From IMG/VR virus record IMGVR_UViG_3300033149_004313, positions 1 through 57,669 of that record: 57,669 nt of DNA, one strand, 5' to 3'. The number at the start of each line of letters is the position of its first letter. The stretch's first letter is position 1. This document shows, piece after piece, positions 1 through 57,669 of the stretch. The notes under the pieces are model-generated. The model did no database searches and had not been told where the DNA came from. It saw only the letters and a list, made by a program, of their open reading frames with translations. The position numbers and the translations under genes are program-made. The DNA is from a virus.

Positions 1-114
1 GGTGGGCACTGATGAGAGGCTTTATGATTACATTAAAGGCGGTATAGAGGCATTTGAACCACCTAAAAAAATAATATATAATAAGCCGGTATTATCCCAC
101 GATGAGGTGCACGC
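1..114. repeat. Terminal direct repeat, copy 1
   Basis: Bases 1-114 are identical to 57556-57669. The repeat lies inside a coding sequence that reads through the junction without a break. This is the pattern of a circular or circularly permuted molecule whose assembly overlaps itself. It could instead be a genuine short terminal redundancy, which the sequence alone cannot separate. Confidence 0.95.
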
Positions 115-925
115 AGCCCTTATGCTAACCGATGCACATGCCGAGGAGCTCGTTAAGAGCGAGGAAATGGAAGGTTTAGCGGAATATAACTGGCAGATAT
201 TTTTAAACCGGATGGATAAAACGGCTAATAAGACACTTGAACTCGTTAATATCATGCGTCAGGCTAGCGAAGTTCATTCTCTTGATGTTGATTGTCTTGG
301 CGATTGGTTCACCGGCAAGATATTACCTCAAGAGGAAGGATACGGCACAACGCTAACTATGCCTCAAGCTGTCCCCCGTGTGGGGCAGGCGCTTGGGCGT
401 TTTCTCGTGGGAATATCACCACACTTTGATAAAATCCGTGTTAATTGTATGTGTGGCAATCACGGCAGGGATAGTTTGCGTCCTGCTTTCAAGATGACAG
501 CGGATAGAAACTGGGATATGTCAGTTTACCTCATTGCCCAGGGCTATACCGAGCAATGCTCCAACATTGAGTGGAATATCCCCAAGAGTATCATGACTGT
601 AGTTGATGTTATGGGGTGGAAATGTTTGCTATCTCATTCGATGGAAGTGCAAATGACGCATAGAACTCCATATTATCCTATCGAGACTACGGTCGATATG
701 GAGCATAAGGTAAGGGCTGGCACGGATAAAGATTTCCAATACGTATTCATGGGGCACTGGCACCACCATGCGGTATTGGATAATTCCATTATTATCTGTC
801 CATGTATGATTGGGGCAAATCAGTATAGCCGGTTTAGACTGCACCGGAAATCTACATCCGAGCAGTTGTTATGCTTCTTTACTAAAAAACATGGCCTGAT
901 CAGTCAATGGCCTATTAAATTATAG
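1..925 (+). CDS. Calcineurin-like metallophosphoesterase (3' part, wraps from 57449)
   Basis: This is the larger part of a 343-residue protein whose first 36 codons lie at 57449-57555. Metallophosphoesterase motifs appear in order, numbered on the full protein: DxH in LTDAHAE (about 80-82), GD in LGDWF (136-137), GNH in CGNHGR (188-190), a single His in LSHSM (248) and GHxH in MGHWHHH (287-290). The fold binds two metal ions and hydrolyses phosphoesters. In phages such proteins are often SbcD-like nucleases or nucleotide phosphodiesterases, but the substrate cannot be read here. The N-terminal 36 residues are charged and look coiled-coil. It is the third gene of the rightward operon, behind a DNA-binding protein and a DUF4406-like protein. 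Confidence 0.9.
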   Translation, partial: VGTDERLYDYIKGGIEAFEPPKKIIYNKPVLSHDEVHAALMLTDAHAEELVKSEEMEGLAEYNWQIFLNRMDKTANKTLELVNIMRQASEVHSLDVDCLGDWFTGKILPQEEGYGTTLTMPQAVPRVGQALGRFLVGISPHFDKIRVNCMCGNHGRDSLRPAFKMTADRNWDMSVYLIAQGYTEQCSNIEWNIPKSIMTVVDVMGWKCLLSHSMEVQMTHRTPYYPIETTVDMEHKVRAGTDKDFQYVFMGHWHHHAVLDNSIIICPCMIGANQYSRFRLHRKSTSEQLLCFFTKKHGLISQWPIKL

Positions 926-963
926 CATAGTAAGTCGGAGAAGATTCGACATATTGAGGGAAG

Positions 964-1152
964 ATGCTCAGAAAACTACTAGATAGATTGATTGGATGGT
1001 TTATAGCATTAATGATATTTGCTATTATTTATCTCTATCTGTTTTTTGGTTGGCAATTAGTATTTGGCCAAGAGCTCACCATGTATGATCAACAGGAAAA
1101 TAGCATGAAGGCCGAGTATCGGGAAACCATAGCTCGGCTTCGGAATAAATAA
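964..1152 (+). CDS. Small single-pass membrane protein
   Basis: A 62-residue protein with one hydrophobic segment (about residues 10-35, rich in I, L, F and Y) and a charged C-terminal tail. A GAGGGA ribosome site precedes the ATG. It sits directly before the membrane-anchored protease and could be its partner, though that is inference from position. I do not recognise the family. Confidence 0.7.
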   Translation: MLRKLLDRLIGWFIALMIFAIIYLYLFFGWQLVFGQELTMYDQQENSMKAEYRETIARLRNK

Positions 1153-1170
1153 ATTTATGGGAGGAGAATC

Positions 1171-3396
1171 ATGAAAGAAAAATGGAGAGCAAGATTAATC
1201 GCCTCTGGCGTCAGTTTATTAGCTCCTGTACTTCTCATGTTAGTTATCTTTCTTGTGATGGTCCTTACTGGTGATTATGTATTCGCAAAAGATCGTTACA
1301 AGATAGATAAAGACATCAAACTGAAAGCCCGTGCAGCATCAGTACAGATATTACATTTAATACCAGGCCTCAAAGCTAGCTTTGCAGATCCCCTTTCTGA
1401 AACTACCAGGATAGATACAAAACAACAGATTTTGGATATCCTGGAAGAGCAGGAAGTTACCAAGGAGGCTATCGAAGACCTCTTGAATAAAAGAAACCTC
1501 ACGGAAGAAAAACTAAATAAACTTATTACATCTATGATTGACGAGGCTATTAAAGCCGAACGGACTAGAGATGAACAGGATAAATATGAATCTAGCCTCA
1601 CCAGCATAGAAAGATACGGCTATGAAAGCCCTTCAAAAACAGCCATACCCCTGGGAGCACTGGCACCAAGGTGGGCCCGGTTTCCTGAACGGGTGCTGGT
1701 AGTTCAGAAGACCGAAAGGGATGAAATTACTGCATGGGAAAAAGAATATGAAGAGGATGTTCTGGCAGTATCCGAAACGGCGGACGTGAGCCCCAGCAAG
1801 GCAAAAGCAATAATCACAACACTCAGGAGCAAAGGTTACAGCATATTCAAGGAAGAAATAGCGGAGGAGGCTACTGTTGAACTTCTATGGTTCCGCTCTG
1901 GATGGGATGAAAAATATCCCACTACATTAAACTGGAAAGTGTGCATCGAAGGTACGGAGACTAACATTATCACCGGATATGATCCCAGAGGGATTTTACA
2001 TGTGCGCCCTATCCCTGACGGTAAGCGGGTGTATGTGTCCGCTGGATATTTTGATCTCAAAGACGAGTTCAGACCTAAATCCTCGGAAACTAAGCGGCTG
2101 GAATATGAATTAGAGGGACTTGAAAGAAAAATCAAGCTGATGCAGGAACAGCAGGCTGAAAGAGATGAGGCTAATGAGAAAAGAATAAAAGAATTAAACG
2201 AGCAATTAGCCAAAACCGAGGAAGAGCTTCGCAAGGAAAAAAAGGAGGAATACAAGCGTGATATTTCCAAGGCTACCTGGCTTGATGTAAAAATGGGCGT
2301 TGTGAAACTTGAAGAATTCTGGATGATCGGAGGCGGTACAGGAACTTATCTTGGAAATATGAAGGTTGATAATGAAATGTACGGCTTTCAATCCAGTTGG
2401 GGCGGCTATAGACATTTCACTGGAAGTGAAGAAAAAGGCGTTATATTAACGAATGCACACGTTGCTACTCATGCCATAGATTACAATGTATACGTTTCGG
2501 AAGACAAAGAGGTTATGTGGATTATCTACCCAGGCTACCAGTATGTAAGATATACGCAAGACAGTGATCTTTTCGGATCGCCTAGTCAGGTTCTCTGCAT
2601 AGATTATAAGCCGGTATTAAGTCGGTCGATGGATTGCGCCATTATTGTGACAACCAAGGTGCCGCATTACAAAAAACATGCTGCACTTTTGGGTAACAGC
2701 GATAATGTGGATCAAGGCGACAGGGTAATTATGGTAGGCAATCCGGGTTTATTGCAGAAGTTTGCCACCGAAGGCATTATCTCGAACAAAAATTACGATT
2801 CGATGAAAGACGCCACGTGGTTTTATCTTCCGCCAATACCCAGAACAGTCCTTGACTTGCTGCGAAACGCAAACCTATGGATTGATGCACCTATTGGCAT
2901 TGGGGGCACAAGCGGTTCTGCAATCTGGGCACTGGATGGTAAAGAACAGGGCAAAGTTATCGCCCTTCATGCTCTGGGATTAGGCAGTCCTATTTCATTT
3001 ACCAAACCAGTGAGTAAAATTGATGTTGATTCCATTGATTTTTCGATAATCGGAGATGAGGAAGGAAAGATTGTTTGTGATCCAAAGGATTGTGATTGCG
3101 AAGATTATATTGGGAAAAAACAAATCAGATTGACTGCTGAAAAATTGAGAGAAGAACTATTCAAGGATTATTCGTTTGAAAAAGCTATGAAAGGAAACAG
3201 GCAATCCCCTGATGTTTTCTATAAAGAAAATGAGACGTTTAAACCATTGATGAGTGCACACGGGAAATTCATCTGGATTACTGGTATGAGTGCTGGTATT
3301 CCGATCAATAAAGTTAAAACATATCTCCAGGAGCGGGGGCTTGATCCTGATAATTTTAAATGGGAGGGTATAGACAAGAAATACTGGTGGCAATAA
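1171..3396 (+). CDS. Membrane-anchored trypsin-like serine protease, 741 aa
   Basis: The N-terminus has a basic start and a strong hydrophobic stretch (about 10-38), a signal anchor or uncleaved signal. Residues 60-150 and 310-370 are highly charged, helical and probably coiled-coil. The C-terminal half has the chymotrypsin/HtrA triad in the right order and spacing: TNAHVA (His430), SMDCA (Asp488) and GTSGSA (Ser581). An acidic Cys cluster (CDPKDCDC) follows and the last 100 residues are unassigned. A GGGAGGAG ribosome site fixes the start. A periplasm-facing protease is predicted. The target is unknown: virion maturation, cell-envelope remodelling or host protein removal are all possible. 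Phage maturation proteases normally lack an N-terminal membrane anchor and sit next to the capsid gene, unlike this one. Confidence 0.85.
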   Translation: MKEKWRARLIASGVSLLAPVLLMLVIFLVMVLTGDYVFAKDRYKIDKDIKLKARAASVQILHLIPGLKASFADPLSETTRIDTKQQILDILEEQEVTKEAIEDLLNKRNLTEEKLNKLITSMIDEAIKAERTRDEQDKYESSLTSIERYGYESPSKTAIPLGALAPRWARFPERVLVVQKTERDEITAWEKEYEEDVLAVSETADVSPSKAKAIITTLRSKGYSIFKEEIAEEATVELLWFRSGWDEKYPTTLNWKVCIEGTETNIITGYDPRGILHVRPIPDGKRVYVSAGYFDLKDEFRPKSSETKRLEYELEGLERKIKLMQEQQAERDEANEKRIKELNEQLAKTEEELRKEKKEEYKRDISKATWLDVKMGVVKLEEFWMIGGGTGTYLGNMKVDNEMYGFQSSWGGYRHFTGSEEKGVILTNAHVATHAIDYNVYVSEDKEVMWIIYPGYQYVRYTQDSDLFGSPSQVLCIDYKPVLSRSMDCAIIVTTKVPHYKKHAALLGNSDNVDQGDRVIMVGNPGLLQKFATEGIISNKNYDSMKDATWFYLPPIPRTVLDLLRNANLWIDAPIGIGGTSGSAIWALDGKEQGKVIALHALGLGSPISFTKPVSKIDVDSIDFSIIGDEEGKIVCDPKDCDCEDYIGKKQIRLTAEKLREELFKDYSFEKAMKGNRQSPDVFYKENETFKPLMSAHGKFIWITGMSAGIPINKVKTYLQERGLDPDNFKWEGIDKKYWWQ

Positions 3397-3412
3397 AGTC
3401 TTGACAAGAAAG

Positions 3413-3556
3413 ATGAGGAACAATATCATTAAAGTCAAATATGATTACATCAATAGCAGGTGGCGTTATATCTGGATTTGTAAGATACATGGCTGCGCTT
3501 CCAACAAGGTGGGCAGGTGTCCATGCCTGGAAGGTAAGCCGTGTTATTCAGCGTAA
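3413..3556 (+). CDS. Small Cys-rich protein, 47 aa
   Basis: A short ORF in the gap between protease and lysozyme. It has five Cys and one His in its second half (CKIHGC, then CPC, then C), compatible with a small metal-binding knuckle. The ribosome site is weak (AAGAAAG). I do not recognise it. It fills the gap with a plausible composition but could be a chance ORF. Confidence 0.4.
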   Translation: MRNNIIKVKYDYINSRWRYIWICKIHGCASNKVGRCPCLEGKPCYSA

Positions 3557-3574
3557 AGGATAGATTATGACATA

Positions 3575-3760
3575 ATGGATCGTTCTTCAACTATATTGGA
3601 TTTAATGAGCAATGCAATCGATCAATGGTTACATCTATTGTCTGAGGGCCATATTGAGGAGCTGGAGCATAGGTTGGAGACAGCAAAAAAAGACCTCAGA
3701 ATACTCATTGAGAAAGATGATGAACGTAGAATTTCTGCAAAAGCTAAAGAAAAGGATTAA
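3575..3760 (+). CDS. Short helical protein overlapping the lysozyme start
   Basis: A 61-residue charged protein, almost entirely predicted helix with heptad-like leucines, so a short coiled coil is likely. An AAAGGA ribosome site lies 14 bases upstream. It overlaps the lysozyme start by about 40 bases in another frame, suggesting translational coupling in the lysis cassette. No known family recognised. Confidence 0.55.
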   Translation: MDRSSTILDLMSNAIDQWLHLLSEGHIEELEHRLETAKKDLRILIEKDDERRISAKAKEKD

Positions 3761-4175
3761 GAAAGACGAAGCATATAGAGCGTACCCTTACGATGATAAG
3801 ACGGGGCATATGCTCACCAAGGGCTCAACTGTTTATGGCACGGTGACATTTGGCTACGGTTTAACTTACCTCACCGAGGAGGAGAGTGATCACGTCCTCC
3901 AGATGCGGCTCAGGTGGATCATTGAAGAGCTCTTGCCGAAACTGCCTGAGATAGGCAACTGCAACCATGATCGGCTGATAGTGATTATCAGTATGATCTA
4001 TCAGTTTGGTTTTGAAGGATATAAGCGTTTCTCTCGCATGAGAGAAGCGATACAGATGCAGGATTGGCAAGGGGCTGCCGAGGAGTGCCTGGATAGTAAG
4101 GCATATCGGAGGGGAATGCCAGGTGTAAGAAAGCGATTTGAATGGTATGCAAAGACGTTAAGGGATGGGGAATAA
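3720..4175 (+). CDS. T4-type lysozyme endolysin (GH24)
   Basis: Muramidase that cleaves the glycan strands of peptidoglycan at lysis. From the ATG at 3720 the protein is 151 residues, the usual GH24 length. It shows the family signature: catalytic Glu17, Asp26 nine residues on (same spacing as in T4), then GTVTFGYG with the conserved Thr. A longer reading from 3612 in the same frame adds a segment overlapping the upstream gene that does not resemble the family. The ATG at 3717 is equally possible. There is no signal peptide, so export would depend on the holin encoded downstream. Confidence 0.9.
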   Translation: MNVEFLQKLKKRIKKDEAYRAYPYDDKTGHMLTKGSTVYGTVTFGYGLTYLTEEESDHVLQMRLRWIIEELLPKLPEIGNCNHDRLIVIISMIYQFGFEGYKRFSRMREAIQMQDWQGAAEECLDSKAYRRGMPGVRKRFEWYAKTLRDGE

Positions 4176-4348
4176 TGCTTCGCTGTCCTAATTGCGGTAA
4201 CAATGTCATGTACGACAATTATAATTGGTGCCCTTGGTGTGGATCGAATCTCAGGGTAGAATATAAAACAAAGTTGAATGATAATAAAACAGATGATGTT
4301 TTTACTCCAGTTTATAGAATAGACGAGGAAGAGGAACAATATGATTGA
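4175..4348 (+). CDS. Zn-ribbon protein, 57 aa
   Basis: Starts inside the lysozyme stop codon (TAATG), so translation is probably coupled. It has a treble-clef or Zn-ribbon pair, CPNCGNN and CPWCGSN, spaced 16 residues apart at the N-terminus, and an acidic tail. A reading from 4142 would add 11 residues inside the lysozyme gene without a better ribosome site. Function unknown. Confidence 0.75.
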   Translation: MLRCPNCGNNVMYDNYNWCPWCGSNLRVEYKTKLNDNKTDDVFTPVYRIDEEEEQYD

Positions 4349-4360
4349 GGGAGATAAATA

Positions 4361-4519
4361 ATGTGGTTATGGATACCTCTAATACTTCTTGCAATCGGTT
4401 TGGGAATCTATATTTTCATAGGTATTGCGACATTATATACTATATTTCCAGCAATCGATCACTCGCTGGGGGAAATGATTAAAATTATTCTCTTTTGGCC
4501 TTTTATTACGTATTTGTGA
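4361..4519 (+). CDS. Small hydrophobic membrane protein, 52 aa
   Basis: An ideal GAGGGAGA ribosome site precedes the ATG. The product is almost wholly hydrophobic, with one clear membrane segment (about residues 3-28) and a possible second at the C-terminus. Lying between lysozyme and a holin-like gene, it may be a holin or antiholin component. That is inferred from position and composition only. Confidence 0.7.
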   Translation: MWLWIPLILLAIGLGIYIFIGIATLYTIFPAIDHSLGEMIKIILFWPFITYL

Positions 4520-4582
4520 AAAAAAAAGATGTGGAATGATTTAAAAAGGAAGAAGGACCAATAAAAGGATATGTAATAATCA

Positions 4583-4696
4583 TATTAGTTTCCTGATATT
4601 TAGGGAGCGAGTTTTTGCCGAAAGGCTACGGTAGGGAAACCTACTAAGAGCGGGCTGGTAATGAGTGGGGGGTAGTTACCTATCAGGAAGCTAATA
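4583..4696 (+). ncRNA. Candidate structured RNA closed by a 16-bp helix
   Basis: TATTAGTTTCCTGATA (4583-4598) pairs with TATCAGGAAGCTAATA (4681-4696) over 16 positions with one U-G wobble. Inside are three hairpins: GCC-GAAA-GGC (4617-4626), GUAGG-GAAA-CCUAC (4631-4644) and GGUAA...UUACC (4657-4680), the last abutting the closing helix. Two GAAA tetraloops are typical of RNAs with tertiary packing. No ORF fits the interval. It lies about 30 bases upstream of the holin-like gene, so it could be a cis-regulatory leader or a stand-alone RNA. It does not match any riboswitch or ribozyme consensus I can recall. Confidence 0.6.
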
Positions 4697-4727
4697 CACA
4701 AAATTTAGAAGGAAAGGAGAAAGACGA

Positions 4728-4946
4728 ATGAGCTACAAGAAAGATCCTTGGATCGTAAGTGTAGTGTGGGGCCGTATCGGGGCGGCTGTATTGGCGCTGT
4801 TGGCCTTTGTTCTCGGGATATTTGGCTATTCCATGGGAATGGAAGATGTAGGCTCCGCTAATCAGCTCATAACTGCCATAATAGCTGGTGTGGGCGGTAT
4901 TCTTGCGCTAATAAGCAAGATACGTGAAACGAAAAAGATTAAGTAA
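4728..4946 (+). CDS. Holin-like protein, 72 aa
   Basis: Two hydrophobic segments (about 12-34 and 44-63) separated by a short polar turn, ending in a basic tail (KIRETKKIK). This is the class II holin layout, a pore-former that times release of the endolysin. A strong AAAGGAGAAAG ribosome site precedes the ATG. It lies between lysozyme and the Rz1-like lipoprotein. Proteins of this class diverge too fast for a family name by eye. Confidence 0.75.
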   Translation: MSYKKDPWIVSVVWGRIGAAVLALLAFVLGIFGYSMGMEDVGSANQLITAIIAGVGGILALISKIRETKKIK

Positions 4947-5149
4947 TGCACTGGATTGAAGTTATAGCGGAGTTGTTGAACCGTGTTGCCGAGATCATTG
5001 AAAGGATATGGTATGCACAACGCCAACAGCAAAGGCAGGAAGAGGCTGATATGGCCCATGATGATCCTTCTTCTGCTTTTGCTGACCATTTCGGTGGGAG
5101 CGTGCACCACATGCCGGATGCCTCCGAGACCGATAAAACCACAGATTGA
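4946..5149 (+). CDS. Amphipathic helical protein overlapping the Rz1-like gene
   Basis: Starts in the holin stop codon (TAATG). The 67-residue product has an amphipathic N-terminal helix and a Gln-rich charged middle. The lipoprotein gene at 5013 is embedded in another frame, an overlap like that of Rz and Rz1. A clear transmembrane segment is missing, so an inner-membrane spanin role is uncertain. Confidence 0.5.
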   Translation: MHWIEVIAELLNRVAEIIERIWYAQRQQQRQEEADMAHDDPSSAFADHFGGSVHHMPDASETDKTTD

Positions 5150-5243
5150 TGTGTATGAGTACGGCGAATACGTATGTTTCGACAGGGATGATGCAATGGA
5201 GCTGTTTGATTATATTTTAGAGCTTGAAGCTGGATACGAATAA
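5013..5243 (+). CDS. Rz1-like outer-membrane lipoprotein (o-spanin candidate)
   Basis: The 76-residue product has a basic N-terminus, a run of leucines and a lipobox SVGA-C with Cys31 as the acylation site, followed by a Pro-rich stretch (MPPRPIKP), as in Rz1 spanins that help disrupt the outer membrane. An AAAGGA site eight bases before this ATG favours it over the upstream ATG at 4983. The gene overlaps 4946-5149 out of frame. Its last base starts the next gene (TAATG). Confidence 0.7.
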   Translation: MHNANSKGRKRLIWPMMILLLLLLTISVGACTTCRMPPRPIKPQIDVYEYGEYVCFDRDDAMELFDYILELEAGYE

Positions 5244-5569
5244 TGACAAATGAAGTCACAAAAGAAGATATGATTAAGCATTTAGAGCGTTCTCCAGCTC
5301 AACTTGCATTTGATAACGAAAAGCTCACTGAAGATCAGGTAGCGAAAGACCTTGCTCTTATTCGGAGAAGGGCAAAAAAATTATTGAGCCCGAAACAGAA
5401 AGATGCTAAAATAATTGCTAAAGCAGCAAAAACATTACATGATTGTCTGCAAACCATTATAGCTGTGAGAGGTATGGAAGCCCCCAAAGTAGACAATAAA
5501 GAGCACTCCGGAGAAGTAACATTGAGAGTTGTTTATGATGATGAATTAAGTGAAAACGGTAAAGAATAA
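5243..5569 (+). CDS. Putative terminase small subunit
   Basis: A 108-residue, charged, mostly helical protein directly before the large terminase and joined to it by a TAATG overlap. Size and position fit a small terminase (DNA recognition for packaging). No helix-turn-helix is obvious by eye, so the name rests on context. Confidence 0.5.
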   Translation: MTNEVTKEDMIKHLERSPAQLAFDNEKLTEDQVAKDLALIRRRAKKLLSPKQKDAKIIAKAAKTLHDCLQTIIAVRGMEAPKVDNKEHSGEVTLRVVYDDELSENGKE

Positions 5570-6821
5570 TGGAATTGACAATTCATTTACCAGGTTTAGA
5601 TAAACATCCAAAACAAAAAGAATTCGTTAGAAGTTCAGCAAAGCGTAAAGTAGTAAGAGCAGGCCGAAGAGGTGGAAAAACTGTGGGTGTTGCGATATTG
5701 GCAGTTGAAAAATTTCTAAAAGGCCATCGTATTTTATATGGTGTACCTGTCACAGAACAATTAGATCGATTTTGGACAACAGTTGTTCGAGCACTCGAAG
5801 AACCTATTAAAAAAAAATTTTTTATAAAAATGAAACTAAAAAAATTATTGAACTTCCAGGCACAGAACAACGAATTAAAGCTAAGAGCGCCTGGAATGCG
5901 AATTCACTTCGTGGAGATTATGGAGACCTCTTGATTTTAGATGAGTTCCAACTTATGAGTAAAGACACTTGGGATGCAGTAGGAGCACCGATGCTGCTTG
6001 ACAATGATGGGGATGCAATATTTATCTATACTCCACCCTCGTTACACAGCCGGTCTGCTTCCAAGGCCGATGATCCTCAATATGCAGCCAAGATGTTCAA
6101 AAAGGCTAGAGAGTTGATGAACGGCGGTTCCACCCGATGGGCTGCCTTCCATTTTACATCTATGGATAATCCTCATCTGTCCAAAGAGGCGCTTGAAGAT
6201 ATTGTTACCGATATGAGCTCTCTATCCTACCGCATGGAGATTCTTGCGGAAGATATTGATGAAGCACCAGGTGCCTTATGGACAAGGGCCATGATTGAAG
6301 ATCATCGAGTAATGTCTGCACCAGAAGAATTACACAGGATTGTAGTGGCTGTTGACCCCTCCACTACTAGCACTGGAGATGAAGCTGGAATTATTGTTTG
6401 CGGAAAGTTGAAAGATGAAGGCTATGTTTTAGCGGATTATTCTTTGCAAGGAAGTCCTCTCACGTGGGCCAGAAAAGCTGTAAAGGCCTATCATGATCAT
6501 AAGGCTAATTTGATTGTAGCCGAGAAGAATCAGGGAGGGGAGATGGTGGAAACTACAATTCACCAGGTAGACCCTGATGTGCCAGTCAAACTAGTTCACG
6601 CTTCAAAAGGCAAGCAGGCTCGGGCGGAGCCTATCAGCGCTAAAGCAGAGAAAGGTAAGATTCACCATGTAGGGAGTTTCCCTCTGTTGGAAGATGAGCT
6701 TTGCCTGTGGCAGCCTGGAGACCCATCACCCAGCAGATTAGATGCGTGTGTCTGGGGTATGACGGAGCTTATTGGCAAACAGGCGTTTGATAGTATGGAT
6801 TTGGATGAGGTGTTGAGTTAA
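5569..6821 (+). CDS. terL: Terminase large subunit, split by a -1 frameshift
   Basis: The ATP-driven packaging motor and nuclease. The ATPase part reads in the first frame with Walker A RAGRRGGKTVG (G32-T38). After base 5817 the coding signal moves to the -1 frame, giving FYKNETKKIIELPGTEQR, then LLILDEFQLM (Walker B) and the nuclease domain with VAVDPST, IVAEKNQGG and RLDACVW. Read together the protein is about 417 residues, a normal length. In the original frame the ORF stops at 5934. An ATG at 5931 would leave out the upstream half of Walker B. The shift happens at A9T6 (5809-5823), which contains an A-AAA-AAA slippery site. Either programmed frameshifting or one missing base in the homopolymer explains it. 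Confidence 0.9.
5809..5823 (+). other. A9T6 homopolymer / possible -1 slippery site in terL
   Basis: Nine A then six T in the zero frame AAA AAA AAA TTT TTT. A tandem slip of two tRNAs on A-AAA-AAA by -1 would continue as ATT TTT TAT AAA AAT GAA, joining exactly the two terminase halves. I see no strong downstream pseudoknot or stem within the next 40 bases, which weakens the programmed case. A miscounted base here would have the same effect. Confidence 0.6.
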
Positions 6822-6826
6822 TAGAG

Positions 6827-7027
6827 ATGAGTATTTTAAAATATAAAGTTTGGAATAAAAAAGAAAAGAAATACGAAGCTAATAATGATTGTATTGTGAC
6901 ACAAGAAGGAAAAGTAGCTTTTTGGGATGAAAGCCAAGGATGGTCTTCAGATTATGCACATCAATCAGACTATGTAATAGATAAAATTATTATTGAGACC
7001 TCTAAAGGAGAGTGCCATGAGCATTAA
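6827..7027 (+). CDS. Hypothetical protein, 66 aa (YopX-like start)
   Basis: Small protein whose opening (YKVWNKKEKKYE) and later WD and DYVID stretches recall the first half of phage YopX proteins, but it is too short for a full domain. It starts five bases after terL. Function unknown. Confidence 0.6.
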   Translation: MSILKYKVWNKKEKKYEANNDCIVTQEGKVAFWDESQGWSSDYAHQSDYVIDKIIIETSKGECHEH

Positions 7028-7199
7028 TTTTGAGACAAAAACTACTGCCTCTGTGAGATATCCAGTTGGAGAAACTAATAGAATTGAGGAAGTAAATATA
7101 ACAAATAAAGGTATTGAAATTATGGATGGATATGTCTTATTACCATGGGATTGGATAGATAATGGTAGAAAAATCATAGAGGAGGATAATCATTGGTAA
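7017..7199 (+). CDS. Hypothetical protein, 60 aa
   Basis: An AAAGGAGAG ribosome site supports the ATG at 7017 over the ORF opening at 6993. It overlaps the preceding gene by 11 bases. Predicted beta-rich with two Trp near the C-terminus. Not recognised. Confidence 0.65.
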   Translation: MSINFETKTTASVRYPVGETNRIEEVNITNKGIEIMDGYVLLPWDWIDNGRKIIEEDNHW

Positions 7200-7224
7200 T
7201 CCCTAATAAAAAAAGATTGCAGTG

Positions 7225-7425
7225 ATGCCACAAGAAATAATACTTAAAACAAAAATGAAGCCTGAAGAAATTCAAGAAATAAAAAAAAGAATAAAAGGAA
7301 AAGATGTTGCGGGTATTTCATTAAAAGAGATTAATGAATTTGAGGAACTTCTAAATAAAGCATATGAATATAATTCAACAGTAATTTGTCCTAAATGTGG
7401 ACATGAATTTGAAATAGAGGAATAA
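7225..7425 (+). CDS. Hypothetical protein with C-terminal Cys pair
   Basis: About 66 residues: a lysine-rich helical N-terminus, then a single CPKCGHEFEI knuckle at the end. One CxxC alone would need a partner or a dimer to bind zinc. GTG at 7222 and ATG at 7225 are both possible starts. The ribosome site is weak. Confidence 0.6.
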   Translation: MPQEIILKTKMKPEEIQEIKKRIKGKDVAGISLKEINEFEELLNKAYEYNSTVICPKCGHEFEIEE

Positions 7426-7463
7426 TATACTAAATAAATTAGAGAATCCCAAGGAAGAAGATT

Positions 7464-7697
7464 ATGGTGAGCCCTAAGAAAACATTACATCCATTAGAAG
7501 GGCCATATTGTTGTCCTGAATGGGAAAGAGCCCGCCAAAAGAAAACTGATTGTGAAGGTTGGCAAGAATTAATATGGAGAGATGAAATTGCTCGTGATGA
7601 TAAACCCCACATTGGTAATATTGGCCTTGGGACGAATTTTCCACCATTAAGATATTGTCCCTGGTGTGGTCATTGTTGGGAGAAAGAATCTTATTAA
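7464..7697 (+). CDS. Zn-ribbon protein, 77 aa
   Basis: Two metal-binding knuckles at opposite ends (YCCPEW near residue 16 and YCPWCGH near residue 66), with Trp-rich sequence between. AAGGAAG ribosome site before the ATG. Resembles other small phage Zn-ribbon proteins of unknown function. Confidence 0.7.
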   Translation: MVSPKKTLHPLEGPYCCPEWERARQKKTDCEGWQELIWRDEIARDDKPHIGNIGLGTNFPPLRYCPWCGHCWEKESY

Positions 7698-7786
7698 TTA
7701 AATAGCACCAGGAAAGGGATGCAAAGTTCACAGAGATGCAGCCGAAAGTATTTATGATCAACTTAAAGAACTGAAAAGAGAAAAAT

Positions 7787-7945
7787 ATGCCTAAAGATTT
7801 TGAAAATTGCGCCAAACAGGGTGGAAGAGTAAGAACAAAAACTCTTAGCGGCAATAGATACATCCGAATCTGTTTCAAAGATAATAAAAGCTATGCTGGT
7901 GAGGCCAAAAAAAAGAAAACCGGCTTGATGGCGGGAAAGGCGTAA
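7787..7945 (+). CDS. Small basic protein ending in a GLMAG motif
   Basis: A 52-residue ORF ending KKKKTGLMAGKA. The same lysine-rich GLMAG motif recurs in the genes at 8206 and 8477, so the three are probably related in function. The stretch just upstream (7698-7786) has an open frame ending at 7789 without a start codon and may be a remnant. Confidence 0.6.
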   Translation: MPKDFENCAKQGGRVRTKTLSGNRYIRICFKDNKSYAGEAKKKKTGLMAGKA

Positions 7946-7947
7946 TT

Positions 7948-8154
7948 ATGCCAACAACAAAAGAAATTAAAAAAGCGAGAGATTTGGTAGAACCTATTAC
8001 CAATAAAGCAATAAAAGTCGAACTAAAATCTTATGGTGATTTTGAAAATATTAATACTAATGAATCTATGCTTGCAGAAAAAATATTGAAAAATCAAGTT
8101 AAGGAAGTTCTAAAGGGATTTATTAAGAGAAGAAAAGAATTTAAGAAAAAATAG
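7948..8154 (+). CDS. Hypothetical basic protein, 68 aa
   Basis: Helical, strongly basic C-terminus (KGFIKRRKEFKKK), possibly nucleic-acid binding by charge alone. It starts two bases after the preceding stop. Not recognised. Confidence 0.6.
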   Translation: MPTTKEIKKARDLVEPITNKAIKVELKSYGDFENINTNESMLAEKILKNQVKEVLKGFIKRRKEFKKK

Positions 8155-8205
8155 GAATTGATTGGCGGCATATGCCATCTAAAATAGTGATAAGGGAAAA
8201 GAAAC

Positions 8206-8475
8206 ATGCCGAGAAGAGATTATTCGCCTGAAAACTATAATTCTTTTGCAGAGGCTTATGTCGCTTATTGGGATGATAGACATAGTGATATGAAGAACCC
8301 TACAATTATCTCGGAAGACAAATTTGCCCAGATATGGGGATGGAAAAAGAAAAAAAAGCAAAAGGAAAAAGGTTTGATGGCCGGTAAAAAGAAAGGTTTC
8401 GGTTCTATCACCAAAGAGGCGAAATCATCTATTGCAAGACGCAATCTTGAGTTGAAAAAGATTATGGAGGACTGA
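8206..8475 (+). CDS. Hypothetical protein with GLMAG motif, 89 aa
   Basis: Aromatic-rich N-terminal half, then a run of lysines followed by KGLMAGKKKGFGS and a charged helix. Second of three neighbouring proteins sharing the Lys-rich GLMAG segment. It lies in the small-gene cluster between terminase and portal. Function unknown. Confidence 0.65.
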   Translation: MPRRDYSPENYNSFAEAYVAYWDDRHSDMKNPTIISEDKFAQIWGWKKKKKQKEKGLMAGKKKGFGSITKEAKSSIARRNLELKKIMED

Positions 8476-8476
8476 T

Positions 8477-8677
8477 ATGCCTCGATTTGATCAAACAGGC
8501 CCTCCAAGTGGTAGTAAGGGTCCCCGTGATGGCAGAGGGCGAGGACAAGGTTGGGCTCCAGGTAAAGGTATAGGTCTGATGGCCGGTGGTCAAAAAGGAC
8601 TTTTCAATCCTATCAGGATAAGAAAAGCCAGGAAGAAGAAAAATGAATTCAGCAGAACGAAAACTAACACATATTAA
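8477..8677 (+). CDS. DUF5320-like Gly/Arg-rich protein with GLMAG motif
   Basis: The opening MPRFDQTGPPSGSKGPRDGR follows the MPRGD.TGP.G.GP.TGRG pattern of DUF5320 proteins, whose role is unknown. The middle contains GKGIGLMAGGQKGLF, the third copy of the shared motif, and the tail is basic. Low-complexity composition suggests a disordered protein. Confidence 0.65.
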   Translation: MPRFDQTGPPSGSKGPRDGRGRGQGWAPGKGIGLMAGGQKGLFNPIRIRKARKKKNEFSRTKTNTY

Positions 8678-9149
8678 AGGTTTGCTTGAAGCCTTTTACA
8701 TGCGGGGTGAAGATACCATCCCGATAGAGAGGATTCAAGCTATACTAGACCTAGAACCAGAACCTTTTGATAAAGAAGAAGAAAAAGAAATGAAAATACC
8801 CAAAAAGATTAAGATTCTCGGTCATTGGTTTAAGATTGAATTTCCGTATGCATTTAAGGAACGATTTGATCGTTATGCACAATGCGATGATACTCAGAAG
8901 ATTATCTATATAAGTGAAGTTGATATGAATGGAACAAAGAGGGCAGATTCAAGCATTATAGTCTCATTTATCCATGAAGTTTTACACGCTATTGACCTGA
9001 ATATAGGACATCATATTTTCGATGGAAAAGAAGGAGAAAATAAAATCGAAGGTTTTTCGGAAGGAATTTATCAGGTTTTGGTAGACAATGGATATTTAAA
9101 GCAACAGTCAGAAACCCTAAAAGATGAGGTTCAAAATGTATCAAAATGA
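8643..9149 (+). CDS. HExxH zinc metallopeptidase-like protein
   Basis: 168 residues with HEVLHAID (zinc ligands His111 and His115, catalytic Glu112) preceded by a hydrophobic strand, as in the ImmA/IrrE and SprT-like groups common in phages. The third ligand is probably a downstream Glu (EGFSEGIYQ). An internal ATG at 8790 would give a minimal domain. The longer start overlaps the preceding gene by 35 bases. Substrate unknown. Confidence 0.75.
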   Translation: MNSAERKLTHIKGLLEAFYMRGEDTIPIERIQAILDLEPEPFDKEEEKEMKIPKKIKILGHWFKIEFPYAFKERFDRYAQCDDTQKIIYISEVDMNGTKRADSSIIVSFIHEVLHAIDLNIGHHIFDGKEGENKIEGFSEGIYQVLVDNGYLKQQSETLKDEVQNVSK

Positions 9150-9507
9150 AATCATACATTTTACAGGCGGTATCAACGAGTATATCGGAGAGCTCGACCA
9201 GACTGAGCATCCATTAGGTGAAGGATGGATCAGGATCAAAAACCCCTGTGAAGTTATTTATGGGGAAAAGAAAGGCCAGGGCAAAGTCAGGTTGCTTTTA
9301 AGAATATGGGGCGTCAAGAAAGACTACCGGAGATTCGTGGACATCTACTGCCCCCCTGATTCCTTGAAAGAAATCCGTGTATTGGATAAAGATGGGGAAG
9401 TTTACAAGGTCTATAAAAGGGAATTGGATAGACCAAGTTTAGACCTTATTAAGGCTCCAACGGATGCTGACTTGGCTACAATAGGCAAAGATCGAAAACT
9501 GAATTAA
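9124..9507 (+). CDS. Hypothetical protein, 127 aa
   Basis: Overlaps the metallopeptidase gene end by 26 bases. Predicted beta-rich in the first two thirds. Reads as a well-formed protein with normal composition. The start could also be the ATG at 9136. No family recognised. Confidence 0.75.
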   Translation: MRFKMYQNEIIHFTGGINEYIGELDQTEHPLGEGWIRIKNPCEVIYGEKKGQGKVRLLLRIWGVKKDYRRFVDIYCPPDSLKEIRVLDKDGEVYKVYKRELDRPSLDLIKAPTDADLATIGKDRKLN

Positions 9508-9509
9508 GC

Positions 9510-10172
9510 ATGAAAAAGCCAATTCATAAATACTTCAATAATCACAGAAAGACCTCATGGCTTTACTTCGATGGCGAAGAAAACCCAAGGGAATGCTACA
9601 TGCGTGGTGGTATTTGTTTTCCTATCAGGTACGAATCTTTAACGGGTATTGATAATCATGGCTATGCGATTATAGCTGGTCAAGACCTCAAAACCGGCAT
9701 AGTGCATGTGTTTGAACAAATGAATTGGATAACTGTAGATGATATTTTAGCAAAGGATGAATCGAATAAGGTGAAATACCCTGGCCTGTCTCATTGGCTC
9801 AATATGGCGTGGAGTCGATATTTTATGCAGGCGTTTTATTTTAGCCAGCCAGATGAGCTTTCAAGGCGATTCAGATTACAAGTGCTCAGATCACCTATGA
9901 TAAATCCTAAGCCTCGGTTCATTGAGATACATATCAATAAAGAGGATGAATTGATTTCCGTCATTCGGCATAGGATTAAAACTGGATTGCTTGAAATCGA
10001 AAAGGATTCAGAGATTGCAATTTTATTAAAAGAGGCTAGGGAAGAAAGAAGAGAAGTAAAATTATTTCCTCAAATTCACGCCCTGGGATGCTGTTTGCTA
10101 GGACTTGAGCAGTACCCATGGCGCAAACCTTATGAGCAGCCAATACAGGAGATATTGGTGGCGTCGGGATAG
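9510..10172 (+). CDS. Hypothetical protein, 220 aa
   Basis: Well-formed alpha/beta protein with a charged helical region around 150-185. Starts right after the previous stop. I do not recognise it. Position between terminase and portal suggests a structural or packaging-related role, by context only. Confidence 0.75.
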   Translation: MKKPIHKYFNNHRKTSWLYFDGEENPRECYMRGGICFPIRYESLTGIDNHGYAIIAGQDLKTGIVHVFEQMNWITVDDILAKDESNKVKYPGLSHWLNMAWSRYFMQAFYFSQPDELSRRFRLQVLRSPMINPKPRFIEIHINKEDELISVIRHRIKTGLLEIEKDSEIAILLKEAREERREVKLFPQIHALGCCLLGLEQYPWRKPYEQPIQEILVASG

Positions 10173-10177
10173 AAAAG

Positions 10178-10543
10178 ATGAAAGAAAGACTTTTTATCTT
10201 ATGTTTGATCTTATTAATTTTTGCTCTAACTTGTATATGGTGCCAGCGTGAATTAAAATGGCAAAACAAAGAGCGGATTTACAGTGATAATATAGCAATG
10301 CTTGAACATGAATCCAATATAAAAACGATAACAACTGAAAAAGAATTAGAAGAAGCTCTTAGTAAAAAATATGATGAGCCCATTATTATTAAATTTCAAC
10401 AAGATACTCCTATAAGAAAACCTATTACTATTCCATCTAACATGACTATCTTGTGGGATGCACCTTATGGAATTAAAGATTCCAAACGCTACCAAGGATA
10501 TAATAATAAATATAAACTCGATTGGTGGGGACCTGCGAGATAA
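10178..10543 (+). CDS. Membrane-anchored hypothetical protein, 121 aa
   Basis: N-terminal basic start and a hydrophobic stretch (about 5-22, ending in TCIWC), then a soluble domain of about 95 residues. Cys19 or Cys22 could be a lipid site but no clean lipobox is present. Function unknown. Confidence 0.7.
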   Translation: MKERLFILCLILLIFALTCIWCQRELKWQNKERIYSDNIAMLEHESNIKTITTEKELEEALSKKYDEPIIIKFQQDTPIRKPITIPSNMTILWDAPYGIKDSKRYQGYNNKYKLDWWGPAR

Positions 10544-10615
10544 TTAGGATTCTCCAAGTTCCAAGCCAAAGATAAGAAAATGCAAGAAATATAACTTAAA
10601 AGAAAGGAGATCAAA

Positions 10616-10882
10616 ATGCCAAGCGATAACGAAATCAAACAAATAATGACGGAGAAGGTGTTTCCATTTTTCGATGGTGGAGGCCTGGACCAACTTTTAG
10701 CCAGAATAGAAAACTTGGAAAAAGGGGAAGAGATTACAAATGAAGATGTTCGTTATATTGTTAAACAGGAAATAGAAAAAATAATGGATGCCAAAAAACC
10801 TGATATTAAGGCTAAAATGAGCATTGATAAAAAAACCGGCATGGCGAAGACTACCGTTATCAGAAAATCCAAAGAAAAGTAA
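10616..10882 (+). CDS. Hypothetical protein upstream of portal, 88 aa
   Basis: AAAGGAG ribosome site. Charged helical protein with a lysine-rich C-terminus. It directly precedes the portal gene. Not recognised. Confidence 0.7.
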   Translation: MPSDNEIKQIMTEKVFPFFDGGGLDQLLARIENLEKGEEITNEDVRYIVKQEIEKIMDAKKPDIKAKMSIDKKTGMAKTTVIRKSKEK

Positions 10883-10885
10883 TCC

Positions 10886-12865
10886 ATGGCAACTTCTAGC
10901 TTACATACTTCCGACCTAGCTCAATATCTCCGCTCGGAGCTTTACGAGAATTGGGCCGTTGACCGCAAGCCATTAGAAGAAAAATGGCAAAAAAACGAAA
11001 ACGCTTTTAAAGGCGTGTCAGAGGGAATCTGGAAGGCCGAGGAAGGTGCTAATTGGCGAAGCAAGACCTTTATTATGATGACCAAGATAAAGGTATTGTC
11101 TGCCTATTCTATGGTAATAGATATACTTTTACAAGGTGGACAGCTACCCTTTGCCCTGGATTTATCTCCCTGGGACCAGGTTACCATAGAAGATTTACCG
11201 CCTGAACAACAAGAAGTTGTCCAGGATAAAATTGATGATATGACAGCTCTCATTCAACAGCAGATATTGGACTGTAAAGGTGATAGAGAGCTTATGAAAT
11301 GTGTGATGAGTGCGGCGAAATTCGGCGAGACCTACTGGCGTTCATTTGTCCACGATGTTACCCGCAGAGGCTTTCGGTCTGTAAATATGGCTCCTCAAGG
11401 TACTCCTAATCCAGAGAGATTCATCAGACATGAATATTTCGAGGAAACGATCATGGCACCTGGATTTGAATATATCTCATGCTGGGACATGTTCAGGGAC
11501 CTTGAAAACGATAATATGCAGAAAAGCCGGGGATATTGCCAGAGAGAATATGTATCGCCTTATGATTTACGAAAACTCAAAGGTGATGCATATTATTTAG
11601 ATGATGCCATTGATAGGGTAATTGAAAATCATTCCAAGGCGCTCTCTACGAAAAATAAAGAGAACATGAAGCCTGGATTGAGAAATATAAAGAACCGATA
11701 CAACACGGTTGAGAAGCTGACTTTTTGGTGTAGAGTCCCTCGAAAGATATTGGATAAGTTTGAATCCGAGGTGAAAGGCAATACTACATCTTCCCTCACT
11801 ACTGATTTTGTCAATGATGGCGATGAAGTGGAAATTGGGGCAGTGCTTGCAGAGGATGAAGTTGTCAGGCTTATGAGAGTGCGACCCGATTCAAGACCCC
11901 ATGGCAGGGTTGTATGGGAGATCGATCCTGACGGAACTTCTGGAGTTGGTGTAGCTGACAATGTGGAATCCGTTCAAATGGTCTTAAACGGCATGGTGCG
12001 AGCATTTGAAGACAACAAGAAACTTTCCGCCAATATTATAGCGGCTATTAAGAAATCATTGATTGTTAGTTGGAGCGGGGAATTTAAGCCTGGTGAACCA
12101 ATTGAGGTGGCCGATGAAGCAAGAACTGCTGCCGAAGCTATACAACAGATCATCTTTCAGGATGTAGGCGAGACTCTTCTTTCCGGTATTGCCCTCATGG
12201 AACGATACGCAGATGAAGTCTCTATGTTGCCTAAAATCCTTCAAGGTGCTGTGGCTGCAAAGCAGAAACCGGATACCCTCGGTGAGATAAATATTCTTCA
12301 AGCCAATGCCGGAAGATATTTAGGCAGTGTTATCAAGAACTTCGATGAGGGTATGATAGAGCCCATTGTTTCACGGTTCTATGAATATAATATGCTTGAT
12401 GAGAAAGTGAACAAGGGTAAAGGCAGCTACATTACTAAAGCATTGGGATATGCGGGATTTCAGGATAAGGTTTTGAAACTCACTAAGATTCTCCAGGCCC
12501 TTAACCTTGCTATTAGCTCACCAGCTATTCAGGCAGAAACCAGACTAAAAACGTTGCTTGATCAAGTATGGAGAGGATTGGACATTGATCCGCAACAAAT
12601 AAGCAAAACAAAACAAGAGAAAGAAGAGGATGCCCAGGCCATGGCTCAAGCCAGGCAACAGGCGTTGGATGAACAAGGTGTTGTGCTTTTAGCGAAGTAT
12701 AAAGCTGAGATGGAGAAAGAGATAACCAAAATCAGGGAGGAGCATACGGCAAAACTTGAAGAGATTGAGGCAGAGCATAAAAACAGACTTGAAGAAATAG
12801 ACGCTGAATCCGAGAGCAAGATTGTGGAGAAGAAAGCTATAGATATGAAAAGGGAAATAACATGA
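10886..12865 (+). CDS. Portal protein
   Basis: 659 residues, the length and position (after terminase, before scaffold and capsid) expected of the dodecameric portal through which DNA enters the head. The N-terminal half has aromatic-rich strands typical of portal wing and stem regions. The last 90 residues are a long charged coiled coil. The family match is by overall pattern (N4/P22-like podovirus portals), not a unique motif. Confidence 0.8.
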   Translation: MATSSLHTSDLAQYLRSELYENWAVDRKPLEEKWQKNENAFKGVSEGIWKAEEGANWRSKTFIMMTKIKVLSAYSMVIDILLQGGQLPFALDLSPWDQVTIEDLPPEQQEVVQDKIDDMTALIQQQILDCKGDRELMKCVMSAAKFGETYWRSFVHDVTRRGFRSVNMAPQGTPNPERFIRHEYFEETIMAPGFEYISCWDMFRDLENDNMQKSRGYCQREYVSPYDLRKLKGDAYYLDDAIDRVIENHSKALSTKNKENMKPGLRNIKNRYNTVEKLTFWCRVPRKILDKFESEVKGNTTSSLTTDFVNDGDEVEIGAVLAEDEVVRLMRVRPDSRPHGRVVWEIDPDGTSGVGVADNVESVQMVLNGMVRAFEDNKKLSANIIAAIKKSLIVSWSGEFKPGEPIEVADEARTAAEAIQQIIFQDVGETLLSGIALMERYADEVSMLPKILQGAVAAKQKPDTLGEINILQANAGRYLGSVIKNFDEGMIEPIVSRFYEYNMLDEKVNKGKGSYITKALGYAGFQDKVLKLTKILQALNLAISSPAIQAETRLKTLLDQVWRGLDIDPQQISKTKQEKEEDAQAMAQARQQALDEQGVVLLAKYKAEMEKEITKIREEHTAKLEEIEAEHKNRLEEIDAESESKIVEKKAIDMKREIT

Positions 12866-13056
12866 CTAGAAAAATGACTGAATTTATTGATAAATTAGCT
12901 ATGCTTTGCACTGAATATAGTGCGGAGCTTTTATATACAAATGATGATGATGGAATCCATGTTATAATAGACAATGAAGACGTTTGTATTGGATTTCCTC
13001 TGCTTCCTGATCCTGGCGCAGATATCCGCAGTTATGTCGCTGATAAATCACAATAA
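12862..13056 (+). CDS. Hypothetical protein, 64 aa
   Basis: Overlaps the portal stop by four bases (ATGA), so translation is coupled. Small acidic alpha/beta protein (NDDDGIHVIIDNEDVCIGF). Not recognised. Confidence 0.65.
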   Translation: MTRKMTEFIDKLAMLCTEYSAELLYTNDDDGIHVIIDNEDVCIGFPLLPDPGADIRSYVADKSQ

Positions 13057-13111
13057 ATGAACATCAATATCAAAAAACAAGATTATCGAAAAGAAAGTAA
13101 AGGAAAATACC

Positions 13112-13414
13112 ATGATCGATCTTAAATTATCCAAAAAGGACAAAAAAGACAAAGAAGATTTAACACAAGTTCCTATGGTAGAAGAATATCCTTACGGGAC
13201 ACGGCTTCATTTTGAAGACGAGACTATCAAGAAAATACCTGCTTTGCAGGATATAAAGGCAGGGACTATGGTGAATATCAAGGCCGTTGGGAAAGTTCTG
13301 GAAGTTCGAGTAACCGACAAGGAAAAAGGTAAAAATTACGAAAGTGTGCAGATTCAGCTCCAGAAGATAGAAATTGGTAATGCAAATGAGGCTGAAGAGG
13401 CGTTTAAAGAATAG
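13112..13414 (+). CDS. Capsid staple-like protein
   Basis: 100 residues. EYPYGTRLHFEDETIKKI followed by a glycine-containing beta stretch ending in IQLQKIEI matches the pattern I recall for siphovirus capsid staple or stabilising proteins (YPYGL.L.L..E...). These clamp capsid subunits at local three-fold sites. Location between portal and capsid agrees. Lysine-rich N-terminus. Confidence 0.55.
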   Translation: MIDLKLSKKDKKDKEDLTQVPMVEEYPYGTRLHFEDETIKKIPALQDIKAGTMVNIKAVGKVLEVRVTDKEKGKNYESVQIQLQKIEIGNANEAEEAFKE

Positions 13415-13473
13415 TTCCACAGTCTTTTAGCCATACACACACACAATTAACAGTCAAAGATGGATCAAAGACT

Positions 13474-13740
13474 GTGGACAGAATCAACAAATACCTTGAC
13501 AAGAGTGAGGAAATAATATTACTTTCTCAGTCTGAGGAAGTCGAAGCGGTAAGGGTTTTGCTAAAGGCTGTTAAAAGCAAGAGAGATAAAGTAAGACAGC
13601 TTTATGAGACAAAACCCAAGCATAGCCCGGAAGACCTTGAAGAGGATCTTGTATTTCTTCTGGGCATGGTTAAGGGATTAAATTGGGTGTTAGGACTTCC
13701 GGCGAGAAGCAGGAATTATATTAATAATTTTAAACAGTAA
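13474..13740 (+). CDS. Hypothetical helical protein, 88 aa
   Basis: Starts with GTG. Charged helical protein with a coiled-coil tendency. No in-frame ATG lies nearby. Located between capsid-staple-like and beta-helix genes. Not recognised. Confidence 0.6.
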   Translation: MDRINKYLDKSEEIILLSQSEEVEAVRVLLKAVKSKRDKVRQLYETKPKHSPEDLEEDLVFLLGMVKGLNWVLGLPARSRNYINNFKQ

Positions 13741-13752
13741 AGGAGTAGAAAG

Positions 13753-14802
13753 ATGAAAAGGATTGGAATTTTTATTGTAGCAGTGATGTTTTCGCTGGTG
13801 ATGGCAAGTCCCTGCTTTTCAGGTGCCGGCCTGACAACCGGGGATCAGACCATCTATGGAAACAAGACCTTCGAGCATGATGTAACATTTAATGCCGATG
13901 TGACTATTCTCGGCGCTCTGCTAGGCGTAACACAATACAGTAATATTTATTATGTGGACAGCACTTCTGGTCATGATAGCGCAGGGAATTATGGGACTAC
14001 TTATTTGAAACCATTTAAAAGCATTGATTTTGCTATTGGCCAGTGTACTGCTGATAATGGTGATATTATTTTTGTTATGCCAGGGTACACTGAGAATTTG
14101 TCTGCGGCAGATGCAATAGATGCCGATGTTGCTGGAATAAGCATTATTGGGCTTGGAAATGGTAATTTACGTCCCACCTTGACCTATACGAATGCTGCTG
14201 GAGAATTTGTCATTGGGGCTGATGATGTTCGTGTATCAAATATAATTTTCAATGCCTCAGTTACAACGACTCTTTTGGCAATCGATATTGAGGATGGATC
14301 TGAAGGGGCGGTTATTGATCATTGTTTGTTTGGTGTGGATAGCGCTGGGACAGACGAATTCAATAATGCTATCAACATAAATGATCAATGCAATAGATAC
14401 CTTATTAGTCATAATGAGTTTCATCAAGGAACTGCCGCCGCAGTAAGCGCTATTTATATTGACGCAGATACCGACTACGGCACAATTGAGTATAATACAA
14501 TTTCGGGTGATTACAGCACGGCTTGTATCAAAGGCGATGAGCAAGATGATTTTATTGTTATCCGACACAATTCGCTTTATAATGGTCAGGCCACAGGAGT
14601 TGGACTAAATACCGAACCATGCATTGAACTTGCAGCGACCACAACGGGAATTATCGAGTATAACGTCTGTTATACGAACTTAGCGACAAAAGCTGCTTCT
14701 ATCGTAGCCGCGGACTGCCATCTTCACGAAAATTACTACAATGAGGATGAATCAAGTGCAGCAACAAGCGGCATTATCGGTACTGCCTCTGATGATGATT
14801 AA
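13753..14802 (+). CDS. Secreted-type parallel beta-helix protein, 349 aa
   Basis: A typical signal peptide (basic MKR, hydrophobic core, cleavage near PCFSGA) is followed by repeats of short strands rich in N, D, G, I and V, such as IIFNASV, IDHCLFGVD, YLISHNEFH, IIEYNVCYTN. This is the pectin-lyase-like right-handed beta-helix pattern. AAAGGAG ribosome site. It sits among head genes, yet its signal peptide predicts export. See also the similar genes at 34296 and 35688. Confidence 0.75.
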   Translation: MKRIGIFIVAVMFSLVMASPCFSGAGLTTGDQTIYGNKTFEHDVTFNADVTILGALLGVTQYSNIYYVDSTSGHDSAGNYGTTYLKPFKSIDFAIGQCTADNGDIIFVMPGYTENLSAADAIDADVAGISIIGLGNGNLRPTLTYTNAAGEFVIGADDVRVSNIIFNASVTTTLLAIDIEDGSEGAVIDHCLFGVDSAGTDEFNNAININDQCNRYLISHNEFHQGTAAAVSAIYIDADTDYGTIEYNTISGDYSTACIKGDEQDDFIVIRHNSLYNGQATGVGLNTEPCIELAATTTGIIEYNVCYTNLATKAASIVAADCHLHENYYNEDESSAATSGIIGTASDDD

Positions 14803-14894
14803 AACCAGAGCTTAGCCAGAGCCAGCTTTAGCAAATTTGGCTTAAAATTGAATAAAGGGCTAATCCGAATCTGATCCGTTCGGAAATGACAACT

Positions 14895-14933
14895 AGGGAT
14901 AATGCGGGACCCGCACTTGCATTATCCCTTTTT
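14895..14933 (+). terminator. Rho-independent terminator before the scaffold gene
   Basis: GGGATAATGC (14896-14905) pairs perfectly with GCATTATCCC (14919-14928) and is followed by TTTTT. Some readthrough is needed if the capsid genes share the upstream transcript. Attenuation here could adjust scaffold and capsid levels. Confidence 0.75.
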
Positions 14934-14964
14934 GTTGCCCATAAAACAGAAAGGAGAAATCAAA

Positions 14965-16011
14965 ATGCCAGATGACGAAAAAGCCACAGAGCAAGAACCA
15001 AAAGAGACAGAAGAAAAAGCTCCTGATGAAGAGGGAGAACTGGCCTTTGCCGAGGATATGAGCGAAGAGGAAGAGCCCTCTGAAAAGGGTAAGGAGAAAG
15101 CCGAATCCAAGTCCAAAGAGGATGAGGAAGAAAAGAAGAAACCTGAAAAAAAGGCCAAAAAGGAACCTAGGGAAGAAAGTGAAGAACAAAAGGCAGAGGA
15201 GAAAAAGAAGGAAAAGGAACTGACAGTCGAAGAAAAGATCAAGGAGCGCATCAAGAATTTAGAAGATGAAGAGGAGGAAATAGAGGAAAAATCACCTGAA
15301 GAGAAACCAGAGAAAAAGAAACCGGAGGAGGAGAAAGAAAAGAAACCTGAAGAGAAAGCGGAAGAGGGATCGAAACCGGCAAAGCTAAACAAAGAGCTCC
15401 TTGCAGAACGTTTAAGCCTGATCTCAAAAGATGATCTTCCAGGGGAAGTAATCATAGGCGATGAAACGGTAAATCTAAAACAATATGCTGAGGATTACCC
15501 CGATGACTTTGCGGCAATTCGAGTGTTATCGAGCTTGGTTGCCGAAAAAATGATTAACAAAACAGTGGAAGGAATTGAAATACCTGATACTGGAAAAGTT
15601 ACCGAAAGAGTAGACAACCTGGAAGCGGGATTGGCTCAGTTATCTTTTGATAACGGTGTTATGCGAGCCAAAGATGATGAAGGCAATTTAAAACATTCCG
15701 ATTATTATGATATTGTGTATGGTTCAGGTATGAAAGATTTCCACGCATGGATAAAAGAACAGTCGCCCAAGGTGCAAAAACTGGCAAGTTCTTTGAACCC
15801 GGAAGATGGCATTTTAGTTCTGGATTACTACAAAGAGAATATAGCCAGGAGAAAAACAACCGAGCATGACAAAAAGACCAAGGATAAGAAAAGGGAATAC
15901 GATGACATTTATAAGTCCGAAAAGACTATGAGGAAGAATCAACCGGAATCCAGTATCGGGGGAAAATCACCAGACAAAGAAGCGGAAGAGGCTTTTGAAG
16001 AAGAAGATTAA
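14965..16011 (+). CDS. Scaffold-like acidic protein upstream of capsid
   Basis: 348 residues from the ATG at 14965, which has an AAAGGAGAAA site. The ORF opening at 14902 lies within the terminator hairpin and is unlikely. The first 140 residues are low-complexity Glu/Lys, the rest helical, ending in an acidic tail. Size, charge and position just before the major capsid gene fit a scaffolding protein. Confidence 0.7.
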   Translation: MPDDEKATEQEPKETEEKAPDEEGELAFAEDMSEEEEPSEKGKEKAESKSKEDEEEKKKPEKKAKKEPREESEEQKAEEKKKEKELTVEEKIKERIKNLEDEEEEIEEKSPEEKPEKKKPEEEKEKKPEEKAEEGSKPAKLNKELLAERLSLISKDDLPGEVIIGDETVNLKQYAEDYPDDFAAIRVLSSLVAEKMINKTVEGIEIPDTGKVTERVDNLEAGLAQLSFDNGVMRAKDDEGNLKHSDYYDIVYGSGMKDFHAWIKEQSPKVQKLASSLNPEDGILVLDYYKENIARRKTTEHDKKTKDKKREYDDIYKSEKTMRKNQPESSIGGKSPDKEAEEAFEEED

Positions 16012-16395
16012 ATGAGCAAAAATTCACCCAGCCAAAAAGGAAGAAAAAGTCGTGGCAAAATATCTTCTGGACATTTAGTCACTTTAGGAAAAGGTGTTGA
16101 TGATCAATTCTTCAAAGCGTTCAAAGGAACCCCTAATCACGGATTGAATAGAAAATTAGACCAAACTGGAAAAAATAAACTGTGGGGAAGCTCACTGTTT
16201 AAGTTACATGAATTTTCTTATAAACCTGTAGAAGAAAGGAGAAAATTAATTTTAGATTGCCAAAAAAATGGCGAATTTCGCTGTTTTTGGTGTGGCAGGG
16301 TCTTTTTTCGCGGTGTTCTGGGTCCTAACACCAACATACAGATCAAATGTCACAATTCTAAGTGTAGGCACATGAATGTAATTTCAAGCGTTTAA
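16012..16395 (+). CDS. Com-like Zn-ribbon protein, 127 aa
   Basis: Basic N-terminus, then a C-terminal treble-clef FRCFWCGRVFF...IKCHNSKCRHMN. The order (R/F-C-x2-C, about 20 residues, IKC-x4-C) resembles Mu Com-type zinc fingers, which bind RNA and activate translation. The two pairs here are CFWC and CHNSKC. It starts right after the scaffold stop. Confidence 0.65.
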   Translation: MSKNSPSQKGRKSRGKISSGHLVTLGKGVDDQFFKAFKGTPNHGLNRKLDQTGKNKLWGSSLFKLHEFSYKPVEERRKLILDCQKNGEFRCFWCGRVFFRGVLGPNTNIQIKCHNSKCRHMNVISSV

Positions 16396-16464
16396 CCTAG
16401 AACCTGCCTTTGCTGGAAGTCCCAGAGACTCTTTTTGAAAGGCGCAACAGAAAGGAGTTTTGTT

Positions 16465-17493
16465 ATGGGATTACCTGCAAACACTACCACATATGAGGAC
16501 ATTTCCCCGAGAACCAGGGGAAAGGCTGTAAGGAAGCTGCTAGAACGCGGTCAGCATATTATGACCACGGAGCGTTTTGGCACTATTGATCCGCAGCCGA
16601 AACATTCAACCTTAACCCGCAAGTGGAGAAGGTATCATTCCCTTGCGAGAGCTACCGCACCATTGGCTGACGGTGTTCCGCCTACCGGCCAGAAACTCAC
16701 GCATACCGACATTACGGCAACCCTGGAATTTTACGGCGATGTCGTAAAAATCACCAATACCATTCATGATACACACGAGGACCCTGTGTTGAATGAAGCC
16801 ATGAAGATATGCGGTGAGCAAGCTGCGGAAACGGTAGAGGAATTGAGGATTAATTTCCTCCGAGCCGGAAGTAATGTATTTTATGCAAATGGTGTAAGTG
16901 CCAGAAGTTCAGTCAACAGTCCGGCGGTACGTGGCGATTTCCGCAAAATCTACAGATATTTCAAAAAATACAAAGCACGTGAGATAAGCGAAATCATTAA
17001 GGCTTCAGCTCTAATTTCAACCGAGCCGGTGGAATCTGCCTATTTCTGCATGGGCCATACCGACCTGGATGCAGATATAAGGGGAATTTCTGGTTTTCTG
17101 CCCAGTGCTCAGTATTCAGATTCTACTAAGCGGTTGCCTGGTGAAATTGGCAAGCTGGAGCAGTTCAGGGTTATTTTAACGGCTATGTTCGAGCCGTGGG
17201 AAACCTCGGGTGCTTCGGGAACCACCTATCTTTCCGGCGGAAGCGCACCTTCAAGTGCCGCTCAATGCGATGTCTATCCCTTAATTTTTGTCGCCAGGGA
17301 TTCTTATGCCATCGTTCCGCTTCAGGGATATAACTCCGTGGATATCGGCGTGGTAAATCCTGGCAAGAAAACCAAGGACGATCCGCTTGGCCAGATCGGG
17401 TTTGTTTCCTGGGGAACCTATCAGACTGGGGCAATTTTGAACCAGAACTGGGTGGCACGCCTGGAGGTAGCTGCCAGTGCAAATCCATCATAA
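16465..17493 (+). CDS. Major capsid protein, N4-gp56 type
   Basis: 342 residues from the ATG at 16465, backed by an AAAGGAG site. The ending (VVNPGKKTKDDPLGQIGFV, then GAILNQNWVARLEV) matches the N4-gp56 family major capsid signature I recall (NPG...DPLGQ.G, LN..W...LEV). The protein forms the HK97-fold shell. It follows the scaffold gene as expected. Confidence 0.88.
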   Translation: MGLPANTTTYEDISPRTRGKAVRKLLERGQHIMTTERFGTIDPQPKHSTLTRKWRRYHSLARATAPLADGVPPTGQKLTHTDITATLEFYGDVVKITNTIHDTHEDPVLNEAMKICGEQAAETVEELRINFLRAGSNVFYANGVSARSSVNSPAVRGDFRKIYRYFKKYKAREISEIIKASALISTEPVESAYFCMGHTDLDADIRGISGFLPSAQYSDSTKRLPGEIGKLEQFRVILTAMFEPWETSGASGTTYLSGGSAPSSAAQCDVYPLIFVARDSYAIVPLQGYNSVDIGVVNPGKKTKDDPLGQIGFVSWGTYQTGAILNQNWVARLEVAASANPS

Positions 17494-17555
17494 TGTAGTT
17501 AAATCAATAACTTAGCTTATTAACTTTAACCCTTTTCAAAGAAAGGAGTAGACCG

Positions 17556-18260
17556 ATGATAAAAGTAGCAGGAACAATGAATGGAACTGGGGCTGCGTTT
17601 TATCTGTGTCTAGGGTTCGTTCCCGATGAATTCCATCTTCAGGACTTTGAGACTAGCAACGACTACGAGCTTTACTGGAACCGCAATATGTGGCGGTCGG
17701 GTGAGTTCGTGGAAGGTATGCAAGTTCACACTGGAACGACCTACAGGCAGATTACGGCCCTTACCAAAGGTAATGGTATTTTACCGTATTACGGTGGAAC
17801 CGTACTTTCTTCAAGCGATGTCGGCACCACAACCTATGGCGAAGGTGTGTATCTCAAACCGGATAACAGGGATTATCGTTTTACAGATGATGATTCCCCA
17901 ACTGGTATAGGTGATGCCTCTGAAGAGACTATCGATACATGGACACTCGATACTGCAAGCGATTACACCGGCCATTTTAATGGCGGGCTAAGCGAAGACT
18001 ATATCGGTGAAGGTTCCATCATTCAAATTGATGGTAAAAGATATACCATTGTCGCCCTCACTTCAGATGGCAGTGATAGTGATGATGTTACATTGAGTGA
18101 TGACGCTCCATCTGGCGAAGTTCAGTTTATCAGTGGCATGTATTCCACACGTCCGATGGTAGCTGGTGAGATTACTAAGGATGGCATATATTGTGCCAAT
18201 ACAACGGTAAATACCAATGATGCCCTTATCGGCTTTGAAGCCGTGAAGTGGGATTGGTAA
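17556..18260 (+). CDS. Structural protein downstream of capsid, 234 aa
   Basis: Strong AAAGGAG site. Beta-rich, Gly/Thr/Asp-rich sequence typical of head decoration or accessory virion proteins. Placed directly after the major capsid gene. A decoration role is inferred from position. Confidence 0.65.
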   Translation: MIKVAGTMNGTGAAFYLCLGFVPDEFHLQDFETSNDYELYWNRNMWRSGEFVEGMQVHTGTTYRQITALTKGNGILPYYGGTVLSSSDVGTTTYGEGVYLKPDNRDYRFTDDDSPTGIGDASEETIDTWTLDTASDYTGHFNGGLSEDYIGEGSIIQIDGKRYTIVALTSDGSDSDDVTLSDDAPSGEVQFISGMYSTRPMVAGEITKDGIYCANTTVNTNDALIGFEAVKWDW

Positions 18261-18319
18261 TAACCTATGCATGAATGAGCTTCTGGAAAGCCCGATCTTT
18301 TAAAGAAGGAGAAATTCAA

Positions 18320-18823
18320 ATGCCAGAGGAAACAAAAAGCCCGGAGCAGATTTTTTCAAATCAGGGAATACCCTTTACAAGCGAGCAGAGAGCACGGGCA
18401 GCTATCGAGCAGAAGGGACTCAGTTTAGATGATTACATGGTTCAATCTTATGAAAACGGCTATGTTATTGTTCCGAAACCACAGCGAGATGCCAAACCCG
18501 AGAAGTATTACCGAGTGGTATTCAGTCACAAGACGAGTCCGAACGATGAGGATGATGTTACACTCATCGTTAACGGCGAACCTAAAGTAATCCAGAGGGG
18601 AGTAGAAACCATTATCCCTGAACGATACAAGGAGTGTGCCGACCATGCCACATATCCGGTATTCAGACAAAGACCCAATGAGGCGAGAAAACAGGTCGGG
18701 AGCGTTATGGTATTTCCTTATAGTCTCATAGGGGAAGCGACCGAAGAGGAGTATCGGAAATTGCTCGCAGAAGGCAATAAGAAGACCAAAGAAGCGATAG
18801 AATCTGATAAAAAATTAATGTAG
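18320..18823 (+). CDS. Hypothetical virion-region protein, 167 aa
   Basis: GAAGGAG site supports the ATG at 18320 over the ORF opening at 18275. Helical N-terminus and beta-rich middle. It lies between capsid and adaptor genes. Not recognised. Confidence 0.7.
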   Translation: MPEETKSPEQIFSNQGIPFTSEQRARAAIEQKGLSLDDYMVQSYENGYVIVPKPQRDAKPEKYYRVVFSHKTSPNDEDDVTLIVNGEPKVIQRGVETIIPERYKECADHATYPVFRQRPNEARKQVGSVMVFPYSLIGEATEEEYRKLLAEGNKKTKEAIESDKKLM

Positions 18824-18833
18824 GGTGTGAAAG

Positions 18834-19736
18834 ATGGCGGCACCAGCAGCGCCAACAGTAACAAGCCTATGTACAGAAGGAATAAAACAGGCTGGATACA
18901 AGAGTCCGAGTAGTTCACAACTCACGAGAGCGGCTGAATGGCTCGAGCAAATAAAAAACGATATTTGGATCCTCGGGAAACGGCTGAAACCATTAATGGC
19001 GGAGCATGATGAAGTCCTAACTCCAGGCCTATCAAGATATGATTTCCCCTCGGGATGTTCAAGCGTAGCAACGGCAAAAATACTGTACGGGGATGAAGAG
19101 GACGATGTGCAAGATTCCGGCTCTGCAACCGTTACCCTTGATTCAGAAGAAGATGAAGGAGAAGACGAACTCGAAGGCAAAGAGATTGTTATCTACTCCG
19201 GCACCGGCAAGGGATCGGTATCTCAGATATACAGTTATGATGAGGATACCTTTGTTGCCTCGGTATCTCCAGCCTGGGCCGATACTCCTAATGGAACCGC
19301 ACCAGTTGCTAATGATACCTATTTTATAGTAGATAATTATATCCCTCTTGAAATCCAGCCAATTACTCATTTTGAGGAGATAGCCTCGCCTTTCGAGACG
19401 GGGGCACCAAACATCATGTATCCCGTAGGCGATGAGAACCAATACGGTCACTATCATCTTTTTCCAGTTCCCGACGAAGATCATTACTACGCTATTCATA
19501 TAGTCTATTACCTCAATTTGCTTACCCTGGATTTAGCAAGTACCCGCATGACTTCGCTTTATTATAGGTGGCGGAATTTGTGGATTCAGGGAGTGAAGGC
19601 AAAGCAGCTTGACAGCGATGACGATGCAAGGGCCGCAGTAGAGATGCAACGGTATTTCAATATGGTGAAGGATATAGTCTCATTGGAAACCTATGGACGA
19701 ACCGTGAATCAGCATTATACGGGAATAAAGGCTTAA
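18834..19736 (+). CDS. Head-tail adaptor / tail tubular A-like protein
   Basis: 300 residues. The helical N-terminus (SLCTEGIKQAGYKSP, then AAEWLEQIKNDIW) and the C-terminal pattern with HLFPVPDEDH and YYLNLLTL are those of podovirus adaptor or tail tubular A proteins, which dock below the portal. A central insertion of about 80 residues is acidic and beta-rich. Position fits. Confidence 0.65.
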   Translation: MAAPAAPTVTSLCTEGIKQAGYKSPSSSQLTRAAEWLEQIKNDIWILGKRLKPLMAEHDEVLTPGLSRYDFPSGCSSVATAKILYGDEEDDVQDSGSATVTLDSEEDEGEDELEGKEIVIYSGTGKGSVSQIYSYDEDTFVASVSPAWADTPNGTAPVANDTYFIVDNYIPLEIQPITHFEEIASPFETGAPNIMYPVGDENQYGHYHLFPVPDEDHYYAIHIVYYLNLLTLDLASTRMTSLYYRWRNLWIQGVKAKQLDSDDDARAAVEMQRYFNMVKDIVSLETYGRTVNQHYTGIKA

Positions 19737-19740
19737 TAGG

Positions 19741-20358
19741 ATGATATCTTGCAGTTACAAACAGGACAGCCGTAGAATACAGTTATACGATTTAAGTTAT
19801 CGGCTGAAAAACCTGACCGATGCGGAAGTAGAGCAGCTTGAGGCCATAGGTGATACTACAATATCTTCTGCTCAGTGGGGATATTTAGGGGCAATGGATC
19901 AAGGAGTAGCGACTACTGATAATGTTACCCACGATAAACTAAGCCTATCGAATCAAAGCGGATGTTCGGTTACATTGAGTGCAGATCAGGCCGTTGCCAC
20001 TGCCACTTACACGGTAATAATATTTGATACAGAAAATTATGACAAACAAAACGAATACGATACAACTAACGGGAAATTCACCGCTGCTACTAGTGGAAGA
20101 TATCTTGTGTGCGCAACACTAAGGTATGAAACATTAGGTGATGGCGATTATGTGAGGGCGGCTGTTTATCTTAACAATGGCCTGTTTATATATAATCAAT
20201 TAATAGCAGGTGGAGCATTAAGACTGAGTCCTACAATTTCTACAATAGTGAATATGGCTGCTAATGACTATATAACGATAAAGGCGTATCATAATTATGG
20301 TGCGAATAGAAACGTAGAAGCGGATGGTAGTTTGCTAACAATTATCAAACTATGCTAA
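19741..20358 (+). CDS. Virion protein with C1q-like jelly-roll domain
   Basis: 205 residues. The middle TTISSAQWGYLGAMDQG segment is a common linker in phage structural proteins. The C-terminal 140 residues (YDTTNGKFTAATSGRYLV ... YITIKAYHNYG) follow the C1q/TNF-like jelly-roll pattern, often a trimerising receptor-binding or decoration domain. The ribosome site is weak. Confidence 0.65.
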   Translation: MISCSYKQDSRRIQLYDLSYRLKNLTDAEVEQLEAIGDTTISSAQWGYLGAMDQGVATTDNVTHDKLSLSNQSGCSVTLSADQAVATATYTVIIFDTENYDKQNEYDTTNGKFTAATSGRYLVCATLRYETLGDGDYVRAAVYLNNGLFIYNQLIAGGALRLSPTISTIVNMAANDYITIKAYHNYGANRNVEADGSLLTIIKLC

Positions 20359-20370
20359 TGCAAAGTGAAT

Positions 20371-20544
20371 ATGATGAGTAAAGAATCTCTTGTTGATATT
20401 GATGCTGGTATCCTTTTTCAAATGATAGGGAAACGGGACTTGCATATAGAATCACTACAGGCCCAATTACTTGCATTACAGAAAGAGATAGAGAGATTAA
20501 ACCAGGAATTGGCCGAATTGAAAGACAAAAAGAAAGGAAGCTGA
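20371..20544 (+). CDS. Small coiled-coil protein, 57 aa
   Basis: ORF with tandem ATGs (20371 and 20374). The second half has a clean heptad pattern (LQAQLLALQKEIERLNQEL), so a dimeric or trimeric coiled coil is likely. It ends one base before the next gene's TTG. Possibly a tail chaperone or fibre piece. Unknown. Confidence 0.6.
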   Translation: MMSKESLVDIDAGILFQMIGKRDLHIESLQAQLLALQKEIERLNQELAELKDKKKGS

Positions 20545-20545
20545 T

Positions 20546-22114
20546 TTGGGTTACAGAGGGAAAACATTCAGAATACCTTGCTCTGCCGGTGGATTTACAC
20601 ACAATAATAATATTGACATGGCGAAACCTACGGATATGGTGCATCCGTCAAGGAATATCAACCTGAATGAATTCGGCAGGCGCAAAAGGGGAGGTACTGC
20701 CCATATATCCGATGCCGCCTATGATGCTGCTATCTCCGGCGCCCCTCAGATAATGGGTGTCTATCAATTCAGACTAAGAAACGGCACTGCCTATCTGGTT
20801 GTAGCAACTGATGATGGTAAAGTATATCGAGCTCACGATACCACTATCAAGGCTTCAGGAATGTCCACGAGTAATTTCTATGATTTCGAGACTTTTGAAA
20901 ATGAGCTCTACATTGTAGATGGTGAAAGCACACCGGAAAAATGGACTGGATCGGGGAACACAGCAACCTTAACCGATATTCCGAGCGATTGGAGCGGTGA
21001 CGGCCCTCAGTGGATTGTGAAGCATGGCAGGGGAGTATCTGAAAGGCTCTGGGCAGGTGGACTCAGTAGCTATCCGCACAGGATATATATTTCAGTCAAT
21101 GGTGACGGGGATGATTTCTCGGATGCTAATGTTACCACCATAGATATAGAGACAGGAGATGGCTTTGGCGTAATCGGAGCGGAGGAGTTCGGAGATAGAC
21201 TTTTCGCCTTCGGTAAACGAAAAACTTATATTATAGATGATGCCTCTGTTGATACCTCTGAATGGGGCTATGATCCAGCTCAATGGGAAGGAGGCGCAGC
21301 TAATTTCAGGCTTCTTATTAAAACTCCCAATGATATTGTTGCCATGATGGAAGATGGAGAAATCTATTCTGTCAGAACGGCGCAATATTACGGTGATTAT
21401 AAGGCTGCTTCCCTGACAAGAGGATCATTCATGCATAATTGGATCAAAGAGTATGTGCGTCTGGGCTATATTGATAAGTTTCATGGCATATACGATCCTG
21501 TTTTGCGGGCTATTAAGATATTCGTGGTTAGAAGCGGCCAAACAACAGTGGACACCGCTCTAGTATATTTTATAGATAGAAACCCTGGCGAGGCATGGAT
21601 GATACATGACAATCAATCAGCCACTTCAGGTTATTCCGCCTCTTGTTCTGCTCTTGTGCGGGTGAGTTCGGGTGATTATCAAGTCTATACGGGCGGCTAT
21701 GCGGGCCTTCTATGGGCTCTTGAACAGACAAATAGAAATGACAATGGAAGCGGATATTATGCCGGCTTTAAAACTCCAAATCTTGCTTTCGGTAATCCTC
21801 GAGTGGATAAGAAATATCGGGGAGGCAGAGTTATCATGCAGTCCAAAGGAAATTATAATCTAACCATCGACACCTGGATTGATGGAGAATCACAGACACA
21901 AAAAACCATATCAATGGCAGGTACAGGAGGAACACTGCCCTTTACTCTTGGAACTGATCTTCTAGGTGGAAATGAATTGATAGACGAACCCTATGACATA
22001 GGGAACAAAGGGAAAAGAATTCAGGCGGAATTTTATAATGCTAATGCCAATCAGGATTTTTTTATTTCACAAATACTTTATGATCATAGTATTTTAGGAG
22101 CAAGACCAGATTAA
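20546..22114 (+). CDS. Tail/stabilisation protein, beta-propeller-like, 522 aa
   Basis: TTG start with an AAAGGAAG site. Repeated beta blades with W and G turns (FRLRNGTAYLVVATDDGK, ENELYIVDGES, DRLFAFGKRKTYIID) recall the propeller-type tail hub or stabilisation proteins of podoviruses. Position after the adaptor agrees. The name is by pattern, not by a specific motif. Confidence 0.65.
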   Translation: MGYRGKTFRIPCSAGGFTHNNNIDMAKPTDMVHPSRNINLNEFGRRKRGGTAHISDAAYDAAISGAPQIMGVYQFRLRNGTAYLVVATDDGKVYRAHDTTIKASGMSTSNFYDFETFENELYIVDGESTPEKWTGSGNTATLTDIPSDWSGDGPQWIVKHGRGVSERLWAGGLSSYPHRIYISVNGDGDDFSDANVTTIDIETGDGFGVIGAEEFGDRLFAFGKRKTYIIDDASVDTSEWGYDPAQWEGGAANFRLLIKTPNDIVAMMEDGEIYSVRTAQYYGDYKAASLTRGSFMHNWIKEYVRLGYIDKFHGIYDPVLRAIKIFVVRSGQTTVDTALVYFIDRNPGEAWMIHDNQSATSGYSASCSALVRVSSGDYQVYTGGYAGLLWALEQTNRNDNGSGYYAGFKTPNLAFGNPRVDKKYRGGRVIMQSKGNYNLTIDTWIDGESQTQKTISMAGTGGTLPFTLGTDLLGGNELIDEPYDIGNKGKRIQAEFYNANANQDFFISQILYDHSILGARPD

Positions 22115-22126
22115 AAGGAGATAATT

Positions 22127-22840
22127 ATGGGTGCAACATTTTCTCGTCTTAAGCAGTGGAGCACAGGGGAGACACTTACCGCCTCAGACTTGAATGCTGA
22201 ATTTAACCAAATATATAACAACCTCGACCCCTCCGGCATTGACGATGAATCAGCCAATGATGCGGCGGCACAGGCGACTTCTGATCCATACCCTGGAAGT
22301 TCACTAAGTAAAGCTACTTCGTTACAGGGAGAGATTCAGCAGCTACGTTATCTCATAGCTCAGATTACTGGTGAGACCTACTGGTACATCGACCCTGATA
22401 ATAATATTGCCACGCTTGCTGCAAATCTAATCGCTCCTAGTGGCACAATAATGCTTTTCGGGCAAAATAGCGCACCTACGGGCTGGACTCGGAAAACTGA
22501 CTGGCAAGACAATGCCATGCTTTGCTATGCGGCCAGTGGGGATATAGGAAGTGGAGGTAGTGTTAATCCACAAAGTACGCATACTCATGGACCTGGTAGT
22601 CTTAAATTTAAGACAGGAGAACAGGCTGGATCACATCCACGAACACTTAAGATGTATGACACTGACGGGACTGCTAGGGATGTAGTAGGCAACCAATACG
22701 CAGCCGGTAGCGCAGGCGAATATGAAGCTCGATGTTTGCCTTCGGATTCTTATACTTACTATACAAAGGATGGAAGCGGAGTGACTGGCGCAAACTCTGC
22801 TCCTTATTTCCAAGAGGTTATCGCAGCTCAAAAAGACTGA
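22127..22840 (+). CDS. Tail fibre / tail collar-like protein
   Basis: 237 residues. The N-terminus (FSRLKQWSTGETLTASDLN) is the usual opening of phage fibre adaptors. The C-terminal half, starting GTIMLFGQNSAPTGWTRKT, is a tail-collar-like domain with THTHGPG. Such proteins sit at the tail tip and may bind host surface. AAAGGAG site. Confidence 0.75.
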   Translation: MGATFSRLKQWSTGETLTASDLNAEFNQIYNNLDPSGIDDESANDAAAQATSDPYPGSSLSKATSLQGEIQQLRYLIAQITGETYWYIDPDNNIATLAANLIAPSGTIMLFGQNSAPTGWTRKTDWQDNAMLCYAASGDIGSGGSVNPQSTHTHGPGSLKFKTGEQAGSHPRTLKMYDTDGTARDVVGNQYAAGSAGEYEARCLPSDSYTYYTKDGSGVTGANSAPYFQEVIAAQKD

Positions 22841-22851
22841 TTATTAGAATA

Positions 22852-23508
22852 ATGGAATATTATGAACATACTTGCAGATGTGGGTGCGGAGGAAAAATCG
22901 AAAAAAAACCTTGGCATAAATATCAGGGAATTCCTGATTATATTCCCTATCATCAACATAGATGCAGAAATGAAGAAACAAGAATAAAAATGAGTGAAGC
23001 GAAAAAAGGTCAAATTCCCTGGAATAAAGGAACCAAGGGGCTACAAACAGCTTGGAATAAAGGTAAAAAATTTCCTGAATTCTCTGGCAAAAATAGTTCC
23101 CGTTATAAACACGGTAAATCAAAAACTAGAGAATATAACAACCAAATTAAACAAAAACAACAAAATGAAGATGATCCGAGATTTGTTTATTCTAGGCTTA
23201 AATCCCATCTGAAGCGCAAAGGTGCGCTTATGGATTGGGAAAAAAATGATTTTATTGATTGGTATAACTTACAAGAAAAAATATGTCATTATTGTGGGAT
23301 AAAAATTAAAAAGTATTCAGGCAAATCGGGACCCCAAAGAGATACTATATCTATAGATAGGAAAAACCCAAAAGGACCATATTCAAAATCAAATTGCATA
23401 TTATGTTGTATGAAATGCAATATTGTTAAAAACAATATTATTACTTATGAGCAAATGTGTAATATTGTGGGACCGCTGATTAAAAAAAATAGAGAAGAAA
23501 AGTCATGA
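22852..23508 (+). CDS. HNH homing-type endonuclease with NUMOD3 motifs
   Basis: 218 residues from the ATG at 22852. Two NUMOD3-like DNA-binding motifs (WNKGTKG and WNKGKKF with nearby SRYKHG), then a treble-clef nuclease region CHYCG...ISIDRKNPKGPY...CMKCNIVKN. Free-standing homing endonucleases copy themselves into related phages by cutting intron- or gene-less alleles. AT-rich codon use differs visibly from the flanking structural genes. No ribosome site is apparent. Confidence 0.85.
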   Translation: MEYYEHTCRCGCGGKIEKKPWHKYQGIPDYIPYHQHRCRNEETRIKMSEAKKGQIPWNKGTKGLQTAWNKGKKFPEFSGKNSSRYKHGKSKTREYNNQIKQKQQNEDDPRFVYSRLKSHLKRKGALMDWEKNDFIDWYNLQEKICHYCGIKIKKYSGKSGPQRDTISIDRKNPKGPYSKSNCILCCMKCNIVKNNIITYEQMCNIVGPLIKKNREEKS

Positions 23509-23888
23509 ATCCACCATGTATAAGAAATTTAGAGCGATTCAAAAAAAGCGGGTGTCCACAGAAACCTTGGGATGGTCAAGAGGGCTGTCCAGCATGGATT
23601 GAGATTCTCATTACTCCAAAAAATGAACCAATGAAGCCAAAAGATAAAATTGGAAAATGTATTGATCATTGGAATATTGAACTTCAATTAACGGCTTTAG
23701 GGTTGATGGAAGGCAACCAACAAGCCACAGAATCATTCAGAAACGGCATGATTGAAATAGATAAGGATGGCAATGCATATCCGAAAGCAGACCTAGGCAC
23801 AATGGCACTGATAAAACTTCTACATGAATCACAAAAAAGGCAGCAAATCATTACTGAGTATGAAGCTAAGAGGGCAATTCCCAAATAG
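23505..23888 (+). CDS. Hypothetical protein, 127 aa
   Basis: Starts in the HNH stop (ATGA). N-terminal Cys-rich segment (CIRNLERFKKSGCPQ...GCPAW) followed by a helical half. Its 3' end overlaps the end of the leftward gene by 23 bases. Not recognised. Confidence 0.65.
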   Translation: MNPPCIRNLERFKKSGCPQKPWDGQEGCPAWIEILITPKNEPMKPKDKIGKCIDHWNIELQLTALGLMEGNQQATESFRNGMIEIDKDGNAYPKADLGTMALIKLLHESQKRQQIITEYEAKRAIPK

Positions 23889-24414
23889 AGTAAAGATTAA
23901 ATTCAAGAATAAGTTCATAATATGGAAAGACTTCAAAAAATTCATCGTATTTATAAATCTGCTTAGATGGTTGCCATGATGGATTTACAATATATTCAAT
24001 ATTATCAAGACGCACGATGCAACCCATGTGATAGATATTTGAATCTATTCTTTGCAGGATTATTAATTTATTACATGAATCAGGCAAACGGTTTTCCCTT
24101 ATCATGGACCATAAAAGAATAGCCATGCCATCGCAGTCATCGAATTTTGAATATTTAATTTCACAAGATGTAGGCCAATAATCTATAGGTTCGCTGATGT
24201 AGAATACATTGCTATTTATCCAAATAAGGGAATATTGCAACCATAGAAAATGCCAATCAGATGATTGATCTGAATGATAAATTATATTGGGATTTTTTTG
24301 ACAAGAAATTTCCCTATCTTGCCAATCACAGATTTTATTGTAGAAATCGGAATCATCGGGTGGATAAGCACAGGCAGGGAAAAGAAGAAATATTATCAAC
24401 AATAGCTTTCTCAT
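23866..24414 (-). CDS. Transglutaminase-like lipoprotein (moron candidate)
   Basis: 182 residues from the ATG at 24414. A signal sequence ends LLFPACAYPP with a plausible lipobox (LFPA-C). The mature part has DDCDGMAILLW (candidate catalytic Cys), YHMGCIV (His) and EYIVNPSW, the order of transglutaminase-like/BTLCP cysteine proteases. The third residue is Asn rather than Asp. It is the only leftward gene between 1 and 38,700 and has its own promoter, so it looks like a moron expressed independently of the late operon. An envelope function in the infected or lysogenic host is likely. Substrate unknown. Confidence 0.75.
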   Translation of the reverse strand: MRKLLLIIFLLFPACAYPPDDSDFYNKICDWQDREISCQKNPNIIYHSDQSSDWHFLWLQYSLIWINSNVFYISEPIDYWPTSCEIKYSKFDDCDGMAILLWSMIRENRLPDSCNKLIILQRIDSNIYHMGCIVRLDNIEYIVNPSWQPSKQIYKYDEFFEVFPYYELILEFNLYSIWELPS

Positions 24415-24421
24415 AACTAAT

Positions 24422-24450
24422 ATTATAGCAAATAATAAACAATAAGTCAA
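24422..24450 (-). promoter_or_regulatory. Sigma-70 promoter of the leftward lipoprotein gene
   Basis: On the minus strand TTGACT (24450-24445), a 17-base spacer, then TATAAT (24427-24422). The ATG begins eight bases beyond the -10, so the transcript would start at or within two bases of it, predicting a leaderless mRNA. No ribosome site is present, which agrees. Confidence 0.8.
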
Positions 24451-24713
24451 TGCCAGAATCTATTGAAACCATAATCGCTCGGATGGATGAACGCCTGAAG
24501 GCCAATAATGATATGACCTTGGAATTGCTCAAAATAGTAAAGGGCGATAACAGCCAGGGTTTAATTACACGGATGGCAATAGTTGAACAGCAACAAGGAA
24601 ACTGTCCGAAAGTACAACAGGCTGCCATATCCATCAAATGGCTTACATGGGGATTCAGGGTGATTGCGGCTGCTATTATAGGTGGATTCTTTTGGCTTAT
24701 TAGGAGCCAATAA
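24450..24713 (+). CDS. Small protein with N-terminal helix and C-terminal membrane segment
   Basis: 87 residues: amphipathic helical N-terminal half and one C-terminal transmembrane segment (about 63-84). This is the XhlA/holin-like layout, although its position far from the lysis genes argues for caution. Its start overlaps the -35 of the leftward promoter. No ribosome site. Confidence 0.6.
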   Translation: MPESIETIIARMDERLKANNDMTLELLKIVKGDNSQGLITRMAIVEQQQGNCPKVQQAAISIKWLTWGFRVIAAAIIGGFFWLIRSQ

Positions 24714-25115
24714 ATGGTTATTCGTCCATACAAATCAGAGGATTATGAAAAGGTAATTGACCTGCTGATTAAGTGTAACGTAGAACCTCCGCAAGAGCAA
24801 TCGGATTTGAAGGGCATATGTTTTGTGGCAGAAGATAACAACCAGATTGTGGGCCATATATGGGCTTTAACAGGGCTATCTTCTCAAGCCTATGTGGATT
24901 ACTTTTCAATACATCCTGATTATCGGAAAACCAAAATCGGTTGGAAGCTCTGGATCATCATGGATAAGACATTGAAATATATGGGAATAAAGCGATATTA
25001 CTTTTTTATTGAACATGATAATAGCGGTTTTATTAATTTGGTGGAAAAACACAGAGAGCTAAGAATTACAAAACTAAGAAAGCTCCAATGGTACAAAAAG
25101 GAAATTGGAGATTAA
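24714..25115 (+). CDS. GNAT-family acetyltransferase
   Basis: 133 residues with the GNAT order: N-terminal IRPYKSEDYEKV, central strand CFVAEDNNQIVGHIW, and YVDYFSIHPDYRKTKIGWKL, the acetyl-CoA loop region with a diverged R/Q-x-x-G-x-G/A. It transfers an acetyl group from acetyl-CoA to an unknown amine. It lies just before internal virion protein genes, so a virion substrate is possible. Confidence 0.75.
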   Translation: MVIRPYKSEDYEKVIDLLIKCNVEPPQEQSDLKGICFVAEDNNQIVGHIWALTGLSSQAYVDYFSIHPDYRKTKIGWKLWIIMDKTLKYMGIKRYYFFIEHDNSGFINLVEKHRELRITKLRKLQWYKKEIGD

Positions 25116-25117
25116 TT

Positions 25118-26209
25118 ATGAAGATTTATAAAGCAATTAGCATCGACATAAACGGCAATGTGATCAGTGAGGACTCCTACGAATATCATGGGATTATTGC
25201 AGAATGTAAAGGTGGCAGCAGTCCCCCTCCACCCACGGAAGCAGAAGAGGCACTAACTGAAGCGCAAACAGAGCTTATAAATCAGCAAATTAGTCAGCTC
25301 GAGCATCAGAATGAACTTATTGATGAAATGTGGCCCAATATAGAGCAGTATATCCAAGGGCAGCTGGATTACCAGCAGCTTATGTTAGAATCGCAACAAC
25401 ACCTCCTTCCTCTTCAAACAGCACTTGCAGAACAGGGAATAGAACTGAATAGCCTTCAAATGGAGGCCATACAAGATCAATTAGAAACCAGCGAGGCAAT
25501 TCGGCCAGCCTTACTGGAGGCGATGGGCTATGAACTGGATGAAGGAACAGGTCAATACGTTGCAATAGAAGGCGAGCAAGATCCTCTTCTTGCACAGCTT
25601 GAAGAGAGATATACGGCTGCATTAAGAGGAGAAACGGAAATTTCTCCATATCTGGAAAAGCAACTGCAAGATGAAAGGGCAAAATTGGAAGAAGATTTGT
25701 CAAGGAGGCTAGGCCCGAATTGGCAAACAACTACCCCTGGAAGACAAGCACTTTCGGATTTTCAGACTCGGGCCGATTTGCTGAGAGAGGAGGCCCGGCA
25801 ATCAACTATCTCTTCGGCAGGAAGCCAATATTTAGCCACCCGTGGACTTTTAGCTGGAGAAAGACAACAAACAATAAGCAACCTCGCCAGCCTTATGGGT
25901 GGAGGAACCTCAGTACCTACCAGTATTCCAACAGGCATAGGCGGTGGAGGAGGTGATCTATCTGGCTTGCTAAGTGGTATGAGTGGTGGTGGCGCCGGAA
26001 ATGTTTCACAGAATATCGCAAATCTGAGAGATTATTATCAAGGACAGCGCTATGATCCTTGGCTTATGCAACAAGGACAGCAAGCAGGTCAAATGCAAGC
26101 CATGTTTGGCGGACTTATGGGCGGAGCGCAAGTAGGTGCTAATTTTGGGGTTCCAGGTGCAGCAATAGGCGGAGGCGCAGGATTATTAGCAGGATACTTA
26201 TTAAGTTAA
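25118..26209 (+). CDS. Internal virion-type protein, Gly-rich C-terminus
   Basis: 363 residues from the ATG at 25118. Long Gln/Glu-rich helical body and a C-terminal 110 residues rich in Gly, Ala and Met (GGGGDLSGLLSGMSGGG, AAIGGGAGLLAGYLLS), with membrane-inserting character. Such proteins in podoviruses are ejected with DNA and help form a channel through the envelope. Inferred from composition and position. Confidence 0.6.
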   Translation: MKIYKAISIDINGNVISEDSYEYHGIIAECKGGSSPPPPTEAEEALTEAQTELINQQISQLEHQNELIDEMWPNIEQYIQGQLDYQQLMLESQQHLLPLQTALAEQGIELNSLQMEAIQDQLETSEAIRPALLEAMGYELDEGTGQYVAIEGEQDPLLAQLEERYTAALRGETEISPYLEKQLQDERAKLEEDLSRRLGPNWQTTTPGRQALSDFQTRADLLREEARQSTISSAGSQYLATRGLLAGERQQTISNLASLMGGGTSVPTSIPTGIGGGGGDLSGLLSGMSGGGAGNVSQNIANLRDYYQGQRYDPWLMQQGQQAGQMQAMFGGLMGGAQVGANFGVPGAAIGGGAGLLAGYLLS

Positions 26210-26218
26210 AAGGAGATT

Positions 26219-27391
26219 ATGATGCCAGATTTATATAATATAGCAGCACAAAGAGGCAGGATAGTAGGCCAGGGGCTTATGGGTTTAGGACAAGCTGTAA
26301 GTACAGGTCTAGGAAAATATAAACAAGCAAAATTAGAAGCCGAGGAAAGAGAAGAGAGAAAGAAGGAACAGCAACTTACGAAAACTCTTTCTTTGATAAA
26401 TATCTACACCAAAATGGGTGATGATCTCACTCCACAAGATCGCATGAAGTTATATACTGGCGCACTTATTCCCATGCTTGCGAAAGCTGGAGGACTACCC
26501 GAAGGCACAAAACAAGAAGATGTATCTAAGTTCATTAGCTCTCTTGCAGCACAAAGCAAGGATGCCATGAAAGGATTTAGAGAAGATAATAACAAACTGC
26601 TTAATTTAGTGCATGAGGGCAAATACAAAGAGGCCGATAAGTTTTTGTCTGGTATGATGACTGAATATGGCAGATTTCCTGGAGCAAAATCTTTCCTAAA
26701 TCATGCTAAGGAACTGCTCAAAGAGGAGAAAGCATACGGCAAAGAGCAACAGAAAATAAAAGAAGAGCGTGAATATGAAGAAGAGCAGTTAGGAAGAGAA
26801 CGTCTCTATGAGGAAAAAAAGACAAAGGAAGAACGGAAATGGGAAGAGGAGAGAGAAAAGGCAAGATGGAAGCGAGAAGAGGAGAAGGAGAAGGAAAAGC
26901 GGGCTAGAGAGATAGCAAAGGAACAGCAGAAGCGGACTAGAGAAATGACAGACAAAATAGCAGGATGGATTGCAGATAAAAAAGTGAGAGAGGTGCCGAA
27001 ACGTGGATTAATGGCAGGTTTGTCAGATACGGAGAAAGAGACGATTTTTTCATACGGGCACAAAAAACTCTATATACCTGATGACTCTGAACTCAGCAAG
27101 CCGGAAATGAAGGAATCCACCGCTATCGAAAAAATGGAAGCCATTAAAAAAGGTATTGATCGCTATGAAACCACAGGTGGCCTTAGCGATACGCTTCTTG
27201 CTGCGATTAGTGCTGCTGATCCAACTATTGCAGAAGATATCAAAGGGAAGCCCCACGATGAAGCTATAGAATTTATGAAGAAACGATACAATTATCTCTT
27301 TGATAATTTCGTGTCGCAGAAAAATAAGGATAAATATGGGCTTGAAAGATTTGAGGAAAAGAAGGCAGTAGATTGGAGAAACTTTAAGTAA
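26219..27391 (+). CDS. Coiled-coil internal virion-type protein, 390 aa
   Basis: Extremely charged helical protein with a long Glu/Lys/Arg stretch (about 160-240). It contains one RGLMAGL segment like the motif in the 7787-8677 cluster. It ends in the start codon of the giant downstream gene (TAATG). Probably part of the ejected internal protein set. Confidence 0.6.
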   Translation: MMPDLYNIAAQRGRIVGQGLMGLGQAVSTGLGKYKQAKLEAEEREERKKEQQLTKTLSLINIYTKMGDDLTPQDRMKLYTGALIPMLAKAGGLPEGTKQEDVSKFISSLAAQSKDAMKGFREDNNKLLNLVHEGKYKEADKFLSGMMTEYGRFPGAKSFLNHAKELLKEEKAYGKEQQKIKEEREYEEEQLGRERLYEEKKTKEERKWEEEREKARWKREEEKEKEKRAREIAKEQQKRTREMTDKIAGWIADKKVREVPKRGLMAGLSDTEKETIFSYGHKKLYIPDDSELSKPEMKESTAIEKMEAIKKGIDRYETTGGLSDTLLAAISAADPTIAEDIKGKPHDEAIEFMKKRYNYLFDNFVSQKNKDKYGLERFEEKKAVDWRNFK

Positions 27392-30300
27392 TGGAACCTT
27401 TTGATACATGGCAGCAAGACCCGGAATTTATCGAACTCCCTTTGTCGGAGAAGGCCAAGGTTTATCTAAATTATTTCGATCAAGAAATGACCGATGATGA
27501 GTTTGATAGCCTGCCTTCTTCTGAACAACGTAGAATCAAAACGAATTTCCTTCATGATCAAGGTGTAGATTTGGGTGGTGTCCCTGTCAAAGAGAAAGGC
27601 TTTATTGAAAAGCATATCGTTGAACCTTACATTGAGCCATTCCGAAGGAAACCTGCTGAGACGCAAATGCAGGGCTTAATGCCTAAAGAGGAACCTGAAG
27701 AGACAAAACTTATCGCCCCTGAAAAACCTTACCAGATTCTCAAGGATAAGGTATTGACTGATGTAAAGGAATCTTTGGAATCGCCTGAAAAAGAAGTATC
27801 ACCTTTCAAAAAACCTGATACATGGGGAGGCAAACGGAAACCTCATGGAGTTACGGGAACATGGGAAGCTGAACCAGAAAAAGCCGAATTTACAATAGGT
27901 AGATTAGGCCAACAGGCAATGCGTGGGGCAGCACAAGGTTTTGCGGATATACTGAGATTTATTAAAGCTGCTGAAGAACAAAGGGACATTGAAAAAGAAA
28001 TGAAATTGCCAAAGGGTATTATGCCCACTCCACAAGAGCGATTTCATATGACAGAGTGGATACGGAAACAAGAAAAGGAACCCACAGCTAAACAAATCAA
28101 AGCTGAGCGAGTCAGATATAGAAAAGAAATGCAGCAACTCAGGATCGGAAAACTTAAAAAAGGAATTGAGGCATTCCCAAAAGAACTGCCAAAAACCTCC
28201 GGTATTATTGAAGATGCGGTCAAAGGAATGGCAAGATTTTTGCCTTCTATGGGAGTTTCAGTTGTTAGTCCCATAGGTGGTGCCGCTATAACGTTCTCTC
28301 AGATTGTCGGCATGGAATATGATGAGATGATAAGCCAAGGAATAGATAAAGAAAGAGCCTTTGATGCTGCTGTAGTTTCTTCTTTGATGCAGACGCCTGT
28401 TGAAATGGCTGGTAACTTATTACAAATTGGGGTTTTGAAAAACTTAGCAAAAACCTTTAAGGTTTCTGGAAAAATATCTACAAAGGTTATTCAATTCTTT
28501 GAGGCTATGGGCAAAGGTACATTAGCCGAAGGTACAGAAGAACTTATACAACAATATCCAGCCGAATTTTCTAAAATATGGGCTGCCAATCCAGATCTTA
28601 CTCCAAAAGAATTATCTGAAGAATTTGTTAATCAGGTTTCTCAGATTACCAAAAGAGGCGTAGAAGCAGCGAAGGCTGGGGCAGTTGGAGGAGCTTTGCT
28701 TGCTGGCACCACTGGTGGAGCTATTCAAATTCCTTTAGAAATCAGTGAATATGTTTCTGAGAAACAGAAAAAATTGACTGAGAAAAAAGAAGCCGAACCC
28801 AAATTCCCCGAAGAGGAAGGCCCACCAGAATTTGTATTTCCAGAGGAAAAAGAGACCCCCAGGGTTATCAAGCGAGAGGAACTGAAGCCTGAAGATATTG
28901 AGGATATTCAGGCAGGCAAGGCGGTACTTGAAGAAGCTCCTAAAAAACCTGAAGTTACTCCACCAAAGAAAGAAGTTGAGAAACCGGCAGAAAAAGAAGA
29001 AGGGATTGAGATACCAGAGACACCTAAAAAACCCCCCTCAGAAGCCGAAATCAAGCCCACAGTGGAAGAAAAGGAAGAGGTGGAGGGTAAGGTTAGGCCT
29101 AAAGTTGATAGACCTCCACAGCCTAAAGCAATAAAGGGAAGTGAAATCATAGATCAATATTATGATTCAAAAAACAATATAGTTTATACTCTGCAAAAAA
29201 AGGGCGAGAAGTGGGGAATATTCTCTCATTCCAGAGTTACGAATAAAGCCTACAAAACATATGGAAATCAAATTGATTCTATTGAACGAACTGGAATGAC
29301 TGAAGCAGTAGCTAAAGATAAATGGAAACAGTATAAACCCACCCCAAAGGCGAAAGAGCCGTGGGCCAAGAAAGCATTAAAAAAAAGACCCTTAGCACAA
29401 CAAATAAAGGCTAAGGGAAGCGAACAAAATTACCTCGTACCCTGGATAGCAAGATCAGGAGGAATCAAAGAAACAGAACTTGCAGGAGAAATCAGGGATA
29501 TCATTTACACCGTTGATGCTAGAGGTAAAAAGAAATTAATGAAAGGTGTCACACCTGGATTTCTTAACAAGAAGGGCCGTGGCTTAGACGAAATAGTAAG
29601 GGATGCACGAGAAGCTGGCTTTGATGTCAAGGATACCGATCATCTCCTTGAATTGATTGAAAGAGACCTTGGCGCTAAGACACCTCAAGAACGTATTACT
29701 CGCTTGACAGATACATCATTTGAAGATAAGCTATGGGAAGATGCAATAAAGGAGGCTGAAGCCAATGGAATCAGCGAGAGAGAGATTAAAGAATCACTTG
29801 AAAGAGAAGTTACGGAAGAGATTGCGCGAGAGGCTGAATTTGCCAAAGCCGAAAGGGAAGCAATCCAAGCCGAAAGTAATTCCTTCTTCAAAGAAGAAGT
29901 AAGTTTTAAGCCTGAAGAGTTTGAACCTGCCAAGAAGCCTACCCCTATACCAGACATAAAACACTCCAAGCTCATGCCCTACACCAAACGGGGTGATCTC
30001 GCCAATCAAATATTGATGGACAAGAATGGCGTCGTCTATGAGGGCAGAGGCGAGGAACATATTGAGATTCTGAAGCATTTCAAGCTCAAGCCCGATGATA
30101 TACAGAAAGCTGGCATGATAAACATGCATGGAAATTATGTGTGGAAAGGCGTTGAAGGTAGAATAGAAGACTACAGGCGCTTATGGAAGGATGCTCTGGC
30201 AATGAGGGAGAGGGGAGAGCCAGAGGTATTAAAGGAATATCCCAAACCCTCCAAAGAAAAGAAGATAAGAGACTTTGAGAAAGAAACCACTACCCCTAGC

Positions 30301-33300
30301 GCCATGGCTATAGCGGAATCTGGTCGTAGAAAAAGAGAGGAGGCTATCCCTCTCAGAAATATTCAAGTACCTGAAGGGACTGAAAGAAATAATATCCTTG
30401 AAACAATATCTCACCGTCTTGAATTACCTATCAGGGTAGGAAGATTCAGAACCAAGAGGGGTAAGGTAAAAATTGGTGGAATCTATAAACCACAAGCAAA
30501 GGTTGTTCGTATTAAAAAAGCCAATGATGTTGAATATGCTCTGCATGAAGTAGGACACCATATACAAAAACTTTTGGGCTTTCCTGACAAGATGCCGGAA
30601 GAGGTAATGAACCTTGCCTATAAAGGTGCTAAGAATAAATCACAAGAAGGTTTTGCAGAGTTTGTTAGGTTTTATGTAACTGACCAAGGGAAAGCACAAA
30701 AAGAGGCCCCGAATTTCTATCGGGTCTTTGAGAAAAGATTGGCTAGATATACCGATGTTCAAGATACTCTTGTCCAGGCACGGCAGGCATGGGAGGAATG
30801 GATAGCATCTCCCTCTGTGGCTAAGTTAAGTTCTTTTATTGTTGAGGGGAATGACCGGAAACAACTGCCCACCATGAATGAATTATACACCTGGATAGTG
30901 GATGAAATAAGAGCTTTACAGGTATTAAAAAATAAAGTTGAGAAACGAACCGGAGTAGCTCTTAGGGCTTCTGAAGACCCATATCTTTTAGCAACTCTTA
31001 CAAGAGGATGGCCGAGAAAAGCAGATCAATATTTAATATGGCAACCCTTTCAGCTTAAGGAAGATAAAGGAGTCGTGTTTCAAGGTGAATCCCTCTATGA
31101 TATTATTGCACGCATTGAAAGAGAAGGCAAAAGACGAATGCTGAGTATCTATTTGGTAGCCAAAAGAGCCATAAACGATCCCAGGATTTTAAAGGGATTC
31201 GAGGGAATATTCTCAAAAAAAGATTTTGAGCAAGCGGTAAAGGAGCTTGAACCGGAGTTCAAAGAGACTGCGGAAAAACTTTATGAGTATTCTGATAATC
31301 TTCTTGAGTTTTTTGTAGACTCCGGGCGCATAAGCCGAGAATTGGCTGACAAAATAAAAGAAAAGAATCTGTTTTATGCACCGCTCTATCGTCTGATGGA
31401 TGGGGAAGCCTCTCTTAAAAGTTTAAGCAGAACAAAATATGCTAATCTTTTTAATCCTATCAAAAGATTGAAGAGTTCGTCAAGGTATATCCACGATCCT
31501 ATTGAGAATCTTATGTATAACACCTATGCTATGATCAACATAGCTGAAAGAAACAGAGTAGGAGAAGCCCTTATAAAAATATCTAAAATGGAGGGAATGG
31601 GCGATGTTATAGAGCAACTTCCATTTCCTTTAAAACCTATTAAAATAAAAAGCGAAGAAGCCCTGAGGGCTATTGCCAAAGATCAGGGGCTTGATCTTAA
31701 TACATTCATTGCGGAATTTGGACTTGATAAAATTGACTTGGATCAGGTGCTTTTAACATTCAGACCGAATTATAATCCTCAAAAGGGAGAAGTTATCTTT
31801 TATGAACAGGGAGAACCAAAGTTATTTATTCTTGATAAAGACCTTTATGCTGCGGTTCTATCTCTTAATAAGGAATCATTAAATACCTTAACACAAATAG
31901 CGTCTGTGCCAGCCAAATGGTTGCGGGCTGGGGCAACAAGATTTAGTCCTGAGTTTGCCATAAGAAACCCCGCAAGAGATCAACTAACAGCGTTTCTATA
32001 TACAAAATATGGTCTTATGCCTGGTTATGATTTTCTGAAAGGTGCTTTTCATATTACAGCAACAAGTAAAGACTGGCAGGAATTTAATGCAAGTGGAGCT
32101 GCACATGCAACAATGGTGTCTGTCGACAGAAATTATATGGGGAAAAACTTAAAACAACTTATGAGGAAAGGGGTAAAGAACATTCCCCATATGGTTAAAC
32201 ATCCACTAGAGGCTATTCAAATAGTATCAGAGCTTTTCGAGGAAGGCACTCGAATGGGGGAATTTCTCAAAGGAAAGAAAGCGGAAGCCAAAAAGGTAAA
32301 GAAAGGCGAACAGACAGAGTTAGATGCTTTGCTTCAACGTGCTTATGCTGCAAGAGATATAACTTTAGATTTCCAACGCATAGGGCTCAAAACAAGGGCT
32401 ATGAATTCTATTACCGCCTTTTTCAATGCCCAGATTCAGGGTGTTGACAAGATGATCAGAGAATTCAAGAATCATCCTACCAGAACGATAATAAAAATGT
32501 GGTTCGGTATAACACTTCCCTCTCTTCTGCTTTATTGGGCCCAGAAGGATGATCCTATTTATCAAGAAATACCTGAATGGAGAAGAATAGCCTTCTGGAA
32601 TATCGTAACTTATCCCGATGGAAGGCCTGAAAAGATCACGACAAAAGACTATCAAGGAAAATTTAAAGGAAAAAAGGGTTTCAGGTGGGAAATGAATATT
32701 GGAAATAAAAGGGTGCATATATGGTCTATTCCAAAGCCATTTGAGCCTGGTATTCTGTTCGGAAGTGTGCCTGAATTGGCACTGGATTGGCATTACTCCA
32801 AAGACCCAGAAGGGTTCAAGGAAACACTAAAGGCATTGGTCGAATCAACCACGCCAAGTTTTCTACCTACTATCTTGACGGGACCCGTGGAATGGTTTGC
32901 AAATAGAATGCTTTTCTTTGACAGACCCATAGTTCCTAGGGGCAAAGAAGAGCTTGTACCTGAATTGCAGTATACTGGCTATACTTCAGAAACCATCAAG
33001 CTCTTGGCAGAAGAAATGGCAAAGGTGCCTGGATTGAGAGAATTTGCATCCCCAGCCAAGATTGAAAATTTGATTAGGGCATATACTGGAGGAGCTGGAA
33101 GAATTGTCCTTGAAGGAATAGACGAAATGATTGAGAGGTTAGGTATAATTGATGTTCCTCCTGAACCTTCAATGACTATTTCGGACATACCTGGTATCCG
33201 TGCATTCTCGGGTAGATTTCCCACTGCCAATACACGAAGTATAGAAAACTTCTACAAGCGATACACTAAACTCAAGAGGAAATGGGAAAGCACTAAGGAA

Positions 33301-33561
33301 AGGGCTGGCTTGAGAGGTTATGGCATAGAAGTATCAAAACCGCAAAGACTTATTGAAGATGAGGCAATAGCAAAAGCCCTTAGCGTAAAACGAAAAGTGA
33401 TCAAACAAATATACAAAAATGAGCACTTGAATCCAGAAGAAAAGCGCAAACTTCTGAATGACAACTATTGGGATATGATTAATCTGGCAAGATTCGCATT
33501 AGGTAAGTCCCTTATTGCCAGATCATCAAATAAAACAATGCAAAAAGCCGTGAATGAATAA
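27391..33561 (+). CDS. Giant polyvalent-type protein with metalloprotease motif, 2056 aa
   Basis: The largest gene of the phage. Residues 1-250 are charged and helical, 430-560 are Pro/Glu/Lys-rich linker, and about 1040-1100 contains LHEVGHHIQ (His1052, Glu1053, His1056) with EGFAEF (Glu1090) as a likely third zinc ligand, a gluzincin pattern. Around 1520-1640 RFSPEFAIRNPARDQL resembles the large polyvalent protein domains (LPD38-like) described in phage ejection proteins. A hydrophobic segment near 1700-1715 could insert in membranes. Probably packaged in the head and injected with DNA, acting early in the host. Domain names beyond the HExxH are from memory of the family. Confidence 0.75.
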   Translation: MEPFDTWQQDPEFIELPLSEKAKVYLNYFDQEMTDDEFDSLPSSEQRRIKTNFLHDQGVDLGGVPVKEKGFIEKHIVEPYIEPFRRKPAETQMQGLMPKEEPEETKLIAPEKPYQILKDKVLTDVKESLESPEKEVSPFKKPDTWGGKRKPHGVTGTWEAEPEKAEFTIGRLGQQAMRGAAQGFADILRFIKAAEEQRDIEKEMKLPKGIMPTPQERFHMTEWIRKQEKEPTAKQIKAERVRYRKEMQQLRIGKLKKGIEAFPKELPKTSGIIEDAVKGMARFLPSMGVSVVSPIGGAAITFSQIVGMEYDEMISQGIDKERAFDAAVVSSLMQTPVEMAGNLLQIGVLKNLAKTFKVSGKISTKVIQFFEAMGKGTLAEGTEELIQQYPAEFSKIWAANPDLTPKELSEEFVNQVSQITKRGVEAAKAGAVGGALLAGTTGGAIQIPLEISEYVSEKQKKLTEKKEAEPKFPEEEGPPEFVFPEEKETPRVIKREELKPEDIEDIQAGKAVLEEAPKKPEVTPPKKEVEKPAEKEEGIEIPETPKKPPSEAEIKPTVEEKEEVEGKVRPKVDRPPQPKAIKGSEIIDQYYDSKNNIVYTLQKKGEKWGIFSHSRVTNKAYKTYGNQIDSIERTGMTEAVAKDKWKQYKPTPKAKEPWAKKALKKRPLAQQIKAKGSEQNYLVPWIARSGGIKETELAGEIRDIIYTVDARGKKKLMKGVTPGFLNKKGRGLDEIVRDAREAGFDVKDTDHLLELIERDLGAKTPQERITRLTDTSFEDKLWEDAIKEAEANGISEREIKESLEREVTEEIAREAEFAKAEREAIQAESNSFFKEEVSFKPEEFEPAKKPTPIPDIKHSKLMPYTKRGDLANQILMDKNGVVYEGRGEEHIEILKHFKLKPDDIQKAGMINMHGNYVWKGVEGRIEDYRRLWKDALAMRERGEPEVLKEYPKPSKEKKIRDFEKETTTPSAMAIAESGRRKREEAIPLRNIQVPEGTERNNILETISHRLELPIRVGRFRTKRGKVKIGGIYKPQAKVVRIKKANDVEYALHEVGHHIQKLLGFPDKMPEEVMNLAYKGAKNKSQEGFAEFVRFYVTDQGKAQKEAPNFYRVFEKRLARYTDVQDTLVQARQAWEEWIASPSVAKLSSFIVEGNDRKQLPTMNELYTWIVDEIRALQVLKNKVEKRTGVALRASEDPYLLATLTRGWPRKADQYLIWQPFQLKEDKGVVFQGESLYDIIARIEREGKRRMLSIYLVAKRAINDPRILKGFEGIFSKKDFEQAVKELEPEFKETAEKLYEYSDNLLEFFVDSGRISRELADKIKEKNLFYAPLYRLMDGEASLKSLSRTKYANLFNPIKRLKSSSRYIHDPIENLMYNTYAMINIAERNRVGEALIKISKMEGMGDVIEQLPFPLKPIKIKSEEALRAIAKDQGLDLNTFIAEFGLDKIDLDQVLLTFRPNYNPQKGEVIFYEQGEPKLFILDKDLYAAVLSLNKESLNTLTQIASVPAKWLRAGATRFSPEFAIRNPARDQLTAFLYTKYGLMPGYDFLKGAFHITATSKDWQEFNASGAAHATMVSVDRNYMGKNLKQLMRKGVKNIPHMVKHPLEAIQIVSELFEEGTRMGEFLKGKKAEAKKVKKGEQTELDALLQRAYAARDITLDFQRIGLKTRAMNSITAFFNAQIQGVDKMIREFKNHPTRTIIKMWFGITLPSLLLYWAQKDDPIYQEIPEWRRIAFWNIVTYPDGRPEKITTKDYQGKFKGKKGFRWEMNIGNKRVHIWSIPKPFEPGILFGSVPELALDWHYSKDPEGFKETLKALVESTTPSFLPTILTGPVEWFANRMLFFDRPIVPRGKEELVPELQYTGYTSETIKLLAEEMAKVPGLREFASPAKIENLIRAYTGGAGRIVLEGIDEMIERLGIIDVPPEPSMTISDIPGIRAFSGRFPTANTRSIENFYKRYTKLKRKWESTKERAGLRGYGIEVSKPQRLIEDEAIAKALSVKRKVIKQIYKNEHLNPEEKRKLLNDNYWDMINLARFALGKSLIARSSNKTMQKAVNE

Positions 33562-33579
33562 TTTAGAAAGGAGTAAACA

Positions 33580-34296
33580 ATGAAAAAAATACTCGCCATT
33601 TTATGCTTTACAGTTCTTTTCTTGCTTCCCATGACTGGTTTCGGAGCGGGAAGCTCTATGACCGTGACAAATGATACGGGGCCTATAAAGAACAAGCAAA
33701 CAGGAGATGTAATCAGGGTAATTACCATTACTTTCGTAGCCGATGACACTGACGGCTCAATCCCTGATTTGACTTTAAATGATACTACAAGCGGGATAAA
33801 CAGATATTATCCATTAAAAGGCTGGAGTATTTTTCAGGTCATAATTGATGGTGATCATGCTGGTACTCACGATGGAAGTAATAATGCCTCCGTGCTTTCG
33901 GACACCGATGCGGGGTTCGATGCAGATCAATGGGTAGGCTACACAATTACAAACAGCACAGACAGCTCAAGCGGAACCATTACTGCCAATACTGCATCCA
34001 CGGTGACAGCTACACTTTCCGGCGGCACGGACGATGATTGGGATAATGGTGATTCCTACACCATAGCGACAGAACCTACGGAAAACAGCGACCTTTATAT
34101 ATATCAAAACGGCCGTGATGTTTTAGAAGGCAATGGAGTTGATCAAGTAGATAATACTACCGAAAGAACTGCCTATTGTATGGTTGATGGAGCAGTAGCG
34201 ACACCGCCTATAATTTCTGATTTGGTGATTACAGTTACTCAGGCATCTACAGCAACAAATGACGCAGTAGGAACTATCAAACTTATTTTATACTGA
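33580..34296 (+). CDS. Secreted beta-rich protein, 238 aa
   Basis: Clear signal peptide (MKKILAILCFTVLFLLPMTG, cleavage near GFGA). Mature part is Thr/Asp/Gly-rich and beta-predicted. AAAGGAG site. The stop overlaps the next start (TGATG), linking it to the beta-helix gene. Function unknown. Virion appendage or surface protein. Confidence 0.7.
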   Translation: MKKILAILCFTVLFLLPMTGFGAGSSMTVTNDTGPIKNKQTGDVIRVITITFVADDTDGSIPDLTLNDTTSGINRYYPLKGWSIFQVIIDGDHAGTHDGSNNASVLSDTDAGFDADQWVGYTITNSTDSSSGTITANTASTVTATLSGGTDDDWDNGDSYTIATEPTENSDLYIYQNGRDVLEGNGVDQVDNTTERTAYCMVDGAVATPPIISDLVITVTQASTATNDAVGTIKLILY

Positions 34297-35540
34297 TGAA
34301 AAAATATCTTTATATATTATTAGCAATATTCTTTTTAAGTAGTTCTGTCTCTGCGGGGCCTACAATTACTTCTCCATATAATCCTGGTCAAAGTGAAAGT
34401 GGAGCAGGTATTATCGGCAGGGCAGTTACCGCTACTCTCTTTGTATCTCCTAATGGTAGCGGGACGGATGGTTTAACCTGGGCTACAGCATATACTACGA
34501 TACAGGATGCTTTAGACGCCGCCTCCACCGATGCTGATGATTGCACCCTTATAATGATAAGCCCCCATACAAACAATTATGATATTGATACCGCAGGCGA
34601 TCCTACATGGGCAGGCAATTATATCCTTGCTGGAGCTTCAAGGAATTGGGCCAAGATAAAAAATACTCATGCCTCCGCTACCTCTATCATGAAATTTACA
34701 GGTAAAGTGATGTTGAGCAAACTGAATTTTAATTTAGGCACAGGTAGCGGAAATGGCGTTATAATAACTCACGGTGGTTTTCGGGTTTATGACTGCATGT
34801 TTGTAGGGGAAGATTTGGGAGGTGCAGCAACAGCATTACATATAGATGGTGCAACGGCTAAACATGGAAGGATTTATGACTCTGATTTTGTTGGTCACAA
34901 AAGCTACATGACAGGAATATTGTTGGATAATGCTTCACGGAATGATTTGATAAATTTGCATATGCATGACTGTTTAACGGGTATCCAAATTATCCATGCA
35001 AATAGCGATGAGAATTATTTTGATACGATAGATATTGGTGATTGCACATTAGGGTTAGATCTTGATGCTGGTAATGGACAGCACTTTTCAAATGTGAGGT
35101 TTCACGGAAATACAAGCAATATTGATGATACAGTGGGAGATCATCATTGGGATGGGATAATAGGATCATTCCCTATCAAAACTGCCCCGGATAATTTCAC
35201 GGGGATTGACGTAGCTACCGGAGATGGCGCTGATACTTGGTCAGGTTCATGGGTAGAATTAAGATCAGCAGGTAGCGCAACTAAACCTTTCAGAATTACA
35301 GGCATCCATGTTGAAGCAGATGCAAGTGAAAAATTTAGAATAAAACTCTATGATGGCACAACTACGTTTATGGATATCCAAGTAGAAGGCGAGGCCAATG
35401 TTAATAAGCGAAAGGTTGCGAACTTTCCATCAGGAACAGAATTTATTTTCAACAAAGGTACGGCAATATCAGCTAAATCAAAGTCGGAGTCAGCAGGTAT
35501 TGATACAGCCACCGTCTGGCTGGAAATACAAGAAATTTAA
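34296..35540 (+). CDS. Secreted parallel beta-helix protein, 414 aa
   Basis: Signal peptide ending SSSVSAG. LFVSPNGSGTDGLTWATAY opens a right-handed beta-helix region with repeated short strands (GFRVYDCMFVGED, GRIYDSDFVGH), followed by a C-terminal jelly-roll-like stretch. The fold and opening resemble those of the gene at 13753. Likely surface binding or polysaccharide recognition. Confidence 0.72.
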   Translation: MKKYLYILLAIFFLSSSVSAGPTITSPYNPGQSESGAGIIGRAVTATLFVSPNGSGTDGLTWATAYTTIQDALDAASTDADDCTLIMISPHTNNYDIDTAGDPTWAGNYILAGASRNWAKIKNTHASATSIMKFTGKVMLSKLNFNLGTGSGNGVIITHGGFRVYDCMFVGEDLGGAATALHIDGATAKHGRIYDSDFVGHKSYMTGILLDNASRNDLINLHMHDCLTGIQIIHANSDENYFDTIDIGDCTLGLDLDAGNGQHFSNVRFHGNTSNIDDTVGDHHWDGIIGSFPIKTAPDNFTGIDVATGDGADTWSGSWVELRSAGSATKPFRITGIHVEADASEKFRIKLYDGTTTFMDIQVEGEANVNKRKVANFPSGTEFIFNKGTAISAKSKSESAGIDTATVWLEIQEI

Positions 35541-35560
35541 AGAGGTATACCATATTAACT

Positions 35561-35650
35561 ATGGATTATATCATAGCGTTCACCAATTTAAGCGAAACTC
35601 GTACAGCCACAATATCTACTGAAGGTATACAAAGCGGAACAAACGGGTAA
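35561..35650 (+). CDS. Possible 29-aa peptide
   Basis: Short ORF in the 147-base gap after the beta-helix gene, with AGAGG 13 bases upstream. Could equally be chance. Kept only because the interval otherwise holds nothing recognisable. Confidence 0.25.
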   Translation: MDYIIAFTNLSETRTATISTEGIQSGTNG

Positions 35651-35687
35651 GTTTATTAAATTCTAGACGAAAGGAGATATAGGACTT

Positions 35688-37952
35688 ATGACAACCCAAA
35701 AAACTATCCTGGATATAAAGAAAGTCTTTTATTTAGTCATTATTCTATCGCTTTGTTTATTAGTGCAAAGAGCAGCGATAGCTGAACCTACTTTAGGTGC
35801 TTCATTTACAAAATATCAGGGGAAATATTTTTATTATCCCGATCCCTCAATAGCCGATCAAGGCGCCGCCGTAGGAGCTTCATCGGTTAAAGATTTCGTT
35901 GATGAGATAGGCTCCAAGGAAGCTACAATCGTGTTCAGCCGAAAAGATTCTGGAAATACTACTACGTATACCTTCTCCACCAGTGAAACAATACCCTCTA
36001 ATATTGCGGTTGAAGTAGAAAATGGAGCTATACTATCAGATAATGGAGGAACTGCCTCTTTAACTATTAATGGAAATTTTAAGGCTGGCCTATATAAAGT
36101 ATTTGATTGGACTGGTAGCGGAAGTGTGAGTTTTGGCAGTGGGGCTGTAAGTGAGGTTTATCCTGAGTGGTGGGGAGTTGATGGGACGGCTGACGAAGTA
36201 CAAATTAGTATGGCTATTTCTGCCTGCCCCAACACAGCAAAAGTAATGTTAACTCAAAACTACACAACTACAGCCGCAATCACTATATCAAGTGCAATAG
36301 AATTAGATTTCATCGGGGAGGCCAGCATTAAAGCGAATCATACAGGCAATGCAATAACAATTGGGACTAACCCTGATTATGAAGGAACTAGCGTGAGTGA
36401 TGCGGCTGTTAATCAGATAAAATTTAGTGGTGCATCCTTCACGGTAGATGAACATATTGGGAAATGGGTTTATCTATATGACACATCATATCCACAATAT
36501 AGAAAAATCGTAGATAATACTAGTGATACAGTGGTCTTGGATTATGATCTTGATGCTGCCCCTACTGGCCAAGAAGCAAAAATTTATCCAGTAATTGATA
36601 AGGTTGTATTGAAAAACCCCACAATTGATGGACTTGCAAAAGCGCACAATGGCATAGAAATTATTTTTGCTGATAGAGTTATCATTAAAAACATTGATAT
36701 AGATAATTGTACTCACAATAATTTAGAGTTTCTACATTGTAATAATGTCAATGTTGACGGAGGAAAAACACTCAATTCGGATGAAATAGGTATATTTTGT
36801 TATAATTCTGAAAATGTAAATATTAAATCTGTCTATGCAGAAGGAAATGATCATTCTTACTCGCTGCAAATGAAAGATTGTCGAAATGGTCGTTTTGATA
36901 AATGCACCGTAAAAGGAATAGCGGGGATAGGAAATACTGGCATCAATCTAAAGTCTTCAGGAAGAAATGTTTGTTTTAATGTGGGAATTGAGAATTGTAC
37001 TATTTTTGACATGCCCAATATAGCAATATCTATACAAGCTTTTGACAGTGAAGGTTCATCCTTTGATATGGAGAGCGTTTCTCTTGTTGGAAACACTATG
37101 AAAAACTGTGGTCTAAAAATTCAGGAAAGTGCAACTAGACATATACAAAGTATATCCTCTAGTGGAAATGCTATTTATGGGGCTGGAATTAATATTGATA
37201 CTGTAAACGGATTATCTTTAACTGGAGTTACCGTTGTCAAATGTAGCCGAGCTATGACGGTTTCGGACGCTATCGGCTTCAGATTTCATAATAATACCAT
37301 TATTAATCCTATGTATAATGTTGCTGCCAATACGGTTATAAGGATAGAGGATGCAGAAGATTGTGTGTTTGACAATAATTTGATACTTGTCAACGATGCT
37401 TTATGCACTGGTAATGTTATATGGGAGGAAAAGTCTGGCTATACTCAGAAAAGAAATCTTTTTATTAATAATGTATATATAGACAGTATAAATACTGCTA
37501 CGGAATACTCGCTTAGAGGAACAGGAACTTCTAGGGTAGTAACTCCAAAGTCTCAAATTGGTGGCCATGGAAGAACAAAAGTATATGGTGTCTGGGGTGA
37601 ACTTGTTGGGTCAGCTTCGATTGAAGGAGACACTAGCACCACAATTCCGCTAAGCATCCCATCAGGTGCTAAACTACTTGGCGTATCTTTAAGGGTTGAT
37701 GAGGCTCTTGCAGCCGGAGAAACTTGGGATGCTGCCTATAGTGGGGGATTAACACAAACAATAGCTACCAATGTTGCTGTAGACAAAAACACTAAAGTGA
37801 ACACTTCATACGATGCTAATGCAAATTCCGATGTTGCTTCTTCTGTTACGAATATAAATATCACTAGGAATGGGGGCGGCAGCTTTACTGCACAGGGAAA
37901 GATAACGGCAAAAGTTCACTTCTATTTTCCAATTGGTTTGGCGGATTTATAA
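35688..37952 (+). CDS. Tailspike-like beta-helix protein with signal-like N-terminus, 754 aa
   Basis: N-terminal hydrophobic segment (about 14-32) like a signal peptide. VYPEWWGVDGTADEVQ is the classical entry motif of phage tailspike/depolymerase beta-helices. About 400 residues of N/D/I/V/C-rich coils follow, then a C-terminal beta domain (from about 630) with strongly acidic turns. Likely binds or degrades a host surface polysaccharide. The signal-like start is odd for a tail protein. Confidence 0.78.
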   Translation: MTTQKTILDIKKVFYLVIILSLCLLVQRAAIAEPTLGASFTKYQGKYFYYPDPSIADQGAAVGASSVKDFVDEIGSKEATIVFSRKDSGNTTTYTFSTSETIPSNIAVEVENGAILSDNGGTASLTINGNFKAGLYKVFDWTGSGSVSFGSGAVSEVYPEWWGVDGTADEVQISMAISACPNTAKVMLTQNYTTTAAITISSAIELDFIGEASIKANHTGNAITIGTNPDYEGTSVSDAAVNQIKFSGASFTVDEHIGKWVYLYDTSYPQYRKIVDNTSDTVVLDYDLDAAPTGQEAKIYPVIDKVVLKNPTIDGLAKAHNGIEIIFADRVIIKNIDIDNCTHNNLEFLHCNNVNVDGGKTLNSDEIGIFCYNSENVNIKSVYAEGNDHSYSLQMKDCRNGRFDKCTVKGIAGIGNTGINLKSSGRNVCFNVGIENCTIFDMPNIAISIQAFDSEGSSFDMESVSLVGNTMKNCGLKIQESATRHIQSISSSGNAIYGAGINIDTVNGLSLTGVTVVKCSRAMTVSDAIGFRFHNNTIINPMYNVAANTVIRIEDAEDCVFDNNLILVNDALCTGNVIWEEKSGYTQKRNLFINNVYIDSINTATEYSLRGTGTSRVVTPKSQIGGHGRTKVYGVWGELVGSASIEGDTSTTIPLSIPSGAKLLGVSLRVDEALAAGETWDAAYSGGLTQTIATNVAVDKNTKVNTSYDANANSDVASSVTNINITRNGGGSFTAQGKITAKVHFYFPIGLADL

Positions 37953-38075
37953 ATTAGCTAATTTAGAGCTATCCTCCAATTAAATTATGTGCCGTATAGA
38001 AAACTGAAATTAAAAATAAGAACAACCTACACCAAACAGAATATAACCCGTGCATATTTTACATTAGGAGCCACC

Positions 38076-38723
38076 ATGAACCTAATACCAATCGTCATAT
38101 TAGGATTGCTTTTATCAATTGGTCCTGTCTTTGCAGGTAGCCTTGATTTAGGCTTATCCAGTAAATCAGGAGTTACTGACTCTCAGTCAGTGTATCTTGG
38201 GCTTGACACCAAGATTAAGGAAATCAGTTTAATAGGGAAGCTAAACTATGGCGAGCAGAATGATATAGAAGTTGAAAATAAGGCTTTCTTGCGCTTAGGA
38301 TATGACCCGAAACTTACTGATAAATGGTCTCTTTGGTTCTATGATCAGATTGGATATAACAGGATAAGGAACATAGACTTTGAGAATTTTATTGGCGGTG
38401 GCCCTAAATATAGTTTTTATAAGGACTTTTCTATCTCCGCTGGACTTTTACAGCATCATAAAAAATTTGAGAATGATACTCTTGATATAAATAGGCTTTC
38501 CTTTAGGTTAAAGGGGGAGATAGACTCATTTAAAGCAGTAATATTTTACCAGCCGAATCTTGAGGATTTTGACGACTATATTTTTGCTGGAGAGGCTTCT
38601 TTTAGGCAAGACATTACATCAAAGTTGTCACTGAAATTAACATTAACTGATCAATATAGGTCAATGTCAATAGGTGAAAAGAATGATCTATCGTTGGTGT
38701 TGGCGTTAGGGATTGAGTTATAA
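38076..38723 (+). CDS. DUF481-like outer-membrane beta-barrel
   Basis: 215 residues from the ATG at 38076 with an AGGAG site; the longer ORF from 37989 adds a non-signal extension. Signal peptide ends GPVFAG. The rest alternates polar and hydrophobic residues in about ten strands (LIGKLNYGEQND, KWSLWFYDQIGYNRI, FIGGGPKYSFYKD) as in DUF481/YdiY outer-membrane barrels, ending LALGIEL. It is the last gene of the rightward operon. A phage-made surface barrel could change receptor display or exclude other phages. Confidence 0.75.
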   Translation: MNLIPIVILGLLLSIGPVFAGSLDLGLSSKSGVTDSQSVYLGLDTKIKEISLIGKLNYGEQNDIEVENKAFLRLGYDPKLTDKWSLWFYDQIGYNRIRNIDFENFIGGGPKYSFYKDFSISAGLLQHHKKFENDTLDINRLSFRLKGEIDSFKAVIFYQPNLEDFDDYIFAGEASFRQDITSKLSLKLTLTDQYRSMSIGEKNDLSLVLALGIEL

Positions 38724-38734
38724 GTAATAGAATT

Positions 38735-38929
38735 TTACCACGAATATTCCCGTGTGATACCAGTTGAATATGTTATCTTGCAGAACTCTTTTTTCTTCTT
38801 GTGCATTGCACGATGTCTTGCAATTCCAAGGACATGGAAAGACTTTTTGCATGTATGGCAATAACAATTTTCCCCACTAGTGATATTATTGTCTATAAAT
38901 GATAAATTTTTCTGGGCCTTTGGCTTCAT
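38735..38929 (-). CDS. C2H2-type zinc-finger protein, 64 aa
   Basis: CHTCKKSF...RHRAMH gives a C-x2-C-x12-H-x3-H finger, flanked by basic residues, as in DNA-binding Ros-like fingers. It is the last gene of leftward block 1 and converges on the barrel gene. Overlaps the next gene's stop by four bases. Confidence 0.7.
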   Translation of the reverse strand: MKPKAQKNLSFIDNNITSGENCYCHTCKKSFHVLGIARHRAMHKKKKEFCKITYSTGITREYSW

Positions 38930-39150
38930 ATCTTTGTCTTTTTAACTATTTTTTGGGGTAACCACTCCCCTTCACTTGAAAAAATCCTGATCTTGCCTGT
39001 TTTGGTTATATAGATTTGAATCATATTATATCCAGAATACTTAGATGATTCTATGCCTAAAGTAACCCATCCTTTTCTCTCATCTGAGAACAAGCGAGTC
39101 ACTTTCGCATCGCCATATTCAAAGCCGTACTCTGTTTCTTTGTAGTGCAT
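38926..39150 (-). CDS. Hypothetical protein, 74 aa
   Basis: AAAGGAAA site favours the ATG at 39150 over the ORF opening at 39249. Small beta-rich protein with a basic C-terminus. Not recognised. Confidence 0.65.
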   Translation of the reverse strand: MHYKETEYGFEYGDAKVTRLFSDERKGWVTLGIESSKYSGYNMIQIYITKTGKIRIFSSEGEWLPQKIVKKTKI

Positions 39151-39316
39151 TCTATTTCCTTTAAGTAAAACATCATGCCGCTTCTTTAGACGTGAATAAA
39201 AAATAAATTGACAACAAAATAAAGTAAATTGCTTGATTTGTTGAACCAATGATGTAAATTATCAAAGATGATAATGCCGATATTAATGAACACCAGGCTA
39301 AAAATGCTTTCATGTT

Positions 39317-39547
39317 TTACTCCTCCAATTTATGAGATAATATTTTTTTCTTATAAATCGTTAGCGGCACTTCCTTTGCTGCCATATCAAGTGCCAAGTT
39401 CCAAGCTTTACTAGCCTTATTTGCTTTAACCACTATCAAGGCATACTTTGCTGCTTTATCTTCATAAGCATGACATGCCTCACCGATCAAAGCCCAGGCT
39501 TCGTCTAGCGTCATATCTTTCTGTGGTATAAGTTCTTCAATGTTCAT
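39317..39547 (-). CDS. Hypothetical helical protein, 76 aa
   Basis: AAGGGA site. Ala-rich helices in the middle and a basic C-terminal tail. Not recognised. The 167-base gap to the next gene downstream holds no convincing ORF. Confidence 0.65.
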   Translation of the reverse strand: MNIEELIPQKDMTLDEAWALIGEACHAYEDKAAKYALIVVKANKASKAWNLALDMAAKEVPLTIYKKKILSHKLEE

Positions 39548-39565
39548 TATATTATCCCTTATCTG

Positions 39566-39811
39566 TTAGAACAATAAGTTAAGCAAACTCTCGCTCGAGT
39601 CTTCCCCTTTTAAATAAGCTGAGTTTGGCTCAAGTTCTGATACAATATATTCTTTATTTGCTTCAACATGTATTTGGTGTATATCTTCTGCACAACCACC
39701 GGTATAAATTATGAGGCCATCATCGTTCGAGAAACAAAAAGTGTATTTAAAGTATGAATCAAATTTAACTCTTTCATTTCCAAACTTCTCTATAAACTCT
39801 TTATAAGTCAT
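39566..39811 (-). CDS. Hypothetical protein, 81 aa
   Basis: AAAAGGAG site. Acidic alpha/beta protein with several aromatic residues. Lies directly downstream of the structured interval 39846-39948, which may be its leader. Not recognised. Confidence 0.65.
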   Translation of the reverse strand: MTYKEFIEKFGNERVKFDSYFKYTFCFSNDDGLIIYTGGCAEDIHQIHVEANKEYIVSELEPNSAYLKGEDSSESLLNLLF

Positions 39812-39845
39812 AATAATTCTCCTTTTATGAGTTTATTTCTAAAAA

Positions 39846-39948
39846 TGCTGGCAGGCCGGATTCTCACCGACAGGGCTGTTTATTAGCCAATGTTATGCGG
39901 TCGTCTTCCCCCGCAGATATGTTTTCGGCCCCCATATCGCTGCCAGCA
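39846..39948 (-). ncRNA. Candidate structured RNA with four internal hairpins
   Basis: On the minus strand TGCTGGCAG pairs perfectly with CTGCCAGCA at the far end and is followed by TTTTT. Inside, in order: GATATG/CATATC, TGCGG/CCGCA, GGCT/AGCC and GTCGG-TGAGAAT-CCGGC. The last has a seven-base loop with T-loop character. The layout is multibranched and tRNA-like in size, but no anticodon arm is recognisable. It sits between two leftward genes without any ORF. Either a leader with a terminator-like end or an independent small RNA. Confidence 0.55.
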
Positions 39949-39949
39949 A

Positions 39950-40150
39950 CTAACAATTTTCCTTAATTACTAACTCACATTTGAGTTCCTCGCCTGCTTT
40001 TAATGCTAAGTATATGTATTCTGAGTTTTCCGGATCCGCATCATAAAGGAACTCCTTCAATATAATTGCCCATACCGCAACTTCACTTTTCGTTTTAGTG
40101 ACTATCTCAAAAACATCATTGTCATCTTTGTGTGGTTTTATTATAAACAT
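39950..40150 (-). CDS. Hypothetical protein, 66 aa
   Basis: AAAGGAGAAGAC site marks the ATG at 40150. Small acidic alpha/beta protein. Not recognised. Confidence 0.65.
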   Translation of the reverse strand: MFIIKPHKDDNDVFEIVTKTKSEVAVWAIILKEFLYDADPENSEYIYLALKAGEELKCELVIKENC

Positions 40151-40178
40151 TGTCTTCTCCTTTATTATTATTAGATTA

Positions 40179-40403
40179 TTACACAAAAACCATCCGACCG
40201 ATACTATATCCTTCTGTATTGGCTAGCAATTCGAGCGATTCCAATTCTCTATCTCTAAGGGAGCCTAAGTCAGCCTCGTCTAAAAATTTCCTTATTTTCT
40301 GGTAGGCTTCAGTTGGATCCTCAGCCAAGACATAAGAGTCACCATAAGCGATCCCTGTCCTGGAGGATTGCATCCCTCTTAATTTTACTCTATATAGGTT
40401 CAT
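40179..40403 (-). CDS. Hypothetical protein, 74 aa
   Basis: Predicted alpha/beta with YVLAEDPTEAYQKIRKFL, similar in feel to small phage proteins with a strand-helix unit. Weak ribosome site. Not recognised. Confidence 0.6.
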   Translation of the reverse strand: MNLYRVKLRGMQSSRTGIAYGDSYVLAEDPTEAYQKIRKFLDEADLGSLRDRELESLELLANTEGYSIGRMVFV

Positions 40404-40415
40404 TGAGTTTTCTCA

Positions 40416-40607
40416 TTATTTTTTATAATGGGTTGCGTCAAGTGGTGGATTGTGGCGAACTCGATTCTCTATTGTTTGTTCAAGCGCCCACATCCACATG
40501 TCCTTGATTTCTTACACTATTTCTCTTTTACCCCATCCTGTTTTAGGGGTATGCTCAAAGTAGTTAATCAATACGTCTTTAAAATTTTTATCATCAGAGT
40601 AAGTCAT
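40416..40607 (-). pseudogene. Small gene interrupted by an in-frame TAA
   Basis: A strong GAAAGGAG site and ATG at 40607 open a 31-codon frame ending at TAA (40512-40514). The same frame continues open for 31 more codons (EIKDMWMWALEQTIENR...) to a stop at 40416. Composition runs smoothly across the stop (KREIV then EIKDMW), so a 63-residue protein has probably been cut by a nonsense change or sequence error. Its start overlaps the next gene's stop (ATGA). Confidence 0.5.
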
Positions 40608-40972
40608 GATTTTCTCCTTTCATCTACAATTCCAACGTTTGACTTTTCAAATCTTTCAATGAAATTCTTTGCCCTGCGGAGGGCTTCGTCTTTACCGAAC
40701 CTTCCACAGGGGCAAGGATCATTTTTTCCTAATCCTACATTTGCATGACAGAACAGGCATACATTTGAATTGAAAGAAAAACAAGTAGAATCAAGGAATT
40801 CTTCTAAAAACGCACCTGAACAATCTATGTCCTTCCGAGCAGGGCAGCATTTACACATCTTTGGATGCGCTATCACTTTCTTTAACTGTTCGATGTAGGC
40901 CCTCTGCTGCTCTATGGTGAGCCCGCAGGGGAACACTTCATCTGGTTCAGGCAATTTTTCATTCATTTTCAT
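40604..40972 (-). CDS. Cys-rich protein, paralogue of 50883-51158
   Basis: 122 residues. Order of elements: an N-terminal helix (GLTIEQQRAYIEQL), MCKCCPARKDIDC, CLFCHANVGLG, CPCGRFG and a C-terminal helix. The same order with the same CxxCPA, C-x2-C-x-ANIG and CPC spacing appears in the protein at 50883. About ten Cys suggest two zinc or iron-sulphur sites. Function unknown. Confidence 0.7.
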   Translation of the reverse strand: MKMNEKLPEPDEVFPCGLTIEQQRAYIEQLKKVIAHPKMCKCCPARKDIDCSGAFLEEFLDSTCFSFNSNVCLFCHANVGLGKNDPCPCGRFGKDEALRRAKNFIERFEKSNVGIVDERRKS

Positions 40973-41138
40973 CCTCGTCTTTAAACAGAAAGCTCTCCAT
41001 ATATTGGACGATATTGAATATTCCTAAACTTCGCAGTTCACTATAGGTAGATTTATCTATACAAAGTGCTTTTAATGCCTCATACAGCGATGAAACCTCT
41101 GTACGAGAAAGAATTATAAACTCATTGCCTGATAGCAT
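40959..41138 (-). CDS. Hypothetical protein, 59 aa
   Basis: AAAGGAGAATCT precedes the ATG. Mostly helical with an acidic end (FKDEDENE). Overlaps the next gene by 14 bases. Not recognised. Confidence 0.65.
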   Translation of the reverse strand: MLSGNEFIILSRTEVSSLYEALKALCIDKSTYSELRSLGIFNIVQYMESFLFKDEDENE

Positions 41139-41157
41139 AGATTCTCCTTTATTAAAT

Positions 41158-41240
41158 GGCGGTTGCCCAAGCCGCCCATCTTTTCTTGTTTCGGCATTTC
41201 CTAGGATGGTCTAGGGCTTCAAACAGGCGGGCACCTGTTT
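41158..41240 (-). ncRNA. Folded intergenic stretch in leftward block 1
   Basis: The 119-base gap 41139-41257 has no ORF. It contains AAACAGG/CCTGTTT (41221-41240) and a GGCGG...CCGCC hairpin with two further pairs (41158-41176). Could be a leader of the 59-aa gene or a termination signal for the upstream recombination genes. Confidence 0.35.
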
Positions 41241-41257
41241 CCGCTCGTCAAGTTAAA

Positions 41258-42166
41258 TCACTCCTTAATTACTATAGATTTTTTTAGATCAATCAACAAA
41301 TTATCTTGCTGATCTTTATTAGCATTCAAGATATCCTCAATCGAAGAAAACCCATGCATACCCATTATTTCAAAATATTTAGCCCTATTTGCTGCTAGAA
41401 ATTTATTCAGTTGCGGAACAATACCATTGCTTTGTTCTTCTTGTTTTTTAGGTGGCCTACCTCTGCCTCTGGGCTTTAGTTGATCATTCTGAGATTCTGG
41501 AGGTGCTTCCGCTACCTCTGCATTGATAATATCAACTGGCATATCCTCAATATCTTGGGTGAAAATATCTGAGGCGGCCGTAGCATTTAAAGTAGCTGCA
41601 ATCAAAGAGCGCTTACAGGCCATTTTTACAAGAGTATTATCCAGATCCCAGGGATTATCGTTTTCAATTTGTTCAAAGATGAACCATCGATTTTTTCCAT
41701 TTTCATCTTTCTTTTTGCGGGGTTTGAATTGTGTGCCGCCTAATATATCAGGATCACGTTTATCCCAATATTCCTTTGGCACAGGACGGCCCGTATTCTC
41801 TGATCGATAGCGATATTTTGTTTCTCTGCTGTTACAAGAACCGACACCACTTGCAATGGGCCTGCCCGTGGGAATGTGAGTAAGAGAACATCTTACTGTA
41901 TAAGCTATAAAATCCTTTTCTCTCACCTCACGGATAATCTCATAATCGGGACCAAGCCGAAAGGTAAGGCACAGTTTTTCAGCTCCAGGTTTTAAAAGCG
42001 TAGGTTTATCCGTACCAGGAATAATGCCGTAGTGTTCATTTTCATGCATTATTTTTTTCATTATTTGTTGAATAAGATTCACCTGTTCTGTTAGATTGGC
42101 AAGAGGCATTGCCGATTCTTCTATATTTACAATCGGATGCTCTATGGTTGCTGGTGTATTCTGCAT
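41258..42166 (-). CDS. Putative single-strand annealing-type recombination protein with AT-hook
   Basis: 302 residues. PGTDKPTLLKPGAEKLC and, later, NTLVKMACKRSLIAATLNATAASDIFTQDIED are conserved blocks of a widespread phage family that I associate with recombination (Rad52-like annealing), from memory. A GRGRPPKK AT-hook follows near residue 235. It directly follows the exonuclease gene, the usual pairing for phage recombination modules. Confidence 0.55.
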   Translation of the reverse strand: MQNTPATIEHPIVNIEESAMPLANLTEQVNLIQQIMKKIMHENEHYGIIPGTDKPTLLKPGAEKLCLTFRLGPDYEIIREVREKDFIAYTVRCSLTHIPTGRPIASGVGSCNSRETKYRYRSENTGRPVPKEYWDKRDPDILGGTQFKPRKKKDENGKNRWFIFEQIENDNPWDLDNTLVKMACKRSLIAATLNATAASDIFTQDIEDMPVDIINAEVAEAPPESQNDQLKPRGRGRPPKKQEEQSNGIVPQLNKFLAANRAKYFEIMGMHGFSSIEDILNANKDQQDNLLIDLKKSIVIKE

Positions 42167-42174
42167 GATACCTC

Positions 42175-42819
42175 CTATACTTTTTTCTTTAAAATTTTTT
42201 GTAATTTATGGAGTTCAAGAAGATGCTTAAAACATTCCCACGCTTCGGGTAAAATATCCCAATGGTGCCAATGCCAGGAAGCATCTTCTTTACCTATTCG
42301 TAAAAGATAAAATCCATTTAACTTATTGTCAGGATAATTTTCATTCCAGGCAACCTCATAAGCTGCAAGTTGCACTAGCATATCCTGATAAACTCCTCCA
42401 CCCGTTTTCCAATCGAATAGAGATAACTTACCTTTGATGAAAGCAGGGCAATCGGGAGTAGCGCCAAATTGCCATTTTTCTGATACAAGATGAATTTCAG
42501 TCTTAAACGGCTCAAATTGAACAGAATCTTTCCAATCAAGGAAATTCAAATAACAAGTTTCTGCTTTGTCAACCAATTCTTTATCGTATTTAGAACCGTC
42601 AAATTTTTTACCCTGAATGTCATATTCTATCATTTCATGCGCAATTGTGCCTGCATCTGCAGCCCTTTGAGATGTATCTCTGAAATTGCGGTTTTCCATC
42701 CCCTCATTCCAGGCCCAATACATAAGGGCTTGTTTGTTCCAACCTAGATTTTGACTTATAACGGTGGTTACCCCAGGGATTCTTTTACCTTTGCTATTTC
42801 TATAATTTATTGTCGGCAT
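42175..42819 (-). CDS. PD-(D/E)XK exonuclease (Cas4/RecB-like)
   Basis: 214 residues with RecB-nuclease motifs: His61 in TIAHEMIEYD, Asp123 in GATPD, Asp136-x-Lys138 in LFDWKTGGG and the Q-x-x-x-x-x-x-x-x-Y helix (Q145...Y154). It would resect DNA ends 5' to 3' to expose single strands for the annealing protein encoded eight bases downstream. Confidence 0.85.
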   Translation of the reverse strand: MPTINYRNSKGKRIPGVTTVISQNLGWNKQALMYWAWNEGMENRNFRDTSQRAADAGTIAHEMIEYDIQGKKFDGSKYDKELVDKAETCYLNFLDWKDSVQFEPFKTEIHLVSEKWQFGATPDCPAFIKGKLSLFDWKTGGGVYQDMLVQLAAYEVAWNENYPDNKLNGFYLLRIGKEDASWHWHHWDILPEAWECFKHLLELHKLQKILKKKV

Positions 42820-42964
42820 TTTCTCCCCTTTCCAGAAATCTATTTTCTCTTCTATGCGGGCAGCTTTTTAAACATCTAAATGATTTTTTCTGCTGCCTCG
42901 CAAGGCACTGCTCTTTACTTATGATATGCCCCTTTTTGGGGCAGGAAATTAAATGAGGGCTCAT
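42800..42964 (-). CDS. Small Cys/His-rich protein, 54 aa
   Basis: Starts in the upstream gene's stop (ATGA). Pattern CPKKGHIISKEQC...FRCLKSCP is typical of small phage zinc-binding proteins (CP.KG.I....C...C..C). Overlaps the exonuclease start by 20 bases. Function unknown. Confidence 0.7.
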   Translation of the reverse strand: MSPHLISCPKKGHIISKEQCLARQQKKSFRCLKSCPHRRENRFLERGENADNKL

Positions 42965-43197
42965 TTTAATAGCTGATTGGTAGTTGACGGAAGCATCTCT
43001 TTTACTTTGTTTGTGATATGATCTAAACTACCTTCCAGCCTTGTGTTTAGTGGAGAGCCGCACCATAAACCTCTAATTATTTGCAAGTCGTTTTTATTTC
43101 CATGCCCATGATACCACACATCATAAGTGAAATACCAAGGAATATCTGGTGGCATTATTTTTTGTAATTCGCTTATGAAATCATTAATTTTCATCAT
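42961..43197 (-). CDS. Hypothetical protein, 78 aa
   Basis: GGAGGG site before tandem ATGs (43197 and 43194). Aromatic-rich N-terminal half. Not recognised. Confidence 0.65.
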   Translation of the reverse strand: MMKINDFISELQKIMPPDIPWYFTYDVWYHGHGNKNDLQIIRGLWCGSPLNTRLEGSLDHITNKVKEMLPSTTNQLLK

Positions 43198-43319
43198 ATC
43201 CCTCCAGTTAGAAGATACATATCTCCCATCAAAGAGCCTAATGAGAGAAACATAGTTACTAGGCTCTGCTCACGGTAGAGCAGATAAAGGGTTGCTATAG
43301 TGCTAAGTAAGGAGAGCAT
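43194..43319 (-). CDS. Possible 41-aa membrane peptide
   Basis: Open frame filling the gap between two leftward genes and overlapping the next start. Hydrophobic segments at both ends around a YREQ turn. No clear ribosome site. The DNA also folds (CTGCTC/GAGCAG and GAGCCTA/TAGGCTC), so it may be a leader rather than a gene. Confidence 0.4.
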   Translation of the reverse strand: MLSLLSTIATLYLLYREQSLVTMFLSLGSLMGDMYLLTGGI

Positions 43320-43323
43320 TCAA

Positions 43324-43533
43324 TTAGTAAATCCATTCAAGTGTTTCCGGATTAATGTCACATGAATTGCAAAATTCTGTATATGACATTTTCCCGTCCA
43401 AAACTGTGATTATATTCTTAAGTTGTGATCGCAAAGTTCTGCCATCACAATCGCTCCAATCCCCTCGCCAAGCAGAACCAAGAGCGATTAAACAATCTTT
43501 CGCAATTTCAATTCTCATATCTTTATCACTCAA
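43324..43533 (-). CDS. Hypothetical protein, 69 aa (TTG start)
   Basis: An AAAGGAGG site lies six bases from a TTG that opens the frame, a good start despite the rare codon. Contains two Cys near NSCDINPETLEW. Not recognised. Confidence 0.65.
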   Translation of the reverse strand: MSDKDMRIEIAKDCLIALGSAWRGDWSDCDGRTLRSQLKNIITVLDGKMSYTEFCNSCDINPETLEWIY

Positions 43534-43584
43534 AACATCCTCCTTTCCCTAAAGATAAGTTTTAGAACTTGAGAGAGCATTTTT

Positions 43585-43824
43585 TCAACCTGCAAAGGCT
43601 GTTAATGCCTCTAGGGTCTGGTTTAAAGTTAAAATCACTGAATCCAATGAATCTAAAATTCTTGATCCTGCTTCAGGGGGTATTGATTTTTTAATTGTTA
43701 CAGGATATTTTATTGGAGAATGAAGTGTAAGACTTTTATCCCTTATTAGATTTGACATAGATTGAATTTGCTCTATCTTCGCTTCAATAATTTCTAAATC
43801 ACATACTTCTGCATCCTTTTCCAT
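43585..43824 (-). CDS. Hypothetical helical protein, 79 aa
   Basis: AAAGGAGATG site. Two helical halves around a proline-containing middle. Probably a small dimeric protein. Not recognised. Confidence 0.65.
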   Translation of the reverse strand: MEKDAEVCDLEIIEAKIEQIQSMSNLIRDKSLTLHSPIKYPVTIKKSIPPEAGSRILDSLDSVILTLNQTLEALTAFAG

Positions 43825-44039
43825 AACATCTCCTTTCCCTTGGGGCAGGTGGAGGGTAAACCTGCCCCTTTGCTTATAGTAGGGCTAGGGTAGCCCGTAG
43901 AAAGAGTATGCGAATATTAACTATAGCTTGTAAGTTTGTTTTTTGAACCTCCCTTTTTAGTTCACGTTTATACCCTTGCCGCTTGTCCCTCTTTCGTCCT
44001 CGTAAGGCTGCGGTCGGGACTGGACCGTATGTTTAATCT
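43825..44039 (-). ncRNA. 215-base ORF-free structured interval
   Basis: No start codon opens a useful frame on the minus strand. Hairpins on that strand: CGGTC-CAGTCCC-GACCG near its 5' end, GTCCC...GGGAC around it, GGGCTA-CCC-TAGCCC, and GGGGCAGG/CCTGCCCC (43847-43874) just before the ribosome site of the next gene. The last hairpin could control that gene's translation. Candidate small RNA or leader. Confidence 0.4.
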
Positions 44040-44357
44040 CTAATTTTCACCATTGCCTGAGCTCTCGCCCTGAGCACGGGAGGGAAAAGAGATTAATTGC
44101 TGTGTATAATATCTGATTTGCCTTTCTGCTTGTTTGATATTTTGGCGAACATTATGCTTTTGAATATCTATCAGTCCTGGGAGCCATTGGTCAAACTTGA
44201 TACTGTCATCAAGATACCATTCCCAATATTTCAATCTCGCTTTTATTCTGGTCAATCTGTCCTTGCTACAACACCCACATCCAACACAAATTTCACCAAA
44301 ACTCCATAGGGTGGCATAACAACTCTTTTTAGCGGGAATATCAATATAGCTATTCAT
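44040..44357 (-). CDS. Hypothetical protein with Cys cluster, 105 aa
   Basis: Start in the previous gene's stop (ATGA) at 44357. ICVGCGCC Cys cluster near residue 30, then long helices with many Trp, Tyr and Arg. Possibly a nucleic-acid-binding protein. Not recognised. Confidence 0.65.
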   Translation of the reverse strand: MNSYIDIPAKKSCYATLWSFGEICVGCGCCSKDRLTRIKARLKYWEWYLDDSIKFDQWLPGLIDIQKHNVRQNIKQAERQIRYYTQQLISFPSRAQGESSGNGEN

Positions 44358-44527
44358 ACTTTTTCCTGCGGCATATTTCTCTCTTCGCACCTTATATCCC
44401 TCATTAGGTCCATGATTTTTCTTTCCACAAGTTGCATGACATTAAAAATTCTGCCAACTTTATCGGTTCCTGGTGTCTCTAAGCTTTCTTCTACTATAAG
44501 ATTTACTATTTTATCTATTCCGTTCAT
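44354..44527 (-). CDS. Hypothetical helical protein, 57 aa
   Basis: The ATG at 44527 lies inside the end of the 53-aa gene upstream and is preferred over the in-frame ORF opening at 44578. Helical, charged. Not recognised. Confidence 0.6.
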   Translation of the reverse strand: MNGIDKIVNLIVEESLETPGTDKVGRIFNVMQLVERKIMDLMRDIRCEERNMPQEKV

Positions 44528-44672
44528 CAGGCATATTAGTTTCCGTGCACTTCCTCGCCCTCTCATAGACCTCATCAATGAGGAGGTCCATTGCTTCGTC
44601 TAGCTCTTGAGCGTCCATAGGGGCAAAGAGTGCCCGGAGAGTATTGATTTGGTTTTCATTTAAGTGGGCCAT
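44511..44672 (-). CDS. Hypothetical protein, 53 aa
   Basis: Open frame from ATG at 44672, acidic helical composition (LDEAMDLLIDEVYERARK). Overlaps the downstream gene by 17 bases. Fits the tight spacing of this block. Not recognised. Confidence 0.6.
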   Translation of the reverse strand: MAHLNENQINTLRALFAPMDAQELDEAMDLLIDEVYERARKCTETNMPDERNR

Positions 44673-44678
44673 AATTTA

Positions 44679-44762
44679 TCACATTGACTGTAGCAGATAA
44701 ATTACGATAAGTCCTATAAGAACCCAAGGGATAAGGAGTTTCACAATTTCTGAATTAGTCAT
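44679..44762 (-). CDS. 27-aa membrane peptide
   Basis: Starts in the stop codon of the upstream gene (ATGA). One hydrophobic helix (IPWVLIGLIVIYLL) flanked by short polar ends. Coupling and composition make it a credible phage micro-peptide. Confidence 0.5.
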   Translation of the reverse strand: MTNSEIVKLLIPWVLIGLIVIYLLQSM

Positions 44763-44968
44763 AGGTTGACCTCCGTCGCTTGATTAAAGGTCTTCCGATA
44801 CTGCCAACGCCGGTTAAAATACTTGGCGTTTATAGTACAGATTTTCTCGATTTGCTCAACAGGTAGGAAGGTGGCATCCAAGATTGCTACCTTTTTTGAG
44901 TTGTGGAGGTAGGGATAACCTCCATCCTTGCTTTCGTAGAAGTCGATATAAAATCGCTCTTCCATCAT
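44759..44968 (-). CDS. Hypothetical protein, 69 aa
   Basis: Tandem ATG start overlapping the preceding stop. Aromatic-rich alpha/beta protein. Not recognised. Confidence 0.65.
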   Translation of the reverse strand: MMEERFYIDFYESKDGGYPYLHNSKKVAILDATFLPVEQIEKICTINAKYFNRRWQYRKTFNQATEVNL

Positions 44969-45147
44969 TGATCATCCTCTATAGGCCTCTCAAGGCGATC
45001 CTCGTACTTAAGCCATTCGCCACACTGAGGACAATGAGTAATAGGCTTATTTTGATTGATATCTAAAAAGGTAGGAATATATGCCAAGCCATTCCATTTA
45101 AATTCAACCAGAACCTTGGCTCCGCATTTACAAAAGTGTACGTACAT
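44965..45147 (-). CDS. Zn-ribbon protein, first gene of leftward block 1
   Basis: 60 residues with CKCGAK and CPQCGEW knuckles 31 residues apart, a complete Zn-ribbon. GGAGG site. First gene behind the leftward promoter at 45192-45220, so expressed earliest. Confidence 0.7.
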   Translation of the reverse strand: MYVHFCKCGAKVLVEFKWNGLAYIPTFLDINQNKPITHCPQCGEWLKYEDRLERPIEDDQ

Positions 45148-45191
45148 TAAATGGCCTCCATTCTTGAGAGGTTTTCTTTTATGGTGTTTAG

Positions 45192-45220
45192 ATGATAGTA
45201 CAAATTGTCCTACTATGCAA
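45192..45220 (-). promoter_or_regulatory. Leftward early promoter
   Basis: On the minus strand TTGCAT (45220-45215), 17 bases, TATCAT (45197-45192). The operator at 45197-45211 lies between the two elements, so a bound repressor would block it. About 40 bases of leader precede the first gene. Confidence 0.65.
45197..45211. promoter_or_regulatory. Operator site 1
   Basis: AGTACAAATTGTCCT is a near-palindrome (ACAA-A-TTGT core) and shares the 13-base GTACAAATTGTCC with operator 2. It fills the spacer of the leftward promoter. Confidence 0.7.
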
Positions 45221-45360
45221 GTACGGAAATGAGCGACAATAGATGATAAGAGGTAATTTATTGCTTGTTATTGGCTTATTTCTTTTAATTTCTTAAAATA
45301 TTAAAGATTATCTAATGATTTCTCATTATGGCGATAACAATTGATCATCAAAATATTTTC

Positions 45361-45389
45361 TTGACAAATCCTTCAGAAAGTGGTACAAA
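45361..45389 (+). promoter_or_regulatory. Rightward early promoter
   Basis: TTGACA, 17-base spacer, TACAAA. The -10 is part of operator 2, and the ATG of the regulator gene begins eight bases after it, predicting a leaderless and self-repressed message. Confidence 0.7.
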
Positions 45390-45396
45390 TTGTCCC
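45382..45396. promoter_or_regulatory. Operator site 2
   Basis: GGTACAAATTGTCCC is a dyad (GG-ACAA-TTGT-CC) overlapping the rightward -10 and reaching the regulator's ATG. Confidence 0.7.
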
Positions 45397-45654
45397 ATGG
45401 ATAATTATGACCTTTTAGAGAAACATTTCGGCAATCACACCAAGGTAGCCCAAAGGCTGAGGATTACTCCTCGGCATTACCGCAGGATCCGAAATGGGCA
45501 ACTCAAACCATCCAAAACATTGAATGCCTTGATTCAATTTATTGTTAAGGATATAAAGGCCAAGAATCCTAACCGATTTTATTCTAATAACCCCACACCT
45601 AATAGAAAAGGAATAAAGAGGCTATTTAATCTCTTTAAAGGAGGGAGAAAATGA
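45397..45654 (+). CDS. Cro/CI-type helix-turn-helix regulator, 85 aa
   Basis: From the ATG at 45397. LLEKHFGNHTKVAQRLRITPRHYRRIRNGQ is the helix-turn-helix pattern of Cro/C1-type regulators; here it spans about residues 5-34. The C-terminus is strongly basic. It is too short for a dimerising or cleavable C-terminal domain, so Cro-like action is more likely than CI-like. It lies beside the two operators, and its own start overlaps one, implying autoregulation. The ORF could be extended to 45328, but that reading would translate the promoter. Confidence 0.75.
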   Translation: MDNYDLLEKHFGNHTKVAQRLRITPRHYRRIRNGQLKPSKTLNALIQFIVKDIKAKNPNRFYSNNPTPNRKGIKRLFNLFKGGRK

Positions 45655-45893
45655 GCGAATGGAAAAGAATTTATAATTTCAAAGACCACATGCTAGACAT
45701 CTCTGTTGGCATGTGGCCTATGGACAGTCGTGTTTATTTCACTGTCGGGGGGCTAGAACCCGAAGATCTAATAGACCAAAATATTGAGTTTGGTCTATCA
45801 ATAGAAGGGCTTGAGCGCATACTGAGAGAGGCCAAGAAAGTGGCTTATAAGAGGCCTTACAAATGGGAGGCGAGACCTACTAGTACCTTATAG
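45651..45893 (+). CDS. Hypothetical protein, 80 aa
   Basis: AAAGGAGGGAG site and ATGA-type overlap with the regulator gene. Beta-rich start with WKRIYNFKDHMLDISVGMW. Not recognised. Confidence 0.65.
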   Translation: MSEWKRIYNFKDHMLDISVGMWPMDSRVYFTVGGLEPEDLIDQNIEFGLSIEGLERILREAKKVAYKRPYKWEARPTSTL

Positions 45894-45953
45894 AGGGAAT
45901 ACAAGGGAGACTTTTCATATATTATACTGTTAGCCATTAAGAAAGGAGACATT

Positions 45954-46217
45954 ATGAACAAAGGCAAGTTAATATTCCAAACCAAACCAGACAGAGGCTT
46001 TATTTTTAAAGCCTGGGAGTTACCCGATTCAAATGGTGATGCTCTGGTTGAAGTAGAACGAGACAAAAAGGTCATACGAAGTTTTAGCTTCCCAGCCTAT
46101 AAGGTCTGGAATATCCCTGCACATTCTGATGATATTATTCAAAGCGAATTAAACAAAGATGCTGAAGGATATATAATTGCTGGTTCAGATGGGCTTGGCG
46201 GGAATGTTTTTGGCTAA
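45954..46217 (+). CDS. Hypothetical protein, 87 aa
   Basis: AAAGGAG site. Small beta-rich protein. Gene lies within the cassette-like unit 45929-46266, its stop codon inside the R''-like box. Not recognised. Confidence 0.7.
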   Translation: MNKGKLIFQTKPDRGFIFKAWELPDSNGDALVEVERDKKVIRSFSFPAYKVWNIPAHSDDIIQSELNKDAEGYIIAGSDGLGGNVFG

Positions 46218-46266
46218 CCAGCCATTTGAGCCGCCGTTTTCGGTCAGCTCAGCTAAATGTTATGTG
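46211..46266 (+). other. attC-like site 1
   Basis: TGGCTAAC (R''-like), CAGCC spacer, ATTTGAGC (L''-like), CCG-TTTT-CGG centre, GCTC-AGCT-AAAT (L'-like with extra bases), GTTATGTG (R'-like). AAC and GTT core triplets and the imperfect fold match attC form at the short end of its length range. Called by eye only. Confidence 0.35.
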
Positions 46267-46357
46267 TGCATCGAGGGCATATTGATGTGTACCATCCGGA
46301 GGAGCGCATCTTAATAATTGATAACAATTAGATATGAGCGACCTGGACACACATAAC
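46259..46357 (+). ncRNA. Structured leader closed by a 10-bp helix
   Basis: GTTATGTGTG (46259-46268) pairs exactly with CACACATAAC (46348-46357). Inside are CATCGA/TTGATG and AATTG-ATAA-CAATT hairpins. It ends eight bases before the AAAGGAG site of the next gene, so could act in cis. Confidence 0.45.
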
Positions 46358-46376
46358 TACCACAAAGGAGTATATG

Positions 46377-46574
46377 ATGGAATTTAAAATCCAGTTTTTT
46401 GGTCGTGTATTTTCTATATCTATTGGTCATAAAACTTATTGGTTTGAACAATTACCACTAATTTTGATTGTTGAAGAATTTTATAATGAACGCCGAGAAG
46501 TAGATTATGCCAACTATATATGGAGTACGGCTGACTGGCCGTTCCACTTAACTGCTAAAAGGCATAGCAAGTGA
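46377..46574 (+). CDS. Hypothetical protein, 65 aa
   Basis: AAAGGAG site before tandem ATGs (46374, 46377). Small aromatic-rich protein. Its 3' end lies within an attC-like hairpin. Not recognised. Confidence 0.65.
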   Translation: MEFKIQFFGRVFSISIGHKTYWFEQLPLILIVEEFYNERREVDYANYIWSTADWPFHLTAKRHSK

Positions 46575-46592
46575 TCTAATCGTTATGTGGAA
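46542..46592 (+). other. attC-like site 2
   Basis: TTCCACTTAAC (46542-46552) pairs with GTTATGTGGAA (46582-46592) at ten of eleven positions. TGCTA/TAGCA forms an inner stem. CACTTAAC also matches the reverse complement of the upstream boundary GTTATGTG (46259) at seven of eight bases. The 3' ends of sites 1 and 2 are similar (CTAA-N2-GTTATGTG). Shorter than typical attC. Confidence 0.3.
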
Positions 46593-46666
46593 TAATGCTG
46601 GCCCCGAATATGGATAAGCGTAAGCGAAGAGATAGTTGTATATGACTATCACCAGCTTATTCCACA
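46586..46666 (+). ncRNA. Structured interval closed by a 15-bp bulged helix
   Basis: TGTGGAATAA/TTATTCCACA (46586-46595 with 46657-46666) continues past a single bulged T as GCTGG/CCAGC (46597-46601 with 46652-46656). Inner GATAGT/ACTATC hairpin. No ORF. It precedes the gene at 46709. Confidence 0.5.
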
Positions 46667-46708
46667 CAGTTTATGTAAGCGTTACACAACACTTTGAAAG
46701 GAGAAATT

Positions 46709-47200
46709 ATGAGCGGTGGAAGTTATGACTATCTTTACATTAAAATGGAAGATGCTGCCGAAACATTAAGTAATGACAAAAACCCTTTGCGGAAAGCATT
46801 CGCTAGAAAGTTACAACTTTTTGCAAAAGCTATGCATGATATTGAGTGGGTTGATTCTTATGATTATGGTCCTGGTGATGATGAAAAAGCAATTAGGCAG
46901 GCACTTGGAAAGAATGCTGATAAGCTAGCGCTGCAGGAAGTTGTATTAGCGGCTGAGGCAATTAAAAAAGATTTATCTAAATATAATAAAGCTAACAAAT
47001 TAATCTATAGCATTATTTGGAGAAATATAATGAAATATCCTTTCTGGAAAACAAACGTCTACTGGCGATTTAAAGGTGAGAAGACCTACCGTTATGGATA
47101 TCCAACACAAATGAATAATGGACTTGTTCGTATGGGTAGGTGGCATGGTGATATAGCAGGTGGAATAATTGTTGATATAAGGGATATCGAAGTCAAATGA
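46709..47200 (+). CDS. Phage protein of the MSGGSYDYLY type, 163 aa
   Basis: AAAGGAG site fixes the ATG at 46709. The opening MSGGSYDYLYIKMEDAAE is common to a family of phage proteins of unknown function. The C-terminal part (MGRWHGDIAGGIIVDIRDI) is beta-rich. Confidence 0.7.
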   Translation: MSGGSYDYLYIKMEDAAETLSNDKNPLRKAFARKLQLFAKAMHDIEWVDSYDYGPGDDEKAIRQALGKNADKLALQEVVLAAEAIKKDLSKYNKANKLIYSIIWRNIMKYPFWKTNVYWRFKGEKTYRYGYPTQMNNGLVRMGRWHGDIAGGIIVDIRDIEVK

Positions 47201-47340
47201 GAAAAATAGCAATGTGGTTAATCAATAATATTCCGCTTGGCAAACTTGCTCCACATATATTTGGCTATGCTATCGGAGCAACGAGCTGGGCGAAAGTAAG
47301 TAAATATGAAAATAAAAAAAGTAGCAGAAGATATAGTTAA
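47197..47340 (+). CDS. Small hypothetical protein, 47 aa
   Basis: Starts in the preceding stop (ATGA). Hydrophobic first two thirds (IAMWLINNIPLGKLAPHIFGYAI in part), basic tail, possibly membrane-associated. Not recognised. Confidence 0.55.
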   Translation: MRKIAMWLINNIPLGKLAPHIFGYAIGATSWAKVSKYENKKSSRRYS

Positions 47341-47482
47341 TGATTTGAACAGCCTTGAAAATAGAACGAAGGCTATTCAAAAGCTGGCAACCCCGTATAA
47401 AGAAAAGCAAATTGAAATCGTGTCTAATCACTTGCATCTTTTAGTAAGCAAAGCGGCTCAACAAAACAAAAACTTTAACTAA
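47306..47482 (+). CDS. Small helical protein, 58 aa
   Basis: Overlaps the previous gene by 35 bases in another frame. Predicted helical throughout with alternating charges. Ends ten bases before the next start. Not recognised. Confidence 0.55.
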   Translation: MKIKKVAEDIVNDLNSLENRTKAIQKLATPYKEKQIEIVSNHLHLLVSKAAQQNKNFN

Positions 47483-47492
47483 GGAGAAAAAA

Positions 47493-47780
47493 ATGAAAGG
47501 CACAAGAGAGACAAGCTATGCTTACGTTGGAGATAATAAAGCGACAGATAAGAATACATCGCCAAGGTTTAAAGTAGGCGATAAAGCTCTTGTTCCTTAT
47601 AAAGGAAAAATAATCTCACAAACTGTCAACAATGTTTTTTGGGATGAGGAGTTCGGTGGCTGGCTCGTATGCTGCTATTTAATTGGCATACATGAGCAAA
47701 ATTTTATACATGAATCTGAAAGAGATGATTGGATACCTCACGAGGATGGATTGTGGTCATGGTGGGAGAAAAAAGAATAA
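47493..47780 (+). CDS. Hypothetical protein, 95 aa
   Basis: AAGGAG site. FKVGDKALVPYKGKIISQTV gives an SH3-like beta barrel impression; Trp-rich acidic C-terminus. Not recognised. Confidence 0.65.
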   Translation: MKGTRETSYAYVGDNKATDKNTSPRFKVGDKALVPYKGKIISQTVNNVFWDEEFGGWLVCCYLIGIHEQNFIHESERDDWIPHEDGLWSWWEKKE

Positions 47781-47804
47781 GAATTTTTACCGAAAGGACT
47801 TAAA

Positions 47805-48023
47805 ATGAAAAACACGCCAATAACCGTACAAATGTCAGTCGATGTGAAGGCAGCGTATAAGTGGGTTAGAAATCAGCAACATGAGACTAGGGCGTTGAGA
47901 TATGCTAAAATATTAGCTGACTACATTGATCAAACGAAAGTTTGTGTCGATTACTGGAATGTAACACAACTTGCGGATAAAATGCCGTTCCTCAGCTATT
48001 ATAAGGAGGAAAATAAACCATGA
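47805..48023 (+). CDS. Hypothetical protein, 72 aa
   Basis: GAAAGGAC site. Helical protein starting KNTPITVQMSVDV. Not recognised. Confidence 0.65.
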   Translation: MKNTPITVQMSVDVKAAYKWVRNQQHETRALRYAKILADYIDQTKVCVDYWNVTQLADKMPFLSYYKEENKP

Positions 48024-48049
48024 CAGTGTCTGATCCGGATTATTAACCA

Positions 48050-48406
48050 ATGACCACTTCCCGAACCTACGTATGCATATGCCGCAATTGTGGGGACGCT
48101 TTCCAAGCCAAAAGCGCCATGACCGGATGGTGTCCTAAGCCCGAATGCCAAGAGGCTAGAAGGGTTCACAAGCTACAATATGACAATAACTACCACAAGG
48201 CCAACTATCGGAGATACTACAAGCAAAACCAAAAAGTACGTAGTTCGCCTAAGCTAAAGTCCAAGCAAAAGAAAAAACGCCGATGTCTGAAATGTAGAAC
48301 CTTCTTTAAACCTAAAAATGATGAACATTTCTGCGAGATATGTGATCGGCTGAGAAGAAACTACACTGAAGATGACTGGTATGGGCAAGAGTTGGGGATC
48401 ATTTAA
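48050..48406 (+). CDS. Double zinc-finger protein, 118 aa
   Basis: Two Cys-rich modules: CICRNCG...CPKPEC at the N-terminus and CLKCRTFF...CEICDRL at the C-terminus, joined by a basic, Tyr/Lys-rich linker. The arrangement suggests nucleic-acid binding. Role unknown. Confidence 0.7.
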   Translation: MTTSRTYVCICRNCGDAFQAKSAMTGWCPKPECQEARRVHKLQYDNNYHKANYRRYYKQNQKVRSSPKLKSKQKKKRRCLKCRTFFKPKNDEHFCEICDRLRRNYTEDDWYGQELGII

Positions 48407-48637
48407 ATGCCCAATCATATCATGGCACCTATAATTGAAGCATGGAAGGAGATGAAAAAAGAAATGGAAAAAGAAAGGCGAATTAAGAAACTTGAAGATG
48501 CTTTGAAAGCTATTTGGATATGGGCTGAATACGATTTAGAGGAAGGAAAGTGTTTGGCGTTGAATCCTAAAGATGTGATCAAGCTCTGTGAGAGGATGTT
48601 GACAAATAAGAAAGAGATGAAGGATAAGCCCGAATGA
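48407..48637 (+). CDS. Hypothetical helical protein, 76 aa
   Basis: Starts immediately after the zinc-finger stop. Charged helical N-terminus. Overlaps rusA by four bases. Not recognised. Confidence 0.65.
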   Translation: MPNHIMAPIIEAWKEMKKEMEKERRIKKLEDALKAIWIWAEYDLEEGKCLALNPKDVIKLCERMLTNKKEMKDKPE

Positions 48638-49062
48638 AACTCATAATCCTGGGCAAACCGATTGCTAAGGCTAGACCGAAATTTTATCGCAGAGGTAATT
48701 TCGTAGGTGCATACAATCCGCAGGAAACTGAAGAAGGCCGATGGCTCTTAGACGCAACGCAGCAGCTAAAAGCAAATGGCTTTGTTAGGATTGATGAGGG
48801 GCCTGTCATGCTCAATCTAGTCTTTATCATGCCTATTACAAAGACATGGCCCAAGTATAAAATCGAACAAATTAGAAATAGAGAAAAGCTCTTTTGGCAT
48901 ACTAAAAAACGTGACGATTTGGATAATTGTATCAAATTCGTTTTGGATTGTTTAAATGGTATTGCCTACCGAGATGATAGTCAGGTGGTAGCCATAAATG
49001 CTATGAAATATTACGGACTAGAAGCAAGGACAGAGATAGAGATAAAGGAGATAAACGTATAA
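48634..49062 (+). CDS. rusA: RusA-type Holliday junction resolvase
   Basis: 142 residues with RusA signatures: KARPKFYRRGNFVGAYNP near the start and KKRDDLDNCIKFVLDCLNG followed by YRDDSQVV, which carries the conserved Asp residues binding Mg. It cleaves four-way junctions, helping to resolve recombination intermediates and branched DNA before packaging. Start overlaps the preceding stop (ATGA). Confidence 0.9.
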   Translation: MKLIILGKPIAKARPKFYRRGNFVGAYNPQETEEGRWLLDATQQLKANGFVRIDEGPVMLNLVFIMPITKTWPKYKIEQIRNREKLFWHTKKRDDLDNCIKFVLDCLNGIAYRDDSQVVAINAMKYYGLEARTEIEIKEINV

Positions 49063-49075
49063 AGAGGTGAATAAC

Positions 49076-49933
49076 ATGAAATGTTTTTATCACTCAGCGG
49101 ACCTTGATGGTCATTGTTCAGGAGCTATAGTCAAATATAAATATCCTAAATGTGAGATGATAGGAATTGACTATGGCGATGAATTCCCATGGGATAAACT
49201 AGATGAAGATAATGAGCCTATATTTATGGTTGATTTTTCATTAGAACCTTTTGAAAAAATGGTTCAATTACAACGATTAAGCGATAATAGACTCATTTGG
49301 ATTGATCACCATAAATCAGCGATAGAAGCTCATAAAGATTGGAACAATAATCATCCAGAATATTTAGCTATCGATGGCGTTAGAAAGATCGGGATAGGCG
49401 CTTGTGCACTCACTTGGAAATATTTATTTGCTGAACCAATTCCTAGAGCGGTCAAATTATTAGCGGAATATGATGTATGGAAATTAGATGATCCTTCTAC
49501 TTTACGTTTTCAGTATGGTATGAGGCTTTATAATACTAATCCAGAAAATCAAGATTTTTGGAAGTCGCTTTTTGAAATTCGTTTACGATCTAGTATTCTT
49601 GTTGAAGGCGAAATATGCTTACAATTTCTATCTAAACAAAATAAAAGATACTGTGATTTAAATACTATAGAAATATATTTTAGCGGCCTACACTGTATAG
49701 CTCTTAATCTCGGAAAACCTTATATAAGTTCATCAGCATTTAAACATGTTTGGGATTCAGAGAAATATGACGCCATGCTAGGGTTTTGCAGAAAAGATAA
49801 AATATGGGAAGTGAATCTATATACAGACAAAGATCATATTGATCTATCTATTATTGCTAAAGCTTACGGTGGGGGAGGCCACGAAAAAGCCGCTGGGTTC
49901 CAATGTGAAAAGTTGCCATTTGATCTTTCTTAA
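49076..49933 (+). CDS. DHH-family phosphoesterase
   Basis: 285 residues. HSADLDGHCSGA (motif I), MVDFSL (II), IDHHKS (III, DHH) and the C-terminal GGGGHEKAAGF of the DHHA1 domain. NrnA/oligoribonuclease-like members degrade short RNAs or pAp and cyclic dinucleotide products. In a phage that also carries a ring-nuclease-like protein, a role against signalling nucleotides is conceivable but not shown. Last gene of this rightward block. Confidence 0.88.
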   Translation: MKCFYHSADLDGHCSGAIVKYKYPKCEMIGIDYGDEFPWDKLDEDNEPIFMVDFSLEPFEKMVQLQRLSDNRLIWIDHHKSAIEAHKDWNNNHPEYLAIDGVRKIGIGACALTWKYLFAEPIPRAVKLLAEYDVWKLDDPSTLRFQYGMRLYNTNPENQDFWKSLFEIRLRSSILVEGEICLQFLSKQNKRYCDLNTIEIYFSGLHCIALNLGKPYISSSAFKHVWDSEKYDAMLGFCRKDKIWEVNLYTDKDHIDLSIIAKAYGGGGHEKAAGFQCEKLPFDLS

Positions 49934-49952
49934 TAGAATATTGCGTATAGAT

Positions 49953-50028
49953 ACGGGACAGACAGGTGAGGGGAGGTGAGGCGAGGCCAAAAGGTCATTG
50001 CGGACCTAGTGTAACCTGATAGTCCCGT
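49953..50028 (+). ncRNA. Folded G-rich element between convergent blocks
   Basis: ACGGGAC (49953-49959) pairs with GTCCCGT (50022-50028), CAGGT (49963-49967) with ACCTG (50014-50018), and AGGTC/GACCT form an inner hairpin (49992-50007). Between them lies GGTGAGGGGAGGTGAGG, repeated GAGG units able to form a two-tier G-quadruplex. Possibly a 3'-end or small RNA. Confidence 0.45.
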
Positions 50029-50029
50029 T

Positions 50030-50067
50030 AAAAATCCCCCTGCCGGCTCTTCCCAAACCGGCAGGGG
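50030..50067 (-). terminator. Terminator of leftward block 2
   Basis: CCCCTGCCGG pairs perfectly with CCGGCAGGGG around an 11-base loop. On the minus strand the hairpin is followed by GATTTTT, a good intrinsic terminator just past the last leftward gene. Confidence 0.75.
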
Positions 50068-50089
50068 CAGGGAAGGGATTAAAAACTTA

Positions 50090-50284
50090 CTAAATTTCTT
50101 TTTCCCATGAAGCTCTATCTTTAAACTGAGTGTATTCGGCTACGATGGCTTCGCATATTCTTACTGTCCAATCAAGGGAACCTGCTTGCATTTCCCCTGA
50201 TTCCAGTTTTTTCCTAAAGCTTTCCATTTGCTCTAAAATTGCCAAGGCTATTATATCATTGTTCGATAGTTCGTTGGCTTTCAT
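50090..50284 (-). CDS. Hypothetical helical protein, 64 aa
   Basis: AAAGGAG site, overlap of four bases with the preceding gene. Helical, acidic. Last gene of leftward block 2. Not recognised. Confidence 0.65.
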   Translation of the reverse strand: MKANELSNNDIIALAILEQMESFRKKLESGEMQAGSLDWTVRICEAIVAEYTQFKDRASWEKEI

Positions 50285-50457
50285 CTCTCGGTCTCCTTTT
50301 CTCTCAATGTTAGATCATAACAGTTAAAAGAGCAAAACCATTTCCCTTTCGCCTTTTGAGGTAGATCTTTATCAGCAGCCCACGAGCCGTTAGCTTTTCG
50401 GCCTTCTCCAGGAACTATTGGCGACCTACCGCATCTATAGCATTTAAATTTTCTCAT
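50281..50457 (-). CDS. Small Cys-containing protein, 58 aa
   Basis: ATGA-coupled on both sides. CYRCGRSPIV...WFCSFNCYD provides four Cys in a Zn-ribbon arrangement with a basic linker. Function unknown. Confidence 0.7.
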   Translation of the reverse strand: MRKFKCYRCGRSPIVPGEGRKANGSWAADKDLPQKAKGKWFCSFNCYDLTLREKETER

Positions 50458-50606
50458 CTCTCAACCTCCTTTCTTTCAGCCTCCCTTATCCATTCTAGGA
50501 TAAGGCCGGTGAGAAGTTCCTTCAAAGTTATACCCCTAGCCGCAACCATGGACTTGAGGCGGTTTCGGAATTCTTTTTCTATTCTGATGTTTAGATTTAC
50601 TTCCAT
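50454..50606 (-). CDS. Ribbon-helix-helix (Arc-like) regulator, 50 aa
   Basis: GAAAGGAG site. VNLNIRIEKEFRNRLKSMVAARGITLKELLTGLILEWIRE follows the ribbon-helix-helix pattern: one strand, then two helices with a GIT turn. Such dimers bind short inverted repeats and often repress their own operon. The ACCTAT array in front of this block is a natural target, by inference. Confidence 0.75.
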   Translation of the reverse strand: MEVNLNIRIEKEFRNRLKSMVAARGITLKELLTGLILEWIREAERKEVER

Positions 50607-50626
50607 GATGATCTCCTTTCTTCTTT

Positions 50627-50863
50627 TTAAACGCCGACATATTCATCTAACTCTCGGCGTTTATCGACAATCATCCATTTGATAATTGGATTGTTGATTA
50701 AATCAGGAAATGGATTGATTTTATTCTCCATCCCCTCTTTAATTGCCAAAGAGAATTGAAGCCCAGAGGCGTCTACAAAATACCAGGCCTCGACCTCACC
50801 CTCTTTCACCACGATTTGATTAGGGAAACCGTGGCTTTGCGCTCGTTTGGTTACTATTTCCAT
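50627..50863 (-). CDS. Hypothetical protein, 78 aa
   Basis: AGGGGGGA site fixes the ATG at 50863. Beta-rich first half, helical end. Not recognised. Confidence 0.65.
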   Translation of the reverse strand: MEIVTKRAQSHGFPNQIVVKEGEVEAWYFVDASGLQFSLAIKEGMENKINPFPDLINNPIIKWMIVDKRRELDEYVGV

Positions 50864-50882
50864 AATTTCCCCCTTTCCTTTT

Positions 50883-51158
50883 TTAGAAACTGTTGGCCTT
50901 CTTCCATCCCTCAATAAAATCTAATCCTGCGTATTTAGCCTCTTCAACACCTAATGCATCACAGGGGCATTTAGGATTGGATAAAGAAATACCGATATTT
51001 GCTTTACAAAATGAACAAAATGCCCCTTTAGGGAATTTTTTATAAAAACCCTTCGCAGGACATTTTTTACAGTAATCCGTTCTGCTCAAAATTTCTTCTA
51101 ACCTTAATATGTAAAGTTCTTGTAATTCTATGGGTAACCCGAAAGTTAATATTTTCAT
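50883..51158 (-). CDS. Cys-rich protein, paralogue of 40604-40972
   Basis: 91 residues. GLPIELQELYILRLEEIL, YCKKCPAKG, CSFCKANIG, CPCDALG and a final helix repeat, in the same order, the elements of the block 1 protein. Seven Cys. Two paralogues in separate operons suggest different partners for one metal-binding fold. ATGA overlap with the upstream gene. Confidence 0.7.
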   Translation of the reverse strand: MKILTFGLPIELQELYILRLEEILSRTDYCKKCPAKGFYKKFPKGAFCSFCKANIGISLSNPKCPCDALGVEEAKYAGLDFIEGWKKANSF

Positions 51159-51337
51159 GATTCTCTTCCTTTCTCCCAAACGTTATTATTGTTTAAAACG
51201 TATCCTTCTTTTTTCATTTGGAGGAGATAACACTTTCCACAGAAATTCCTAAACTGTGCTTTCTCCTTCCTATTTTTTGGCGGCATGTAATGACGGATTG
51301 CTGTAGAAATATAATTTTTGCAGATGTAACATTTCAT
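51155..51337 (-). CDS. Zn-binding protein, 60 aa
   Basis: GAAGGAG site at the ATG 51337. CYICKNYI and FCGKCYLL give four Cys in a ribbon arrangement 30 residues apart. Function unknown. Confidence 0.68.
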   Translation of the reverse strand: MKCYICKNYISTAIRHYMPPKNRKEKAQFRNFCGKCYLLQMKKEGYVLNNNNVWEKGRES

Positions 51338-51357
51338 GATTTCTCTCCTTCCCTCCA

Positions 51358-51543
51358 TTATTCATAAAATACGATTTCACCATCCCCAAAACGGAGACAA
51401 AGATTTTGATAAGGGTCCTCCAATATTTTGGCGGGACCCTTTTTTGCTTCCATCCCCCTTACCCATTGTGAGTAAGAGGAATTCCCCTCTCTTATTTCCT
51501 TTTCCCAACGATGGGGCTGAAAGGGGTTCTCAAGTTCCACCAT
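51358..51543 (-). CDS. Hypothetical protein, 61 aa
   Basis: Starts in the stop of the ring-nuclease-like gene (TAATG) and has no ribosome site of its own, so expression is presumably coupled. Trp-containing acidic/basic mix. Whether it works with the ring-nuclease-like protein is unknown. Confidence 0.6.
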   Translation of the reverse strand: MVELENPFQPHRWEKEIREGNSSYSQWVRGMEAKKGPAKILEDPYQNLCLRFGDGEIVFYE

Positions 51544-51779
51544 TACAACAAAAGCACTATATCCCCATGTTTTAGGGACAAATTTATTCTGTTGAACTCT
51601 ATCGGCATACCTAATAGAGCCGATAGAATTTTAGCCGTTACCTCATGCCCAACGGCTGAGGTAACAGCACCATGATTTAGGGCCGTTTTTATAGGCCCCA
51701 GGTCTGTCAGCTCTTTAATGGTAGCTTTGGTGCCACCGTCAAGCATTGATGGTGACCAAGTAGACGCTAGGTATCTCAT
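51543..51779 (-). CDS. AcrIII-1-like ring nuclease (DUF1874)
   Basis: 78 residues from the ATG at 51779 (AGGGAGGGAG site). YLASTWSPSML, SAVGHEVTAKILSALLG and FNRINLSLKHGD follow the DUF1874 pattern (YL.N.FS.NML, S.IGH..T..L...LG, NR..I.L..GD). His45 in VGH corresponds to the catalytic His of SIRV1 gp29. Known members bind and cut cyclic tetra-adenylate, switching off type III CRISPR effectors. The protein ends soon after GD, shorter than archaeal members, so activity needs checking. Confidence 0.8.
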   Translation of the reverse strand: MRYLASTWSPSMLDGGTKATIKELTDLGPIKTALNHGAVTSAVGHEVTAKILSALLGMPIEFNRINLSLKHGDIVLLL

Positions 51780-51795
51780 AGCTCCCTCCCTTTTT

Positions 51796-52152
51796 TTATT
51801 TTTTCGGAAGTAATCTAGGTATAAAAACCGAATCAGGATGTACAACAATCCTGATACCTAAGTCCTTGCCGCAAAAAAAGACGCGTTCTACTAACATAAC
51901 GTTTTTGGGAATGTCAAATTCTGAATGGGCTTTTTGGTTAAAAGGATTGTGTGCTACCACATCAGGACTTGACAACCCTAACTGCCCATTTTCTAACTTT
52001 AGGGCAGTTACATAAGTGCGACTACCACCGCTCCAGTAATCGCTCATATAGTAACGTTCCTGGAAAGCAAGCTCAAATTGACGGCCTTTATAGTCAGGAT
52101 ATGTAGCTTTGACAATGTCGGCTACGTCTTTCTTTCTAAGTTTTATTTCCAT
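51796..52152 (-). CDS. Hypothetical protein, 118 aa
   Basis: AAAGGAGAG site. VADIVKATYPDYKGRQFELAF opens a compact alpha/beta domain. This pattern occurs in other phages, unnamed. It precedes the ring-nuclease-like gene in the same transcript. Function unknown. Confidence 0.7.
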   Translation of the reverse strand: MEIKLRKKDVADIVKATYPDYKGRQFELAFQERYYMSDYWSGGSRTYVTALKLENGQLGLSSPDVVAHNPFNQKAHSEFDIPKNVMLVERVFFCGKDLGIRIVVHPDSVFIPRLLPKK

Positions 52153-52215
52153 CTCTCTCTCCTTTTTAAGATTAACCATTGCCTAGGCCCTCATTGCTGA
52201 GGGCTAAGGTAAGGG

Positions 52216-52380
52216 TTAAGCTATTCTTTCGAGATAGGTTTGACCGGTAAATCGCTCATAGCGGTCGCCGATTTGGGCCTTTTCGGCCCACTCTCTCAGA
52301 TGATCTCCCCAAAGGGAGCTTATAGAAAACAAATCTATAATCTGTCCCTTTTCGTATGTCCTCTGGGCAAATTTTTTCAT
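52216..52380 (-). CDS. Hypothetical protein, 54 aa
   Basis: GGGAGGAAG site at the ATG 52380. The longer frame to 52443 adds a Cys/Arg stretch outside the ribosome site. Not recognised. Confidence 0.6.
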   Translation of the reverse strand: MKKFAQRTYEKGQIIDLFSISSLWGDHLREWAEKAQIGDRYERFTGQTYLERIA

Positions 52381-52394
52381 CTCTTCCTCCCATT

Positions 52395-52619
52395 TTAATT
52401 CACTACAATAACATCTGCATCGTGCGGAGCGTGCTCCGCACAATAGAAATGCCCTATCTGATGGTAGGGTACTTCTCCCTTATAATTTCGGGGAAGGCAA
52501 CTAGTAGCCCTTGTCGCTGGCTTGTGGCACCACCTGTAAGTGCCTAGGTCCCCTCCCCCCCCAAAATGAGCACATGTTACCAGTTCTGGGGGAACTGAAG
52601 GTTTTTTAAAGTATTTCAT
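52395..52619 (-). CDS. Cys/His-rich protein, 74 aa
   Basis: GGGAGGGAG site at 52619. CAHFG...WCHKPAT...FYCAEHAP gives the C..C..C..H pattern of small zinc-binding phage proteins (WCGKPA...YYCEKHA type). Function unknown. Confidence 0.68.
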   Translation of the reverse strand: MKYFKKPSVPPELVTCAHFGGGGDLGTYRWCHKPATRATSCLPRNYKGEVPYHQIGHFYCAEHAPHDADVIVVN

Positions 52620-52695
52620 AACTCCCTCCCTTCTTCCCCTCCCCGGCCTTACCTCACGGCAGTGTAATTCCTGACGGGAGGGGATCTCGTTCAAA

Positions 52696-52956
52696 TTAAA
52701 TGAAAATTATTTGAATCCGGCCATCATATTCACCAGATCTTTCCGTAACTTCCATTAAGAATTTTGTAAAATACATCAGATTATCAAAAAAATTGCCTGG
52801 TTGTTTCGGAATATATACTTTTAGCCAGCCTGATCCCATACCTTTGCCATGCCTTACCTTTGCTTTGGACTGGCCTATTTTTGCCAAAGCTTTCTTTACT
52901 GCCTTGGTTTCCTCTATGTTGGTGTTATATTTTCTCCATTTAAGTTTTATTTCCAT
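52696..52956 (-). CDS. Hypothetical protein, 86 aa
   Basis: GGGAGGGA site. Alpha/beta protein with Lys-rich start; KVRHGKGMGSGWLKVYIP resembles small domains with a helix-strand unit. Not recognised. Confidence 0.65.
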   Translation of the reverse strand: MEIKLKWRKYNTNIEETKAVKKALAKIGQSKAKVRHGKGMGSGWLKVYIPKQPGNFFDNLMYFTKFLMEVTERSGEYDGRIQIIFI

Positions 52957-52979
52957 TGTGTCCCTCCCTCTTTAAACGT

Positions 52980-53216
52980 TTACGATTCAAACCAATATGC
53001 AGGATACTCTTCAGTTGCATAGCTTTCAGACATAAGTTTATAATCCTGAGAGTTGGGGAATTTACCATTATCAAACTGAAAAGACCCTACACGCTCACTA
53101 TGAAGGTTGAAATCAATATAGGGTTTTTTCTTGCCTCTTAATATTGTTCGATAGACGCCAAAGATTGACTTTTCCCCGTCAGTGAAAATCATGGTTGTAA
53201 ACGTTACTTTTTTCAT
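52980..53216 (-). CDS. Hypothetical protein, first gene of leftward block 2
   Basis: AAAGGAGGAG site, the strongest of the block. Beta-rich, aromatic-rich 78-residue protein. Directly behind the near-consensus leftward promoter, so likely strongly expressed early. Not recognised. Confidence 0.68.
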   Translation of the reverse strand: MKKVTFTTMIFTDGEKSIFGVYRTILRGKKKPYIDFNLHSERVGSFQFDNGKFPNSQDYKLMSESYATEEYPAYWFES

Positions 53217-53267
53217 CTTCTCCTCCTTTCGTTTGCGTTTAGCTATATTTAATGCAATCTGTCAAGC

Positions 53268-53295
53268 ATTATATCACGCAATAACGCAATGTCAA
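53268..53295 (-). promoter_or_regulatory. Strong leftward promoter of block 2
   Basis: On the minus strand TTGACA (53295-53290), 16 bases, TATAAT (53273-53268): both hexamers are consensus. About 45 bases of leader precede the first gene. Confidence 0.8.
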
Positions 53296-53332
53296 GAAAA
53301 AAAATGCACTCAAACAAAAAATGAGTAGATTT

Positions 53333-53385
53333 ACCTATGCTATAGGTAGAACTACCTATCCGATAGGTAAAAGTACCTAGTAAGG
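53333..53385. promoter_or_regulatory. Operator array ACCTAT-N3-ATAGGT
   Basis: ACCTATGCTATAGGT (53333-53347) and ACCTATCCGATAGGT (53354-53368) are perfect dyads. A third, degenerate ACCTAGTAAGG begins at 53375. Starts are 21 bases apart, two helical turns, so bound dimers would align on one face. The array lies between the divergent promoters. Confidence 0.8.
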
Positions 53386-53403
53386 CGTAAGAATTAAAAG
53401 TGT

Positions 53404-53432
53404 TTGACAGCGATTACAATTTATGCTACAAG
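53404..53432 (+). promoter_or_regulatory. Rightward promoter of the replication block
   Basis: TTGACA, 17 bases, TACAAG with an extended -10 (TGC before it). It lies 36 bases from the second operator. Confidence 0.6.
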
Positions 53433-53488
53433 GTAAACAATAATTTTTAAACGAGGCATGAGGCATAGATAAATCACCTAAAAAATCA

Positions 53489-53550
53489 GACACGTCCCCA
53501 GCCGTTTTTCCCCAAAACGGAGGGGTGGGCCTCGCTCCAGGGGACGTGTC
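53489..53550 (+). ncRNA. Hairpin leader closed by an 11-bp helix
   Basis: GACACGTCCCC (53489-53499) pairs exactly with GGGGACGTGTC (53540-53550). Inside, CCGTTTT-TCCCC-AAAACGG forms a 7-bp hairpin. Followed 26 bases later by the ATG at 53576, so it is a likely 5'-UTR control element or terminator-antiterminator. Confidence 0.55.
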
Positions 53551-53575
53551 CCCTAAACGAAAAATCCGAAATGAC

Positions 53576-53908
53576 ATGCGATGCGAGAACTGTACCCTCC
53601 ACGAGGCCACCACCTTACTGTACTACGAAAAATACCATCGAGAATCAGGCCGTATCTCTCTGATTAATCCCTCGTTTATATGTGATAAGTGCGTGCCTTT
53701 ATTTCGAGGGCTCAACGAGCTGTTTGAAAATAGGCCCGTGTTGGTGCCATTTGAAAAGATCGCTCAATGGGATGCTAGGCTGATGGGATTGACCAGCAAG
53801 AAAAAATGGGAATTTTCGGTATTCAGAAATCCATACTATCGCAAAAAACTCTATCGCATACGGTACATTTGGAAAGATGGCAGAAGACCGACCAACGAAG
53901 AGAAATAA
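53576..53908 (+). CDS. Cys-containing hypothetical protein, 110 aa
   Basis: From the ATG at 53576: CENCTLHEAT...CDKCVPLF give two CxxC pairs about 40 residues apart, the rest basic and aromatic. A GTG at 53525 behind GGAGGG would add 17 residues. Overlaps the ATPase gene by 32 bases. Possibly DNA binding. Confidence 0.65.
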   Translation: MRCENCTLHEATTLLYYEKYHRESGRISLINPSFICDKCVPLFRGLNELFENRPVLVPFEKIAQWDARLMGLTSKKKWEFSVFRNPYYRKKLYRIRYIWKDGRRPTNEEK

Positions 53909-54782
53909 AATTATCATCCAAGAAATCCGGGACTGGCTTGAGATCGTGGAAGGCGATTTTCATATCAACGATCTATATAGCTGGATGCCGGATTTCTGCA
54001 AGTCAACTACTGATAAACGGTATATATCACGCTGCCTCTGCCGACTAATAGATGAAGGGCTCGTATCACGCAACGGTAAATACGGCCAATATCGCAAAGT
54101 GTCGCAAGAGCTTGAGCGCATGGATATCGTGGGAGCCGATGAGACCCCTGTTGATATATGGCTGCCGTTTAACCTCACAGATTACGCTCAAATCATGCCA
54201 GGAGCGATTATCCTGATAGCAGGCGAGCAGGATACAGGTAAGACCACCATTGCCCTTAATATCGCCTGGGCGAATCGCCTTACCTGGGATGTGCACTATT
54301 TTAATAGTGAGCTCTCTGCTGGAGGGCTCAAAAAGCGTACCATGCAGTTTACCAATACCGAGCCATATCAATGGGCTGAGAGAATTAATTTTTACAGCAA
54401 GTCGCATGATTTCCAGGATCACGTTAAAAAAGGTCCCGATAAATTAAATATTATTGATTTCATGGAAGTCGGCGGAGATGACTACCCTTATGTGGCATCC
54501 TGGATTAGGGCGATACACGATCAGATTATTGACAATGGTGCTATTGCTGTTGTATGTTTGCAAAAACCACCTGGAAGAGATGAGGCAACCGGTGGCAGAG
54601 GTACGCTAGATAAACCCAGGCTATATCTTGCTGTGAGTAGAGGCGTTATAAAGATAGTGAGGGCCAAAGACTGGGCAGGCAATGTAAATCCAAGGGATAT
54701 GACCATTAATTTCAAGATTATCAATGGCAGCGAACTGCTTCCAGTAAGCGACTGGATGAGACCGGATAAATGGACTATATAA
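53877..54782 (+). CDS. RecA-fold ATPase with winged-helix N-terminus (replication)
   Basis: 301 residues. The first 85 form a predicted winged helix. AGEQDTGKTTIALNIAW (about 113-129) is Walker A; GAIAVVCLQKP (about 220) is Walker B-like; later RGTLDKPRLYLAVSRG fits the RecA/DnaB core. Comparable to phage RepA/DnaB-like helicases or Sak4-type recombinases. Placement directly before the iterons favours a replication initiator or helicase. GGAAAG site. Confidence 0.75.
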   Translation: MAEDRPTKRNKIIIQEIRDWLEIVEGDFHINDLYSWMPDFCKSTTDKRYISRCLCRLIDEGLVSRNGKYGQYRKVSQELERMDIVGADETPVDIWLPFNLTDYAQIMPGAIILIAGEQDTGKTTIALNIAWANRLTWDVHYFNSELSAGGLKKRTMQFTNTEPYQWAERINFYSKSHDFQDHVKKGPDKLNIIDFMEVGGDDYPYVASWIRAIHDQIIDNGAIAVVCLQKPPGRDEATGGRGTLDKPRLYLAVSRGVIKIVRAKDWAGNVNPRDMTINFKIINGSELLPVSDWMRPDKWTI

Positions 54783-54783
54783 A

Positions 54784-54925
54784 TGACGACTTTGACGATT
54801 GTGACGACTTTGACGCATTTGACGACAAATGACGACTTTATGACGACTTTCTTTGAGCTGATTTTCTTGTTATATCATATAGTTACGGCAAAGCACCTTT
54901 TTAGAATGACGATTTTGACGACTTT
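54784..54925. repeat. TGACG iteron array
   Basis: Nine TGACG units start at 54784, 54793, 54802, 54811, 54820, 54830, 54841, 54907 and 54916; the first five are exactly nine bases apart. Consensus TGACGACTT. Directly after the ATPase gene and before AT-rich DNA, the classical iteron-origin layout. Confidence 0.8.
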
Positions 54926-55200
54926 ATCATGTTATTAAGAGCTTATGAATAAGTCTATAGTGCTTAATTTTCAAAACACTATTTTAGCTAATTTACCCAT
55001 TTATCAAATAATATCAACCACTTGAAATTTTATATAAAGGAATTAAATATATAAATAATATTTCAATATCTATTTTTATTTATTAAAATAAATAAAAATA
55101 GAGTACCTACGGTACTATTTATAATAATACTGTGGTACTAGATAGGGAGTGCAAGAGATCATGGCAGAGATAAAATTAATATTCTAATAAAAGGGAGAAA
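54926..55200. other. AT-rich stretch, possible origin unwinding region
   Basis: Gene-free and dominated by A and T. Contains CTATTTTTATTTAT (55070-55083) and its exact inverse ATAAATAAAAATAG (55088-55101), a 14-bp cruciform-capable repeat, then AGTACC/GGTACT dyads (55102-55115) reminiscent of the ACCTA operators. Together with the iterons this is the best candidate replication origin. Confidence 0.55.
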
Positions 55201-55205
55201 GGACA

Positions 55206-55385
55206 ATGAAAAGCAAAATTAAATCAGTTCGATTAGGTAGACAAGTATGGGGAGTAGGGTTGGACTTTATTGCTTACCAGATAGCTCTAGGGTTTAGATT
55301 ACGATATTGGGCTGATATACATGCTTATGCGCTTAAGGTTTATCTTGGACCATTAAGAGTATGGGGTTATGTACAGTTAAGATAG
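55206..55385 (+). CDS. Small basic protein, 59 aa
   Basis: AAAGGAC site. Basic, aromatic, partly hydrophobic; could be membrane-associated. First gene after the origin region. Not recognised. Confidence 0.6.
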   Translation: MKSKIKSVRLGRQVWGVGLDFIAYQIALGFRLRYWADIHAYALKVYLGPLRVWGYVQLR

Positions 55386-55400
55386 ATAGGAGATGTAAAG

Positions 55401-55634
55401 ATGACAGACAAGGATAAAGGAGAAACAATAGTGAAGACCTGGAAGGGAGTAGCTAGATATTCGCCCTTTTCAGAGTATACATTGCAGAAAAAGTACGCTA
55501 AAGAGATGTTTGCCGCAGGAGTAGTATTTAAGAGCCGATTAAGAAGTAGCAGGACACTCACAGTATGGGGATACCCTTCTCAGATCATGCTATACTGGAC
55601 GAAGAAGGCAAAAGAGAACGGGATGATCCTATAG
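55401..55634 (+). CDS. Helix-turn-helix-like DNA-binding protein, 77 aa
   Basis: TAGGAG site. A helical core (YSPFSEYTLQKKYAKEMFAAG) followed by basic SRLRSSRTLTVWGYPSQIMLYW resembles winged-helix or Xis-like binders with a wing. May control replication or the downstream operon. Confidence 0.6.
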   Translation: MTDKDKGETIVKTWKGVARYSPFSEYTLQKKYAKEMFAAGVVFKSRLRSSRTLTVWGYPSQIMLYWTKKAKENGMIL

Positions 55635-55670
55635 GTATATCGTCTTTTAGGGGATATAGACTATAGAATC

Positions 55671-55699
55671 TTGACAAGTTGAAAATGTTGATATATGAT
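55671..55699 (+). promoter_or_regulatory. Rightward promoter
   Basis: TTGACA, 17 bases, TATGAT. Transcription would start near 55706 and run through the hairpin at 55759-55807 before the small Cys genes. Confidence 0.65.
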
Positions 55700-55758
55700 A
55701 AAAAAGCTCTTTCCTCATCCTTGACTTGGGCTGCTACCTCCACAGCCTGAGTCGTTGT

Positions 55759-55807
55759 TCGCTGGTAGTGACGTTTATAGATTGATACTTTCCGTCACTA
55801 CCAGCGA
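55759..55807 (+). ncRNA. Perfect 15-bp hairpin downstream of a promoter
   Basis: TCGCTGGTAGTGACG (55759-55773) and CGTCACTACCAGCGA (55793-55807) are perfectly complementary around a 19-base loop. A smaller GGCTG/CAGCC stem lies just upstream. No U tract follows, so it is not a simple terminator. Could be a regulatory RNA or a secondary origin. Confidence 0.55.
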
Positions 55808-55820
55808 CATAGAGATAAAG

Positions 55821-56078
55821 ATGGCAGACTGCAAGAACTGTATACATTGTAGGATTAAATTAAGAGTCCGATACCCCAAAGGGATAGACGATAAGAGCTC
55901 GTGTACCTGAGATCAGCTCCTAATGGGACAGATAATCTATGGAGACAAGACGCAGATATGGTGTGACAAGGGGATGTGGACTAAGGATAATGGACAGCAA
56001 AAGGTCTACCAGAGCGATCTATATAACTTTAACAAGCGTGTCATTAATTATGGCAATGGGTGTCGGGAGTTTGAATAA
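55821..56078 (+). pseudogene. Small Cys protein gene interrupted by an in-frame TGA
   Basis: ATG 55821 opens CKNCIHCRIKLRVRYPKG, stops at TGA (55908-55910), then the same frame continues to TAA 56078 (DQLLMGQIIYGDKTQIWCDKG ... CREFE at the end). The two halves together have the CxxC...C...C...C pattern of one small phage protein. TGA is a normal stop elsewhere, so this is a broken gene or sequence error rather than recoding. The second half could restart at ATG 55923. Confidence 0.5.
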
Positions 56079-56117
56079 GAATAATGAATGATTTATACTA
56101 TATAAAAAGTTGAAACC

Positions 56118-56234
56118 ATGCAACTTGACTTTACAGACACCATATCAATACATGACCGAGGTGCTTTTCTAGCAGTCCTTACCATCTTGTATTATACTCA
56201 GCTTTACGGCACTAACGGACAGGAGGATGGCTAG
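56118..56234 (+). CDS. Possible 38-aa peptide
   Basis: Open frame with a hydrophobic middle (AFLAVLTILYY), ending on the base before the next gene's ATG. No ribosome site. Weak support. Confidence 0.3.
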   Translation: MQLDFTDTISIHDRGAFLAVLTILYYTQLYGTNGQEDG

Positions 56235-56396
56235 ATGGAAAATTTCCTCCCCTACGGCAATTATGATACCATTAGCCATATCCTTAAAGAAATTATGGAT
56301 ATAATCGAATTGGACTATAACGAGGATTATCGTAATGCTATGAATGTAGTTCTATGGGCCCATGCTAATCCCAGGAACCAATATGATGGAGACTAA
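56235..56396 (+). CDS. Hypothetical protein, 53 aa
   Basis: A clean AGGAGG site eight bases before the ATG. Acidic helical protein. Not recognised. Confidence 0.6.
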   Translation: MENFLPYGNYDTISHILKEIMDIIELDYNEDYRNAMNVVLWAHANPRNQYDGD

Positions 56397-56433
56397 TGAA
56401 TGCTCTCTATTTCCCCCTCAGAAGCCCGGAATT

Positions 56434-56504
56434 GCCCCAGGCTCAACGATCCCTTTCAGCCCTATACTTACCTTACCCTATTTATTTTGGGCTTATCCTG
56501 GGGC
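56434..56504 (+). ncRNA. Nested hairpin before the late operon promoter
   Basis: GCCCCAGG (56434-56441) pairs with CCTGGGGC (56497-56504) and AGCCC (56458-56462) with GGGCT (56489-56493). It is followed by AGTTAAAAAAAG, so it is not a rightward terminator. It may insulate the promoter behind it. Confidence 0.35.
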
Positions 56505-56522
56505 TAGTTAAAAAAAGAATTG

Positions 56523-56551
56523 TTTTCTAACAAAAGACGCTGTATTATAAT
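56523..56551 (+). promoter_or_regulatory. Promoter of the long rightward operon
   Basis: A consensus -10 TATAAT (56546-56551) 17 bases after a poor -35 (TTTTCT). A weak -35 suggests dependence on an activator. The start would lie near 56558, followed closely by CAGGAG and ATG 56575. Confidence 0.55.
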
Positions 56552-56574
56552 AGCAGCCCTAATCAGGAGTTATT

Positions 56575-57072
56575 ATGTCTATTAGTAAATGGCTTACCAG
56601 TAATATCGATAAATACGACAACTGGGATGAATGGATAGCTGATTGTAGTAATCAATGCGGTGTCACCCGTCAAGCCGTTTTAAAGAAATCCCATAGTTTA
56701 TGGACATTACGTGGAGGCAAGAAAGAGAATTTACCCTCCGCTCAACCTGCCAAAAAATCCACCTCATCAATGAATCGATCTCAATTCTTGAGTAAATACG
56801 ATACTTCAACAAAAACACGTGACGCTATTAGGCGGGCCGTATCTACTCTGATTGAGGAAGATGACCCTGAGAAGGATCAGATTGTTGAGGATGTGGACTT
56901 CAGGATGAATCGTTGCGATAATGTGAGCATACAGTTTTACAGGCAAACAGCCAACGAACCGGAATTCGAGAAATATCAGTTCCGGATGGGTGATAAAATA
57001 TTTTGGACTACGCCCAGACAAGTACAATGGGCGGTTGAGAATGTACCTAAAGCGAGACCATTAAACGAATGA
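56575..57072 (+). CDS. Putative DNA-binding protein, 165 aa
   Basis: N-terminal NWDEWIADCSNQCGVTRQAVLKKSH reads as a helix-turn-helix, then a Ser/Lys linker and a second domain with acidic loop and aromatic C-terminus. First gene of the rightward operon carrying late functions, so a regulator role is plausible. CAGGAG site. Confidence 0.65.
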   Translation: MSISKWLTSNIDKYDNWDEWIADCSNQCGVTRQAVLKKSHSLWTLRGGKKENLPSAQPAKKSTSSMNRSQFLSKYDTSTKTRDAIRRAVSTLIEEDDPEKDQIVEDVDFRMNRCDNVSIQFYRQTANEPEFEKYQFRMGDKIFWTTPRQVQWAVENVPKARPLNE

Positions 57073-57446
57073 AAATAGCGTACATTTCCGGTCCATATAG
57101 GGCGGATGACATAGAGGGCATTCAGGATAATATTTATCGTGCCCGAAAGGTAGCAGTTGAACTCTGGCGCATGGGATATGCTGTTATTACACCTCATTTA
57201 AATACTGCTAATTTCCCTGGAGAGGTTGGAGATAATCTTTTACGCTACAAGATTGATTATATTCGTGGCGATCTCGAAATAATATCTCGTTTAGATTGCC
57301 GTAGTGGTGATTGCGTTGTTATGCTGCCCGGATGGGAGAATTCACTGGGAGCAAGAAAAGAGAAGCACGTTGCGGAATGTGGTTTGTTAGATGTGTTTTT
57401 TTGGCCAGAAGATAGAGAAATATTAATGAACCGTAACAAGGATTAA
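57069..57446 (+). CDS. DUF4406-like, nucleoside deoxyribosyltransferase fold
   Basis: 125 residues. MKIAYISGPYRADD, AVELWRMGYAVITPHLNTANF, GDCVVMLPGWENSLGARKE and a final helix match DUF4406, related to nucleoside 2-deoxyribosyltransferases. Likely acts on nucleotides or a nucleotide-like ligand. Overlaps the preceding stop by four bases. Confidence 0.8.
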   Translation: MKIAYISGPYRADDIEGIQDNIYRARKVAVELWRMGYAVITPHLNTANFPGEVGDNLLRYKIDYIRGDLEIISRLDCRSGDCVVMLPGWENSLGARKEKHVAECGLLDVFFWPEDREILMNRNKD

Positions 57447-57448
57447 AA

Positions 57449-57669
57449 ATGGATAGAACAACTTTTAAAAAACAATATGACCCTGACCCAAAGGATGCTT
57501 CTACTCAGGAATATATACGTAAACTTGAGGAAGAGAATGATCGGCTCAAAAAGCAGGTGGGCACTGATGAGAGGCTTTATGATTACATTAAAGGCGGTAT
57601 AGAGGCATTTGAACCACCTAAAAAAATAATATATAATAAGCCGGTATTATCCCACGATGAGGTGCACGC
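57449..57669 (+). CDS. Metallophosphoesterase, 5' part (continues at base 1)
   Basis: ATG at 57449 begins the charged helical N-terminus (EYIRKLEEENDRLKKQ) and continues, through the repeated 114 bases, into the reading frame at base 2. The full gene has 343 codons. See the entry starting at 1. Confidence 0.9.
   Translation, partial: MDRTTFKKQYDPDPKDASTQEYIRKLEEENDRLKKQVGTDERLYDYIKGGIEAFEPPKKIIYNKPVLSHDEVH
57556..57669. repeat. Terminal direct repeat, copy 2
   Basis: Identical to bases 1-114. See copy 1. Confidence 0.95.

Follow-up and report, generated by a model that had tools for sequence, protein, structure and literature searches.

In an integrated integron gene cassette, the R'' element of the attC site is complementary to the 5' end of that same cassette because this is where the circular form closes. 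Cassettes can also be inserted at secondary sites that are not attC. Phages whose genomes carry attC cassettes without an integrase have already been published, and some of these cassettes recombine (Qi et al., 2023, PMC9892861). Specifically, the attC sites of Tetrasphaera phage TJE1 are experimentally active (PMC9892861). Published pipelines require two attC sites within a few kb as a guard against false positives, although a lone site may be genuine (PMC9024848). The route by which a gene is turned into an integron cassette is largely unknown (PMC5371416).

The DNA analysed here, referred to below as the window, is the whole of IMG/VR virus record IMGVR_UViG_3300033149_004313 (57,669 b, positions 1 to 57,669). 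Its two ends (1-114 and 57556-57669) form an exact 114-b terminal repeat, given which the phage genome is probably complete as assembled. A terminase-like gene is present, and the portal gene has distant matches only, such as that of Roseobacter phage CRP-212 at 22% identity. Searches of the window with TIGR02249 and PF00589 at E up to 10 reveal no integron integrase and no tyrosine recombinase of any kind, which bears out and extends the original prediction that an integron integrase is missing. The window is thus not a complete integron, which would carry an integron integrase gene, and the phage is apparently lytic because an integrase is not found. We read positions 45930-46259 as a lone integron gene cassette that a phage without an integrase captured via the integron integrase of a host, and we assign this reading a probability of roughly 0.8.

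As with the TJE1 sites, the attC site in the window lies behind a small phage ORF, has G^TT core sites and resides in a genome without an integrase, and the same covariance model (R2, described below) matches both. The two also share the register TNA-N7-GTTA and the AAT-GTTATG end, as read from the sequences. TJE1 has two or more attC sites whereas the window has one, and screens that demand two would drop it. Moreover, recombination has been demonstrated for the TJE1 sites, whereas the site in the window is known from its sequence, and the gene is also different. Cassettes of bacterial chromosomal integrons are likewise similar in that they hold a single small ORF, exhibit own-boundary complementarity between R' and R'', and have at their 3' end an attC that points the same way as the gene. 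Unlike those integrons, the window has neither an integrase nor an array, and its cargo comes from a phage gene family. Finally, the arrangement resembles insertions at secondary sites, since there is no upstream attC and the flanks would join at G^TT, although the empty site of this phage is one that we infer. The features are collected in the table.

Table. Coordinates of the putative cassette, its neighbours and the compared contigs (window positions unless another record is named).
Feature	Position	Strand	Remarks
Cassette 5' core site R', GTTAGCCA	45929-45936	+	cut after G; exact reverse complement of 46211-46218
Putative integron gene cassette, 330 bp	45930-46259	+	form TT...G at a G^TT target; 8-nt own-boundary complementarity plus 3' attC
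87-aa cassette gene	45954-46217	+	phage family, conserved FPAYKVWNI-x-AH; homologues L002, L003, L004, L005, L085, L088
attC site	46211-46266	+	position profile rank 1 in the window; covariance model; fold strand preference
attC R'', TGGCTAAC	46211-46218	+
attC L'' stem, GAGC	46228-46231	+	loop region next
attC L' stem, GCTC	46247-46250	+
attC R', GTTATGTG	from 46259	+
Hairpin B, GTTATGTGTG...CACACATAAC, inverted pair	46259-46359	+	10-bp perfect base; fold z -3.4 on +
66-aa ORF, claimed second cassette gene	46374-46574	+	cassette status not supported
Claimed second attC, rejected	46545-46589	+	profile about 1; 8.3 bits on a 27-nt fragment
Hairpin C, TGTGGAATAATGCTGG...CCAGCTTATTCCACA	46586-46666	+	directly 3' of the GTTA of 46582; 15 bp, one bulge; fold z -3.9 on +, -4.7 on -
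Array in L004 (IMGVR_UViG_3300044612_001434)	4488-6327		five attC sites, one strand direction
Cassette in L083 (IMGVR_UViG_3300024259_000115)	6142-6460		319 bp, form TT...G, 74-aa ORF

The boundaries of the cassette are marked by complementarity. The 5' core site occurs once in the window, and its exact reverse complement, R'', likewise occurs once and spans the TAA stop codon of the 87-aa gene (46215-46217). Among about 200 ORFs of at least 50 aa on both strands of the window, this gene alone has an 8-nt GTT.../...AAC end match, and the extent of the cassette given in the table therefore follows from the boundary complementarity of this ORF. The same own-boundary rule picks one ORF in TJE1 (1072-1467), located between two attC matches, and in phage P12002L it selects three, one of them a methyltransferase gene (29248-29973). 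In CRP-212 and HTVC103P, which are phages without attC matches, it picks no ORF. When the attC of the circular cassette is rebuilt, its bottom strand folds along the whole length of the site (-28.6 versus -23.7 kcal/mol). Because no attC is found upstream of the cassette, its target is taken to be a plain G^TT. Joining the flanks suggests that this target read ATACTG^TTATGTGTG before insertion, and the empty site in a relative would read ATACTGTTATGTGTG; a search for relatives of the phage that might show it found none close enough.

The original prediction also called for an attC model to be run on both strands, and we did this with models of our own. TIGR02249 identifies integron integrases in 92 of 229 genomes. 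From the DNA next to some of these integrase genes, attC sites were gathered by structure (AAC...GTT, R''/R' complementarity and a hairpin) and curated by hand to yield 41 sites. These exhibit the expected architecture, with TAACAA-N5-TC-x-A..., an extrahelical base, L''/L' pairing and CGTTA. A position profile was then applied to all AAC...GTT pairs in the window, on either strand. The top-ranking site is 46212-46265 (+), with a score of 26.7, and the runner-up scores 20.3. True attC sites range from 23.2 to 55.2 under this profile in leave-one-out scoring, and the score of the site in the window is at the low end of that range. Dinucleotide shuffles of the window (2,968 in all) contain 71 equally good profile sites, which corresponds to 0.024 per window.

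The covariance model R2, which was trained on 25 of the curated bacterial chromosomal-integron sites with L''/L' pairs only, yields one significant match in the 57,669-b window. This match is again at 46212-46265 (+), with 23.1 bits and E=0.0044, a rough value that is weakened somewhat because R2 was a second attempt. On the opposite strand, the same element scores 10.5 bits. An earlier model, R1, represented the ends only, with R''/R' paired, and it missed the site in a search of the whole window and scored it at 8.9 bits locally. We judge that R1 failed because its loops had been trimmed, such that no loop insertions were learned, and because the R' in place is foreign to the site. R2 is R1 rebuilt with loops and without the R pairs, and the position profile scan preceded both models. 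When applied to positive controls, R2 finds three sites in TJE1 (32.7, 26.6 and 21.5 bits) and five in the phage contig L004 (39.9 to 24.3 bits). The negative control, 191 kb of other phage DNA, stays free of matches up to E = 10, in a set that includes P12002L, whose published attC sites R2 misses, and the sensitivity of the model is therefore limited.

The match falls exactly on the element that had been proposed as the first attC, and on the expected strand. This element has the R''-L''-L'-R' order, the AAC and GTT ends and the hairpin of an attC site at the 3' end of the cassette, with a short L''/L' stem of 4 bp plus 3 bp. It is the one site in the whole window, which accordingly does not hold a CALIN, a term that requires at least two attC sites no more than a few kb apart.

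We propose that the integron integrase of a bacterial host at some time recombined a circular cassette into the phage genome, and that this reaction would have proceeded via the folded bottom strand of the cassette attC. The point of insertion would be the secondary, non-attC G^TT site described above. The cassette would have brought in a gene of phage type together with a ribosome-binding site of its own, oriented with the phage operon, and we propose that it was retained because the gene is useful and is expressed from phage transcription. The cassette could excise or move again upon infection of any host whose integron is active.

The 87-aa protein matches no family in Pfam or PHROG. Its predicted model is confident (pLDDT 87) and corresponds to a small alpha/beta structure, for which no fold match is found among PDB and viral models at E up to 0.001. 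We considered whether this might be a common bacterial cassette gene and rejected this idea, since it is present in 1 of 369 sampled bacterial genomes, and that one was already known. The family is a phage family. In three of its members (L002, L085 and L088) the gene resides within ordinary gene runs without attC, and in three others (L003, L004 and L005) it is on contigs with attC sites. The window and L002 share 70% protein identity for this gene, and their DNA identity is 0.77 as far as the stop codon, where R'' starts, and drops there to 0.43.

The homologue in L004 (6001-6297) is located between two opposite-strand attC sites and shows exact 10-nt boundary complementarity, in agreement with the proposal that the gene of the first unit is a cassette gene. 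L004 is a phage contig that also encodes RecT, SSB and exonuclease. The ORFs between its attC sites are on the other strand and include those for 59 aa, 98 aa and an RNA ligase, among others. The attC sites of L003 and L005 are likewise on the opposite strand, and they are weaker or do not directly adjoin the homologue. A small tree of the family groups the window with L002 (91/95) and L003 with L004 and L005 (90/94), and places the uncassetted L085 beside the latter three. This grouping suggests that cassettes formed twice independently and in opposite directions, in a tree of a short protein in which no branch is strongly supported. One gene family is thus seen in three states, without attC, with attC in sense and with attC in antisense, which is less usual.

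In L083 a cassette with GTTAGGTGTC at its start and GACACCTAAC ahead of a long hairpin splits, at TGG^GTG, a phage gene of the MSGGSYDY type that is a relative of window gene 46709. Uninterrupted homologues reveal the identity of the target gene, and joining the flanks restores its reading frame, with 58 of 98 positions identical to gene 46709. The rebuilt circle site folds on its bottom strand with -47.6 kcal/mol. Because R2 does not call the site in place, where its 3' neighbour is GGT rather than GTT, and because the position profile of the rebuilt site is low (14.2), assignment of this attC rests on its structure and boundaries. L083 appears, from its sequence, to hold a second independent insertion of a single cassette in a phage contig.

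These observations indicate that phage genes too can travel as integron cassettes, with the window as a further single-site case, and they suggest that screens requiring two attC sites per cluster miss lone phage cassettes. Since uncassetted (L002, L085, L088), sense (window) and opposite (L004) states coexist in one family, the gain of cassette boundaries can be read from it, which bears on the question of cassette origin (PMC5371416). A tentative and rather doubtful extension is that phages are a birthplace of cassettes. One gene family would have been cassetted at least twice, once in sense with attC in the window, whose nearest uncassetted relative is L002, and once against attC in L004 (with L003 and L005), for which that relative is L085. 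Single cassettes would then insert within phage genomes wherever an ordinary G^TT or G^GT offers a site, even inside phage genes as in L083.

A variant of our preferred reading is that the cassette is a decayed and non-recombining remnant of a longer array or of a complete integron, in the phage or in a host. The attC is weak and is the sole one left, the integrase is absent, and the copy of GTTATGTG at 46582 may be what is left of a core site. However, this is a compact insert with perfect core sites, and the single-cassette insertion in L083 has perfect boundaries as well, such that an array is not needed to explain the window. We regard such a remnant as rather unlikely.

Less probable still is that the element 3' of the 87-aa gene resembles attC by chance and is an ordinary RNA hairpin between genes, serving as a terminator or mRNA-stability element. 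The element is indeed situated between two co-oriented genes, an RNA fold can be drawn on both strands, and single attC calls are prone to false positives (PMC9024848). Nevertheless, no intrinsic terminator is called at the element, and Rfam, which holds no attC family, gives no match in the window at gathering score. Compared with shuffled sequences, the fold has z -0.36 on the + strand and -3.34 on the opposite strand. The bottom strand therefore folds better than shuffles and the top strand no better, which is the polarity of attC and not of a cis-acting RNA. Furthermore, the gene to which the attC match belongs is also the one whose exact boundary complementarity is unique in the window.

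We prefer a single cassette also over the two-cassette array (45929-46589, with the 66-aa gene in the second unit) of the original prediction, which is very improbable: GTTATGTG is present at both 3' junctions and CACTTAAC at 46545 is complementary at 7 of 8 positions to the 5' end of its own unit, but 46545-46588 has a profile score of about 1, where real sites have 23-55, and 8.3 bits from R2 on a 27-nt fragment alone, and CACATAAC at 46350, which precedes the gene and closes hairpin B, complements that 5' end better. All of the motifs quoted in the prediction occur at the places given for them, and its description of cassette-like units holds well beyond chance for the first and is not supported for the second, whose 3' element is not attC-like. 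CTAA-N2-GTTATGTG is present at both 3' ends as claimed, and by our estimate shared motifs of this size are often expected by chance in a genome this long. GTTATGTG is also found at 2512. No relatives of the 66-aa ORF were found in viral contigs or phage records.

Hairpins B and C, both missed by the original prediction, each start at a G^TT (GTTATGTG) and are each located just upstream of a ribosome-binding site. Neither has an Rfam match at a significant level. We rejected the possibility that they are homologous units, as their similarity is no greater than that of shuffles, and hairpin B was also rejected as an attC because its polarity is GTT...AAC instead of AAC...GTT. The base of hairpin B coincides with the 3' junction of the cassette, and this hairpin may be the original target site. 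Inverted GTTRRRY motifs are known to border phage attC clusters (Qi et al., PMC9892861), and the likeness of hairpin B to such a border motif is a lead that we do not count as evidence. Our guess is that these two predicted structures could be leader RNAs.

Two further observations concern other parts of the phage genome. A 163-aa ORF at 46694-47200 resembles the MSGGSYDY protein (about 97 aa) followed by a further part, and its residues 117-163 alone match a protein of Caulobacter phage Cr30. Beyond the gene that ends at 54782, short tandem TGACGACTTT-like units extend over 54784-54925 and are possibly a replication or packaging signal.
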